Shown here: positions 1 to 44,730 of the stretch, one piece after another
Layout: each line of letters begins with the position of its first letter
Numbering within the stretch: the stretch's first letter is position 1
DNA from: Armatimonadota bacterium
Lineage (GTDB): Bacteria > Armatimonadota > Zipacnadia > Zipacnadales > UBA11051
DNA length: 44,730 bases
Reading direction: 5' to 3'
Assembly: GCA_013178155.1 (NCBI GenBank)
Contig: JABLXH010000001.1
Location: 1 to 44,730, forward strand
Position numbers and translations under genes: made by a program
Notes under the pieces: model-generated
Told to the model about the DNA's origin: nothing
Databases searched by the model: none
The model's input: the letters and a program-made list of their open reading frames with translations, nothing else

Positions 1-1
1 G

Positions 2-1426
2 CTCTGCGGGCTGTCGCTGGTGGACCTGCTGCGGCATCAGTGGATCGAGAGCGAGCGTCTCACCTTTCCCACCGTCTACGTGCCGCTGAGTGTCACGGCC
101 CCCGACGGGGCTTTCTGGCGCAACCGCCTGGCGTGGATTGGCATGGCCATCCCCTTTCTCGTCGGCACACTCAACACGCTGAACCTCAACTTTCCCGCCG
201 TGCCGAAGCTGGAGGTGCGGCGCATAGACCTGTCGCCGCACCTGAAGGACGCGCCCTGGAACGCCATGGGCGGCCTGGCCATCTCGCTATATCCCTTCGT
301 TATCGGCGTAGCCTTCCTGCTGTCCTCTGAGACCACATTCTCGTGCTGGTTCTTCTACCTGATGACCAAGGTCCAGCGTGTGGCGGGAAGCATGCTGGGC
401 GTCTCGCAGTGGGGCACCGGCAGCCTCAGTCGCTTTCCCTTCGAGGACCATCAGGGCGCAGGGGCCTTCCTGGCGATCACGCTCTTCTCGCTGTGGGTGG
501 GGCGACAACACCTGACACGGAGCGTGGCAGCCGCTCTGGGGCGACCTCCAGGGAACACCGATGGAGGCCTCGCCCCCCGCTGGGCCGTGTGGGGCCTGTT
601 GCTGACCTTCGGCGCTATGATAGCCTTCTGTCGCGTGGCGGGTATGAGCCTCGCGACACCGGCGGCCCTCCTCGGCCTCTCCTTGGCCTATCTCATCGCC
701 GCGACCCGCATCCGGGCGGAGACCGGCAATGCCTGGCTCTTCGGCCCGCAGGTGGACCCTCAGACCCTGATGATCACAACCCTCGGTTCGCGGCACATCG
801 CCCCCCGCGACCTGACCATCATGGCCTATCTGTCCAGTATCTCCACCTTCGACCTGCGCTGTGTCTCCATGCCCCACCAACTGGACGCCTTCAAGCTGGC
901 GGAAGTCCGGGACATTGACCGTGGCGGACTGAATCGGGCGCTCGTCATGGCCCTGGTTTTCGGCATCCCCTTCGCCTTCTGGGCCGCCCTGGCTGTCTGG
1001 CACGACGTGGGCGCGCTCGGCAAGGGCGACACCTGGCGCACGCTGATGGGCAAACAGCCCTTCGACCGCCTCCACGGCTACCTGAAGGCTCCCCAGCCGC
1101 CGAATCTGGTGGAGCTGGTCTTTGTCGCGGCCGGCCTGCTGTTCACCGGCTTCCTCTACACCATGCGGACGAAGCTCACAGCCTGGCCCTTCCATCCGGT
1201 TGGCTACGCCATGGCCAACACCTACAGCATGCCGAACCAATGGTTCCCCTTTCTGCTTTCCTGGCTGGCCAAGCGAGCGATACTGCGCTATGGTGGTGCC
1301 AGGCTCTACCAGCAAGCTCAGCCCTTCTTCGTGGGCCTGGTCGTTGGCGATCTGCTCAACGGTGCCCTTTACACGATCATCGCTTGCTTCGTGCCGGATA
1401 TGAAGGTCTACCCTGTGAACTGGTGA
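2..1426 (+). CDS. DUF6785-like multi-pass membrane protein (5' partial)
   Basis: The reading frame is open to the first base of the window, so the N-terminus lies outside; about 474 residues are visible. I count roughly eight or nine hydrophobic helices, among them segments beginning LAWIGMAIPF, AFLAITLFSL, WAVWGLLLTF, RALVMALVFG and NLVELVFVAA. The pattern of paired helices, the RIRAETGNAWLFGPQVDPQ stretch and the C-terminal Tyr/Trp-rich end (YPVNW) resemble the DUF6785/DUF6784 integral membrane family found in Armatimonadota and Planctomycetota genomes. That family assignment is from memory, and no biochemical function is established for it. A GTG at position 20 could be called as a start but has no Shine-Dalgarno sequence and sits inside the conserved frame. 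Two GC-rich hairpins follow the stop codon, then the glycerophosphodiesterase gene. Integral membrane nature is clear; the family name is moderate confidence. Confidence 0.72.
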   Translation, partial: LCGLSLVDLLRHQWIESERLTFPTVYVPLSVTAPDGAFWRNRLAWIGMAIPFLVGTLNTLNLNFPAVPKLEVRRIDLSPHLKDAPWNAMGGLAISLYPFVIGVAFLLSSETTFSCWFFYLMTKVQRVAGSMLGVSQWGTGSLSRFPFEDHQGAGAFLAITLFSLWVGRQHLTRSVAAALGRPPGNTDGGLAPRWAVWGLLLTFGAMIAFCRVAGMSLATPAALLGLSLAYLIAATRIRAETGNAWLFGPQVDPQTLMITTLGSRHIAPRDLTIMAYLSSISTFDLRCVSMPHQLDAFKLAEVRDIDRGGLNRALVMALVFGIPFAFWAALAVWHDVGALGKGDTWRTLMGKQPFDRLHGYLKAPQPPNLVELVFVAAGLLFTGFLYTMRTKLTAWPFHPVGYAMANTYSMPNQWFPFLLSWLAKRAILRYGGARLYQQAQPFFVGLVVGDLLNGALYTIIACFVPDMKVYPVNW

Positions 1427-1436
1427 GTCGGGTCGC

Positions 1437-1506
1437 CCGGTAGGCGGGGCATCTCTGTCCCGCCTACCGGCAGACAATCGGCGGGCCAAGGATGGCCCGC
1501 CTACCG
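1437..1506. repeat. Paired intergenic hairpins
   Basis: Two perfect inverted repeats stand side by side. The first has a 12-bp stem (CCGGTAGGCGGG, 1437-1448, with its complement at 1459-1470) and a 10-nt loop. The second has a 9-bp stem (GGCGGGCCA, 1480-1488, with 1493-1501) and the tetraloop AGGA. The 11-mer CCCGCCTACCG occurs in both (1459-1469 and 1496-1506), so they look like related units of a mobile or REP-like intergenic repeat rather than a simple terminator; neither is followed by a T-tract. They may still attenuate transcription between the flanking genes. Confidence 0.7.
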
Positions 1507-1539
1507 AAGGTTGAGATTCCCCCCAGTAGGAGCAGTGGC

Positions 1540-2247
1540 ATGCAACTCATGGCCCATCGCGGAGCCTCGGGTCTCGCCCCTGAGAACACTCTGGCCGCCT
1601 TTCGGCTGGCCCTGGATTACCAACCCGACTGGTTCGAGCTAGATGTCCACGCCACCGCCGATGGTGAGATCGTGGTCATGCACGATGCGACTGTGGATCG
1701 TACGACCAACGGGACCGGGGCGATCGCTGGTCTGACTCTGGCCGAGATCCGTGGCCTGGACGCAGGAAGCTGGAAGGGAGCCGAGTTCGCCGGAGAACCG
1801 GTGCCGCTGCTGGCAGAGGTGGTGGAACTGGCAGGAGACCGCGTGCGGCTGAACGTCGAGATCAAGGGCGGCCCCGATCTCCCGGCCACCGCTGCCCGGG
1901 TCGTGGACATCCTGCGGGCCGGCGGTGTGCTAGGTCGAAGCGAGGTCTCCTCCTTCGACCTCTCCGCTGTCAAGGCTGTACAGGCGCTCACCGACGAGCC
2001 CGCACTGGCTCTCATCACGAGCCGGCCTGAGGACCTCGAGACCGTCATCGAACACGGCCTGGGATGGCTGAACCTGCACTACGCCGGTGTCTCCGCCGAC
2101 CTGGTGGCCCGGGCGCACGCGGCTGGCGTCGGTATCTGTGCCTGGACCATCAACGATCTCACCCGCTGGGACGAGTTCAAGACCCTGGGTGTGGACATCT
2201 TCTGCACGGACCTGGCCCATCAGGCCCGGCCCCCTCCCTCTCGGTAG
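1540..2247 (+). CDS. Glycerophosphodiester phosphodiesterase
   Basis: Predicted 235-residue GDPD-family TIM barrel hydrolysing glycerophosphodiesters to glycerol-3-phosphate and an alcohol. The family signatures are visible: the N-terminal AHRGASGLAPENT motif with the catalytic His and metal-binding Glu, FELDVHATADGEIVVMHD with the second catalytic His, and NVEIKGG and AWTINDLTRW further on. No signal peptide is present, so it is probably cytoplasmic. I start at the ATG at 1540 because AGGAG lies 7 nt upstream and the family N-terminus begins there. The frame is open to 1492, but that would add 16 residues translated from the intergenic hairpin repeats. Length fits short bacterial GDPDs. The exact substrate cannot be told from sequence. 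Confidence 0.93.
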   Translation: MQLMAHRGASGLAPENTLAAFRLALDYQPDWFELDVHATADGEIVVMHDATVDRTTNGTGAIAGLTLAEIRGLDAGSWKGAEFAGEPVPLLAEVVELAGDRVRLNVEIKGGPDLPATAARVVDILRAGGVLGRSEVSSFDLSAVKAVQALTDEPALALITSRPEDLETVIEHGLGWLNLHYAGVSADLVARAHAAGVGICAWTINDLTRWDEFKTLGVDIFCTDLAHQARPPPSR

Positions 2248-2267
2248 CCGCGGCTTCCAGCCGCGGC
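2247..2267. other. GC-rich hairpin after GDPD gene
   Basis: Perfect 8-bp inverted repeat GCCGCGGC (2247-2254 and 2260-2267) around a 5-nt loop (TTCCA), beginning at the last base of the GDPD stop codon. There is no T-tract, so it may be a Rho-assisted terminator, an mRNA-end stabiliser or another intergenic repeat unit. The following 140 nt are GC-rich and hold nothing else I can name. Confidence 0.55.
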
Positions 2268-2407
2268 AGTAATGGCTTCCAGCCCGGCCGGCGGGGCAGC
2301 CGGAGGCAGGGCGGCTGCAGACCTCCCTTGCCCCTTCCGCCCGGGCAGGTTATCATCCCCCCGACCGGCCGCCTGCGGTCCACACTTCTCCTTCAGGACG
2401 GCACGCC

Positions 2408-3466
2408 ATGAGTCGCCAACTGGCCCTGGACACCATCAACCTGCAGCCCACCCCACGTTTCGCCCACACCGAGTACAGCCTCAGCTACCACACAGCCTAC
2501 GTGGACCGTATCACCGGTCTGGAGGGGACACCCGAGAGCTGGCTGGAGCGCGAGCGGCGGCTGATGGACCTGTGGGGCTTTGATTTCCTGTGGGGTACCA
2601 ATGATGGCCTCTTCCAAGACTGGGGCAACCGCGGGCGCACCACTGACATGGGCCATGCGGTCTACGCGGCCGATGGCAGCGATTTGCGCCAGGCCCAGGA
2701 GAGCCCCTTCAAGACGGTCGAAGAGGTCTGGGCCTTCGATGCGGTAGCCGAGTACGGCTTGCCGGACTTCGCTGAGCAGGTTGCGGCCTATGAGCAGCAG
2801 GTCCAGAACGCCCGACGTGATTTCCCCGATCAGTTGCAGGCGGGCGGGTACTACAAGAGCATCATCTCGGGGGCCATCGCCGCCTTCGGCTGGGAGATGC
2901 TGCTTCTGGCCTGCTCTGAACCGCGCAAGATGGAGCCGGTGCTGGACAGCTTCTTCCGCTACACCAAGCACCACATGGACGCCTGGGCCCAAACGAGTGT
3001 CGAGGTCATCATCCAGCACGATGACTACGTCTGGACCGCCGGACCCTTCATGCACCCGGACATCTACCGCTCCATCATCATCCCCCGTTTCGCCGAGTTA
3101 TGGAAACCCCTGAAAGCGGCCGGCAAGAAGGTGCTGTTCATCTCCGATGGCAACTTCTGCGAGTTTGCTCACGACATGCAGGAGGCGGGTGCTGACGGCT
3201 TCTTCTTCGAGCCGGACATGCCGTTCGACTGGATGGTAGACCACTTCGGTGACTCGATGTGCCTCATCGGCAGCGCGGTGGACTGCCGGGATATGGCTTT
3301 TCGGTCCTGGGAGACTGTCAAGGCCAGTATGGACCGCACGGCGGAGCTGGGCCGTGAGAAGTGCAAGGGGCTGATCTGGGCGGTGGGGAACCACCTGCCG
3401 GCTAACATCCCGGAATGGATGATGGAGCGGTATATCGAGTACCTGAAGACGATCTGGTACCGCTAG
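2408..3466 (+). CDS. Uroporphyrinogen decarboxylase-fold protein (paralogue 1)
   Basis: A 352-residue protein of the URO-D/MtaA/CmuA superfamily. The family is suggested by an Ala/Gly-rich barrel pattern, KSIISGAIAAFGWEM, YVWTAGPFMHPDIYRSIIIPRFAEL and the C-terminal NHLPANIPEWMMERYIEYLK, which matches the family's 'N.lP..vP.enl' end. It is neither HemE nor an obvious corrinoid methyltransferase. At the position where MtaA-type enzymes carry the zinc-binding His-x-Cys, this protein reads FISDGNF, with neither His nor Cys. Many such paralogues occur in Armatimonadota- and Planctomycetota-like genomes near sugar genes, with unknown substrate. No corrinoid-binding protein or methyltransferase partner is seen in the window. 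AGGA lies about 10 nt before the ATG. The haem-protein gene begins about 50 nt downstream on the same strand, so the two may be cotranscribed. Confidence 0.85.
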   Translation: MSRQLALDTINLQPTPRFAHTEYSLSYHTAYVDRITGLEGTPESWLERERRLMDLWGFDFLWGTNDGLFQDWGNRGRTTDMGHAVYAADGSDLRQAQESPFKTVEEVWAFDAVAEYGLPDFAEQVAAYEQQVQNARRDFPDQLQAGGYYKSIISGAIAAFGWEMLLLACSEPRKMEPVLDSFFRYTKHHMDAWAQTSVEVIIQHDDYVWTAGPFMHPDIYRSIIIPRFAELWKPLKAAGKKVLFISDGNFCEFAHDMQEAGADGFFFEPDMPFDWMVDHFGDSMCLIGSAVDCRDMAFRSWETVKASMDRTAELGREKCKGLIWAVGNHLPANIPEWMMERYIEYLKTIWYR

Positions 3467-3515
3467 ACGTGTTGTGCACTTGCCACCAACTCGCCCGCCG
3501 CGTATGGTACCGACC

Positions 3516-6449
3516 ATGCAACGCCGAGCCATATTCCTTGTTGGGCTCTCTTGTCTAGCGCTCTCCGTTGCCTGGGCGGCAGCCGGGTCCTGGTCCGACG
3601 GTCTCTCCTGGGAGGCTGCCGTACCCCTGGCGGAACTGCGGACCGACTGGCTGAAGCAGGATGCCGGGGCCTCGGCCGGACAGTGCTTCACGGACGCCAC
3701 CGGACACCTTCGAGAACGCGCCCTCGTGGAGCGGGTTCTGCGCGAGCTGCGCCCCGCCACCGAACTGCGCCAGCGTTTGCGGACGCTCATCAGGGATGCC
3801 GTTCCAGGCGCCGATCAGCGCTGGCGTGACCTTTATTGGGAGGCCTGCCAGCAACGGCGGGAGCAGCGGCTGGCAGGGTTGGTGCGGCGGTACCCGGTGC
3901 TGGTCTACACCCGCCACTTCAACCTCGGTGGTTCCCACTACGCCTACACCGAAGCCCAGTCTGACGCCCAGGCGGAGCGCAACTTTGTGCCCGGTGGGGC
4001 GCTGTGTCTTCTGCGCCTGGACGGGGCGACAGAACGGACAGCCACACTTCTGGAAGACAGTGATGGCGTCATTCGCGACCCCGATGTGTCATACGACGGG
4101 CGCAGCATTCTGTTCTCCTGGAAGCAGTCGGACCGGGAGGATGACTATCACCTCTACGAGATGGACGCGGACACCGGCGAGGTGCGACAGATCACGCATG
4201 GCCTGGGTGTCGCTGATTACGAGGGCATCTACCTGCCCAGCGGTGACCTCCTGTTCAACTCCACCCGCTGCGTGCAGACCGTGGACTGCTGGTGGACCGA
4301 GGTCAGCAACCTCTACACCTGTGCCCGCGACGGCCGTTTCCTGCGCCGGGTCAGCTTTGACCAGGTGCACACCAACTACCCACAGGTGCTGGCCGACGGG
4401 CGGGTGGTCTACACTCGGTGGGACTACAACGACCGGGGCCAGATCTTCCCCCAGCCACTGTTCCAGATGAACCCCGACGGCACAGCCCAGACGGCCTGCT
4501 ATGGCAACAACTCGTGGTTCCCCACTACTCTCATCCATGCCCGTGGTATCCCCGGCTCTGACAAGCTCGTCGCCATCGCCACTGGCCATCACAGCGACCA
4601 GAGCGGCAAGCTGGTGCTGGTGGACCGCAACGCGGGGCAGGAGGAGAACGCCGGGGTCCAGCTCATCGCGCCGGTGCGCGACACGCCCGCTGTGCGCGTG
4701 GACGCCTACGGCCAGGAGGGCGACCAGTTCGCCTACCCCTTCGCCCTGAGCGAAAACGAGTTCATCGTCACTTACACGCCGGATCCCGACCCACGGCCGG
4801 GGACCATCACCACCGGGCGCTTCGGCATCTACTGGATGGCCGACGACGGACGGCGGGAGCTGCTGGCCTGTCATCCCGAGCAGTCCTGCAACCAGGCGCT
4901 CCCGCTGGCGGCCCGGCCCAGGCCCAGGCTGCGACCTTCAGTCGTGGATTACCGAAAGCAGACGGGAACCTACTACCTGCAAGACATCTACGTCGGACCC
5001 GGCCTGACTGGGGTGCCCCGGGGCGCCATCAAGCGCCTGCGGGTCATCGGTCTGGACTTCCGGGCCGCCGGCATCGGTAGCAACGCCAACGCCGGGCCCG
5101 GCGGCGGGGCCATGGTCAGCACCCCTATTGCCATCGGCAACGGCGCCTGGGACGTGAAACTCGTCTACGGGGACGCCGAGGTCTACCCAGACGGCTCGGC
5201 GGCTTTCCAGGTCCCGGCGCGGGTACCATTGTACTTCCAGGCGCTTGATGCCGATGGGTATGCCGTGCAGACCATGCGCACCTGGAGTACCCTCCAGCCC
5301 GGGGAGACGTTCTCCTGCGTCGGGTGCCACGAGAACAAGCCGCACGCTCCCGCCACGGGGCGGCCCTATCCGCTGGCGATGAGGCGGGGCGCCCAGCCCC
5401 TGCAGCCCTTCTATGGTCCGCCGCGCGGCTTCTCTTTCATCCGTGAGATACAGCCCATCCTGGACCGCCACTGCATCTCGTGCCATAGCGACCGGTCCCG
5501 GACCCGCACCTCGATACCGGCCCACCTGACGCCCCAGCGCCTGGCCAAAGCGACGACGCTGCGCGGGGCGGACGCGCCCTGGCAGTATACGACGGTCCAG
5601 CCGGGCCAGGGCTGGCAACAGCCGGGGTATGATGATAGCCGCTGGTCCACCGGTGTTGGGGGCTTCGGCATGGCAGGGACGCCGGGACTGAACCTGCGGA
5701 CCGAATGGCTGACGCCCGACATCTGGCTGCGGGGGACCTTTGAGGCGCCGGCCGACATCAGGGACCATGAGCTGGTGGCCTTGGTCTATCACGACGAGGA
5801 CCTGGAGCTCTACCTCAACGGGGTGCTGGCTCTGCGGGCCGAGGGGTATGTCGTGGCGCCCGGCCCACTGCCAGTCCGCGCCGAGGCCGTGGCGGCGCTC
5901 AGACCGGGGGTCAACACCATCGCCGTCCACTGCCATCAGACGGTCGGCGGCCAGGGCGTCGAGGTGATCCTGCTGGACGCAGGGCCGCGGCCAGTGCTCA
6001 CCGAGGGGGCCGGCAAGGCCTTTAGCCTCCTGGGCGATCAGACCCCGGAGCCGGCGTCGGGCCGTGCCTGGAGCGACGCCTACCTGGCCCTGACCACGGC
6101 CCAGGCGCCAGCCGGGTCCTACCTGGGGCATTCGGGGGCGCTGGTGAACTGGGTCGGAGCACAGTCGGTACCCAGTCTGCTGCCGCCCTACTTCGCCGGC
6201 GCGGCCACCAGCGGACTGCTCCAGATGCTTCGTCAGGGCCACAACGGGGTGCAGCTTACCCGCGAGGAACTGGACAAGATCGCCTGCTGGATAGACCTGA
6301 ACGTACCCTACTGCGGCGACTACACCGAGGCCAACTGCTGGAGCGAGGAGCAGAAGGCACGGTACCAGCACTTCCTGAGCAAGCGCCAGCGCCTGCAAGC
6401 CGAGGAGCAGCGAAACATCGAGGCCCTGCTGCGGGAGCAGGGCCATTAG
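3516..6449 (+). CDS. Secreted di-haem propeller protein related to hydrazine synthase alpha
   Basis: A 977-residue exported protein. It starts with a signal peptide (MQRRAIFLVGLSCLALSVAWAA) and a helical N-terminus, followed by a TolB/WD40-like beta-propeller (for example LYEMDADTGEVRQIT). Next come two c-type haem motifs, CVGCH (601-605) and CISCH (653-657), and a C-terminus containing WIDLNVPYCGDY. The propeller, haem sites and C-terminus match the broad family named after the hydrazine synthase alpha subunit middle domain; most members are not hydrazine synthases and have no known reaction. Between the second haem and the C-terminus, about residues 687-824, lies an extra jelly-roll domain of the type found in glycosidases (WQQPGYDDSRW, LYLNGVLAL). 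I chose the ATG at 3516 because the signal peptide begins there, although no clear Shine-Dalgarno precedes it; a GTG at 3474 would add 14 residues. Periplasmic or surface location is inferred. Confidence 0.82.
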   Translation: MQRRAIFLVGLSCLALSVAWAAAGSWSDGLSWEAAVPLAELRTDWLKQDAGASAGQCFTDATGHLRERALVERVLRELRPATELRQRLRTLIRDAVPGADQRWRDLYWEACQQRREQRLAGLVRRYPVLVYTRHFNLGGSHYAYTEAQSDAQAERNFVPGGALCLLRLDGATERTATLLEDSDGVIRDPDVSYDGRSILFSWKQSDREDDYHLYEMDADTGEVRQITHGLGVADYEGIYLPSGDLLFNSTRCVQTVDCWWTEVSNLYTCARDGRFLRRVSFDQVHTNYPQVLADGRVVYTRWDYNDRGQIFPQPLFQMNPDGTAQTACYGNNSWFPTTLIHARGIPGSDKLVAIATGHHSDQSGKLVLVDRNAGQEENAGVQLIAPVRDTPAVRVDAYGQEGDQFAYPFALSENEFIVTYTPDPDPRPGTITTGRFGIYWMADDGRRELLACHPEQSCNQALPLAARPRPRLRPSVVDYRKQTGTYYLQDIYVGPGLTGVPRGAIKRLRVIGLDFRAAGIGSNANAGPGGGAMVSTPIAIGNGAWDVKLVYGDAEVYPDGSAAFQVPARVPLYFQALDADGYAVQTMRTWSTLQPGETFSCVGCHENKPHAPATGRPYPLAMRRGAQPLQPFYGPPRGFSFIREIQPILDRHCISCHSDRSRTRTSIPAHLTPQRLAKATTLRGADAPWQYTTVQPGQGWQQPGYDDSRWSTGVGGFGMAGTPGLNLRTEWLTPDIWLRGTFEAPADIRDHELVALVYHDEDLELYLNGVLALRAEGYVVAPGPLPVRAEAVAALRPGVNTIAVHCHQTVGGQGVEVILLDAGPRPVLTEGAGKAFSLLGDQTPEPASGRAWSDAYLALTTAQAPAGSYLGHSGALVNWVGAQSVPSLLPPYFAGAATSGLLQMLRQGHNGVQLTREELDKIACWIDLNVPYCGDYTEANCWSEEQKARYQHFLSKRQRLQAEEQRNIEALLREQGH

Positions 6450-6529
6450 CTCCGGCGGGGGCCGTTCTCCTCTCCTCCGTGAGGGGCGCCACGATGGGGC
6501 CGAGCACAACCCCCTTCTCCGCAGCGTTG

Positions 6530-7618
6530 CTACCCGCCCAGAAACTCACGGCCGAAGGTCCGCGCGTGGTCGAACATGGCGTGGATGTTCTCCAGCGGAG
6601 TCTCGGGCAAGGTCGACGAAGTCGTCGAGAGGATGTGTCCCCGACCTGGCCCCGCCAGGATAAAGGAACGCTCGACGGATTTCCGCACATCATCCGGGGT
6701 GCCGAAGGGCAGCGTTGTGGTGACTGATACGCAACCCAGGATGATGATCGGTCGGCCCGTGCGGTCCTTCAGTTCGCACATGCGGGCGTAGTCTACGCCG
6801 TGCTCCTCCTCGAAGCCCTGCAGGCCCGCGACCCCCAGGTCCAGCAGGTCATCCAGGATCGGCATGATGTTGCCATCGCAGTGCCAGATAAGCTGCAGGC
6901 CGCCCTCAACGGCCGGTTCCAGGGCCCATTTCAGTTCCGGGAAGTAGATCTCCCGCAACATCGCCGGCGACATGAGTGGACCGTTGGCGCCGCAGATGTC
7001 CTGGCCAGTGTAGGCGAAGGGGGGCAGACCGTACTTCTCGACGGCCAACACGATGGCCTCATTGAGCAGACGGCCGTGCAGACCCGTGTAATGGTAGTAC
7101 CGCCGCATGAGCTGGGGATCCATGGCGGCGGCGGTCAGGTAGTTCTCATAGCCCCAGGTCGTGTAGCCGCCCATGAAGTCGGCCTGGCCGAAGTAGCTGA
7201 TGACCAGGCAGTCATCCCCGAAGAGGTCCTGCTGGCGCTTCAGACTGCCCGCATAGGCCTTGGCCGCCGCCTCGTGGTCGAAGTCACGGACGACAGCCTC
7301 GTCGTCGGGGAGCTGCTCGATGGCCCGCAGCACGTCCTCCGGCGTGCGGAAACCCGCCTGCTCGTGGGGATGAGGCTCGTGCATGATCAGGCCTTGTTCC
7401 AGCCGGCGCTGGCCCTCGCCGGGATAATACCACTGGATGATGATGTTGGCGCCGACCCGCTTGACCATCTCCACGAAGCAGCCCTCGGGGTCGGACCAGT
7501 AGTCCCGCCCGGTGACCTCGGTGTAGAAGGCCGAGCCGGTGATAAAGCCCTGGGTGTAGCAGGGGTACGGGACTCGCTCGCGGTGCAAAGTGGCCAGAGC
7601 GATGTCGCTTCCGGTCAT
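6530..7618 (-). CDS. Uroporphyrinogen decarboxylase-fold protein (paralogue 2)
   Basis: A 362-residue URO-D-superfamily protein with recognisable blocks: GPLMSPAMLREIYFPELK, LQLIWHCDGNI, LGCVSVTTTLPFGTPDDV and the C-terminal TLPETPLENIHAMFDHAR. The His of the MtaA-type His-x-Cys motif is kept (WHCDGN), but the Cys position is Asp. A downstream Cys is present in LGCVS. Canonical zinc-thiolate activation is therefore doubtful and the substrate unknown. The ATG at 7618 is preceded by AAGGAG at 7-nt spacing. The frame is open 42 codons further, but that part reads as low-quality sequence through the divergent promoter region. It is transcribed divergently from the DUF4838 gene, sharing a 124-bp gap, and converges on the di-haem protein gene. 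Only distant similarity to paralogue 1 is apparent by eye. Confidence 0.85.
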   Translation of the reverse strand: MTGSDIALATLHRERVPYPCYTQGFITGSAFYTEVTGRDYWSDPEGCFVEMVKRVGANIIIQWYYPGEGQRRLEQGLIMHEPHPHEQAGFRTPEDVLRAIEQLPDDEAVVRDFDHEAAAKAYAGSLKRQQDLFGDDCLVISYFGQADFMGGYTTWGYENYLTAAAMDPQLMRRYYHYTGLHGRLLNEAIVLAVEKYGLPPFAYTGQDICGANGPLMSPAMLREIYFPELKWALEPAVEGGLQLIWHCDGNIMPILDDLLDLGVAGLQGFEEEHGVDYARMCELKDRTGRPIIILGCVSVTTTLPFGTPDDVRKSVERSFILAGPGRGHILSTTSSTLPETPLENIHAMFDHARTFGREFLGG

Positions 7619-7742
7619 GGTCGCGCTCCTTGGGCTGGGCTGGCGTTGCGAGTTCCACTCCTGGCCGTCATCGTCCTCCTCGAAGAGGAACTTCCTGCTT
7701 CCGGGCCGAATCAGGTCCGCGACCGTCTGTGGAGGTGCACAC

Positions 7743-10547
7743 ATGACTCATTTCATGGTGACTGCCATGCTGATAGCCACGATGGCGGCGGCCCACGCTG
7801 ACCTGGAGTTGGTGCGCGAGGGGCAGCCCGTGGCGGAGATCGTCCTCGGCGACCAGCCCTCGGCGGCCGCGCAGGGCGCAGCGACGGAGTTGCAGGTGTT
7901 CCTGAAGCGCATGTCCGGTGCGGAGCTGCCCATCGTCCCGCGTCCCGGAGGGGCCGGCCGGGTGGCGGTTCTGATTGGCCAGGACGCCGTCCGCGCCTTC
8001 GCGCCGGAGGTGAAGGTGCCCAGCGGCCTCACCCACGATTTCGACGACGAGGGCTACGTCGTCGCCACAGCGCCGGCGAAGCTCATCCTGGCCGGTAACG
8101 AGACCGAGCCTTACGAGGGCACCTGGTACGCCGTGTATGACCTGTTAGAAAGCCTTGGCTGCCGCTGGTATTTCCCGGGGGCCTTCGGTGAGGTCGTGCC
8201 CACGCTGAGCACCATCGCCATACCCGCCCAGCGGCGACTGGTGAAGCCTGACCTGCGGGTGCGCGACACCTGGTACAGCGGCCATCTGGTCTCTACATCC
8301 CAGCAGCAGGCCGAGTTCGCCACCTGGAAGCGCCGCAACCGGATGACGCGGGCGGGCTTCTGGGGCCATTGCGCCAATCCCGACTCGCGCTTCCTGCAGA
8401 ACCCCGTAGATGACAGCACCTATCGCCTGCTGCCCAAGGAGAAGTATTGGGATACGCATCCCGAGTACTACGCGCTCATGCCTGGTGGCCAGCGCAATGA
8501 ACGCTTTCTCTGCATGTCCAGCCCCGGCGCGTTGCAGGCGGCGGTGGACACGGTCTGCGAGTACTTCGCCACGTACCCCGACAACCACACCTTCGCCTTC
8601 TCGCCGCCCGATGAGCCGGTACTGTGCCATTGCCCCGACTGTACCCGTGCCATGAATCAGGGCTTTGACGGCGAGGGCTGGGGTGATGTCAGTGATCCGT
8701 ACTTCCGCTTCGTCCTGGCTCTCGCTGACAAGGTGCGTGAGCGGTACCCCGACCGCTGGATTACCACGATGGCCTACTACAACCGCTGCCGCCCGCCACA
8801 GGGCGTCACCGGTGAGCGGCCCAACCTGCTTATCCAGCACGCCTCCATCCAGCAGTGTAGCCTGCACTCCTACCAGCAGGAGGGCTGCTGGAGCCGGCGG
8901 CAGTTCGGCGAGATGCTGCGCCAGTGGGCCGAGCTGTCGGCGGGCCAGGTCTTCTACGAATACGACCCCCATGACTGGACACACCTCCAACGCCCGGCCT
9001 GGGGCTCCCAGCGCGAGGCCGACGACCTGCGGGTGCTCAAGCGCCTGGACGGCTGGGGCTTCAGCGACGAGGGTCAGATGGCCTGGATGTCTACGGGCCT
9101 GAACTACTACGTGCGCGCGAAACTGGCCTGGAACGTTCAGCAGGACCCGGCGGCCATGGTCAGCGACTTCTGTCAGCGCTTCTTCGGCCCGGCCTCCCGG
9201 CCCATGTGGCGCTTCTACACGGCCATTGAGAACGCCATACGAACTACCCGGGCACACTCGGGTGGCTTCCCGGGCCGCGACGACTGGCAGGTCATCTTGC
9301 CGCGACCGCTGCTTGACCAGTGTCAGGGCTGGCTGGCCGAGGCCGCGGGTCTCGCCGGAGCCGACCCCTATCGCACCCGTGTCAATGCCTTCCGGATCTA
9401 CTTCGACCGCATCAATGCCTACGTGCGCATGCGCGAGGCCATGAACCGGGCAGACTTCGCGGAGGCGGCGCGCCAGGCCGACGCCATGGTCGAGGCCGTC
9501 ACGCGTATGGGCGACACCGCCCTCCTGCAGGACGCCGGGCCGTGGGGCGGCTCCCGCTCCGGGGCTCAGTTCGCCAGGAACGCCCGCGAGCTGCTGGCCT
9601 GGACCGATGGCACCAAGGGGAAGCTGGTGGCCGTCTTGCCGCCGGTTGCGGACTTCCGCACCGACCCGGCGGGCGACGGGCTGGTGGGGCGATGGTATCT
9701 GGACCAGGGAAGCGACGGTTGGCGGAAGCTGCCCATGACCTCGGCCTGGGAGAGCCAGGGCGTGGTGACGCCCCAGGGCCGCAGCTACAGCGGCGTGGCC
9801 TGGTACCGCGCCGAACTGAACCTGCCGGCGGCGCCTGCGGGAACGGTACGCCTGTTCATTCCTGAACTCGGTGGCACCGCCGCGTGGGTCTGGTGCAACG
9901 GCACGTATGCCGGTGACGCCATCGTCGGTCAGGACAACCCCCTGACCGTCAGGCTCTCAGGCCTGCTGAAGGCCGGCCATAATCGGCTCGTCATCCGGCT
10001 CAAGGGCAATGCCGGGCTATCCCTGCCCCCCTTCATCTTCGAGCCGACGCCTGCCGCTGAGTTCCCCGAGGACCGCGAAGAACTGCGCGTCATCCCGGCG
10101 CAATGGCTGTTTCGCACTGACCCGCAGCAGCAGGGCGAGGCCGAAGGCTGGCAGACGCCGGATGTTGACGAGACCGCCTGGCAGTCCATTCCCGTCCCCT
10201 CGGCCTGGGAAGAGACGGCTGTCGGGCCTTACGACGGGGTTGCCTGGTACCGCGTGCGCTTCACGATCCCTGGCGAGGCCGCGGGCAGGAAGCTGGTGCT
10301 GCACTTCGACGGTGTTGACGAAGAGGCCTGGGTCTTCCTGAATGGCGAACTGCAGGGGCAGCACACCGAGCAGTCCACGGGCGAGACCGTCCACCAGATC
10401 TGGGATCAGCCCTTCACCGTGCCACTCACGGCAGCCCGTCCCGGGCAGGAGAACCTGCTCGTGGTGCGGGTCCGGGACTCGACCATGGCCGGTGGCATCC
10501 ACAGGCCGGTGCGGCTCTATATGGCGCCAGAACGTGATGAATCCTGA
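7743..10547 (+). CDS. Secreted DUF4838 protein with two C-terminal beta-sandwich domains
   Basis: A 934-residue exported protein. A short signal peptide (about 22 residues, ending AAAHA) precedes a GH20/GH67-type N-terminal alpha/beta domain (AAQGAATELQVFLKRMSGAELPI) and a DUF4838 TIM-barrel-like region with WYFPGAFGEVVP, FAFSPPDEPVLCHCPDC and GWGFSDEGQMAW. DUF4838 proteins are glycoside-hydrolase-like but the reaction is not established. The last about 300 residues hold two successive GH2-type carbohydrate-binding jelly rolls, recognised by the repeated theme 'W..lp.pSaWE...V...GVAWYR' (two copies) followed by VWCNGTYAGD and VFLNGELQGQ. GGAGG lies 7 nt before the ATG. The frame is open upstream to 7590, but that stretch overlaps the divergent gene's start. 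Likely periplasmic or surface polysaccharide recognition or cleavage. Confidence 0.84.
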   Translation: MTHFMVTAMLIATMAAAHADLELVREGQPVAEIVLGDQPSAAAQGAATELQVFLKRMSGAELPIVPRPGGAGRVAVLIGQDAVRAFAPEVKVPSGLTHDFDDEGYVVATAPAKLILAGNETEPYEGTWYAVYDLLESLGCRWYFPGAFGEVVPTLSTIAIPAQRRLVKPDLRVRDTWYSGHLVSTSQQQAEFATWKRRNRMTRAGFWGHCANPDSRFLQNPVDDSTYRLLPKEKYWDTHPEYYALMPGGQRNERFLCMSSPGALQAAVDTVCEYFATYPDNHTFAFSPPDEPVLCHCPDCTRAMNQGFDGEGWGDVSDPYFRFVLALADKVRERYPDRWITTMAYYNRCRPPQGVTGERPNLLIQHASIQQCSLHSYQQEGCWSRRQFGEMLRQWAELSAGQVFYEYDPHDWTHLQRPAWGSQREADDLRVLKRLDGWGFSDEGQMAWMSTGLNYYVRAKLAWNVQQDPAAMVSDFCQRFFGPASRPMWRFYTAIENAIRTTRAHSGGFPGRDDWQVILPRPLLDQCQGWLAEAAGLAGADPYRTRVNAFRIYFDRINAYVRMREAMNRADFAEAARQADAMVEAVTRMGDTALLQDAGPWGGSRSGAQFARNARELLAWTDGTKGKLVAVLPPVADFRTDPAGDGLVGRWYLDQGSDGWRKLPMTSAWESQGVVTPQGRSYSGVAWYRAELNLPAAPAGTVRLFIPELGGTAAWVWCNGTYAGDAIVGQDNPLTVRLSGLLKAGHNRLVIRLKGNAGLSLPPFIFEPTPAAEFPEDREELRVIPAQWLFRTDPQQQGEAEGWQTPDVDETAWQSIPVPSAWEETAVGPYDGVAWYRVRFTIPGEAAGRKLVLHFDGVDEEAWVFLNGELQGQHTEQSTGETVHQIWDQPFTVPLTAARPGQENLLVVRVRDSTMAGGIHRPVRLYMAPERDES

Positions 10548-10620
10548 GGGAACCGCGGCCCTCTCTCGCAGCCACGAATCCGTGGGCGGAGGGCATTGGG
10601 GGGCGAGGAGGCACACAGGA

Positions 10621-11388
10621 ATGACACGGACAACGGCTCTCTGGCTCAGTCTGACCGGGGCGGTGGCGCTCTGGGGCCTGGTCGGTGGGGCCTCCTGGGG
10701 GCAGGACCTGCCGGGACGGGTAACCGACGGCCTCGTGGCCCTGTACCTGTTCAACGAGGGCGCGGGTGACTTCGTGACCGACCAGAGTGGCTTTGGCGAG
10801 CCGCTGCGGTTAGTCAACGCGGACCCGGCGGGCGCTACCTGGGCTGAAGGGGGGGGCTTTGTGATCTTTGGTCAACGCGCGGCGCTCATCTCACCCCTGC
10901 CGGCTGCAAAGATCGTCACCGCGGCTCAGGCGACCAATCAACTCACGATCGAGGCGGTAGTCACGCCCCAGGACACTGAGCACACAGGTCCCGCTCGCAT
11001 CGTCTCGCTGTCCCGTGACCCCTATTCTCGCAACTTCACCCTCGCCCAGGTCAGAGGCCAATACATCCTGCGCCTCCGTACCTCTCAGACCGACGAACAG
11101 GGCCTGCCAGACATGCCCAGCTATGACAACATGCTGCTGCCCGAGCGACAGCATGTGGTGGCGGTCTACGACCAGATCGAGGTGCGCTTCTACGTCAACG
11201 GCGAGTTTGCGGGGCAGGCCGCGCGCAGCGGTGACTTCTCCAACTGGGACCCCTCCTTCCGCCTCATCCTGGGTAATGAGGCCAGCATGGATCGCCAGTG
11301 GGCTGGCAAGCTCGAGCTGGTGGCCATCTATGCCCGGGCGCTCACGCCCGCCGAGGTGGACCAGAACTTCCGTGCGATGCAGCAGTAG
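10621..11388 (+). CDS. Secreted LamG/concanavalin-like single-domain protein
   Basis: A 255-residue protein with a signal peptide (TTALWLSLTGAVALWGLVGGAS) followed by one laminin-G/concanavalin-A-like jelly roll. Diagnostic elements are GLVALYLFNEGAGDFVTDQSG at the start, ERQHVVAVYDQIEVRFYVNGEFAG in the middle, and the C-terminal WAGKLELVAIYARALTPAEVDQNF, which is the usual end of LamG-3 domains. These domains generally bind carbohydrate or protein ligands; no catalytic residues are evident. GAGGAGG precedes the ATG at 10-nt spacing. The frame extends upstream to 10342 inside the previous gene and that extension is not credible. It lies 73 nt after the DUF4838 gene and 34 nt before an SDR gene, so all three may be one transcript. 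Confidence 0.85.
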   Translation: MTRTTALWLSLTGAVALWGLVGGASWGQDLPGRVTDGLVALYLFNEGAGDFVTDQSGFGEPLRLVNADPAGATWAEGGGFVIFGQRAALISPLPAAKIVTAAQATNQLTIEAVVTPQDTEHTGPARIVSLSRDPYSRNFTLAQVRGQYILRLRTSQTDEQGLPDMPSYDNMLLPERQHVVAVYDQIEVRFYVNGEFAGQAARSGDFSNWDPSFRLILGNEASMDRQWAGKLELVAIYARALTPAEVDQNFRAMQQ

Positions 11389-11422
11389 AAGCCTGATCAC
11401 CAGCGAACAGGAGTGAAGGTCC

Positions 11423-12214
11423 ATGGACCTGGGCATTGCTGGGCGGGTGGCCATTGTCGGGGCTTCCAGCAAGGGTCTCGGCTACGCCTGCGCCGAGGCC
11501 CTGGCCCGTGAGGGTGGGCGGGTGGTGATGTGCGCCCGGGGCGAGGCTGACCTGCGCGCAGCGGCGGCCCGGGTCGCGGCCGAGGCGCCGACGCCGCCGC
11601 TGGCCGTACCCGCCGACCTGACACAGGTGGGCGACATCGAGCGCCTGGTCGCCGCGACCGAAGCGCATTTCGGCCCGCCCGACATACTGGTCACCAACAT
11701 CGGCGGCCCACCGCCGGGCGCGTGGTCGGAGCATGACGATGCCGCCTACCTGGCGGCTTGCGAACGGCTGCTGCTGCATCCGCTGCGACTCATCCGCCGC
11801 TGCCTGCCGGCCATGCGCGCCCGCCGCTGGGGGCGCATCGTCAACATCACCTCCCTGGCGGTCAGGGAGCCGATGCCGGGGCTGGTGCTGTCGGGCATCT
11901 TCCGCACCGGGCTGGTCAGCCTCTGCAAGGCGATCGCGACCGAGGTCGCCCCTGACGGCATCACCGTCAATAACGTGGCCCCTGGCTACTTTGAGACCGA
12001 CCGGGCCCGGCAGCTCCTGCAGGACCAGGCCGAGCGAACCGGGCGGTCGGTGGACGAACTCCGGGAGGAGGCCGTGGCCGCCATGCCGATGCGCCGATAC
12101 CCCCAGCCGGCGGAGTTGGGCAGTGTCGTCGCCTTCCTCTGCTCTGAGCAGGCCTCGGTGGTGTCAGGAACAACGTTGCCACTGGACGGCGGCGCGATGC
12201 GCGGGCTGTTCTGA
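11423..12214 (+). CDS. SDR-family protein with replaced catalytic Tyr and Lys
   Basis: A 263-residue Rossmann-fold short-chain dehydrogenase/reductase. The cofactor loop reads GASSKGLG and the NNAG motif reads NIGG. In the active-site segment (ITSLAVREPMPGLVLSGIFR) the Ser is present, but the catalytic Tyr is Ser157 and the Lys is Arg161. This matches a known BKR-like SDR subgroup whose members have 'LSN..R.G' instead of YxxxK and whose activity is unclear; it is therefore a family trait and not a mutation. The C-terminal TTLPLDGGAMRG is typical SDR. It may bind NAD(P) and a sugar- or acyl-derived ligand. It follows the LamG gene by 34 nt. No signal peptide is present, so it is cytoplasmic. 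Confidence 0.9.
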   Translation: MDLGIAGRVAIVGASSKGLGYACAEALAREGGRVVMCARGEADLRAAAARVAAEAPTPPLAVPADLTQVGDIERLVAATEAHFGPPDILVTNIGGPPPGAWSEHDDAAYLAACERLLLHPLRLIRRCLPAMRARRWGRIVNITSLAVREPMPGLVLSGIFRTGLVSLCKAIATEVAPDGITVNNVAPGYFETDRARQLLQDQAERTGRSVDELREEAVAAMPMRRYPQPAELGSVVAFLCSEQASVVSGTTLPLDGGAMRGLF

Positions 12215-12383
12215 AACGATGCGCTTCTCGCCGTACCCCAGCACGGCGCCAAGGTGTAAGTACCCACCATGGAGGGAACAATGATAGTGTAGGTCAGCGA
12301 TGACGGAAAAGGCTGTGAGCACAGGCATCGCTGAACCACTGGCGGTCAGTCCGGCGCACTGCTCTGAGAAGGAGTGAGGCGCC

Positions 12384-12806
12384 ATGAAGACCATACGCGC
12401 GTTGACAATCATGGTGGCCCTGATCCTCGTTGGGGCAGGCGTCGTCGGCGCGGCCTCGGACGTCGAGTTCGTGACCGTGATCGTGGATATGCAGGTCATT
12501 GACAACGAGGTCTGGGTGACGGCCATGACGCCGGGGTACGGCCTGACGGCCGATGACACCTGGACCACGGCCAGCACTGAGTTCACTTACCTCGGTCTCG
12601 CCAAGCAAGGCGTGGAGGTGGAGCCGGGGGTGCCCGAGCCCTATTGGGTTTCGAAGATCACCTTCAGCCCCACGGCCAGCGGGCCTTACGAGTTCAGCTA
12701 CGAGATTGACATGGCCGACCCGGCGCGGTCGTCCGGCTGGTACGGCTGGGCGCGGATCCGGGTTCAGGTCTCCATTGACGAGCACGGGAACGTGACCCTA
12801 GACTAG
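12384..12806 (+). CDS. Small secreted protein of unknown function
   Basis: A 140-residue protein not recognised as any named family. A clear signal peptide occupies residues 1-23 (TIRALTIMVALILVGAGVVGA), leaving an acidic mature part of about 117 residues rich in beta-branched and aromatic residues, with no cysteines, suggesting a small all-beta exported domain. AAGGAG lies about 10 nt before the ATG. The 169-bp gap upstream shows no convincing promoter or RNA gene by eye. A strong hairpin terminator follows 23 nt after the stop, so it may end the preceding transcript or be monocistronic. Confidence 0.75.
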   Translation: MKTIRALTIMVALILVGAGVVGAASDVEFVTVIVDMQVIDNEVWVTAMTPGYGLTADDTWTTASTEFTYLGLAKQGVEVEPGVPEPYWVSKITFSPTASGPYEFSYEIDMADPARSSGWYGWARIRVQVSIDEHGNVTLD

Positions 12807-12829
12807 GCCTTCGCGACTGCAGCTCTCGA

Positions 12830-12858
12830 CCCATGGCCGGCGCTCTGCCGGCCATGGG
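12830..12858 (+). terminator. Strong hairpin terminator
   Basis: A perfect 12-bp stem (CCCATGGCCGGC, 12830-12841, pairing with 12847-12858) and a 5-nt loop (GCTCT) is followed by a modest pyrimidine tract (CTCTTCC). It sits between the small secreted protein gene and the MDR dehydrogenase gene, so the latter probably has its own promoter. The weak U-tract makes intrinsic termination likely but not certain. Confidence 0.75.
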
Positions 12859-12941
12859 CTCTTCCTGGGACAGGTGAGCAGGTTCGGCCACGCCAGACGC
12901 GGAATGCCCTGGCGCGGCACGATGAATGCAGGAGGTGCGCC

Positions 12942-13973
12942 GTGCTGGCGGCGGTTCTCAGGGACTTCGATGCGTTGGTCCTGGAGGAGGTGCCCACACC
13001 CGAGCCGGGATCGGGTGAGGCGCTGGTGCGGGTCAAGGCCTGTGGCATCTGCGCCACAGACTACAAGGCCGTCATGGGCATCCGGCGCAATGTCACTTTC
13101 CCCGCCATCCTCGGCCACGAGCCGGCCGGGGTCGTCTCAGCGGTCGGACCGGGAGTTACCGAGGTCGGCGAGGGCGATGAGGTGGTGGTGCAGCCCAGCG
13201 GCTTCTGCGGCCACTGTGCCCATTGCCGCGTGGGCCTGACGCACTACTGCGAGCACTCCTACACCACCGTCGGCGACGGCCCGCCAGATACCCGGCCGGG
13301 AGCCTTCGCCGAGTACATGATCGCCGAAGTCAAGACCCTCTACGTCAAGCCACCGGCCCTGAGTTTCGACGCCGCCTGCCAGACTGAGCCCATCAGCGGA
13401 GCCTGGAAGGGCCTCATCCATATGTCGGAGATGCAGGTGGGCGATGACGTGGTCATCATCGGCACCGGCGGCATCGGCATGTACTGCCTGATGGTGGCGA
13501 AGGCGGCGGGGGCCGGGCGGCTGGTAGCCGTGGATGTCAGCGAGTACGCTCTCAGCACTGCCCGCAAGCTGGGCGCGACCCATTGTGTCAACCCAGCCAC
13601 CTGTGATGCCAGGCAGGCGGTCTACGACATCCTCCCTGATGGTCCCGACCTGGTGGTGGAAGCCGCTGGCCCGATCGAGGCCGTGCGGCTCATGGTCAGC
13701 ATGCTGCGACGGGGGACACGCTGGAACGTCTTTGGCATTACCACCCACGAGACCTTTGAGCTGGACGGTGGGCTGGCGCACTTCCTCGAGGCCCGGATGG
13801 ACGCCAGCTTCGGCACCAATCCCCTGGCCATGCAGAAGGCGCTCCGGCTCATCGAGCGGGGCCTCGTGGACCCGGAGCAAGCCATCTCGCACCGATTCCC
13901 GCTGTCGGAGATTCACACCGCGATGGACGTAATGGGGAGCCCCGAGCGCAACAAGGTCATCATCAACCCCTGA
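12942..13973 (+). CDS. Zinc-dependent medium-chain alcohol/polyol dehydrogenase
   Basis: A 343-residue MDR-superfamily enzyme, NAD(P)-dependent, expected to oxidise an alcohol or polyol to the carbonyl. Catalytic zinc ligands are visible as Cys37 (GICATD) and His59-Glu60 (GHEPAG). The structural zinc site has its four cysteines at 89, 92, 95 and 103. The Rossmann glycine motif is GTGGIG, followed by VAVDVSEYAL, where the Asp after the second strand suggests NAD preference. It most resembles the sorbitol/threonine dehydrogenase-like branch; the substrate is not determinable. The GTG start is chosen because a perfect AGGAGG precedes it at 6-8 nt. The GH13-like gene begins 18 nt downstream, so the two are probably cotranscribed. 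Confidence 0.92.
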   Translation: MLAAVLRDFDALVLEEVPTPEPGSGEALVRVKACGICATDYKAVMGIRRNVTFPAILGHEPAGVVSAVGPGVTEVGEGDEVVVQPSGFCGHCAHCRVGLTHYCEHSYTTVGDGPPDTRPGAFAEYMIAEVKTLYVKPPALSFDAACQTEPISGAWKGLIHMSEMQVGDDVVIIGTGGIGMYCLMVAKAAGAGRLVAVDVSEYALSTARKLGATHCVNPATCDARQAVYDILPDGPDLVVEAAGPIEAVRLMVSMLRRGTRWNVFGITTHETFELDGGLAHFLEARMDASFGTNPLAMQKALRLIERGLVDPEQAISHRFPLSEIHTAMDVMGSPERNKVIINP

Positions 13974-13991
13974 CACGGTGGGGAGGCTGAC

Positions 13992-16900
13992 ATGTCGGTC
14001 CCGGGTCCGCTGCTTACTCTTGCCCTGGTCTCCGCCTTGGCCCTGGCGGCCACGGTCAGCCACGCTGCCGACGCGGAGGCACGCTATGTTGACGGCTGGC
14101 CGGTCTGCGTGTGGGACGGTCAGCCGCTCGGCGCGACGGGCGACGGCCCCGCGCTCACTCTCACCGTGGATGACGAACCCCTGTCGCTTGGGGCACCGGT
14201 CGCCGCTGGGCCGCTGCGGGTGACCTACCAGACCCCCGCCGGGGTGGTGACGGACAGCCTGCAGCCTTTCCCTGCCTTCCCCAACTGCTTCCGCCGCGAA
14301 GTTACCTTCACCAACAATCTGGACAAGCAGCGTGATCTTCTGAGCGCCGAGCTGCGGGTGGCCTGGGCGGCGCCCACCGACGCGCGGCACTGGTCGGCGC
14401 AGTCCTTTGCCATGGCCGAATGCTCCTCGGGCGGGCCAACGCTGTGCGTGGCCTACACCAGCAACGAGGACTTCCACCGCACGCAGTTGGACATGGCCTC
14501 CCGCCCGCTGGCGCGCCACCAGGTCGGAAGTGTCTGGCGACTGCCCCCGGGTGGGACGGCGGTCATCGGCTCGCAGTACCTGTGGGTCATACCAGAGGGC
14601 CTGGCTGCGGCCCGGGCCAGCGCCCAGGATTGGTATGAGGCCGTGGGACTCCGCGTGGCCGGAGGGGATCGGCCCTGGCTGGTGGATTGCGTCATGTACC
14701 AGGCCTGCGCCGGTGGCAGCGTCGATTCGATGTTCGGCGACACCGGCGGCTTTGACAACTTCGCCCGGCAACTGGACTACCTGGCCGACCTGGGCTGCAA
14801 CGCCTTCTGGCTGATGAGCGTCACAACCCACAAGGACCCGGCGAGTCCCCGCACGGGCTGGAACCTGTATGGGCCGCTCAGCTTCAGCGAGGTGGACCCG
14901 GCCTATGGCGGCGAGGCGGCGCTTGGCCGGTTGACCGAGGCGATGCGCGCGCGAGGCTTTCGGGTGCTGGGGGAGATCGTTCCCCACGGCGGCGGCGCGG
15001 AAGTGGCGGCGTCCCACTCGGAATGGTGGACTTACCAGCGAGACGGCGAGCGCAGTCGGGGATTTGGGCAGGCCATGGACTACTCCGCTCCGGGCTGGCA
15101 GGACACCATCCACGAGACGATCCGCTGGCTCACGGCCGGCTGGGGCTTTGAGGGCTACCGGGTCGACGTGGCCGAGGGGTTCGGGGTCAACTGGAAGTCG
15201 CCGACCAACGGCCCCCACGTCTCGCGCTCCACCATGGGTGGCTTCCTGGGCATGCTGCGGGCCATTCGCGATGGGACGCTGAAGGGAGGTTGCCCGGCAC
15301 CGGTCATCATCCCCGAATCCGCCCCGCGCCCGGAGGCTGCGCCCTATGCTCCAGTGACCTACACCTGGCCCCTGGATTACCGCTTCGGCGACTGGTTCGC
15401 CGCGGGGATGTCGGCGGAGCAGATCCGGACGGCCCTGACCCGTCTGCTGGCCGAGGAACAGGGATCCCTGCCCCGGGGCATGGTGCAGCTCCGAGCCATC
15501 AACAACCATGATACCGTAGTCGAGCATGGCCGCGCCGACCGCCGCTATGGCGTGGGTCTGCAGCGAGCGCTGACCGCCGTCTGCTGCCTCGTCGAGGGCG
15601 TGCCGATGATCTACCAGGAGCAGGAAGTCGGTTCCTACGACTACTTCCGCCGCCTGTTCTGGGCCCGGCGACGCGTGCCGGAACTGTGCCGGGGAGCGGC
15701 CGACTACACGGGCGTGCGCGCCCCGGACGGCGTCTTTGCCGTATTGCGCACCCTCGAGGGGAGCCATGCTTTGGGCCTGGTCAACCTCTCCGCCCAGCCG
15801 GTGGAGGGCGAGGTGACGCTGCCAGGAGGCGTCATTCCCGCGGCAGGGACGACGCTGCATGACGCCATTACCGGGCGCGAGCTTGCTGTCACCGGCCGAC
15901 GCTTCACCTGGCGGCTGGAGCCGTATGGTTGCGCGGTCCTCCGCATCGGGCTCGCACCAGAAGGCCAGATGCCAGAGGAGCGACACCAGCCCCAGTCGGC
16001 GGGCAGCCTCCAGTGGCGCGTTACCGCCGAGGGTGGCACGCTGACCGAGACGCCACGGCCGGAAGGGGGAACGGAATACACCTTCACGGCGGAGGCCGTC
16101 GCCACGGGCGAACTTCGGCTGCAACTGACCGGAGTCGACCGGTGGCTGGCGACAGCCGTGACCGGCGTCTACGAGGACCGGCTCATGCGGCGCCACTACC
16201 CGTGGCCCGCCGAGGGCGGCTATCACTGGGACCCGACCATGGTCTGGGGCTTCGAGCCTCACCATCTGTATCGGGCATGTCTGCCCGCCGGCAGACAGTG
16301 GCAGTCCGCGGTGGCGCCCCTGCTGGCAGACGGTTTCCTGGCCTTTGCCGGTGCCGACGGTCAGGCGGTGCGTATCGCGGGAATAGAGACCAACGCGCAC
16401 AACGTCGTCCTGACCGACCGCTCCGAGGAACCTGACCCCGAGCCCTATGGTCTCACCCTGCGCTTCCTGGCCCGCGATGAGGCACTCAATCCGTGGTGGT
16501 CGCCGGCCTATCAGCGGTCGGGCTGGGTGGAGATACCCAATCCCCACGCGCTGGCGCCAATGGAGCCGCTGCGGGTGAGCTTTCACCTGGCGCCGGGCGG
16601 GGACTTCGTCACGATCCTGCGACAGGCGCCGGGACCGGCTCCTGCCTCCGAGGGCCGCCGGGAGGTCGGTCTGGCCAGCTACCACGAGGGCAGCGGGCGA
16701 CTGTGGTTCCCGGAGCCCAACACAGTGCGCTGGACCGGCCTGCCCCTGAGCCAGTCCGGGGATTACACGCTGTGGCTGGAGCTGCGCCACAGCGAGCGAG
16801 GGCCTCAGGAGACCGAGCTAACCCCGCACTATCAGATCACTCTCGATGGGCAGCCTGTGGCCTTCGAGTGGCAACGCCTGAACGCCTGGAGCACCGGCAA

Positions 16901-17045
16901 CGGCTACTTCGGCTGGGCGAAGGCGAAGGTCGGAAGACTGGAGTCCGGACTGCACAGTGTTGAGGTGCGTACCACACACACCTGGTGCGCCTTGCAGTCG
17001 CGTCTGTACATCAGCCGCGACCCGGGCTTCGTGCCGGGGCTGTAG
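13992..17045 (+). CDS. Large secreted GH13-like (alpha-amylase superfamily) protein
   Basis: A 1017-residue exported protein with a signal peptide (to about residue 25), an N-terminal beta-rich domain of about 210 residues, a divergent GH13 barrel, and about 350 residues of C-terminal beta-sandwich modules. The GH13 triad can be assigned: nucleophile Asp392 in GYRVDVAEG, acid/base Glu442 in IIPESAP, and Asp507 with preceding His506 in INNHDT. Conserved region I is atypical: the usual 'DxVxNH' reads GEIVPHG. It also has VPMIYQEQEVG, the usual GH13 region near the barrel end. It probably acts on an alpha-glucan or related saccharide outside the cytoplasm. The gene sits between a dehydrogenase and an SDR with 18-nt and 11-nt gaps, which suggests a catabolic operon. 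A 1217-codon antisense open frame here is a GC artefact. Confidence 0.85.
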   Translation: MSVPGPLLTLALVSALALAATVSHAADAEARYVDGWPVCVWDGQPLGATGDGPALTLTVDDEPLSLGAPVAAGPLRVTYQTPAGVVTDSLQPFPAFPNCFRREVTFTNNLDKQRDLLSAELRVAWAAPTDARHWSAQSFAMAECSSGGPTLCVAYTSNEDFHRTQLDMASRPLARHQVGSVWRLPPGGTAVIGSQYLWVIPEGLAAARASAQDWYEAVGLRVAGGDRPWLVDCVMYQACAGGSVDSMFGDTGGFDNFARQLDYLADLGCNAFWLMSVTTHKDPASPRTGWNLYGPLSFSEVDPAYGGEAALGRLTEAMRARGFRVLGEIVPHGGGAEVAASHSEWWTYQRDGERSRGFGQAMDYSAPGWQDTIHETIRWLTAGWGFEGYRVDVAEGFGVNWKSPTNGPHVSRSTMGGFLGMLRAIRDGTLKGGCPAPVIIPESAPRPEAAPYAPVTYTWPLDYRFGDWFAAGMSAEQIRTALTRLLAEEQGSLPRGMVQLRAINNHDTVVEHGRADRRYGVGLQRALTAVCCLVEGVPMIYQEQEVGSYDYFRRLFWARRRVPELCRGAADYTGVRAPDGVFAVLRTLEGSHALGLVNLSAQPVEGEVTLPGGVIPAAGTTLHDAITGRELAVTGRRFTWRLEPYGCAVLRIGLAPEGQMPEERHQPQSAGSLQWRVTAEGGTLTETPRPEGGTEYTFTAEAVATGELRLQLTGVDRWLATAVTGVYEDRLMRRHYPWPAEGGYHWDPTMVWGFEPHHLYRACLPAGRQWQSAVAPLLADGFLAFAGADGQAVRIAGIETNAHNVVLTDRSEEPDPEPYGLTLRFLARDEALNPWWSPAYQRSGWVEIPNPHALAPMEPLRVSFHLAPGGDFVTILRQAPGPAPASEGRREVGLASYHEGSGRLWFPEPNTVRWTGLPLSQSGDYTLWLELRHSERGPQETELTPHYQITLDGQPVAFEWQRLNAWSTGNGYFGWAKAKVGRLESGLHSVEVRTTHTWCALQSRLYISRDPGFVPGL

Positions 17046-17056
17046 GGAGGATCGGG

Positions 17057-17809
17057 ATGCCGCAGTGGACCGAGTTCGCGGGCCGGGTTGCCGTGGTCAC
17101 TGGCGGCAGTGAGGGCCTGGGCTACGACTTCTGCCGGGGGCTGTGCGAGGCCGAGTGTGAGGTGTATTTCTGCGCGCGGAATCAGGAACGAGGCCAGGTG
17201 GCGGCGCGAGCCCTCGGCGATCGCGCTCACTTCGTTCGGGCCGATCTCGCCGACGCCGACCAGATCGCCCGGTTCGCCGCTAAGGTCGCCGCTCACGCCG
17301 GCCGCGTGGACTACCTGGTCAACAACGTCGCCGTGGACGACCGTGTCGAGGTGGACCGCCTGGATGCTCAGACCTGCGACCGGATGTGGCAGGTGAACCT
17401 GCGGTCTTACCTGCTGACTACCCGGGCCTTCCTGGACCTGCTGCGGGCGGGCGAGGGCAGGAGCATCGTCAACATCTGCACCACCAACTACCTTCTGGGG
17501 CTCGAGCCGTTCACCCTGTACAACGCGACGAAGAGCGGCATCATTGGCTTCACCCGGTCTCTGGCCCGGGAGCTGGGCCCCGAGGGCATCCGGGCCAACA
17601 CCGTGAGTCCCGGGTGGGTGATGACGGAGAAGCAGTTGCGCGAACATGTCACGCCTCGCGACCAGGAGGACCTGCTATCAGCCCAGGCCCTGAAGTTCCT
17701 CCTGCAGCCTCAGCACATCACCCCGGCGGTTCTGTTCCTGCTTAGCTCGGCGGCCAGTGCCATCACCGGGCAGAACCTGGTGGTGGATGCCGGGAAAGTG
17801 ATGCAGTAG
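17057..17809 (+). CDS. SDR-family oxidoreductase
   Basis: A 250-residue classical short-chain dehydrogenase/reductase. It has the cofactor loop GGSEGLG, the NNVA motif, and an intact Tyr155-x-x-x-Lys159 (YNATK). The catalytic Ser position appears to be Thr (NICTTN), a tolerated variant. The C-terminus has NTVSPGWVMT and ITGQNLVVDAGKVMQ, typical of the family. The ATG at 17057 follows GGGAGG at good spacing; 24 extra upstream codons lie within the GH13 gene and are rejected. The 11-nt gap to the GH13 gene implies cotranscription, so this is likely a sugar or sugar-acid oxidoreductase. It differs strongly from the upstream SDR, which has lost the YxxxK motif. Confidence 0.92.
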   Translation: MPQWTEFAGRVAVVTGGSEGLGYDFCRGLCEAECEVYFCARNQERGQVAARALGDRAHFVRADLADADQIARFAAKVAAHAGRVDYLVNNVAVDDRVEVDRLDAQTCDRMWQVNLRSYLLTTRAFLDLLRAGEGRSIVNICTTNYLLGLEPFTLYNATKSGIIGFTRSLARELGPEGIRANTVSPGWVMTEKQLREHVTPRDQEDLLSAQALKFLLQPQHITPAVLFLLSSAASAITGQNLVVDAGKVMQ

Positions 17810-17820
17810 GTGGCCGGGCA

Positions 17821-17865
17821 CTGAAGTACCCGTCCGGGTGGGAGACCGTCCCCGCCGGGACGGAA
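17821..17865 (+). repeat. Dispersed intergenic repeat, copy A
   Basis: A 45-bp element beginning CTGAAGTACCCG and ending CCGGGACGGAA. It is nearly the same as the reverse complement of 22018-22059 (copy B), with a few substitutions and a 3-bp length difference. It lies in the convergent gap between an SDR and an MFS gene, and contains a GC-rich inverted repeat (CCGTCC...GGGACGG). It may be a REP-like element serving as bidirectional terminator. Confidence 0.75.
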
Positions 17866-17891
17866 TGGCAGGGGCCGTGCCGCAAGCCTGG

Positions 17892-19136
17892 CTAGCGTCC
17901 CGCCTGTCGCAGTAACCCCGCGGCGAGAGCGCCCAGCGCGGCCACGCCAGCCGCCAGCAGCATCGCGGCGCCAAAGGAGCCGGTGGCGTCGGCCATGGCT
18001 CCGGCGACCGTCGGGCCGAGGGCCTGGCCGATACCGAAGAAGAGAGTGATGAAGCCCAGCGCTGCCGGAGCCAGGCGCCCCCCGAGGGTGTCGGCGCAGG
18101 CGGCAGCCATGATGGCCGGTATGCTCCAGGCCGTCAGCCCAAACAGGATGGCCGACAGCGTGTACCCTGCCGGCTGGGGCCATAGAGCAAACAGGGCGAA
18201 GGCCACACCCTGGATGACATAGACGGCCACGAGCGCCCGTTTGCGCCCGATGTGGTCCGAGACGGTCCCCCAGATCACGCCGCACAGCAGGCTGCACCAG
18301 CCCATCACCATGAAGAGGTGACCGGCGGCCCGGGGCGTGTAGCCGCCGTCACTCACCAGCCCCTTGACGAAGAATGTCATGTAGATGATGTAGGAGAAGC
18401 CGAAGGCCACGTAGACCAGGCCGAGGTGCCAGACCGCCGGGGCGCGATAGACCGCACCCCAGCGCAGGGCCTGAGGGCCTGTCGAGGGGGCGGCAGCTAC
18501 GGCGGGCTCTGAGCCCAGGGGGGGCAACCCCAGGTCCTCGGGCCGGTTGCGCAGCACCACGGCGCTCAGCAGCGCCAGGGACAGAGCCAGCGCCCCGAAA
18601 GCGAACCAGCAGGTCCGCCAGCCGTCGGCGCCTCCGGCGGCGAGTATGAGTGGCACCGTCGGCCCCAGAAGAATCAGCGCCACCGACGAACCCGCCGCCG
18701 CGACTCCGGCCGCCAGGCCCCGCCGACGCGCCGCGAACCAGCCCACCAGCAGGCCCATCACCGGCACGTTGCTGGCCCCGCTACCGATGCCGGTGAGCGC
18801 CCGCCACGCCGCCGCCTCGGCGAAGGTATGGGCCAGGCCTGTCAGCAGCATCCCCAGACCGGCCACGGCCAGGCCGACGGAGATGACCATGCGGGGACCC
18901 AGGTGCGAGGCCAACGCGCCCCCGGCGACCGCCAGCGTCAGATAGCCCAGCAGGTTGGCCGTGGCCAGCACTCCCGCCTGGGTACTGTCCATACCCAGGC
19001 CCTGCTGCATGGCCGGCAGGACGATGGAGTACCCGAAGCGAGCCAGGCCCAGCGAGGCGAACACGACGAGAGTTCCCATCACCATGATGGCCCAGGCATA
19101 GTGGTACCGGCCTCTTGGGGTGTCATTTCCGGCCAT
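17892..19136 (-). CDS. MFS transporter
   Basis: A 414-residue major facilitator with about 12 predicted helices. The N-terminal half includes YAWAIMVMGTLVVFASLGLARFGYSIVLPAM, and the loop 2-3 motif is reduced (ASHLGPRMVI). The C-terminal half carries the conserved loop GTVSDHIGRKRAL between helices 8 and 9. Overall it resembles the YbfB/YjiJ- and OFA-like branches, whose substrates are mostly unknown organic anions or sugars. The ATG at 19136 is preceded by AAGGAG at 7 nt; the open frame continues 76 codons upstream across the divergent gene's leader and is rejected. It is divergent from the second DUF4838 gene across a 145-bp gap, which fits coordinated control of substrate uptake and extracellular processing. 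Confidence 0.9.
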   Translation of the reverse strand: MAGNDTPRGRYHYAWAIMVMGTLVVFASLGLARFGYSIVLPAMQQGLGMDSTQAGVLATANLLGYLTLAVAGGALASHLGPRMVISVGLAVAGLGMLLTGLAHTFAEAAAWRALTGIGSGASNVPVMGLLVGWFAARRRGLAAGVAAAGSSVALILLGPTVPLILAAGGADGWRTCWFAFGALALSLALLSAVVLRNRPEDLGLPPLGSEPAVAAAPSTGPQALRWGAVYRAPAVWHLGLVYVAFGFSYIIYMTFFVKGLVSDGGYTPRAAGHLFMVMGWCSLLCGVIWGTVSDHIGRKRALVAVYVIQGVAFALFALWPQPAGYTLSAILFGLTAWSIPAIMAAACADTLGGRLAPAALGFITLFFGIGQALGPTVAGAMADATGSFGAAMLLAAGVAALGALAAGLLRQAGR

Positions 19137-19281
19137 TGACTGTCTCCTTCCGCACATGGCGAGCAAGCCCTTTCGTCGCCCCAGCGCCCAGAGCCTGCTG
19201 CCATCTGGCAGGACAGCCGCCGATGAGAGCGGAAGGAACCCGCCGCCATACCAGGACGCCAACAACGGAGAGTGCTCTCCC

Positions 19282-21960
19282 ATGCGCGGGATTGTCCAGC
19301 CTGCGGTCGTTCTCGCCGGCCTTGCCGCTCTGGCCCAGGCAGCGGTCGCCCAGCCGACGACCATCGTGGTGGACTATGGCGCCCACCCCTCGGCTCAGGT
19401 CGCCGGCCACGCGGAGAATGCGGTAGGTTGGGGGGATGCAGACCCCACTGACGACATCGTCTGCACCCAGGCCTTCGCGGCCTGCGAGCTACAGCACTAC
19501 CTGCGCCTGCTGACCGGCCACAGCCGCGATTTCGCCCTCGCCGACGATGACCGGCTGCCGCGTGGCAATGTCATCCTGGTGGGCAGCCCAGCCACCAATC
19601 GCGCCACGGAAGCCTTGGCGCGGGAGCTGGGCCTGGCCCCGGCCGAGCTTACCGGCGATGGTCCCGAAGGGTACGTGCTCCGCAGCGGGCAGACCGCAGG
19701 GCGCCAGTGGCTGGTCATTGGTGGCGGCGGGCGCGTGGGGACGCTCTATGGTAGCTATGACCTGCTGCATCGCCTGGGGGTGCGCTGGTTTGCGCCGGGA
19801 GAGGTCCACGAGGAGGTCCCGCGCCGGCCCTGGGTCTGGCCGGAGGTGCGGGTCCGGGAGCAGCCGGACTTCCTCACTCGCGGCTTCCACGCCTGGGAGG
19901 ACCGTGGAGACGAGGCTTTTCTGCTGTGGATGGCCCGTAACCGGCTCAACTACTGGTGTGTGGAGCAGAGCCAGAAGGGCCTGTTGCACAAGCTGGGGAT
20001 CATGCTGGTGGGGGGCAACCACATCATCACCGAGTACTATCTGGGGCCACGCTTGCCTTACCCCTACAACCACCCGGCGTTCACCGGCGATGAGGACAAG
20101 CCGGCCGATCCCTATGCGGTAAGCGCCGAGTATCGTGGCGATGTCAACGCGGATGGCAGACTGACCTACTTTGAGGCTCATCCCGAGTGGTACGGCCTGC
20201 GGGGCGGAAAACGCAGCGACGCCATCCACGGTGATGGTGGCGATAACTTCTGCACCACCAACGAGGACGCCCTGACGGAGTTCATGAAAAACGCCATCGC
20301 CGACCTCGCCACGGGGCGCTTCAAGGACGCGGACATCATCAACGCCTGGACGCTCGACGGTGGACGATGGTGCGAGTGTGACCGCTGCAAGACAGCGGGC
20401 ACGACCACGGACCGCAACCTGTTGTTTGTGCACCGCTACGCCCAGGCCATCAAGCAGGCTCAGGCGGAGGGCGTGCTGCATCGCCCGGTGCGCCTGCTGT
20501 TCCTGGCCTATGCGGACGTCCTGGCGCCGCCCTCGCGGCCCCTGCCGCCAGACTTCGACTACGACCTGTGCATCGCCACCTACTTCCCTATCGTGCGCTG
20601 TTATGTGCACGACTTTGATGACCCGCGCTGCCCGCCCAACGCCAGCTACTACCGGCAACTGCAGGGCTGGGCCCAGAAGCCCGATCGCTTCTACCGCGGA
20701 CAGCTATGCATCGGGGAGTATTACAATGTCTCGGGCTACAAGTGCCTGCCGGCCTGCTTCATGCACACCATGGCCAACGACATCCCGGTCTACTACCGGT
20801 TTGGCGCCCGGCATTTCCACTACATGCACTGCACCACCGGAAACTGGGGCAACAAGGCACTGACGAACTGGCAGATGGCGCGGCAGCTCTGGGATGTGGA
20901 CACGAACTGCCAGGCGCTCTGGCGGGACTATTTCCGGGCACGGTACGGACCCGCAGCCGGGAGCATGTGGCGCTTCTACTGCAGCCTGGAGCCTATGCTC
21001 AGCAACGTTAGCGATCTCAAGTACCGCCTTGGCCGGAGTCTAAACAGCGGCGTTATCAGCGAGTCGCCCCATCTGTCCTACGCTGATGACCCGACCCGGT
21101 TGGGCCCCAGCCTGCAAGAGATGATCCGGGCCGGTGATCGGTGTCGGGCAGCCCTGCGCGACGCCAAGGCCCACGTACTGCCCGAGCGCGTCGCCGCCCG
21201 GGTGGCCGAAGACGAGCGCCTTTACATGTACGGATACCGTACGCTGCTATATTACGATGCACTGTGCCGCGCGATCCTGGCGCTGAGGGTCGAGGAGCGT
21301 GGCGTGGCCAAAGAGGCCCTGCGGGACGCCCAGCGACTGGCGGCGGAGCTGAAGGCCGACACCACGTCCCCCAGCCTTTCCTCAAGCCACGCCAGTGCGC
21401 CTGATGCGCTCAGTGCCAGCTTCGCGGCCAATGCCGTAGCGGTGATCGCTGACGCTCTGGGGCCGGACGAGATGCCCGCCTTCGATCCCGCGCAGGGCCC
21501 TCTCATCATCGGGGGGTCGGCGCTCAGCATGGGTGGTGGTCCGCTCTACGGTTTCGGCCTGTATGCGTTTCCCGGTCGGGTTCTGCTATCCGAGGAGGGC
21601 AACTATGCCTACGGGGCCGGAACCCAGCCGCACGACCGGCTGGTGGGCTGGTTCAGTGCGGAGAAGGAGGTAACGGGCCCCGTCGAGCTGGTGCTCACCG
21701 GCATGAGTTGTCCCGAGCCTATCGGCGGCATCGTCCACGGTGAGGTCCGTCTGAACGATACGGTCATCCACGCCGGCGTTATGCCTTTCGCGGAGCGGGA
21801 GTTGACGACGCTCACGGTTGCTTTCGACGCCTCGCTGTTGAAGGAGGGCCCGAACCGCCTGGAGATCCGTAACACCGAGCCCAACGGACGCGTCGGGGGG
21901 AGGCCCTGGTTCGGGGTGGCGCGAGTGGAGGTGCGAAAGGCTCTTTCCGGCGGGCAGTGA
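19282..21960 (+). CDS. Secreted DUF4838 protein (second paralogue)
   Basis: An 892-residue exported protein with a signal peptide (QPAVVLAGLAALAQAAVAQ). An N-terminal GH20/GH67-type domain follows (AACELQHYLRLLTG, GRVGTLYGSYDLLHRLGVRW), then a DUF4838 barrel with NAWTLDGGRWCECDRC, IATYFPIVRCYVHDFDDPRC and YYRFGARHFHYMHCTTGNWGNKAL. A C-terminal region contains a short jelly-roll-like segment. It is homologous in layout to the DUF4838 protein at 7743-10547 but lacks that protein's two GH2-type jelly rolls and is Cys-richer. The reaction is unknown; a retaining or inverting glycosidase-like role is possible. GGAG precedes the ATG at about 11 nt. The frame is open to 19120, but that part overlaps the divergent MFS gene. 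Confidence 0.82.
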   Translation: MRGIVQPAVVLAGLAALAQAAVAQPTTIVVDYGAHPSAQVAGHAENAVGWGDADPTDDIVCTQAFAACELQHYLRLLTGHSRDFALADDDRLPRGNVILVGSPATNRATEALARELGLAPAELTGDGPEGYVLRSGQTAGRQWLVIGGGGRVGTLYGSYDLLHRLGVRWFAPGEVHEEVPRRPWVWPEVRVREQPDFLTRGFHAWEDRGDEAFLLWMARNRLNYWCVEQSQKGLLHKLGIMLVGGNHIITEYYLGPRLPYPYNHPAFTGDEDKPADPYAVSAEYRGDVNADGRLTYFEAHPEWYGLRGGKRSDAIHGDGGDNFCTTNEDALTEFMKNAIADLATGRFKDADIINAWTLDGGRWCECDRCKTAGTTTDRNLLFVHRYAQAIKQAQAEGVLHRPVRLLFLAYADVLAPPSRPLPPDFDYDLCIATYFPIVRCYVHDFDDPRCPPNASYYRQLQGWAQKPDRFYRGQLCIGEYYNVSGYKCLPACFMHTMANDIPVYYRFGARHFHYMHCTTGNWGNKALTNWQMARQLWDVDTNCQALWRDYFRARYGPAAGSMWRFYCSLEPMLSNVSDLKYRLGRSLNSGVISESPHLSYADDPTRLGPSLQEMIRAGDRCRAALRDAKAHVLPERVAARVAEDERLYMYGYRTLLYYDALCRAILALRVEERGVAKEALRDAQRLAAELKADTTSPSLSSSHASAPDALSASFAANAVAVIADALGPDEMPAFDPAQGPLIIGGSALSMGGGPLYGFGLYAFPGRVLLSEEGNYAYGAGTQPHDRLVGWFSAEKEVTGPVELVLTGMSCPEPIGGIVHGEVRLNDTVIHAGVMPFAERELTTLTVAFDASLLKEGPNRLEIRNTEPNGRVGGRPWFGVARVEVRKALSGGQ

Positions 21961-21962
21961 AA

Positions 21963-22001
21963 TACCCGCCACCCCGACAGCAGGCCGGGCCGCACGGCGT
22001 C
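21963..22001 (+). repeat. 39-bp direct repeat, copy 1
   Basis: Perfect 39-bp sequence starting TACCCGCCACCCCGACAG and ending CACGGCGTC, repeated at 22060-22098, 97 bp away start to start. It lies three bases after the stop codon of the DUF4838 gene in a convergent 261-bp gap. The two copies bracket the dispersed repeat copy B, giving a composite element. No open frame in the gap looks coding. Confidence 0.9.
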
Positions 22002-22017
22002 ACCCTCCGGTCATGCC

Positions 22018-22059
22018 TTCCGTCCCGCAGGGACGGTCTCCCCCAGGCGGGTACTTCAG
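22018..22059 (-). repeat. Dispersed intergenic repeat, copy B
   Basis: Read on the minus strand it is CTGAAGTACCCGCCTGGG...GGGACGGAA, 42 bp, matching copy A at 17821-17865 except for a few substitutions and a 3-bp deletion. An internal inverted repeat (CCGTCCC, TGC, GGGACGG) can form a 7-bp stem. Located between two 39-bp direct repeats, it appears to be part of a larger composite intergenic element. Confidence 0.8.
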
Positions 22060-22098
22060 TACCCGCCACCCCGACAGCAGGCCGGGCCGCACGGCGTC
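22060..22098 (+). repeat. 39-bp direct repeat, copy 2
   Basis: Second perfect copy of the repeat at 21963-22001, directly abutting repeat copy B. The remaining sequence to 22221 (end of the S13 peptidase gene) is GC-rich and holds nothing I can identify. Confidence 0.9.
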
Positions 22099-22221
22099 CG
22101 GGTCGGAGACCCCTCCCACAGATGGGCAGCGCGGCCTACGGAATCCGGCACAGATGCATCGCGTACCAAGGCCTCCCCCAGATGAGGGTTTCAACCCCCG
22201 CCCATGCCCTACCCTCAGACC

Positions 22222-23343
22222 TCAACCGCCCTCCAACCACTCCACCATGGTCACGCAGGCCCGGTTCTGGATATCACGCATCGGGCCGGCTCCGTAACGG
22301 TGGTTGTTCATCATGATCGAGAAGCACAGGACTTCGCCATTGCAGGGAATGTAGCCCGAGAGCGTCGAGACCCCCGTCAGGAAGCCCGTCTTGGCCCGCA
22401 CCGTGCCTGCCGCGCAGGTGCCCTGCATGCGCAGTCGCAGGGTTCCGTCCACGCCCGCCACAGGCAGAGCGTCCAGGAAGTTGGGCCGCAAGAGCTCGTC
22501 TGCATACGCCACCTGCAGGAGCTGCACCAGGAAGCGGGGCGTCAGGCGGTTCTGGCGCGATAGCCCGCTGCCGTCCACGAAGCGACACCCGTCCAGGGGC
22601 AGCCCCAGGGGTCGCCAGACGTCCTTCACGAAGGCGTCATAGCTCCCTGCCGCCGCATGGTGGTAACGCAGTGACTGGGCGAAACCGTCCGCGATGGTGT
22701 TGTCACTGCGCTTGTTCATGTCCCTCACCAGTTCCCCGGTGGTCTCTGACTGCCAGCGGTGCAGGAGTATGGCCTGCGGCGGGACCTCACCGACGCTCGC
22801 AGGTCGGTTGATGACCACTCCCAGCCTGTTGAGGGCCAGGAAGAGGGCCTTGGCGTCCCTCAGTTCGGGGTCCGGGTGTGGTTCGCAGGTCACCGGTCCG
22901 GCGCAGACGACGGTGCCCGTGATGGCCCGCAGGCCCTCGCGATAGAGCCGCTGGGCGGCGCGGACAATGAAACCACGGTCGAGAACGGGATGAGCCAGGC
23001 CCTTGAGATAGAGGTTTCCCACGATGGCGCCGCGTTGGTCGGGGCGGGCATCGGCGTAGAGCGCCGTCGGAAAGGCGTAGCCGTCGCCCCAGGTGCGCAG
23101 GACGGTGGCGGCCGTGACCAGTTTCATGTTCGAGGCCGGCATGAGTGCCGCGTCGGCGTGCTGTTCGTAAAGAGCAGTCCCCGTGACTTTCGCAACGCAC
23201 ACTCCGACATCCACCCCCCGCAAGCAGGGATCGGCCAGGATGCGGTCCAGGCGCTCGCGCAGGGCGGCGGGCGACGGCGGGCTGGCGCACAGGGGCGTAG
23301 TGGCAACCAGTAGACCGATGAGGATAGCGGTGGTGGCGCGCAC
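22222..23343 (-). CDS. Compact D-Ala-D-Ala carboxypeptidase/endopeptidase (S13, PBP4-type)
   Basis: A 373-residue exported penicillin-binding protein of MEROPS family S13, trimming or cleaving peptidoglycan cross-links in the periplasm. The signal peptide is residues 1-20. The three active-site motifs are SxxK at Ser71-Lys74 (PASNMK), SxN at Ser213-Asn215 (KRSDNT) and KTG at 318-320 (AKTGFL). It is about 100 residues shorter than E. coli DacB (477), with only about 140 residues between SxxK and SxN, so the insert domains are reduced. The GTG start is supported by the signal peptide. No Shine-Dalgarno precedes it, and a TATAAT box lies only 6 nt upstream, suggesting a leaderless mRNA. It is convergent with the DUF4838 gene and divergent from the ABC operon. 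Confidence 0.92.
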   Translation of the reverse strand: MRATTAILIGLLVATTPLCASPPSPAALRERLDRILADPCLRGVDVGVCVAKVTGTALYEQHADAALMPASNMKLVTAATVLRTWGDGYAFPTALYADARPDQRGAIVGNLYLKGLAHPVLDRGFIVRAAQRLYREGLRAITGTVVCAGPVTCEPHPDPELRDAKALFLALNRLGVVINRPASVGEVPPQAILLHRWQSETTGELVRDMNKRSDNTIADGFAQSLRYHHAAAGSYDAFVKDVWRPLGLPLDGCRFVDGSGLSRQNRLTPRFLVQLLQVAYADELLRPNFLDALPVAGVDGTLRLRMQGTCAAGTVRAKTGFLTGVSTLSGYIPCNGEVLCFSIMMNNHRYGAGPMRDIQNRACVTMVEWLEGG

Positions 23344-23349
23344 AGGCCG

Positions 23350-23378
23350 ATTATACCGGCCCGAGCGGCCCCGGTGAA
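23350..23378 (-). promoter_or_regulatory. Predicted sigma-70 promoter of the S13 peptidase gene
   Basis: On the minus strand, -35 TTCACC (23378-23373; 4 of 6 to TTGACA) is separated by exactly 17 nt from a perfect -10 TATAAT (23355-23350). Transcription would start at or next to the GTG start codon at 23343, implying a leaderless transcript. There is no Shine-Dalgarno sequence, which agrees. Confidence 0.7.
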
Positions 23379-23417
23379 CCCCTCACCCGAGTTGCCGCCG
23401 CAACGACACAGGAACTA

Positions 23418-23446
23418 TTGGAGATACCGAAGCATCATGTTAGACT
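23418..23446 (+). promoter_or_regulatory. Predicted promoter of the ABC/LolA-like operon
   Basis: -35 TTGGAG (23418-23423), 17-nt spacer, -10 TAGACT (23441-23446; 4 of 6), with TG one base upstream of the -10 (extended -10). The first start codon is about 70 nt downstream. It is divergent from the S13 peptidase promoter, with about 40 bp between the -35 boxes. By-eye match only. Confidence 0.5.
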
Positions 23447-23515
23447 GTGAGGGGCGCAGAAGGGCGTCTGAACGGAGCAATCGGCTTGGCGCAAGGATCC
23501 TATCCGGGAGGAGGC

Positions 23516-24436
23516 ATGGCCGCGGCCCTGGAGACAATCGGTCTTTCCAAGCGCTACGGGCGCCGGCAAGCCGTCGCCGGGCTCGATCTTCGCGTGCCCG
23601 AAGGGTGCATCTTCGGCTTCCTGGGGCCCAACGGCGCCGGGAAAAGCACAACCATCCGGATGACCATGGGGCTAGTGCGGCCGAGCGCGGGCGCTGTCCG
23701 CATCTTTGGTCATCTCGTCGGGCGCAATGGCCCGCCGGCCGAGGCGCGAGTGGGTGCTCTGGTGGAAAGCCCCGCTCTTGCCGATTACCTCTCCGGACGC
23801 CGCAATCTGGAGATGCTCGCCGCTCTGTCCGGTGGTGCCGAAGCCGGGCGCATAGACCAGGTACTGGAGCTGGTGGGGCTAACGGCGCGACAGCATGACC
23901 GTGTCCGGACCTACTCCCATGGCATGCGCCAGCGGTTGGGCCTGGCCCAGGCGCTGGTGCCTCGCCCGCGGTTCCTGATACTGGACGAGCCCGCCCTGGG
24001 CCTGGACCCCGAGGGTCTGGCCGAGATGCGTCGGCTCCTGCTGTACCTGCGCGACGAGGAACACATTACGGTCTTTCTCTCCAGCCACCTCTTGCACGAG
24101 GTGGAGCATACCTGCGACGAGGTCGCTGTCATCGTCCAGGGGCAGCTCCTGGTGCAGGGGAGGGTGGCGGAGTTGCTTCGCGCACGCTCCGGCCGGCTTG
24201 TCGTACGTGTGGACAACGCTCCCCGGGCGGCCACAGTGGCGCGGGGTGTGGCGGGGGTGCAAAGTGTGGTGGCGGCGGACGGGCAGCTTCTGGTGGATGT
24301 GGCGCCGCAGCACGTCGCCGACCTGAACGCGGCCCTGGTGCAGGCGGGGCTGCGTGTGACCGAACTGACTCGAGAGCGACCGACCCTGGAACAGGCTTAC
24401 CTGGAGTGGATGGCGCGGGATGAAGCTGCTCCTTAG
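23516..24436 (+). CDS. ABC transporter ATP-binding protein
   Basis: A 306-residue ATPase of the ABC-2 exporter type (CcmA/DrrA/NatA-like). Walker A is GPNGAGKST (37-45), the signature is SHGMRQR (134-140) and Walker B is FLILDEP (153-159), followed by ALGLDP and the switch His in SSHLLHEVEHTC. The C-terminal about 90 residues form the usual accessory domain. The ATG at 23516 is favoured because a GGGAGGAGG purine tract precedes it and family similarity begins there; 23 upstream codons are open but unlikely. The 3' end overlaps the permease gene by 17 nt, so the two are translationally coupled. The substrate is unknown. It is not of the LolD type, which pairs with LolC/E. Confidence 0.93.
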   Translation: MAAALETIGLSKRYGRRQAVAGLDLRVPEGCIFGFLGPNGAGKSTTIRMTMGLVRPSAGAVRIFGHLVGRNGPPAEARVGALVESPALADYLSGRRNLEMLAALSGGAEAGRIDQVLELVGLTARQHDRVRTYSHGMRQRLGLAQALVPRPRFLILDEPALGLDPEGLAEMRRLLLYLRDEEHITVFLSSHLLHEVEHTCDEVAVIVQGQLLVQGRVAELLRARSGRLVVRVDNAPRAATVARGVAGVQSVVAADGQLLVDVAPQHVADLNAALVQAGLRVTELTRERPTLEQAYLEWMARDEAAP

Positions 24437-25259
24437 CTTCTGGCTGGAGCTGGGCAAGATCTTCCGGCAACGTGGAACCTACGCCGGACCCGCGGTGCTG
24501 CTGGCCGTCTGCGCCCTGGCGGTGTGGGGCCTCACGAAAGAGGGTCCCGACCGCGCCCTGGCCCGTCGGGTGGGTCCCGACATGGTGGTGGGCGGGCGGC
24601 TCATCACCGCCGCTACCGTGGGCCGGTACGTGATGGAGCCCTGCCTGATCGTGTTGCTGCCGCTCATGGTGGCGGCGGTGGCCGGCGGGCTTGTGTCCGG
24701 TGAGGCGCGCAGCGGTTTCCTGCGGACGTGGCTGTGCAGGCCGGTTTCACGCTGGGCGGTGCTGACCGGCAAGCAGCTCGCGGCCTGGGTGCATGCCATC
24801 TTCCTGGTCGCCTGCCTGGGCGTGGCCGCCCTTGGGCTGGGGTATATCTTCCTGGGTGGCGGTGATCTCATCGAGGTCGGCAGTGGGGAGGGCGTGGTCA
24901 TCCTGGAAGAGGGGCTGGCGCTCAAGCGGCTGGCCCTGGCCTACGCGGTGGCAGCGGTTCTCATGTGCGCCATGGCCTCGCTGGCGCTCATGGCCTCGAC
25001 GATCTTTGAGAACCCGCTGGTCTCGGCGGCCGTGGCCGTCGCCTTCCTGCCGCTTTGCACGGTGGTCTCGACCCTGCCCTACTTCGAGAGCTGGAAACCG
25101 TACCTGCTGACGACGCACTTTGAGGTGTGGCGCCATGCCTTCCGCGCCACGCTGTCCGGTGGCGACTTCACCCAGTCACTGGGCTGCGTTCTAGCCTATT
25201 GCCTGGCGCCGTACTGTATCGGCCTGGTCATCTTTCACCTCCGGGATGTGACCTGCTGA
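24420..25259 (+). CDS. ABC-2-type permease
   Basis: A 279-residue membrane protein with about six helices (for example YAGPAVLLAVCALAVWGL, CLIVLLPLMVAAVAGGLVSG, AIFLVACLGVAALGLGYIFL, and LGCVLAYCLAPYCIGLVIF at the C-terminus). The stretch GLVSGEARSGFLRTWLCRPVSRWAVLTGKQ is characteristic of ABC-2/NatB-like permeases. Overlap of 17 nt with the ATPase gene and a 2-nt gap to the LolA-like gene show tight coupling. Together with the ATPase it forms an export complex in the inner membrane. The large loop after helix 4 is rich in charged residues. Substrate unknown. Confidence 0.9.
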   Translation: MKLLLSFWLELGKIFRQRGTYAGPAVLLAVCALAVWGLTKEGPDRALARRVGPDMVVGGRLITAATVGRYVMEPCLIVLLPLMVAAVAGGLVSGEARSGFLRTWLCRPVSRWAVLTGKQLAAWVHAIFLVACLGVAALGLGYIFLGGGDLIEVGSGEGVVILEEGLALKRLALAYAVAAVLMCAMASLALMASTIFENPLVSAAVAVAFLPLCTVVSTLPYFESWKPYLLTTHFEVWRHAFRATLSGGDFTQSLGCVLAYCLAPYCIGLVIFHLRDVTC

Positions 25260-25261
25260 CC

Positions 25262-25951
25262 ATGAAACAGCCCAACCCGTGTTACCTGCTGGTATGGGGT
25301 CTGGTCAGCCTGGGGAGTGTGGCCTTCCCGGCGGTATTGACGGGACCCGAGATACTGAAGCGAGCGCTGAACCTGCAGGCCGGCCTACAGGACTATACGG
25401 CCACGGTCCAGGTCACCGTCAACATGCCCGGCATCCAGGTCCCCCAGCGGACTGCCAAACTCTACTTCAAGCGCCCCGACAAGCTTCACGTGGAGTCCAG
25501 GGGTATCGTCATGATCCCGCGCCAGGCGCTGCTCATGGGCGACCTGGGGACCCAGTTGGCGAGACAGGCGCGGGTCATCCTGGCGGCCACGGGCCAGAAG
25601 GACGGCGCCCCGCTGTACTTCATCAAGGTGCTCCCGCCGGAGGGCCACGCGACCTCCGACCGGCTGCTGGTGTGGATCCGCGGCGATCGCTTCACCATCG
25701 AGAAGCTCGAGGTATACCGGGGCGGCCAGCGGGAGATCGCGGTGCAGTGGGAGCATCAACTGGTCAACGGCAGATTCTGGCTGATGAAGCGGCTGCAGGC
25801 CGAGGTCAGCACGCGACAGATGGGACAACACCGGCGCTCCGGAGAGACCCCCCGGACGCCCACCGGTCCGGGTACCATCACTGTCGTGTTCAGCAACGTG
25901 CGGGTCAACTCCGGTCTGCCCGATAGCCTGTTCGTGGAGCAGAAGCGCTGA
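25262..25951 (+). CDS. LolA-like (outer-membrane lipoprotein carrier fold) exported protein
   Basis: A 229-residue protein with an N-terminal signal sequence (YLLVWGLVSLGSVAFPAVL), followed by 'ILKRALNLQAGLQDYTATVQVTV', the usual helix-strand beginning of LolA/RseB-fold proteins. Repeated beta strands follow (TAKLYFKRPDKLHVES, IVMIPRQALLMG, YRGGQREIAVQWEHQL, TITVVFSNVRVNSGLP). Such proteins bind lipid or lipoprotein acyl chains in the periplasm. The start ATG is two bases after the permease stop; the upstream in-frame extension overlaps the permease and is rejected. The stop overlaps the next start by one base (TGATG). Context suggests that the ABC exporter hands a hydrophobic cargo to it. 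It may instead belong to a RseB-like sensor group, which would fit the sigma-like neighbour. Confidence 0.75.
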   Translation: MKQPNPCYLLVWGLVSLGSVAFPAVLTGPEILKRALNLQAGLQDYTATVQVTVNMPGIQVPQRTAKLYFKRPDKLHVESRGIVMIPRQALLMGDLGTQLARQARVILAATGQKDGAPLYFIKVLPPEGHATSDRLLVWIRGDRFTIEKLEVYRGGQREIAVQWEHQLVNGRFWLMKRLQAEVSTRQMGQHRRSGETPRTPTGPGTITVVFSNVRVNSGLPDSLFVEQKR

Positions 25952-26814
25952 TGCCATGGTCTGGGCTCCGAGGCGAGCGGGATACCACTGAGCGCGTGCA
26001 GCGAGCCTTGTACATTCGCTGCCGGCGGGGTGAGTCAGAGGCGCTGGCGGCGCTGCTGTACTCGCTGGTTGACCGCCTCTATACGGCGGCCTCCTATGTC
26101 CTGCCGGACGAGACCTCGGCCATCACGACGGTGGCCGAGACCTGGCATGACCTGATGGAGAGCCTGCGTGGGGCCTGGGGAACCCGGAACCTCCTGGTGC
26201 GCGCCATGCACCTGCTGGGACAGAGGCTCAAGACCATGGCCCCTGACGACCAGGTGGACCGGGCGCTGCGGCGGGCACGAACCGAAGATGACGGTGGTTT
26301 GCTCTCATTTCCTGATGGCGATCTGCAGGTTCTGCTTGACGCTGTGCCTCTGCAGGCGCTGCATATCGCCGAGAGTGCGGGCCGGCGCCGCATGCGGTTC
26401 CGGCAGGCCGTGGCTTTCGCGGTGCTTTTCGTTGCCTTCGTCGTCGGCCACAACATCTGGCGCCAGGGCACCGCTCGGCGGTCCGCTGAAACACTGAAAC
26501 TGACGGCCTTGCAGGCAGAGGTGCAGCGGGATCAACTCATAACCGCCGTGCGCGACTGTGTGGACGAGCTGCCCGACCCGGAAGGAGCTGACCGTTACGA
26601 GGCCCGGGTGCTGCAGCAACTGGGTCTGGTACTGGAGGAGCTGGCCAACACCCAGGCCGCCCAAGGCGCACAGACCCTCGCCCTGTTGTCGCGCCGGGTG
26701 CGCCAGGAGCGGCTGACCGAGGACCTCACAGAAGTGATGAGCCAGCGGGAAGGCATGGCGCGCAAGGAGCTTTCCCGCGCCCTTCTCGTCCTGGAAGAGG
26801 TGGCCAATCTGTGA
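25951..26814 (+). CDS. Membrane protein with sigma-region-2-like N-terminus
   Basis: A 287-residue protein I do not recognise as a named family. Residues about 14-75 (RVQRALYIRCRRGESEALA..., LYSLVDRLYTAASYVL, VAETWHDLMESL) have the spacing and character of ECF sigma-70 region 2, although region-2 DNA-melting aromatics are not clearly conserved. A helix-rich linker follows, then one transmembrane helix at about 152-169 (RQAVAFAVLFVAFVVGHNIW), then an acidic helical C-terminal part of about 115 residues, probably a coiled coil. There is no region-4 helix-turn-helix in the place expected, so a functional sigma factor is unlikely; a tethered sigma-derived regulator or anti-sigma-like protein is possible. 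It starts within the stop codon of the LolA-like gene and overlaps the next gene by 4 nt. Confidence 0.6.
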   Translation: MPWSGLRGERDTTERVQRALYIRCRRGESEALAALLYSLVDRLYTAASYVLPDETSAITTVAETWHDLMESLRGAWGTRNLLVRAMHLLGQRLKTMAPDDQVDRALRRARTEDDGGLLSFPDGDLQVLLDAVPLQALHIAESAGRRRMRFRQAVAFAVLFVAFVVGHNIWRQGTARRSAETLKLTALQAEVQRDQLITAVRDCVDELPDPEGADRYEARVLQQLGLVLEELANTQAAQGAQTLALLSRRVRQERLTEDLTEVMSQREGMARKELSRALLVLEEVANL

Positions 26815-28529
26815 GAGCTGTGGTGCTGGGCTTGCTGTTTGCCTCGGTCCTCGGCGGTTGCTCCTCCCGGGGTGAGCGCTACTACCAGCGCGCCGAGCAG
26901 TTCTTCGTGCAGGGGCAGTTCGCGCTGGCTGCCGAGGAATACCGCCGGGTGGTGAACGAGGACCCTCAGTCTCCGCTGGCTGACGATGCGGCGTACAAGC
27001 TGGCCTACCTGTACCGCGAGGAGATGGGAAGCCTGCCCGAGGCTATCGAGACCTATCGCCTCCTGGCTGACCGCTTCCCCGAATCGCCTTACGCCGACGA
27101 CGCCCTCCTGTGGGTCCTGTACCTGCAGGGACATGACCTGAAGGATGTGGCGGCCGCCCGGCGGACCTATGAGCTGCTGTGCCAGCGTTTCGCGAGCCAG
27201 AAGGATGTCTGTGCCCGAGCGCACTTGCAGTTGGCCCGGGCACTGCTGACGGTTGGCCAGTACGAGGCGGCCGATGCCGAGGCCAAGCGCCTGGGGGAGC
27301 TGTACCCGGAACAGACGCGCCAGGCCGCCGCGGCTCTGCTGTTGCGAGCACGTCTGGCAGAGAAGCTGAACCGGCCCGACGAGGAGGCCGTCAAGCTCTA
27401 CGAGGAAGTCGTGAAGGCCTACCCGGACACCTTCAGTGCGGCGGAGGCCAAGCGCGCCATCGGCTGGGTCTTTTATGGCGAGATGGGCAAACAGCGTCAA
27501 GCGGAGCGACTGGCCAAGCAGCGTGCGGCCCGTATCATCTCCGGTGTCCCCGACTTCGCCAGTGACAGCGGGACAATGCGCCAAGCGCCGTTTGTTTGCC
27601 TGCGCAGCCTCCTGGCTCAGCGTGGTCTGGCGGTCTCAGTCGAGGAGCTACTGGCGCTGTCCGGAGCCGCCTTCGAGTTCCGCTATGATCCTGCCAATCC
27701 CGGCGTCACGACGGCTCACCTGCCGCGTGGCGCTCTGACTGCGGCGGCGGAGCACTGCGGTTTTGCCGTCGTCACCTGGTCAGCATCGTCGGCCGAGGCC
27801 AGCTTCTCCAGCCTCGCCCAGAACATCGGGCAGGGGCGACCTGTCATGGTGCCGCAGCGCGGACAGGGGCGCTGGCTCATTGTTACGGGCTACCGGCCGG
27901 CGGAGGACCGCGTTTACGTGCTTCCGGGACGCAACGGACAGCCGCGCTCGATGTCGAGACGGGAGTTCCTGAATCGGTGGGCCAATCATACTGCGGGTCA
28001 CACGGCGGTAGTCACGGGGCCGTACTACCAGTTCTGTCTGGGGCAGCGGCTGCAGGCGCCCGAGCCCGACAGTTGGCTTCGCGCCATGGCCCGCAGTGCC
28101 TCTGCGGCCTTGCACGAGCAGGGCAGTGGTGGCACTGCAGCGGGGCTGCGAGCCTATGATCTCCTGACACAGCGCATCAGCGCCATGCCAGATGCCTCGG
28201 CCGAAGAGCAGCGAGCCCTGCGAACCTGGGCGCAGAGCGGTCTGGCAGGGCTGGTTGGTGATCGCGCCGCTGCGGCGACCGCTTTGCAGAAGCTGGCGCC
28301 GCGGTTGACAGGCGCTGCACAGAGCAAGACGGCGGAGGCGGCAAGCACGTACGAAGACGTGCGGCGACTGGGCGAGCAGTTGCGCGCCGCGCTGCTGTCG
28401 CTAACTCGGACCGCAGAGGGCGCGGAACCGCCTCCGGAGGCCTCGTGGCCCGAAGCGGCACAGCTTGCGCGTGAGATGCGCGCCGCCGACGAGCGTGCCG
28501 CCACCCTGCTTGCCGAAGCCGCTCGTTAG
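26811..28529 (+). CDS. TPR lipoprotein with C39-like domain lacking apparent catalytic His
   Basis: A 572-residue lipoprotein. The lipobox is LGGC with the lipidated Cys17. Residues about 22-240 are BamD/YbgF-like TPR repeats (YYQRAEQFFVQGQFALAAEEYRRVV, FPESPYADDALL). Residues about 256-400 resemble a C39-like/BtrH-type papain-fold domain: Cys263 in APFVCLRSLLAQRG and the later beta strand GRWLIVTGYRPAEDRVYVLPG. In active C39 enzymes a His starts that strand; here Arg354-Trp355 stand there, so it may be a non-catalytic binding domain. The last about 170 residues are helical. It starts at GTG within GTGA, overlapping the upstream stop. It is probably anchored in the inner or outer membrane and works with the exporter/LolA-like protein. 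Confidence 0.7.
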   Translation: MRAVVLGLLFASVLGGCSSRGERYYQRAEQFFVQGQFALAAEEYRRVVNEDPQSPLADDAAYKLAYLYREEMGSLPEAIETYRLLADRFPESPYADDALLWVLYLQGHDLKDVAAARRTYELLCQRFASQKDVCARAHLQLARALLTVGQYEAADAEAKRLGELYPEQTRQAAAALLLRARLAEKLNRPDEEAVKLYEEVVKAYPDTFSAAEAKRAIGWVFYGEMGKQRQAERLAKQRAARIISGVPDFASDSGTMRQAPFVCLRSLLAQRGLAVSVEELLALSGAAFEFRYDPANPGVTTAHLPRGALTAAAEHCGFAVVTWSASSAEASFSSLAQNIGQGRPVMVPQRGQGRWLIVTGYRPAEDRVYVLPGRNGQPRSMSRREFLNRWANHTAGHTAVVTGPYYQFCLGQRLQAPEPDSWLRAMARSASAALHEQGSGGTAAGLRAYDLLTQRISAMPDASAEEQRALRTWAQSGLAGLVGDRAAAATALQKLAPRLTGAAQSKTAEAASTYEDVRRLGEQLRAALLSLTRTAEGAEPPPEASWPEAAQLAREMRAADERAATLLAEAAR

Positions 28530-28540
28530 GACGACCGATA

Positions 28541-29446
28541 GTGCTGGACCGAGAGACGCGAAGACAACTGTCGGAGCTGGCGCGCCGGACTCGTCAGGTC
28601 ACCGGGGAGGCGCCCTATGCCTCCCGGGTGCCGCACCGCTGCGAGCCGGACAGCGCCCCGCCTGCATCTTTGGTCGGCGCCTGCCGTGTGGGCGCAGCCG
28701 ATCCGGTCCACGGTCCACTGCACCTACTGCTGCCTGGAGAGGTGCGGTCGGTACCGGAAGGGGAGTACTACGAACTGCGCACGCCAGTCTCTCATTGCGG
28801 TGACTGGGCGGCGGCGGCGGTGGGCCGCTGGTTGCAAGCGGCCCGCCGGGGAGAGTGGGTGCTGCCCGGTGCGGCGCGCGGGAGTCTGGACCCTGGGACT
28901 GTGCTGTTCATGGACACCGAGACGACCGGCCTGGGAAACGAACCGCTCTTTCTGGTTGGCCTGCTTTCTGTCGAGCAGGGCCTTCCCGTGTTGACGCAGT
29001 TACTGGCCCGCGACTATGCCGAGGAAGCGGCAGTACTGGCCGAAGCGGCGCGACGCATGGTGTCCTCTGCCCTGCTCGTGACCTACAATGGCGCGCAGTT
29101 CGATCTGCCGTACGTGCGCAACCGGCTGCGCTACCATCGTCTCCGCGCGCCCCGGTTCGAACCGCACCTCGACCTACTCCGCGTGGCACGCAGCCGTCTG
29201 CGCCGGACGCTGGGCGACTGCAAGCTGCAGACACTGGAAAGGCACCTGTGTGGGCGACAGCGCGTCGCTGACATTCCAGGGGCAGAGATTCCTCAGGCCT
29301 ACCATGACTTCGTCGCTGATGGCGACGCTTGCCGCCTGCGACAGATCGTGATGCATAACAGCCTTGACCTGATCACATTGGCCGAGCTGGCGGCCCATCT
29401 GCTCGCTGGCGAGGCCGGTAGTTCGGCTCTAGAGGCGAAGGGATGA
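28541..29446 (+). CDS. RNase H-like DEDD exonuclease (YprB-like)
   Basis: A 301-residue protein with a ribonuclease-H-like 3'-5' exonuclease domain in its C-terminal two thirds. Exo I is FMDTETTGLG, with Asp125 and Glu127 as the first two metal ligands; Exo II is YNGAQFDLPYV; Exo III is in MHNSLDLITLAEL with the last Asp. This arrangement resembles YprB-type proteins (ribonuclease H-like fold, PF13482), which have a short N-terminal extension. No signal peptide is present, so it is cytoplasmic. The GTG start lies 12 nt after the previous stop. The presence of a nuclease within an envelope-export operon is odd and may reflect cotranscription only. The last codon overlaps the next gene's start (ATGA). 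Confidence 0.85.
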   Translation: MLDRETRRQLSELARRTRQVTGEAPYASRVPHRCEPDSAPPASLVGACRVGAADPVHGPLHLLLPGEVRSVPEGEYYELRTPVSHCGDWAAAAVGRWLQAARRGEWVLPGAARGSLDPGTVLFMDTETTGLGNEPLFLVGLLSVEQGLPVLTQLLARDYAEEAAVLAEAARRMVSSALLVTYNGAQFDLPYVRNRLRYHRLRAPRFEPHLDLLRVARSRLRRTLGDCKLQTLERHLCGRQRVADIPGAEIPQAYHDFVADGDACRLRQIVMHNSLDLITLAELAAHLLAGEAGSSALEAKG

Positions 29447-31275
29447 TGGCGATTGTGAGAGACGACCAGTTTGGGGGCGACGACCGGGACCGCGAAGGCA
29501 TGAGCGAAGGGAATACACCGCCCGACACGTCGGAGTCTTCGTCCCAGGTCGAGCCGGAACCCGAGCCTGATGACTACTGCCCTCCAACCGATGTGTTCGG
29601 CCCCACACCTCTGGGGTGGGATGAGCCACCGTCCGAGGAGGCGGAGCCGTTCCGGCCGGCGGAAACCGGCGCGCGCGTGACGGGTGTGCTCGTCGTCATT
29701 CTTTCGCTGGGTCTGCTCGCCTGTGCGGCGTGGGCGGTGAAGCTGCACCGGGACAAGGCCCAGGTCACCGCCAGCTTCGACCAGACCTTGGCGATGATCG
29801 CCGAGGTCGCGCCACCCGAACTGGGGACGCAACTCGCCGCCGTGCGGGGCGACCTGCAGGTGGACCGACTCCCGGAGGTGAGTGAGCGAATCAGCACGCT
29901 GGCGGGCAAAGTCCGCCAGGCCATGGCCAGTGGGGAACAACCTTCCCCTGCGGTCCCGCGCGGGCCGATCCCTGATTCGGCGTACAAGCAGTTGCCAGCC
30001 GATGCGGCGACCTTCTTCCGGCAGCACGAAGAGCTCTTCCGGCGCTTCCTGGCCATGGTTGAACACGCTCGCCAACTCCGCGACCAGGGCCGCAACGTCA
30101 ATCCCCTGCGAAAGGTCCGGGACAGCATCATCGAGGCCGCGCGGCTGGGCCAGTCCGAGAAAGTGGAGACCCATATGCAGCAGATGGCCCGGCTCCTGGA
30201 CGCCACCTCCGGGCGGCGGGGGGCGCCGCCCGGCAAGCTGGCGGCCAAGGCCCAGGCCTTTGAGCGGGCGACGCGACGCGCCGTGCAGGAGGGTCGCGAC
30301 CCCCGGGCGGCCGTGGCCGTGGCTCGACAGGCGGAGCAGGCTGCCCAGGCAGGTGACCTCGATCGCGCCGAACAGCTTCTCGATCAGGCGCTGGGCCAGG
30401 TCAAGCGCGCGCCCAAGGCCCGGAGAGCGTCTGGTCGCTGGGGCGGACCCGGCGGTCCCCGGCCAGCGAACCCGCTTGATGCCCTTGTAAGCACGCTCAT
30501 GCGGGTTATGCAACTGGAAGAGCGAGACCTGAGTGTGGTCTGGGGCCAGCTTACCAGACTGCAGCAAAGCCTCAAGGGGGACCAGGACCAGACCGAACCA
30601 GCGGTTCTCGAGCCCTACGTCGGGACGGCCATGCACGCGCTGCAGAACGTGGCTGGTCGCCGGCGAGAGCTGACGCTCCGCCTGCGGGGCCAGACCCCCC
30701 GGGCTGGCCGCCGTCCGGCAGATGGCCCGCGGCTGGGAACGATCGATGCTGATCGCACGCCTGACCGCGAACACATGCTTGCCGTGGTGAGCAACCGACT
30801 TGGCCCGCTTCTGGAACGCATACGCGGCATGTCAGCCAGTGACTTCGTGCAGCAGCAAGCCAAGCTGGTCGAGGACATCGCCAGGGCTGTGCTGCAGCCG
30901 ATCACGGAAGAGGAACTGGCGGCGACTCCCCCGCCTCAAGCTGCGCCGCAAGGATCACAGGCCGAACGGATTCGCGCCAAGCTACTGGCAGGCGCATCAG
31001 CTCTGCAGCGGCAGGAACTGGCTGGCGACGATACCAGCGAGGTCCAGGACCTGTTCACCGAGGCGCGCCGATTGCTGTATGCCGGTGACCTTGGCCGCGC
31101 GGAGGAGGCAGCGGACAAAGCACTGACTCTCCTCGGTGTCCCGCTGAAGCAGTTTGGCTCAGGGCCCGGCGCTCCGGACCGCCCCCGGCCGGAGCTCTAC
31201 GACCCCGAGGCCACCAAACTGGAACTCGTTCCTGGCCGGGCTGGTGACCAGGGGGGTGACACGCCAACCCCCTGA
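29443..31275 (+). CDS. Membrane-anchored helical protein of unknown function
   Basis: A 610-residue protein not recognised as a family. Residues 1-75 are acidic and Pro/Glu/Ser-rich (cytoplasmic tail). One transmembrane helix at about 79-98 (TGVLVVILSLGLLACAAWAV) follows, then about 510 residues of mostly amphipathic helix rich in Ala, Arg, Gln and Glu, with Pro/Gly-rich breaks (GRWGGPGGPRPANP). TPR-like pairs appear (AVAVARQAEQAAQAGDLDRAEQLLDQAL; RRLLYAGDLGRAEEAADKALTLLG), recalling the TPR lipoprotein upstream. By analogy it would be an envelope-facing scaffold. The ATGA overlap with the exonuclease gene supports cotranscription. A second start at codon 20 is possible. It ends the operon; uvrA follows after its own promoter. 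Confidence 0.7.
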   Translation: MMAIVRDDQFGGDDRDREGMSEGNTPPDTSESSSQVEPEPEPDDYCPPTDVFGPTPLGWDEPPSEEAEPFRPAETGARVTGVLVVILSLGLLACAAWAVKLHRDKAQVTASFDQTLAMIAEVAPPELGTQLAAVRGDLQVDRLPEVSERISTLAGKVRQAMASGEQPSPAVPRGPIPDSAYKQLPADAATFFRQHEELFRRFLAMVEHARQLRDQGRNVNPLRKVRDSIIEAARLGQSEKVETHMQQMARLLDATSGRRGAPPGKLAAKAQAFERATRRAVQEGRDPRAAVAVARQAEQAAQAGDLDRAEQLLDQALGQVKRAPKARRASGRWGGPGGPRPANPLDALVSTLMRVMQLEERDLSVVWGQLTRLQQSLKGDQDQTEPAVLEPYVGTAMHALQNVAGRRRELTLRLRGQTPRAGRRPADGPRLGTIDADRTPDREHMLAVVSNRLGPLLERIRGMSASDFVQQQAKLVEDIARAVLQPITEEELAATPPPQAAPQGSQAERIRAKLLAGASALQRQELAGDDTSEVQDLFTEARRLLYAGDLGRAEEAADKALTLLGVPLKQFGSGPGAPDRPRPELYDPEATKLELVPGRAGDQGGDTPTP

Positions 31276-31375
31276 AGTCACCACCCGGGGGGATCCGTAT
31301 CGGCAGCAAGCCGAGGCTGACTGCGACCAGCCGGGGGCATTCTCCAGCCTCAGCCGGCAGACAGGGGCGCGGCTG

Positions 31376-31404
31376 TTGTGAGGCCAGCAGGGGTCTGGTA
31401 TACT
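31376..31404 (+). promoter_or_regulatory. Predicted promoter of uvrA
   Basis: -35 TTGTGA (31376-31381, 4 of 6), 17-nt spacer, -10 TATACT (31399-31404, 5 of 6), with TG one base upstream of the -10 (extended -10). The uvrA ATG is about 38 nt downstream. No LexA-type box is apparent between them. The rest of the 166-bp gap before uvrA is GC-rich without a clear feature. Confidence 0.65.
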
Positions 31405-31441
31405 GTCATATCCAGTTGCCATCCCGCTGTGCAGGTCTGCC

Positions 31442-34270
31442 ATGGCTGAGGACAAGATACGCATCTACGGGGCGCGGGAGCACAACCTCCGCGACCTGAC
31501 ACTAGAGCTGCCCCGGGGGAAGCTGATTGTCTTTTGCGGAGTGAGTGGCTCGGGTAAGTCGTCGCTGGCCTTTGACACCATCTATGCCGAGGGCCAGCGC
31601 CGTTACGTCGAGTCGCTTTCGACTCACGCCCGGCAGTTCCTGGGGGGTATGACCCGGCCGGCCGTAGACCACATTGACGGCCTCTCTCCGGCCATCGCCA
31701 TTGACCAGGCGTCAGCCAGCAGCAACCCCCGGTCCACTGTCGCCACAATCACCGAAATCTACGACTACCTGCGGGTCCTTTACGCCCGCACGGGGCAGCC
31801 GTACTGCGTGAAGTGCGGCATCCCCATCACCGCCGCGACGCCCCAGATGATTGTGGATAAGATCATGGCCCTGGGTGAGGGGACGCGGCTCATGATCCTG
31901 GCTCCTGTGCAGCCGGCGCCGGGTGAGGCCTGGAAACACGTGCTACGGGAGGCGCGCCGGTCAGGGTTTGCCCGCATTCGGCTCGATGGGCAGGTCATCC
32001 CTCTGGATCAGCCAATAGACATCAGCGAGGGCGAACACAGCTTCGAGGTTGTGGTGGACCGCCTGGCCCTGAGCGACCGAGTGCAGGCACGACTGGCGGA
32101 CTCGGTGGAGACAGCCCTGGCCTATGGCGGCGGCCGCATCGTCGCCGCTGTGCTGGGTGACACGGAGGACGAGACACGCGACCTGCGTTTCTCCACGCAT
32201 TTTGCCTGCTCACAATGCCAGGCCGTCGTTCCGCCGATGAGCCCGCAGCTCTTCTCCTTTAACAGCCCGCACGGCATGTGCCCCACCTGCGGCGGCCTGG
32301 GCTATGTGCGTGACATGGACCCCGACCGCTTCGTGGCTGACCCCGGCAAGTCCATTCTGCAAGGCGCGCTCTCGCCCTTCGGCGATGTGCGCGGCGGGCA
32401 TCTGCTGCACACACTCACCGGCCTGGCCCAGCACTATGACTTCAGCCTCGATACACCTTGGCGAGACCTGCCCGCACACGTCCGGGAGGTGATCCTCTAT
32501 GGGTCCCGGGGTGAGGAGATCGCCTTCAGCTACGAGACCCAGCACGGGCGCACGATACAGTATCACCGGCCCTTCCGGGGCCTGGTGGTCGCCAGCCGCA
32601 AGCGCTATGAGGACACCGACTCCCGCACCGAGAAGAGCTACCTGGAGCGCTACCTGTCAGAACTGCCTTGCCCGGATTGCGAAGGGCGCCGGCTGCGCCC
32701 GGAGGCTCTGGCGGTCCGCGTCGCCGATCGCGGTATTGCCGAGGTGACAGCACTGGACGTGGAGGCAGCTCTGAGCTTCCTCTCCCAGATCACGCTACCG
32801 GCCACCGAGGGTGTGATTGCTGCGGAAGTGCTCAAGGAGATCACCGCCAGGCTGCGGTTCATGGTGGACGTCGGGGTGGGCTACCTCAGCCTCGACCGAC
32901 CGGCACCAACGCTCTCCGGCGGCGAAGCCCAACGCATCCGCCTGGCCACGCAGATGGGTTCGGGCCTGGCGGGAGTCCTTTACATCCTCGATGAGCCCAG
33001 CATCGGCCTGCACCCCCGGGACCAGGCAAAGCTCCTGGAGACTATCCGCCAGCTCCGCGATCTCGGCAACACCGTCATCGTCGTCGAACATGACATCCCC
33101 ACCATCGAGAGCGCCGACTACGTGGTCGAGTTCGGACCGGGGGCCGGCATCCGCGGTGGCGAGCTGATCTACGCCGGCGATGTGGCCGGGATGCGCCGCG
33201 ACAAACGATCTCTGACCGGACGGTACCTTAGCGGCGAGTTGCGCCTGGGCACGCCCCGGCACCGCCGCCGAGGCAAAGCCACGCTCAAGGTCATCGGCGC
33301 TACCGAGCACAACCTGCAACACATTGATGTGGAGCTCCCCCTGGGAACGCTGATCTGCGTGACTGGCGTCTCGGGCTCTGGCAAGAGCACCCTCGTCCAC
33401 GATGTCATCTACCGGGCGCTCAAGCGCTATCTGCACCGGAGTCGAGACCTCGTGGGGCGTCACGAACGTATCGAAGGGCTGGAGCATCTCGACAAGGTCA
33501 TCAACATTGACCAAAGCCCCATCGGCCGGACCCCTCGCTCCAACCCGGCCACCTACGCTCACGTCTTTGGTCCCATCCGCGACCTCTTCGCCGCCACCCC
33601 GGAGGCCCAGGTCCGTGGCTACCAGCCGGGTCGCTTCAGCTTCAACGTTCGCGGCGGTCGCTGCGAACTCTGTCAGGGCGACGGCACCATCCGGGTGGAG
33701 ATGCACTTCCTGCCACCCGTCTACGTCCCTTGCGAGCAGTGCGGGGGCAGGCGCTACAACCGTGAGACGCTCCAGATTCGCTACAAGGGCAAGAACATCG
33801 CCGAAGTTCTGGACATGACCGTGGCTGAGGCGCTGGAGCACTTTGAGAACGTGCCGCAGGTCAGCCGGGTGCTGCGCATGCTGTATGACGTCGGCCTGGA
33901 CTATATCAGGCTGGGCCAGTCGGGCACCACTCTCTCGGGCGGCGAGGCCCAGCGCCTGAAGCTGGCGCGCGAGCTGGCCAAGATCGGTACGGGACAGACA
34001 CTGTACGTCCTGGACGAGCCGACCACGGGGCTGCATTTTGCCGACATTGAGAAGCTGCTGCAGGTACTGGAGCGGCTGGTTGATGCCGGCAATACGGTGA
34101 TCGTGATCGAGCACAACCTTGATGTCATCAAGACCGCCGACTACATTGTGGACCTCGGGCCCGAGGGGGGCAAGGCTGGAGGCGAGGTGGTCGCCTGCGG
34201 GACCCCGGAGCAGGTGGCCGCCAACCCCAGGAGCTACACCGGCCAGTTCCTGAAACAGGTTCTGGACTGA
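31442..34270 (+). CDS. uvrA: Excinuclease ABC subunit A
   Basis: A 942-residue UvrA, the damage-recognition ATPase of nucleotide excision repair, normal in length for the family. The first Walker A is GVSGSGKSS near residue 34 and the second is GVSGSGKST near residue 643. Zinc-binding Cys pairs are visible at 256/259 with 280/283 and at 741/744 with 764/767. Signature motifs LSGGEAQRIRLA and LSGGEAQRLKLA and Walker B stretches YILDEPSIGLHPRD and YVLDEPTTGLHFAD are present. It has its own predicted promoter. The stop is followed after 16 nt by the GH36 gene, so read-through into the glycan genes is likely; this arrangement is unusual but need not be functional. Confidence 0.98.
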   Translation: MAEDKIRIYGAREHNLRDLTLELPRGKLIVFCGVSGSGKSSLAFDTIYAEGQRRYVESLSTHARQFLGGMTRPAVDHIDGLSPAIAIDQASASSNPRSTVATITEIYDYLRVLYARTGQPYCVKCGIPITAATPQMIVDKIMALGEGTRLMILAPVQPAPGEAWKHVLREARRSGFARIRLDGQVIPLDQPIDISEGEHSFEVVVDRLALSDRVQARLADSVETALAYGGGRIVAAVLGDTEDETRDLRFSTHFACSQCQAVVPPMSPQLFSFNSPHGMCPTCGGLGYVRDMDPDRFVADPGKSILQGALSPFGDVRGGHLLHTLTGLAQHYDFSLDTPWRDLPAHVREVILYGSRGEEIAFSYETQHGRTIQYHRPFRGLVVASRKRYEDTDSRTEKSYLERYLSELPCPDCEGRRLRPEALAVRVADRGIAEVTALDVEAALSFLSQITLPATEGVIAAEVLKEITARLRFMVDVGVGYLSLDRPAPTLSGGEAQRIRLATQMGSGLAGVLYILDEPSIGLHPRDQAKLLETIRQLRDLGNTVIVVEHDIPTIESADYVVEFGPGAGIRGGELIYAGDVAGMRRDKRSLTGRYLSGELRLGTPRHRRRGKATLKVIGATEHNLQHIDVELPLGTLICVTGVSGSGKSTLVHDVIYRALKRYLHRSRDLVGRHERIEGLEHLDKVINIDQSPIGRTPRSNPATYAHVFGPIRDLFAATPEAQVRGYQPGRFSFNVRGGRCELCQGDGTIRVEMHFLPPVYVPCEQCGGRRYNRETLQIRYKGKNIAEVLDMTVAEALEHFENVPQVSRVLRMLYDVGLDYIRLGQSGTTLSGGEAQRLKLARELAKIGTGQTLYVLDEPTTGLHFADIEKLLQVLERLVDAGNTVIVIEHNLDVIKTADYIVDLGPEGGKAGGEVVACGTPEQVAANPRSYTGQFLKQVLD

Positions 34271-34286
34271 CAGCAGAGAGGCCAGT

Positions 34287-36116
34287 ATGCATCACCTCAC
34301 GGATAGCGCCGGTCAGTTGGCCCTGCTCGATGCCACGGGCCAGAAGGTGCTGGGCGCAGTTCTGCTTTGCGACACCGCCGAGGCCCAGGGGCCGGTGCCC
34401 ATGACGGGAGGGGATGACGGCGTCTGGCGCGGACGGCAGGGGAGTGTGCTGCTGGAGGTCCGCGAGACCGGGACCGGCACCGATTTCACTGAGCTGTCAC
34501 TTCTGGTAGTCCCCCATCAGGCAGTGCGCGTCGAGCGAGTCGGGCTGCGACTGACCATGGGCGTGGGCGGCCGACCCCTCCTGGCAAAGGACGCCCAACT
34601 GGTGGCCCTGGGCGAGAGCCTCGGCGCGGCGCGGCGCGTTACGGAGCTGGGGCAACTCCTCGACGCCGGGGAGGGCCGAGTCACCCTCCACGCCATCGGC
34701 GCGCTGCTCAAGGGTGCGGCGCAGGCGCTGCTGGTGGGCATTGGTGGCGTGACGCCGGACTTCCCAGCCATCACCGCCGACGGTGAGACCGTTGAGATCG
34801 TGCTGGAGGTGGGGCACAGCGTCTGCCAGCCGGTCGAGTACCGGCTGGTCATCGGGCTGTCCACCGATCCCTTTGCTCTGCTGGAGAGCTATGGCGACCT
34901 GCTGGCCCGCAACGGGCGGCGCGTGGGCGACATCCCGACGGGCTGGAACAGTTGGGACTACTACCAGGGCGCCGTGACCATGGACGACATCCGCGCCGAG
35001 ATGGCGGCCATCAACGCCTCGCCACTCCGCGGGAAGCTCAGGTACCTGACCATAGACATGGGCTGGGAGAACTCCTGGGGCGACTGGAGACCCAACCGCA
35101 AGTTTCCCCCAGACTATGCCGCGATTGCCGACGAGATCCGGGCCGCGGGCTTTGAGCCCGGCATCTGGCTGGCGCCGCTGCAGGCCAGCACCTACCTGCC
35201 GGCCGCGCGGCACGACCGGGAGATGTTCTGCCGCGGGGCCGATGGCGAGCCCATCATTGCTCCCGGTCGCACCTCCTACCTCCTCTTTGACCCGACTCAC
35301 CCACGGACCGAGGAATGGCTGCACGGTCTTTGCTGTGAACTGCGCCAGTCCGGCTTCTCCTTGTTCAAGATTGACTATATCTACCGCAATTACCTGGACA
35401 TGATCCCTCAGTTCCACCGGCCGGAGGTGGGTCGCGCAGCCGCCGCCCGGCGCTTTCTCGAGATCATCCGGAACGCCATTGGTGACGACGCCCATCTGCT
35501 CTCCTGCGGTGTGCCCCTGCCGGCTGCCTTCGGCCTGGCTGACAGCGCCCGCATCTCTACTGACATCCACAACTTCTGGGGACACATCCGCAACAGTGCC
35601 CTGCAGCTATCTGTCGCCTACTGGCTGGGCGGACGGGTGTGGATCAATGATCCGGACTTTGCGCTCATCCGCAGTCCCCAGACCACCGACGACCCTTATC
35701 TGAACGTCCCATACCAGCGCACCCCCTACACCGGCGAGGGCTTCTGGATGGCCGGCGACGATGCCAGCTTCGAGGAGCTGAAAACCTGGCTGACGCTGGT
35801 GCATCTCTGCGGCGGGTCGCTCTTTGCCAGTGACTCCATGCCGCGGCTGAACCAGCTTGGCTGGCACACACTTCAGCGCCTGTACGTTGAGCCGTCGCCG
35901 CCGGCCCGGCCGCTGGACCTGTTTGAGAGCGCCCCGCCGCGTCTGTGGCTGGCCGAGGGCCGGCTGGGCGTCATCAACTACGCTGATGAGCCGGCCGAGA
36001 TCCCCCTGCCGGGCAACACGCCTTCTCGCGTTACCGACTTCTGGACGGGAGAGAGCCTCGTACTGGAGGCTGCCGTCGTCCTGCCGCCTCATGGCTCGCT
36101 GCTGCTGAAGGTGTAG
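34287..36116 (+). CDS. GH36-like alpha-galactosidase
   Basis: A 609-residue glycoside hydrolase of the GH36/clan-D type. Features are GWNSWDYY, the barrel strand LTIDMGWENSWGDWRPN, nucleophile Asp363 in LFKIDYIY, and acid/base Asp426 in SARISTD. An N-terminal beta-sandwich of about 200 residues and a C-terminal Greek-key end (FWTGESLVL) complete the fold. No signal peptide is seen, so it is cytoplasmic and would act on imported oligosaccharides. Alpha-galactosidase is most likely, with alpha-N-acetylgalactosaminidase or related activity possible. It follows uvrA by 16 nt and precedes a secreted lyase by 15 nt. Confidence 0.88.
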   Translation: MHHLTDSAGQLALLDATGQKVLGAVLLCDTAEAQGPVPMTGGDDGVWRGRQGSVLLEVRETGTGTDFTELSLLVVPHQAVRVERVGLRLTMGVGGRPLLAKDAQLVALGESLGAARRVTELGQLLDAGEGRVTLHAIGALLKGAAQALLVGIGGVTPDFPAITADGETVEIVLEVGHSVCQPVEYRLVIGLSTDPFALLESYGDLLARNGRRVGDIPTGWNSWDYYQGAVTMDDIRAEMAAINASPLRGKLRYLTIDMGWENSWGDWRPNRKFPPDYAAIADEIRAAGFEPGIWLAPLQASTYLPAARHDREMFCRGADGEPIIAPGRTSYLLFDPTHPRTEEWLHGLCCELRQSGFSLFKIDYIYRNYLDMIPQFHRPEVGRAAAARRFLEIIRNAIGDDAHLLSCGVPLPAAFGLADSARISTDIHNFWGHIRNSALQLSVAYWLGGRVWINDPDFALIRSPQTTDDPYLNVPYQRTPYTGEGFWMAGDDASFEELKTWLTLVHLCGGSLFASDSMPRLNQLGWHTLQRLYVEPSPPARPLDLFESAPPRLWLAEGRLGVINYADEPAEIPLPGNTPSRVTDFWTGESLVLEAAVVLPPHGSLLLKV

Positions 36117-36131
36117 CACTGGAGGTCCCCC

Positions 36132-38999
36132 ATGCGGTACGTGCTGGTACTGCTTCTCGCCGTGGGCGCCGCTGCGGCGCAGGATAACCTGCTACGCAAT
36201 CCGGGCTTTGAGGAAGTCGCCAATGGGCGACCGGTGGCCTGGGACGCCGAGAACTGGGGGACAGGCGGCGAGCCACGGGTCGCGGCAGAGGGTCACAACG
36301 GGCGGTACGCCGGGGCAGTCGTCTGTGCCAGCGACCAGCAACGCGCCATCTGGCGGCAGATCGTGCCTTGCCAGGGCCCGGGCACCATCACCTTCAACGC
36401 CTGGTACCGCACCTCCTATGACCAGACCTCGGGCGGCGAGGTGCGCGGTGCGGTGGTCCGGTTCTTATTCTTCCGCGATGCGGCCAAGTGGGACCACCCC
36501 AGCATCCCGTGGTCTGCTGCTCCCCCGAGTCGCGACTGGCGACGGTTCACCAGGACCCTCCGCTTCACTGACGAGATCACGGCCATCGGCATCGAGCTGT
36601 TCAACCTGAGCACCGCCGGCACCGTCTGGTGGGACGACGTGGAGTTACGCCTGGCCACGCCCGAGGAGGTCGAAGCGCTGATGCGCGAGGAGTACGCCGC
36701 CATTGACCGCCCGCCCGAGCCCGATGAGACCGGCTACGCTCCGGAGGATGGCAGCACTGCCCCGATGAACCCGCCCGTTTTCGTCTGGCTGCGACTGAAA
36801 GAAGCGAGCGAGTATGTCTTGCAGTGGAGCCGCCATCCCGAATTCCCTGCTGGCGAGACGGAGACGGTGCGCTGCAAGTTGAGCATCTACGCCCCGCGGC
36901 ACGTGTTTGACGCCGGACGATGGTACTGGCGGTTCGGCGTACAGGCTCCCCCGTCTCTGGGCATGGTCTACAGCCGCACACGCGCCTTCGAGGTGTCACC
37001 CGAGGCGCCAAAGGCGCCCTTCCCGGACGTGGGTGAAGTGGTGCGGCGGCTGAGCACCTACCGGCCCCGGGATTTCGTGCACCCCGACGGGCTGGACGAC
37101 TACCGGGCACTCGCGCAGGGCGAGCTGAAGTCGCGGGTCGAGGCCATGAGACGTGACGCGGAGGGCTATCTCGGGCAGGAGCTTCTGCCCGAGCCTCCCT
37201 TCCTGCCGCCGACCAGCGACCCGAACTGGGGCGCCGAGTACACCCGTATCTTTCGCGCCACCCGGCCCTTCAACGCCGGCATGGTGGCCTGCGCCCAGGT
37301 CTATTTGTTGACCGGCGAGGAGCGCTTTGGCCAGGAGGCGCGGCGCCGGCTGATGCACCTGATGTCCTGGGATCCCAACGGCAGCACCAGCCTTTTCCAC
37401 CATGACGAGCCGGGCACCGAGCTGGTCCGCCTCTGCCCCAGGGTGTTTGACTGGATCCACCCGTTGCTGAGCGAGGAAGACAAGCGAAAGTGCCGTGAGG
37501 TGCTGGCGGTTCGCATTCCCCAGCTCTACCAGGCTCTCAGCAACCGGCCCTTTGAGACCCGGCCGTACTCCAGCCACGACATGGACTACTACATTACCGA
37601 CCTGACCGAGGCGTGTGTCGCCATGGCCGGGGAGCTGCCCGTGGAGGAGATGTTTGAGTACGTGCTCACCCAGCTCTGGTCGCCCTTCTACCCGCCATAC
37701 GGTGGCGCTGACGGCGGCTGGTGCGAGGGCCCCAGTTACTGGCAATGGAGCACTGGCAACTTCGTGCGGACCTTTCACCTGGTGAAGATGGTGACCGGCT
37801 GTGACATCACCCGGCGCCCGTGGCTGCAGAACACACCGTACTTCAAGCTCTACTGCAACCCGCCCTACTCGCAGATGTCGCCCTTTGGCGACGGGCAGTC
37901 CAGCCGCGCTGGCGGCGGAGACACCATGTACAAGCTCGGCGTGACGCTGGCAAACCCGTACGCTCTTTGGTACGCCGACCAGCAGCAGGCTCGCCCGTAC
38001 GGCATCGAGCAGTTCCTGTTCCGCCGTGACGGATTGGAGGCCAAGCCGCCTTCCGATCTGCCCCAGGCCCGATGCTTTGCTGACATCGGCCTGGCCTGCA
38101 TGCACAGCGACCTGGCCGATGGCTCGCGCAACGTGCACTTCATGCTGCGTAGCTGCCCCTTCGGCGCCATCAGCCACGCCTACGCGGACCAGAATGCCTT
38201 CATCCTGCATGCCTACGGCGAGCCCCTGGCCATCGCCTCGGGCTATTACCCGTACTACGCCAGCCCCCACCACAAGTCGTGGACCTGGGAGACGAAAGCA
38301 GCCAACAGCATCCTGGTGGACGGGGAGGGCCAGCGGATCCGGGACTGGACCTCCCGCGGCCGCATCGTGCAGTTCGCCACCAGCGACTACTGCCACTACG
38401 CCTGGGGCGACGCTCACGAGGCCTATCCCGGACGCCTGACCCGTTTCGACCGGCACGCGCTCTACCTGCGCCTCCAGAGCCCCGACGAGGAGCCCGTGGT
38501 CGTTATCTATGATGACCTGGAGGCGACCAGGCCTGCCACCTACCAGTGGCTCCTGCACGCCCTGGAGGAGATGCGGGTGGACAGCGGCGCCAGCACCATC
38601 GAGGTAACGCGCGGGGGCGCGCGGCTACAGGTGCGTTTCCTGGTCCCGCAGGGCCTCCAGTTCACCCAGACAGACCAGTTCACCGTGCCGCCCGAGGCGG
38701 ACAATCTGCCCAACCAGTGGCATCTCACCGCATCAACAACAGCCCCGGCGGCGAGACAACGCTTCTTGACCGTCCTCCTGCCCTACCGCGAGGGACAGCG
38801 GCCGGCGTCGGTGCAAGCCCGCGAGACGCCCGGGTTCATGGTGGTCGAGATCGCCGGCGCCACGCTGACTCACACCGTCAGCTTCCGCACCGGGGAAGGA
38901 CCGTCCGCCGGACCCGTTGGAGGCGACGTGACCGCAATCGCCCGAGACGCCAGCGGACAGGTCCGATCGGCCTTCGCGGTGAACTGGGAGCAGCCCTGA
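36132..38999 (+). CDS. Secreted heparinase II/III-family polysaccharide lyase
   Basis: A 955-residue exported protein. The signal peptide (YVLVLLLAVGAAAAQ) is followed by a CBM4/9-type binding module (NLLRNPGFEEVANGRPVAWD; TVWWDDVELR), a fibronectin-like segment (NPPVFVWLRL...ASEYVLQWSR), a DUF4962-type helical toroid (residues about 295-650; RLMHLMSWDPNGST; SSHDMDYYITDL; GWCEGPSYWQW) and a heparinase II/III beta-sheet domain (DQNAFILHAYGEPLAIASGYY; HHKSWTWETKAANSILVDGEGQ). Such lyases eliminate uronate-linked polysaccharides (heparin, alginate or ulvan-like). Which one cannot be read from sequence. It sits between GH36 and GH2 genes with gaps of 15 and 26 nt; the polymer may combine uronic acid with galactose residues. 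Confidence 0.87.
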   Translation: MRYVLVLLLAVGAAAAQDNLLRNPGFEEVANGRPVAWDAENWGTGGEPRVAAEGHNGRYAGAVVCASDQQRAIWRQIVPCQGPGTITFNAWYRTSYDQTSGGEVRGAVVRFLFFRDAAKWDHPSIPWSAAPPSRDWRRFTRTLRFTDEITAIGIELFNLSTAGTVWWDDVELRLATPEEVEALMREEYAAIDRPPEPDETGYAPEDGSTAPMNPPVFVWLRLKEASEYVLQWSRHPEFPAGETETVRCKLSIYAPRHVFDAGRWYWRFGVQAPPSLGMVYSRTRAFEVSPEAPKAPFPDVGEVVRRLSTYRPRDFVHPDGLDDYRALAQGELKSRVEAMRRDAEGYLGQELLPEPPFLPPTSDPNWGAEYTRIFRATRPFNAGMVACAQVYLLTGEERFGQEARRRLMHLMSWDPNGSTSLFHHDEPGTELVRLCPRVFDWIHPLLSEEDKRKCREVLAVRIPQLYQALSNRPFETRPYSSHDMDYYITDLTEACVAMAGELPVEEMFEYVLTQLWSPFYPPYGGADGGWCEGPSYWQWSTGNFVRTFHLVKMVTGCDITRRPWLQNTPYFKLYCNPPYSQMSPFGDGQSSRAGGGDTMYKLGVTLANPYALWYADQQQARPYGIEQFLFRRDGLEAKPPSDLPQARCFADIGLACMHSDLADGSRNVHFMLRSCPFGAISHAYADQNAFILHAYGEPLAIASGYYPYYASPHHKSWTWETKAANSILVDGEGQRIRDWTSRGRIVQFATSDYCHYAWGDAHEAYPGRLTRFDRHALYLRLQSPDEEPVVVIYDDLEATRPATYQWLLHALEEMRVDSGASTIEVTRGGARLQVRFLVPQGLQFTQTDQFTVPPEADNLPNQWHLTASTTAPAARQRFLTVLLPYREGQRPASVQARETPGFMVVEIAGATLTHTVSFRTGEGPSAGPVGGDVTAIARDASGQVRSAFAVNWEQP

Positions 39000-39025
39000 C
39001 CACGGGTGCTGAGAGGAGGACCAGC

Positions 39026-41389
39026 ATGACAGTTGCCAGCGGTCGCCAGCGATTGCTGATGGACCCCCAATGGCGGTTCCACCTGGGCGAGGTCGCTCAG
39101 CCAGAGGCCGTCAACCACGGGGACACTTACATGTCGGTCAAGGCGGGCCATGCCGGTGGCCCGGCCGGCGTGGCGTTCGATGACAGCGCCTGGCGCGAAC
39201 TGGACCTGCCCCACGACTGGCTCATCGAGCAGCCCTACGACCCGCGAGCCAATGTGAGCCACGGCTTCCGCCGCGGCGATGTGGCGTGGTATCGGAAGAC
39301 CTTCGGGTTGCCGACTGAGGACCTGGGGCGAAGGCTCTGGCTGGAGTTCGACGGCGTCTTCCGCGACTGCACGGTCTGGCTCAATGGCCATCTCCTGGGG
39401 CGCCATCCCTCGGGTTACACCAGTTTCCATTTCGACATCACCGATGTTGCCAACTATGGCGGCCCGAACGTGGTAGCTGTCCGCGTGGATGCCCGGGCCT
39501 TTGAGGGCTGGTGGTACGAGGGGGCGGGCATCTACCGCCACGTCTGGCTAACCAAGACGCCACCAGTCCACGTGGGCCACTGGGGCGTGTATGTGGCTCC
39601 GCAACCGAGCGATGACCTGTCTCACGCTGACGTCGTGGTCACCACGACCGTGGTCAACGACTCGGACCACGACGTGACGCTCGCGCTTCGGTCCACGGTT
39701 GTGGACTGCCAGGGCAATGAGGTGTCCATGCACTGCCAGGAGCTGTCATTGCCAGCAGGGACGAGCCAGGACGTCAGCCAGAGCCTGCCGGTCAGACAGC
39801 CCCAGCTTTGGGACCTGACGACACCGTATCTCTACCTTCTGCGAACCGCGGTGTCGGCCGCCGGAACCGTTGATGAGGTGACCACGCCGTTTGGCATCCG
39901 GCACATCCGGTTTGACCCCGAGGAGGGCTTCCTTCTCAACGGGCGCGCCGTGAAGCTGAAGGGCACATGCAACCATCAGGACCATGCCGGTGTCGGCATC
40001 GCCGTGCCGGATGCGCTGCAGGAGTTTCGGATCCGCCGCCTGCTGGAAATGGGCAGCAACGCCTACCGCTGTGCCCACAATCCGCCGGCTCCCGAGCTCC
40101 TGGACGCCTGTGACCGCCTGGGCATGCTGGTCATGGACGAGAACCGACACCTCTCCAGCAGCGAATGGGGCCTTGCCGACCTGGAGAGCATGATCCGGCG
40201 CGACCGCAACCACCCCTGCATCATCATGTGGAGCATGGCCAACGAGGAGCCGCTGCAGCGCACGGAGACCGGGACCCGGATCGTGCGCAGCATGGTCCGC
40301 CGGGTTCGACAGCTTGACCCTACTCGCCCGACCATCGCTGCCATGGATGGTGGCTGGGGCAGCTCGTTCTCGCTGGCGCATGACGTTCAGGGCTGCAACT
40401 ACATCCGGGGCGACTATGATGAGTACCACGCCACCAATCCCCAACACCCCATCCTCGCCAGCGAGGCCTCCAGCGCCCTGACCACCCGTGGCATCTACCT
40501 CACCGAGCCGGCCAAGGGTTACATGAGCGCCTATGATGTCAACGCGCCGGAGTGGGGGAACCGGGCCGAGGAGGCCTGGCGCCCCATTGCCGAGCGTCCT
40601 TTCATGGCGGGCACCTTCGTCTGGACGGGCTTCGATTACCGGGGCGAACCGACGCCGTACCAGTGGCCGTGCATCAGCTCCCACTTTGGTATCATGGACA
40701 CCTGTGGTTTCCCCAAGGACAACTTCTACTACTACCAGGCCTGGTGGAGCGACCGCACGGTGCTGCATATCCTGCCTCACTGGAACTGGCCGGAGCGCCT
40801 GGGCGAGACGATCCCGGTGTGGGTGCACAGCAACTGCGAGGAAGTCGAGCTGTTCCTCAACGGTCGTAGCCTCGGCCGCCAACCCATGGAGCGCAACGGC
40901 CACCTGGAATGGCAGGTCGTCTATGAGCCGGGAGTCTTGTTGGCGCGGGGCTATGCGCGCGGCGAGGAAGTGGCTACGGCTGTCGTGCAGACGGCTGGTC
41001 CGGCCCATCGCCTGCGCCTGACCCCGGACCGCTCGGCGATCAGCGCCGACGGTGAGGACCTTTGCGTCATCACCGTCTCGGTCCGTGACGAAGCGGAACG
41101 TGTGGTACCCACGGCAGACGACCGGATCACCTTCAGCGTGTCGGCGAACGCCAGAATCCTCGGGGTAGGCAACGGCGACCCCAGCAGCCACGAGGAAGAC
41201 CGCGCCGAGCAGCGCCGAGCTTTCAACGGTCTGTGCCAGGTGATCGTGCAGTCTGTGCGGGGAGAGGCAGGGCCGATCCAGGTGGAGGCTCGGGCCCCTG
41301 GGCTGCTACCGGCCTCCTGCCAGGTGGAGAGTCTGGCTGCCGTCCCCCGGCCCTGGGTAGCCGCCCTCCAGCCCAATACCGGCACTTAG
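39026..41389 (+). CDS. GH2-family beta-galactosidase-like glycosidase
   Basis: A 787-residue GH2 enzyme. The jelly-roll sugar-binding domain (PQWRFHL, WRELDLPHDWLIEQPYDP, VWLNGHLLGRHPSGYTSFHFDIT) is followed by an Ig-like domain, then a catalytic barrel with acid/base Glu407 (SMANEEP) and nucleophile Glu480 (ILASEASSA). Two C-terminal Ig-like domains follow (EEVELFLNGRSLGR; a DUF4982/GH2-type end). No signal peptide is present, so it is probably cytoplasmic. Beta-galactosidase is the commonest activity for this layout; beta-mannosidase and beta-glucuronidase members exist. The ATG at 39026 is preceded by GAGGAGG; the frame extends upstream into the lyase gene and is rejected. A strong bidirectional hairpin terminates the cluster. 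Confidence 0.91.
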   Translation: MTVASGRQRLLMDPQWRFHLGEVAQPEAVNHGDTYMSVKAGHAGGPAGVAFDDSAWRELDLPHDWLIEQPYDPRANVSHGFRRGDVAWYRKTFGLPTEDLGRRLWLEFDGVFRDCTVWLNGHLLGRHPSGYTSFHFDITDVANYGGPNVVAVRVDARAFEGWWYEGAGIYRHVWLTKTPPVHVGHWGVYVAPQPSDDLSHADVVVTTTVVNDSDHDVTLALRSTVVDCQGNEVSMHCQELSLPAGTSQDVSQSLPVRQPQLWDLTTPYLYLLRTAVSAAGTVDEVTTPFGIRHIRFDPEEGFLLNGRAVKLKGTCNHQDHAGVGIAVPDALQEFRIRRLLEMGSNAYRCAHNPPAPELLDACDRLGMLVMDENRHLSSSEWGLADLESMIRRDRNHPCIIMWSMANEEPLQRTETGTRIVRSMVRRVRQLDPTRPTIAAMDGGWGSSFSLAHDVQGCNYIRGDYDEYHATNPQHPILASEASSALTTRGIYLTEPAKGYMSAYDVNAPEWGNRAEEAWRPIAERPFMAGTFVWTGFDYRGEPTPYQWPCISSHFGIMDTCGFPKDNFYYYQAWWSDRTVLHILPHWNWPERLGETIPVWVHSNCEEVELFLNGRSLGRQPMERNGHLEWQVVYEPGVLLARGYARGEEVATAVVQTAGPAHRLRLTPDRSAISADGEDLCVITVSVRDEAERVVPTADDRITFSVSANARILGVGNGDPSSHEEDRAEQRRAFNGLCQVIVQSVRGEAGPIQVEARAPGLLPASCQVESLAAVPRPWVAALQPNTGT

Positions 41390-41424
41390 GCATCCGGTGT
41401 CCATCGTCAGGCCCGGAGAAGCAG

Positions 41425-41455
41425 CTGAGCCCCCGCCATCCGGTCGGGGGCTCAG
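41425..41455. terminator. Bidirectional hairpin terminator
   Basis: Perfect 11-bp inverted repeat CTGAGCCCCCG (41425-41435) with CGGGGGCTCAG (41445-41455), 9-nt loop, in the 98-bp gap between the convergent GH2 and lipoprotein genes. No U-tract on either side, so strength is inferred from the stem. Confidence 0.7.
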
Positions 41456-41487
41456 TGGTACGCTTGCGCCTATCTACTCAGGAGACG

Positions 41488-41871
41488 CTACCCGCCCGCG
41501 GGCGGCGTCGCCGGTGTGCCATCGGGCTTGGTTGCGCCACCGGCCGCTGGAGCACCACCCTCAGCCGGAGCCGGGGCTGCGGCGCCACCCTCAGCCGGAG
41601 CCGGGGCTGCGGCGCCACCCTCAGCCGGGGCCGGAGCTGCCGGGCCACCCTCGGCTGGAGCCGGGGCCGCTGCGCCTCCTGCCGGGGCCGGCGCCTGCGG
41701 GCCCACCGGAGCCTGACCTGGTGCACCTGCCGGGGCGTCAGGCGGCGGAGCCGGTTTGACCTGATCCTGCTCTGTCTGGACCGGCACCTTCTTCGGCGGG
41801 CAGCCAGCCAGAACCACGACGGTCGCGACCATGGCCAGCACGAGCGCGGCAACAACCAACATCCTAGACAT
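41488..41871 (-). CDS. Small Ala/Pro-rich repeat lipoprotein
   Basis: A 127-residue lipoprotein: signal peptide with lipobox VVVLAGC (Cys about 27), a Lys/Val/Pro linker, and then four tandem 10-residue units close to GGAAAPAPAE, followed by a Gly/Pro/Ala tail. I start at the ATG at 41871, which has AAAGGA 8 nt upstream; an ATG nine bases earlier is also possible. The repeats are low complexity and extended, like wall- or periplasm-spanning linkers. Function unknown. It is downstream of the TPR-like gene on the same strand with an 84-nt gap that holds a short palindrome. Confidence 0.72.
   Translation of the reverse strand: MSRMLVVAALVLAMVATVVVLAGCPPKKVPVQTEQDQVKPAPPPDAPAGAPGQAPVGPQAPAPAGGAAAPAPAEGGPAAPAPAEGGAAAPAPAEGGAAAPAPAEGGAPAAGGATKPDGTPATPPAGG
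41556..41675 (-). repeat. 30-bp tandem repeat within lipoprotein gene
   Basis: Four in-frame copies of a 30-bp unit (begins CACCCTCAGCC on the plus strand at 41556, 41586, 41616 and 41646); the first two are near-identical, the last two diverge. They encode the Ala-Pro-rich decapeptides of the lipoprotein. Copy number could vary between strains. Confidence 0.85.
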
Positions 41872-41908
41872 CTGCATCATCCTTTCGCAGGCTACGATCC
41901 CCGCTGGT

Positions 41909-41924
41909 GGCACGTACACGTGCC
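41909..41924. promoter_or_regulatory. 16-bp palindrome upstream of lipoprotein gene
   Basis: GGCACGTACACGTGCC: 7-bp perfect arms around a 2-bp centre, about 38 bp before the lipoprotein start. The centre is too short for an RNA loop unless the stem is read as 6 bp with a 4-nt loop. It is flanked by near-repeats GCTGGTGGCAC and GCTGGTAGCAC. It could be a regulator site or a weak hairpin of the upstream gene. Confidence 0.45.
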
Positions 41925-41955
41925 TTGCTGGTAGCACCCCGGGCCACCGGGGGCT

Positions 41956-42810
41956 TCAGCTTCCTTCTTCCGCGTCGATTCCCATTATCTCTGAGGGGGC
42001 AAAACGTCCCTTGAGCAACTCGCCGGCCAACCTCACCTCTTCCTCCGTGATGGCCGGCGCCGAGCCCACACCACGAGTCGCGGCAGACTCCCCTTCGCCC
42101 TCGCGTTGCTCGTTCTCAGCAAAGAGCGCAGACGACCTATCATAAGCATCTTGCGCCGCGTCTGTCAATCCAGCGGCCTCCAGCACGGTCCCGATCCACC
42201 AGTACAACTGCGCGTCCAGTTCATCGCCAGTCAGCCCGTTCTCAAAAGCCCCCACCGCCCGCAGGCACTGGACCTGGAAGGACAGAGGGTCACGGACCGT
42301 CAGCTCCCCCTCCTTCTCGCCTGCCTCCGTGAAGGTCTCCAGCGCGAGGGCGTACCGGTTGTATCCCAGCGCGAAGTGCACCAGCGGATCGTCCACACCC
42401 AGTTGCTCGGCGCGCTCCAGAGCTGCCACAACCTTCTCCGTGCGGCGCAGGTGATAGTAGCACTCGGCCAGGACCAACTGGGAGGCCGCCGCGGTCCTAC
42501 CGTTGCCATCCGTGAGCCGTGCGGCGAAATCCTCGACACTCTCGAGCCCGATACGGTGCTTTTCGCCGGCCGACCGGAGATCAGCGAAGCCGACTTCCGG
42601 CAGTTCGGCCAACCGCTTGAGCTCGCGGTGGTAGCGCAGCTCCACATCCAGCAGTGCCGCACAGGCGAGACGGCTGGCCTCCTCGCGCGGCGCATCGGCC
42701 ACAATGCGCAGGATCAGCCGGTAGAAGGCCACTGAGAAGGGCGACACCGTCTCAAGTGTCGCCAACTCCTCCAGACGTTGCAGGAGGGCCTGATTGCTGG
42801 CGTCGAACAT
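41956..42810 (-). CDS. TPR-like cytoplasmic protein, function unknown
   Basis: A 284-residue soluble protein not assigned to a named family. Helical repeats are seen: QLVLAECYYHLRRTEKVVAALERAEQLGVDDPLVHFALGYNRYALALE and YWWIGTVLEAAGLTDAAQDAYDRSSALF have TPR spacing (about 34 residues, small residues at positions 8 and 20). The N-terminal about 80 residues are helical without clear repeats. The acidic tail ends EIMGIDAEEGS. The ATG at 42810 follows GGAG at 10 nt; a GTG 21 bases upstream is less likely. It occupies the place next to rplL where many bacteria have rpoB, 156 bp after rplL on the same strand. No signal peptide. Confidence 0.72.
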   Translation of the reverse strand: MFDASNQALLQRLEELATLETVSPFSVAFYRLILRIVADAPREEASRLACAALLDVELRYHRELKRLAELPEVGFADLRSAGEKHRIGLESVEDFAARLTDGNGRTAAASQLVLAECYYHLRRTEKVVAALERAEQLGVDDPLVHFALGYNRYALALETFTEAGEKEGELTVRDPLSFQVQCLRAVGAFENGLTGDELDAQLYWWIGTVLEAAGLTDAAQDAYDRSSALFAENEQREGEGESAATRGVGSAPAITEEEVRLAGELLKGRFAPSEIMGIDAEEGS

Positions 42811-42909
42811 GTGCCGAGGTCTCCACAACACGACATATGCACTCAGTAGCGATATTCGCCAACCGGCGCCGAAACCCTCCTGGTCACGACGAACGATTCG
42901 CTGCCTTTT

Positions 42910-42938
42910 CAGGGCCCGGAACGTCTGCCCGGGCCCTG
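42910..42938 (-). terminator. Hairpin between rplL and downstream gene
   Basis: Perfect 10-bp stem CAGGGCCCGG (42910-42919) with CCGGGCCCTG (42929-42938), 9-nt loop, about 30 nt after the rplL stop. The minus-strand tail is AAAAGG, not U-rich, so it is either a weak terminator or an attenuator. The rest of this 156-bp gap holds only weak promoter-like matches (TTGGCG and CATATG, 17 nt apart, for the TPR-like gene). Confidence 0.5.
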
Positions 42939-42966
42939 CCCCGCTACCCGGTCAGGGCGAGACCTC

Positions 42967-43347
42967 TCAGGCAACCTTCACCTGTGCCCCGGCCTCCTCC
43001 AGCTTGGCCTTGATGTTGGCCGCTTCTTCCTTGCTGGCGGCCTCGGCCACCACAGCACCCGGAGCGGACTCCACGAGCTCCTTGGCCTCCTTGAGACCCA
43101 GGTTGGTCACCTCGCGCACAGCCTTGATGACCGGGACCTTGTTGTCACCGACAGCCTCAATGGTGACGCGGAACTCGGTCTGCTCCTCGGCGGCCTCAGC
43201 CGGGCCAGCGGCCGGACCCGCAGCCGCCACGGCCGCGACCGGCATGGCCGCGGAGACGCCGTACTTCTCCTGCAGCTTGTCCTTCAGTTCGACGAGCTCC
43301 AGCACTGTCAAGCTGTCAATCGCCGCAATGATCTCATCAACACTCAT
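42967..43347 (-). CDS. rplL: 50S ribosomal protein L7/L12
   Basis: A 126-residue stalk protein. The N-terminal dimerisation helices ([27 protein letters not shown]), an Ala/Gly/Pro-rich hinge ([15 protein letters not shown]) and the factor-binding C-terminal domain ([35 protein letters not shown]...[12 protein letters not shown]) are all clear. The ATG at 43347 is preceded by GGGGAGG; 11 extra upstream codons are open but not family sequence. It follows rplJ by 110 nt in the usual stalk operon order. Confidence 0.97.
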
Positions 43348-43457
43348 CGGGATGCCTCCCCTTCTCTTGTGTTCGGACATCTTGTGCGCCCCGCCGCTAC
43401 ACCGTGCTCCCGGCGCCCAGAGCCAGACGACCGCTGGGGCCGTCCTTTGTGTGTCAG

Positions 43458-43982
43458 TTACGCCGCCTCCTGCCGCTTGTCGGCGACAGCCTGAAGCGTA
43501 AAGACCAGCTCGGACACCAGGCCGTTTAGCGTGAAGACCAGGCCACTGAGCGGACCGGCAACAGCGCCAACCACTCCGGCCACGATCTCTGGCTTGCTTG
43601 GCAAGTCGGCAATACGCTTCATACCGGCTGCGTCAAGCACAGTGCCGTCCACGTAGCCGCCCTTCCAAACCAAAGCCTCGTTGGTCCGCTGAAACTCCTG
43701 CATCACCTTGGCGGGCGCCAGGGCATCGGCGTCGCAGAAGATGACCGCATTGGGGCCCTTCAGGTAGGCGTTGAGGCTCTCGGCTGGCGTCCCGCTCAGC
43801 GCCAGGTTCAGCAGCCGATTCTTCACCACGATCATCTCCGCCCCAGCCTCACGGATCCGGCGACGCAGCTCGCTGATGCTCTTGACATTGAGCCCCTTGT
43901 ACTCCACCAGGTAGATTCCCTGGCATCGCTCCACGCGTCCGCGGAGCTCTCCAACCGTTTCAATCTTGGCTTGCGTAGGCAC
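43458..43982 (-). CDS. rplJ: 50S ribosomal protein L10
   Basis: A 174-residue stalk base protein that binds 23S rRNA and L7/L12 dimers. Family blocks: [61 protein letters not shown] and [33 protein letters not shown] choose the GTG at 43982 (VPTQAKIE) because a perfect AGGAGGTG lies 6-8 nt upstream and L10 proteins begin there; the frame is open 46 codons further, through the leader RNA. It is cotranslated with rplL and controlled by the L10 leader upstream. Confidence 0.96.
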
Positions 43983-43987
43983 ACCCT

Positions 43988-44004
43988 CACCTCCTTTACA
44001 GGTG
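43988..44004 (-). promoter_or_regulatory. Possible SD-sequestering hairpin before rplJ
   Basis: CACCT (44004-44000 on the minus strand) can pair with AGGTG (43992-43988), 7-nt loop, covering part of the AGGAGGTG Shine-Dalgarno of rplJ. The stem is only 5 bp, so its effect would be modest. Confidence 0.4.
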
Positions 44005-44010
44005 GCTACC

Positions 44011-44047
44011 CCAAAGCAAAGGGGAAGCCGCCTTATCGGGGCTTCCC
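44011..44047 (-). terminator. Attenuator-like hairpin in rplJ leader
   Basis: On the minus strand GGGAAGCC (44047-44040) pairs with GGCTTCCC (44029-44022), 10-nt loop, followed by CTTTGCTTTGG. This resembles an intrinsic attenuator between the L10 leader and rplJ. The U-content of the tail is moderate. Confidence 0.55.
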
Positions 44048-44064
44048 TGAAGAGCCGCGTCCAC

Positions 44065-44180
44065 AGACGCGCAGTCCTCGGCAAGTGCTCCCGACCTCGG
44101 CGGGCTGGCCGGCGAGGCAACTACCCCGCACAGCCGATTAAGCCTTGTGGCGCCAGCGGTCTTCGGTCGTTACAAACGGC
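44065..44180 (-). ncRNA. Ribosomal protein L10 leader
   Basis: In the 214-bp rplA-rplJ gap the minus strand contains the hallmarks of the L10 leader: CCGAAGACCGCTGGCG near the 5' side, CTTAAT in the middle and TTGCCGAGGACT near the 3' side, separated by GC-rich helices. In other bacteria this RNA binds the L10-L12 complex and represses rplJL translation. The match is by motif order, not a covariance search, so boundaries are approximate. Confidence 0.75.
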
Positions 44181-44196
44181 TCGCAGCCAGGTCAGC

Positions 44197-44730
44197 CTAG
44201 GCGACCTTGGCCATCACATCCTCGAGGGCCACCTTGATACCAGGACCCATCGAGGAACAGACACTCACGTTGCGGATGAACCGGCCGGTGACGGATGCCG
44301 GGCGGGCCGCGTTCACCGCCTTCAGCAAGGCTGTCACATTCTCCAGCAACTGCTCGGTGGTGAAGTTCACCTTGCCCACACCGACGTGACACACGGCGCC
44401 ACGGTCCATGCGGAACTCGACCTTCCCGCCCTTGAGCTCACGCACCGCGGCCCCCACATCCTCGGTGATGTTGCCAGACTTCTTGCTGGGCATGCGGGGC
44501 CCCAGCTTCTTGCCCAGACGCCCGATGAGGCGCATCATGGACGGGTGAGCCACCAGGATGTCGAAATCCATCCAGCCCTCGTCAATGGCCTGCACCAGGT
44601 CCTCTCCACCTACCCGGTCAGCGCCCGCCGCCTCGGCAGCCTGGGCATGCTCGCTCTCGGCAAATACCGCCACCCGCGGCACCTTGCCGGTGCCGTGGGG
44701 CAGGACCAGTGTGCCGCGCACGGCCTGGTC
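44197..44730 (-). CDS. rplA: 50S ribosomal protein L1 (5' partial)
   Basis: The 177 C-terminal residues of L1, with the start outside the window (about 50 residues missing). Family blocks are [16 protein letters not shown] at the window edge, [58 protein letters not shown] and the C-terminal [23 protein letters not shown]. The Cys residues within GAVCHVG and VSVCSS are unusual but not disruptive. It is the upstream gene of the stalk operon; rplK would be expected just beyond the edge. Confidence 0.96.

Follow-up and report, generated by a model that had tools for sequence, protein, structure and literature searches.

An operon conserved in one order of Armatimonadota places an ABC-2/LolA-like triad beside a membrane-anchored sigma-region-2 protein and a predicted pseudo-enzyme lipoprotein

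The stretch of Armatimonadota DNA analyzed here (the window; 44,730 nt of contig JABLXH010000001.1) raises the question of what an ABC exporter, a LolA-like carrier, a sigma-factor-like membrane protein, a TPR lipoprotein, and a nuclease might be doing in one operon. An ORF check placed seven open reading frames in the same direction, all on the + strand, at 23516–31275 (g1–g7). When the coordinates were rechecked, the spacing agreed with the original prediction (overlaps of 17, 1, 4, and 4 nt and one gap of 2 nt), except that the g5–g6 gap measures 11 nt (28530–28540) and not 12. A GGAGG sequence lies immediately 5′ of the g1 ATG. No sigma70-like promoter was matched upstream of g1, no terminator-like site was found in the interval between g7 and uvrA (the gene 3′ of g7), and no Rfam family was found across 22000–34500.

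Within its order of uncultured bacteria (Armatimonadota, Candidatus Zipacnadia/WS1), the seven-gene block is conserved, with linkage far beyond chance. Of the order's 41 genomes, 36 carry relatives of g4; none of the 210 other genomes of the phylum that were searched does. Adjacency was counted in 35 fetched relatives, using assessable contigs only. The g1–g2 (26/26), g2–g3 (27/28), and g4–g5 (34/34) pairs are almost invariant; g3 and g4 are adjacent at 29 of 33 loci in five families, often with 1- to 14-nt overlaps, and the counts are 26/33 for g5–g6 and 12/27 for g6–g7. Gaps between adjacent genes in the relatives are mostly short, or the genes overlap. Scattered homologues, which the original prediction had named as the outcome that would count against it, are excluded by this pattern. 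Distances for the g1–g3 triad track those for g4–g5 (r 0.95, 24 genomes), a pattern that fits vertical inheritance of the block.

The operon is also modular: g1–g3, g4–g5, and g6–g7 are separable and do not form one indivisible seven-part machine. The g4–g5 pair is the order's own addition to a triad that is found phylum-wide. In one family of the order (f2), the triad and g7 occur but g4–g5 do not, and in G009 g7 lies directly 3′ of g3, with g4–g6 absent. Four genomes (G180, G160, G201, and G197) carry g4–g5 without adjacent g1–g3, showing that g4–g5 need not be tied to the exporter; in G197 the triad is on a separate contig. The g6–g7 genes can be located elsewhere, and in G180 the exonuclease and g7 share another contig. 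These last arrangements, and the presence of g1–g3 alone in most triad-bearing families of the phylum, would suit two or three independent housekeeping modules (the exporter g1–g3, an envelope-sensing pair g4–g5, and the pair g6–g7) that share one transcription unit and have no joint function. We consider this quite unlikely, because unrelated modules would be expected to split more often than g3 and g4 do across five families, where overlaps are common, and because g5-type domains adjoin ABC exporters in three different settings, in separate lineages.

The first two genes encode an ABC exporter ATPase of the DrrA/GldA-type subfamily (g1; 23516..24436, +), whose adjacency to g2–g3 is phylum-wide, and an ABC-2 type permease with several hydrophobic segments (g2; 24420..25259, +). 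Pfam matches to PF00005 (1e-25) and to PF12679 (ABC2_membrane_2; 48.7 bits, cut-off 27.2), respectively, bear out the labels that they had been given. The third, g3 (25262..25951, +), begins with a signal-like hydrophobic N terminus and is a predicted periplasmic LolA-like carrier. The window g3 alone scores 18.3 of 30 bits against PF17131, under the cut-off; of its family, 24 of 28 members match PF17131 at E ≤ 0.01 (best 9.2e-13), and the g3 profile matches PDB 3bk5 (2.7e-5). The LolA-like label holds at the level of the family. An origin of g3 as an RseB-like neighbor of sigma factors was rejected, since weaker LolA-like paralogues at eight other loci have no adjoining sigma gene in the ORF reading. 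One of these paralogues adjoins a large RND-like membrane protein.

The triad is spread throughout the phylum, with g3 orthologues behind g1–g2. In families f15, f41, f26, and f39, its neighbors are TolC/OEP, HlyD, and AcrB-type RND genes; in these operons, RND-efflux partners replace g4–g7. This gene context points to export of a hydrophobic cargo by g1–g3. The envelope-transport machine of the original prediction is thus the best reading for the triad, but not for all seven genes as a single machine. An outer membrane exists in the order, as judged from its markers (Omp85 in 38/41 genomes, OEP in 41/41). The Lol system (LolCDE–LolA–LolB) likewise combines an ABC machine with a LolA-fold periplasmic carrier, but its permease, LolCE, is of the MacB/FtsX type, in contrast to the ABC-2 permease g2, and the other partner proteins are different here.

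The lipoprotein g5 (26811..28529, +; AlphaFold2 model, pLDDT 91.2) has two parts behind a lipobox with Cys17 (26859..26861, +), in which G16–C17 is present in 34/34 homologues. Residues 20–239 (26868..27527, +) form a predicted BamD/YfiO-like TPR solenoid (TPR_6, 3.5e-14; YfiO, 1.5e-6; Foldseek match to BamD 3qky, 9.7e-6), in keeping with the TPR lipoprotein label. The modeled fold of residues 244–572 (27540..28526, +) matches AziU3 (8gs1; Z 21.2, 298 residues), CtaG (Z 18.1), and CcbD (Z 17.9). PDB matches of this half by sequence profile were only to designed or unrelated helical proteins and were set aside. No catalytic Cys is found at residues 257–259 in any of 34 sequences, and the presumed catalytic His position, 354, is His in only 3/34. 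PF03412 is not among the matches of the g5 family; BtrH_N was matched in 13/34. The part originally described as C39-like is better viewed as a BtrH/CcbD/CtaG-type acyltransferase fold without the catalytic Cys, and the C39 peptidase reading was dropped. The acyltransferase-like enzymes BtrH, CcbD, CtaG, and AziU3 share this fold of ∼300 residues; g5 differs in being lipoprotein-anchored, fused to TPRs, and without the Cys in 34/34. Both sequence and model indicate that g5 is a BamD-like TPR lipoprotein carrying a putatively dead member of this fold.

The protein that precedes it, g4 (25951..26814, +; AlphaFold2 model, pLDDT 94.5), begins with a helical domain, predicted to be cytoplasmic, at residues 4–111 (25960..26283, +). 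Its profile matches SigR (PDB 1h3l; 3.7e-5), its modeled fold matches CnrH (Z 8.8, rmsd 2.3 over 88 residues) and SigC (Z 8.4), and hhalign relates g4 to the sigma factors of sister families with a probability of 84.8%. A Foldseek search with the whole model gave no significant match. By homology and predicted fold, the N terminus of g4 is an ECF sigma region 2, in line with the sigma-region-2-like label that it had been given. A linker leads to a transmembrane helix (residues 152–170; 26404..26460, +) identified by hydropathy; the sequence RRRMRFR before it suggests an N-in, C-out orientation. Residues 183–287 (26497..26811, +) make up a helical domain predicted to be periplasmic. This domain resembles generic four-helix bundles such as Csp (Z up to 10.3), but scores of this size are to be expected among helical bundles in general, and the resemblance was set aside. 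Region 4, which recognizes the −35 element, has no match among the 33 g4 members and neither lies inside g4 nor adjoins it. The Asp and Gln of ECF region 2.2, which we take to be the signature of contact with the polymerase core, are poorly kept (5/33 and 2/33), as is the aligned Trp (2/33).

Sister families provide a possible origin for this arrangement. In f8 and f7, the g5 homologue is preceded by a complete ECF sigma, in which Pfam matches both regions 2 and 4, and by a transmembrane protein with the zinc motif H-x3-C-x2-C, present in both of these anti-sigma proteins and absent across the g4 alignment. The f8 locus also has an ABC ATPase, followed by a predicted membrane protein without a Pfam match. 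The C-terminal domain of g4 aligned end-to-end with the anti-sigma C terminus in hhalign, scoring 29.2–29.5 with an anti-sigma profile of two sequences only; the maxima for shuffled sequences were 17.3–18.5, and 0/300 shuffles reached the score in each of three nulls, including shuffles that keep TM composition and the periplasmic part alone. HMMER alone did not separate this match from shuffles; the profile–profile comparison did link the two. Since an ECF sigma and anti-sigma pair precedes g5 in the sister families and the outer domain of g4 matches the anti-sigma end, g4 looks like a sigma/anti-sigma fusion from which region 4, the residues that usually contact the polymerase, and the zinc motif have been lost. 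PhyR and RsoA also have a sigma-like domain outside the usual single-chain sigma; unlike g4, both are soluble and part of transcription control.

If g4 were still a transcription regulator, either tethered or released by proteolysis, the operon would be a circuit responding to envelope stress, to which a transporter is attached. Region 2 might then act with a separate region-4 protein (like RsoA/SigO) or titrate an anti-sigma by mimicry (like PhyR/NepR). The homology to ECF region 2 is real, an intact sigma/anti-sigma pair occupies the same slot in sister families, and release by proteolysis is known for one sigma/anti-sigma fusion (IutY) and predicted for others (ECF48/52/53) (PMC8999054). 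These membrane-tethered proteins (IutY/ECF243, ECF48, ECF52, and ECF53) are presented there as sigma factors to which an anti-sigma part has been added (PMC8999054); like g4, each combines a sigma domain with a TM helix and another regulatory part on a single chain, but g4 retains only region 2, the helix, and the outer domain. The rarely kept region-2.2 residues, the missing region 4 and zinc motif, and the LolA-like paralogues without sigma neighbors make a present role in transcription unlikely. The "built-in regulation" of the original prediction is right as regards the ancestry of g4; the present-day protein, which is without sigma-factor requirements, is only a putative regulator.

The DEDDh exonuclease g6 (28541..29446, +), of the RNase_H_2/YprB kind, matches PF13482 (2.8e-32) and was correctly labeled: D-x-E (25/25), N-x4-D (25/25), and H-x3-D (24/24) are intact, with D125, E127, D188, H272, and D276 kept in all homologues that have sequence there. 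It is probably a passenger. The final protein, g7 (29443..31275, +), had been described as membrane-anchored and TPR-like; one TM helix (residues 81–99, by hydropathy) and a long, mostly helical C-terminal region are seen, and its PDB sequence matches, to repeat designs and other helical proteins, were discarded. The search for g7 relatives covered only the class, where strong matches were obtained.

The closest published system to g1–g7 is Borrelia BBJ23–29, a seven-gene ABC/LolA-like/TPR export cluster (PMC13078400), which qualifies the original statement that no system of this composition had been described; that statement holds for the sigma-like and pseudo-acyltransferase parts, which BBJ23–29 lacks. 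Its permease is of the MacB-like type-VII, in contrast to ABC-2, its TPR proteins are periplasmic where g5 is a single TPR lipoprotein, and it includes an Omp85 protein. Pfam found no Omp85 gene among g1–g7; Omp85 matches sit on other contigs.

The explanation we favor, with evenly balanced confidence, is a clade-specific envelope-export operon in which g1–g3 and g5 move a hydrophobic cargo between the inner and the outer membrane, outward, and g4, a remnant of a sigma/anti-sigma fusion, links them. As their families suggest, g1 and g2 would work at the inner membrane, where they would draw on ATP to extract the cargo (a lipid, a lipopeptide, or a lipoprotein) or to export it. Given that g3 is LolA-like and that the triad is found throughout the phylum, g3 would carry the cargo across the periplasm. 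The cargo may then be received or docked by g5, whose TPR solenoid would act as scaffold and whose putatively dead acyltransferase fold would bind the cargo without acting as an enzyme. The ancestry of g4 is supported by the comparison with sister families; in its present role, it would span the inner membrane, with the former anti-sigma sensor domain touching g5 on the outside and the sigma-2 fold, seemingly unfit for transcription, offered to a partner in the cytosol, for which the exporter ATPase is the likeliest candidate. Here g7 would be an accessory envelope protein and g6 a passenger nuclease. More tentatively, and with considerable doubt, we suggest that the sigma fold has left transcription altogether and, fused with the anti-sigma, couples the ABC exporter inside to the TPR/pseudo-acyltransferase lipoprotein outside.

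What is new here is g4, in which a region-2 domain of the ECF sigma type is joined to a membrane anchor. The analysis also defines a clade-wide family of lipoprotein pseudo-enzymes and, across Armatimonadota, an ABC-2/LolA-like triad, in a phylum where the route of hydrophobic molecules to the outer membrane has hardly been studied. If the proposal is true, a stress-sensing sigma/anti-sigma pair fused, lost its transcription parts, and became a component of an envelope machine. The sister families, with an intact pair before the same gene, would then be living intermediates that make this path of fusion testable.

The ORFs, their strand, their overlaps and all other gaps were as described in the original prediction of a seven-gene operon (23516–31275, +); the gap between g5 (TPR lipoprotein) and g6 (DEDD exonuclease, PF13482) is 11 nt, not 12. 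The genome that contains the window comprises 5.5 Mb in 211 contigs, and its named relatives are Candidatus Zipacnadia, candidate division WS1 and Armatimonadota MAGs. The order g1 (ABC ATPase), g2 (ABC-2 permease), g3 (LolA-like carrier), g4 (membrane-anchored sigma-region-2-like protein), g5, g6, g7 (single-TM, mostly helical protein) recurs across 35 fetched loci from five families. Among assessable loci in this set, g4–g5 (34/34) and g1–g2 (26/26) are always adjacent, followed by g2–g3 (27/28), g3–g4 (29/33), g5–g6 (26/33) and g6–g7 (12/27). Of the order's 41 genomes, 36 contain g4, against 0 of the 210 others searched in the phylum; a profile built from the C-terminal part of g4 gave the same distribution, with one marginal match outside the order. 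The g1–g3 and g4–g5 distances correlate at 0.95 in 24 genomes, a figure that shared species history alone also raises, and members of one family mostly cluster, both as expected for vertical inheritance. An S13 (DacB-like) carboxypeptidase gene (22222–23343, −) is divergent to g1; for most f3 members, as well as G127, it lies upstream of g1 and in the same direction (L040, L052, L053, L054, L056, L058, L068, L070).

The operon is built of modules. The window copy of g3 scored under the Pfam cut-off, LolA_like was matched by 24 of 28 family members (best 9.2e-13), and the g3 profile matched the solved LolA-like protein 3bk5 (2.7e-5). Searches with this profile found strong orthologues in many other families, and in the fetched loci these mostly come after the same ATPase and permease. 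In f15, f41, f26 and f39 (L151:6232-14985, L158:2854-11839), this triad is flanked by genes for an OEP/TolC protein, an HlyD-type adaptor and an AcrB-type RND transporter (assigned by ORF reading, with Pfam in representatives). A small MazE/AbrB-type protein is also encoded there. Family f2, of the same order as the window, has the triad without g4–g5, and in one member (G009) g7 is directly 3′ of g3. Conversely, g4–g5 occur without adjoining g1–g3 in four genomes, one of which (G197) carries the triad on a separate contig. In G180 an exonuclease and g7 sit together at another site. We take g6 to be a passenger because nearly all genomes of the order have PF13482 exonucleases, often two each. 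Many relatives have, after g7 (or g6), a gene for a Gfo/Idh/MocA-type oxidoreductase carrying a GHWH/SHWH motif (L050:3908-4963, L056:3861-4868, L066:14192-15202 and others; L144, L145, L147). This gene accompanies g7 in f2 even where g7 has parted from the triad; uvrA takes its place in the window.

The g4 profile matched PDB entries of ECF sigma factors, most strongly SigR (3.7e-5). In the AlphaFold2 model (pLDDT 94.5), residues 15–109 superimpose on CnrH (Z 8.8, rmsd 2.3, 88 residues) and residues 9–98 on region 2 of SigC (Z 8.4); such Z values alone are indecisive for a helical domain, and it is the agreement of sequence and predicted fold that points to sigma region 2. Of the two ECF region-2.2 residues, the Asp is kept in 5 of 33 sequences and the Gln in 2 of 33. 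A single TM helix (residues 152–170) leads into a helical domain ending in a conserved LVLEEVANL-type motif. A profile of the g5 C-terminal half identified relatives outside the order. In two genomes that hold such a relative (G176, family f8; G038, f7), a complete ECF sigma factor (regions 2 and 4 by Pfam) and a protein with a TM helix and the anti-sigma motif H-x3-C-x2-C are encoded immediately before the g5 homologue. Pfam matches none of the latter proteins, so they are called anti-sigmas from their motif and position. Genes for an ABC ATPase and a predicted membrane protein lie 3′ of the cluster in G176. In profile comparison with these two anti-sigma sequences, the g4 C-terminal part scored 29.2 (shuffled maximum 18.5, 0/300; 18.3, 0/300 with TM composition kept) and its periplasmic part alone 29.5 (shuffled maximum 17.3, 0/300); HMMER alone did not detect the link. 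Given the sister-family arrangement and scores above all shuffles, g4 is therefore best read as sigma region 2 fused to the TM helix and outer domain of an anti-sigma factor.

All 34 g5 sequences have the lipobox Cys. TPR units form a solenoid in the N-terminal half, for which Foldseek ranked BamD among its top hits. The C-terminal half, originally called C39-like, folds like AziU3 (Z 21.2, 298 residues), CtaG and CcbD; BtrH_N-type enzymes are papain-like and related to C39 (PMC10318531). Structure ranges place CtaG Cys11 near g5 residue 259, and the spacing of motifs in a BtrH-like relative (L203) points to 257–258; no family member has a Cys at 257–259. That relative has a Cys-Cys pair where the catalytic site is expected, and its gene lies just upstream of the G038 cluster (L203:12172-12954, −). 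In two f18 genomes a g5-type domain precedes an ABC_membrane-type exporter; this pseudo-BtrH protein has no recognised TPR part, and its gene lies directly before that of the exporter, near ATP synthase genes (L204:7838-10905, L206:6313-9326). Further, distant relatives of the g5 C-terminal domain occur elsewhere in the window's own genome (L170:1143-2555, contig C90; G000:C196:21947-22921).

Among published clusters, Borrelia BBJ23–29 comes nearest (PMC13078400): it combines an ATPase and a MacB-like permease with a LolA-like protein, TPR proteins and an Omp85 protein. Fusions of sigma and anti-sigma factors that include TM parts have been described (IutY; ECF48, 52, 53) and are treated in review as sigma factors, active once freed (PMC8999054). 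A partial literature search found no earlier export operon with a tethered protein that has only sigma region 2. Omp85 (38/41 genomes) and OEP (41/41) genes support the presence of an outer membrane in the order. Comparison establishes that the block is conserved and modular, that g4 has the sigma-2 fold, that sigma and acyltransferase residues are missing, and that sister families have a sigma/anti-sigma pair. We propose that a hydrophobic cargo would be exported, carried by g3 and docked on g5, and that g4 may contact g5 in the periplasm and the exporter in the cytoplasm. The proposed export role of the operon and the fate of g4 are both directly testable.
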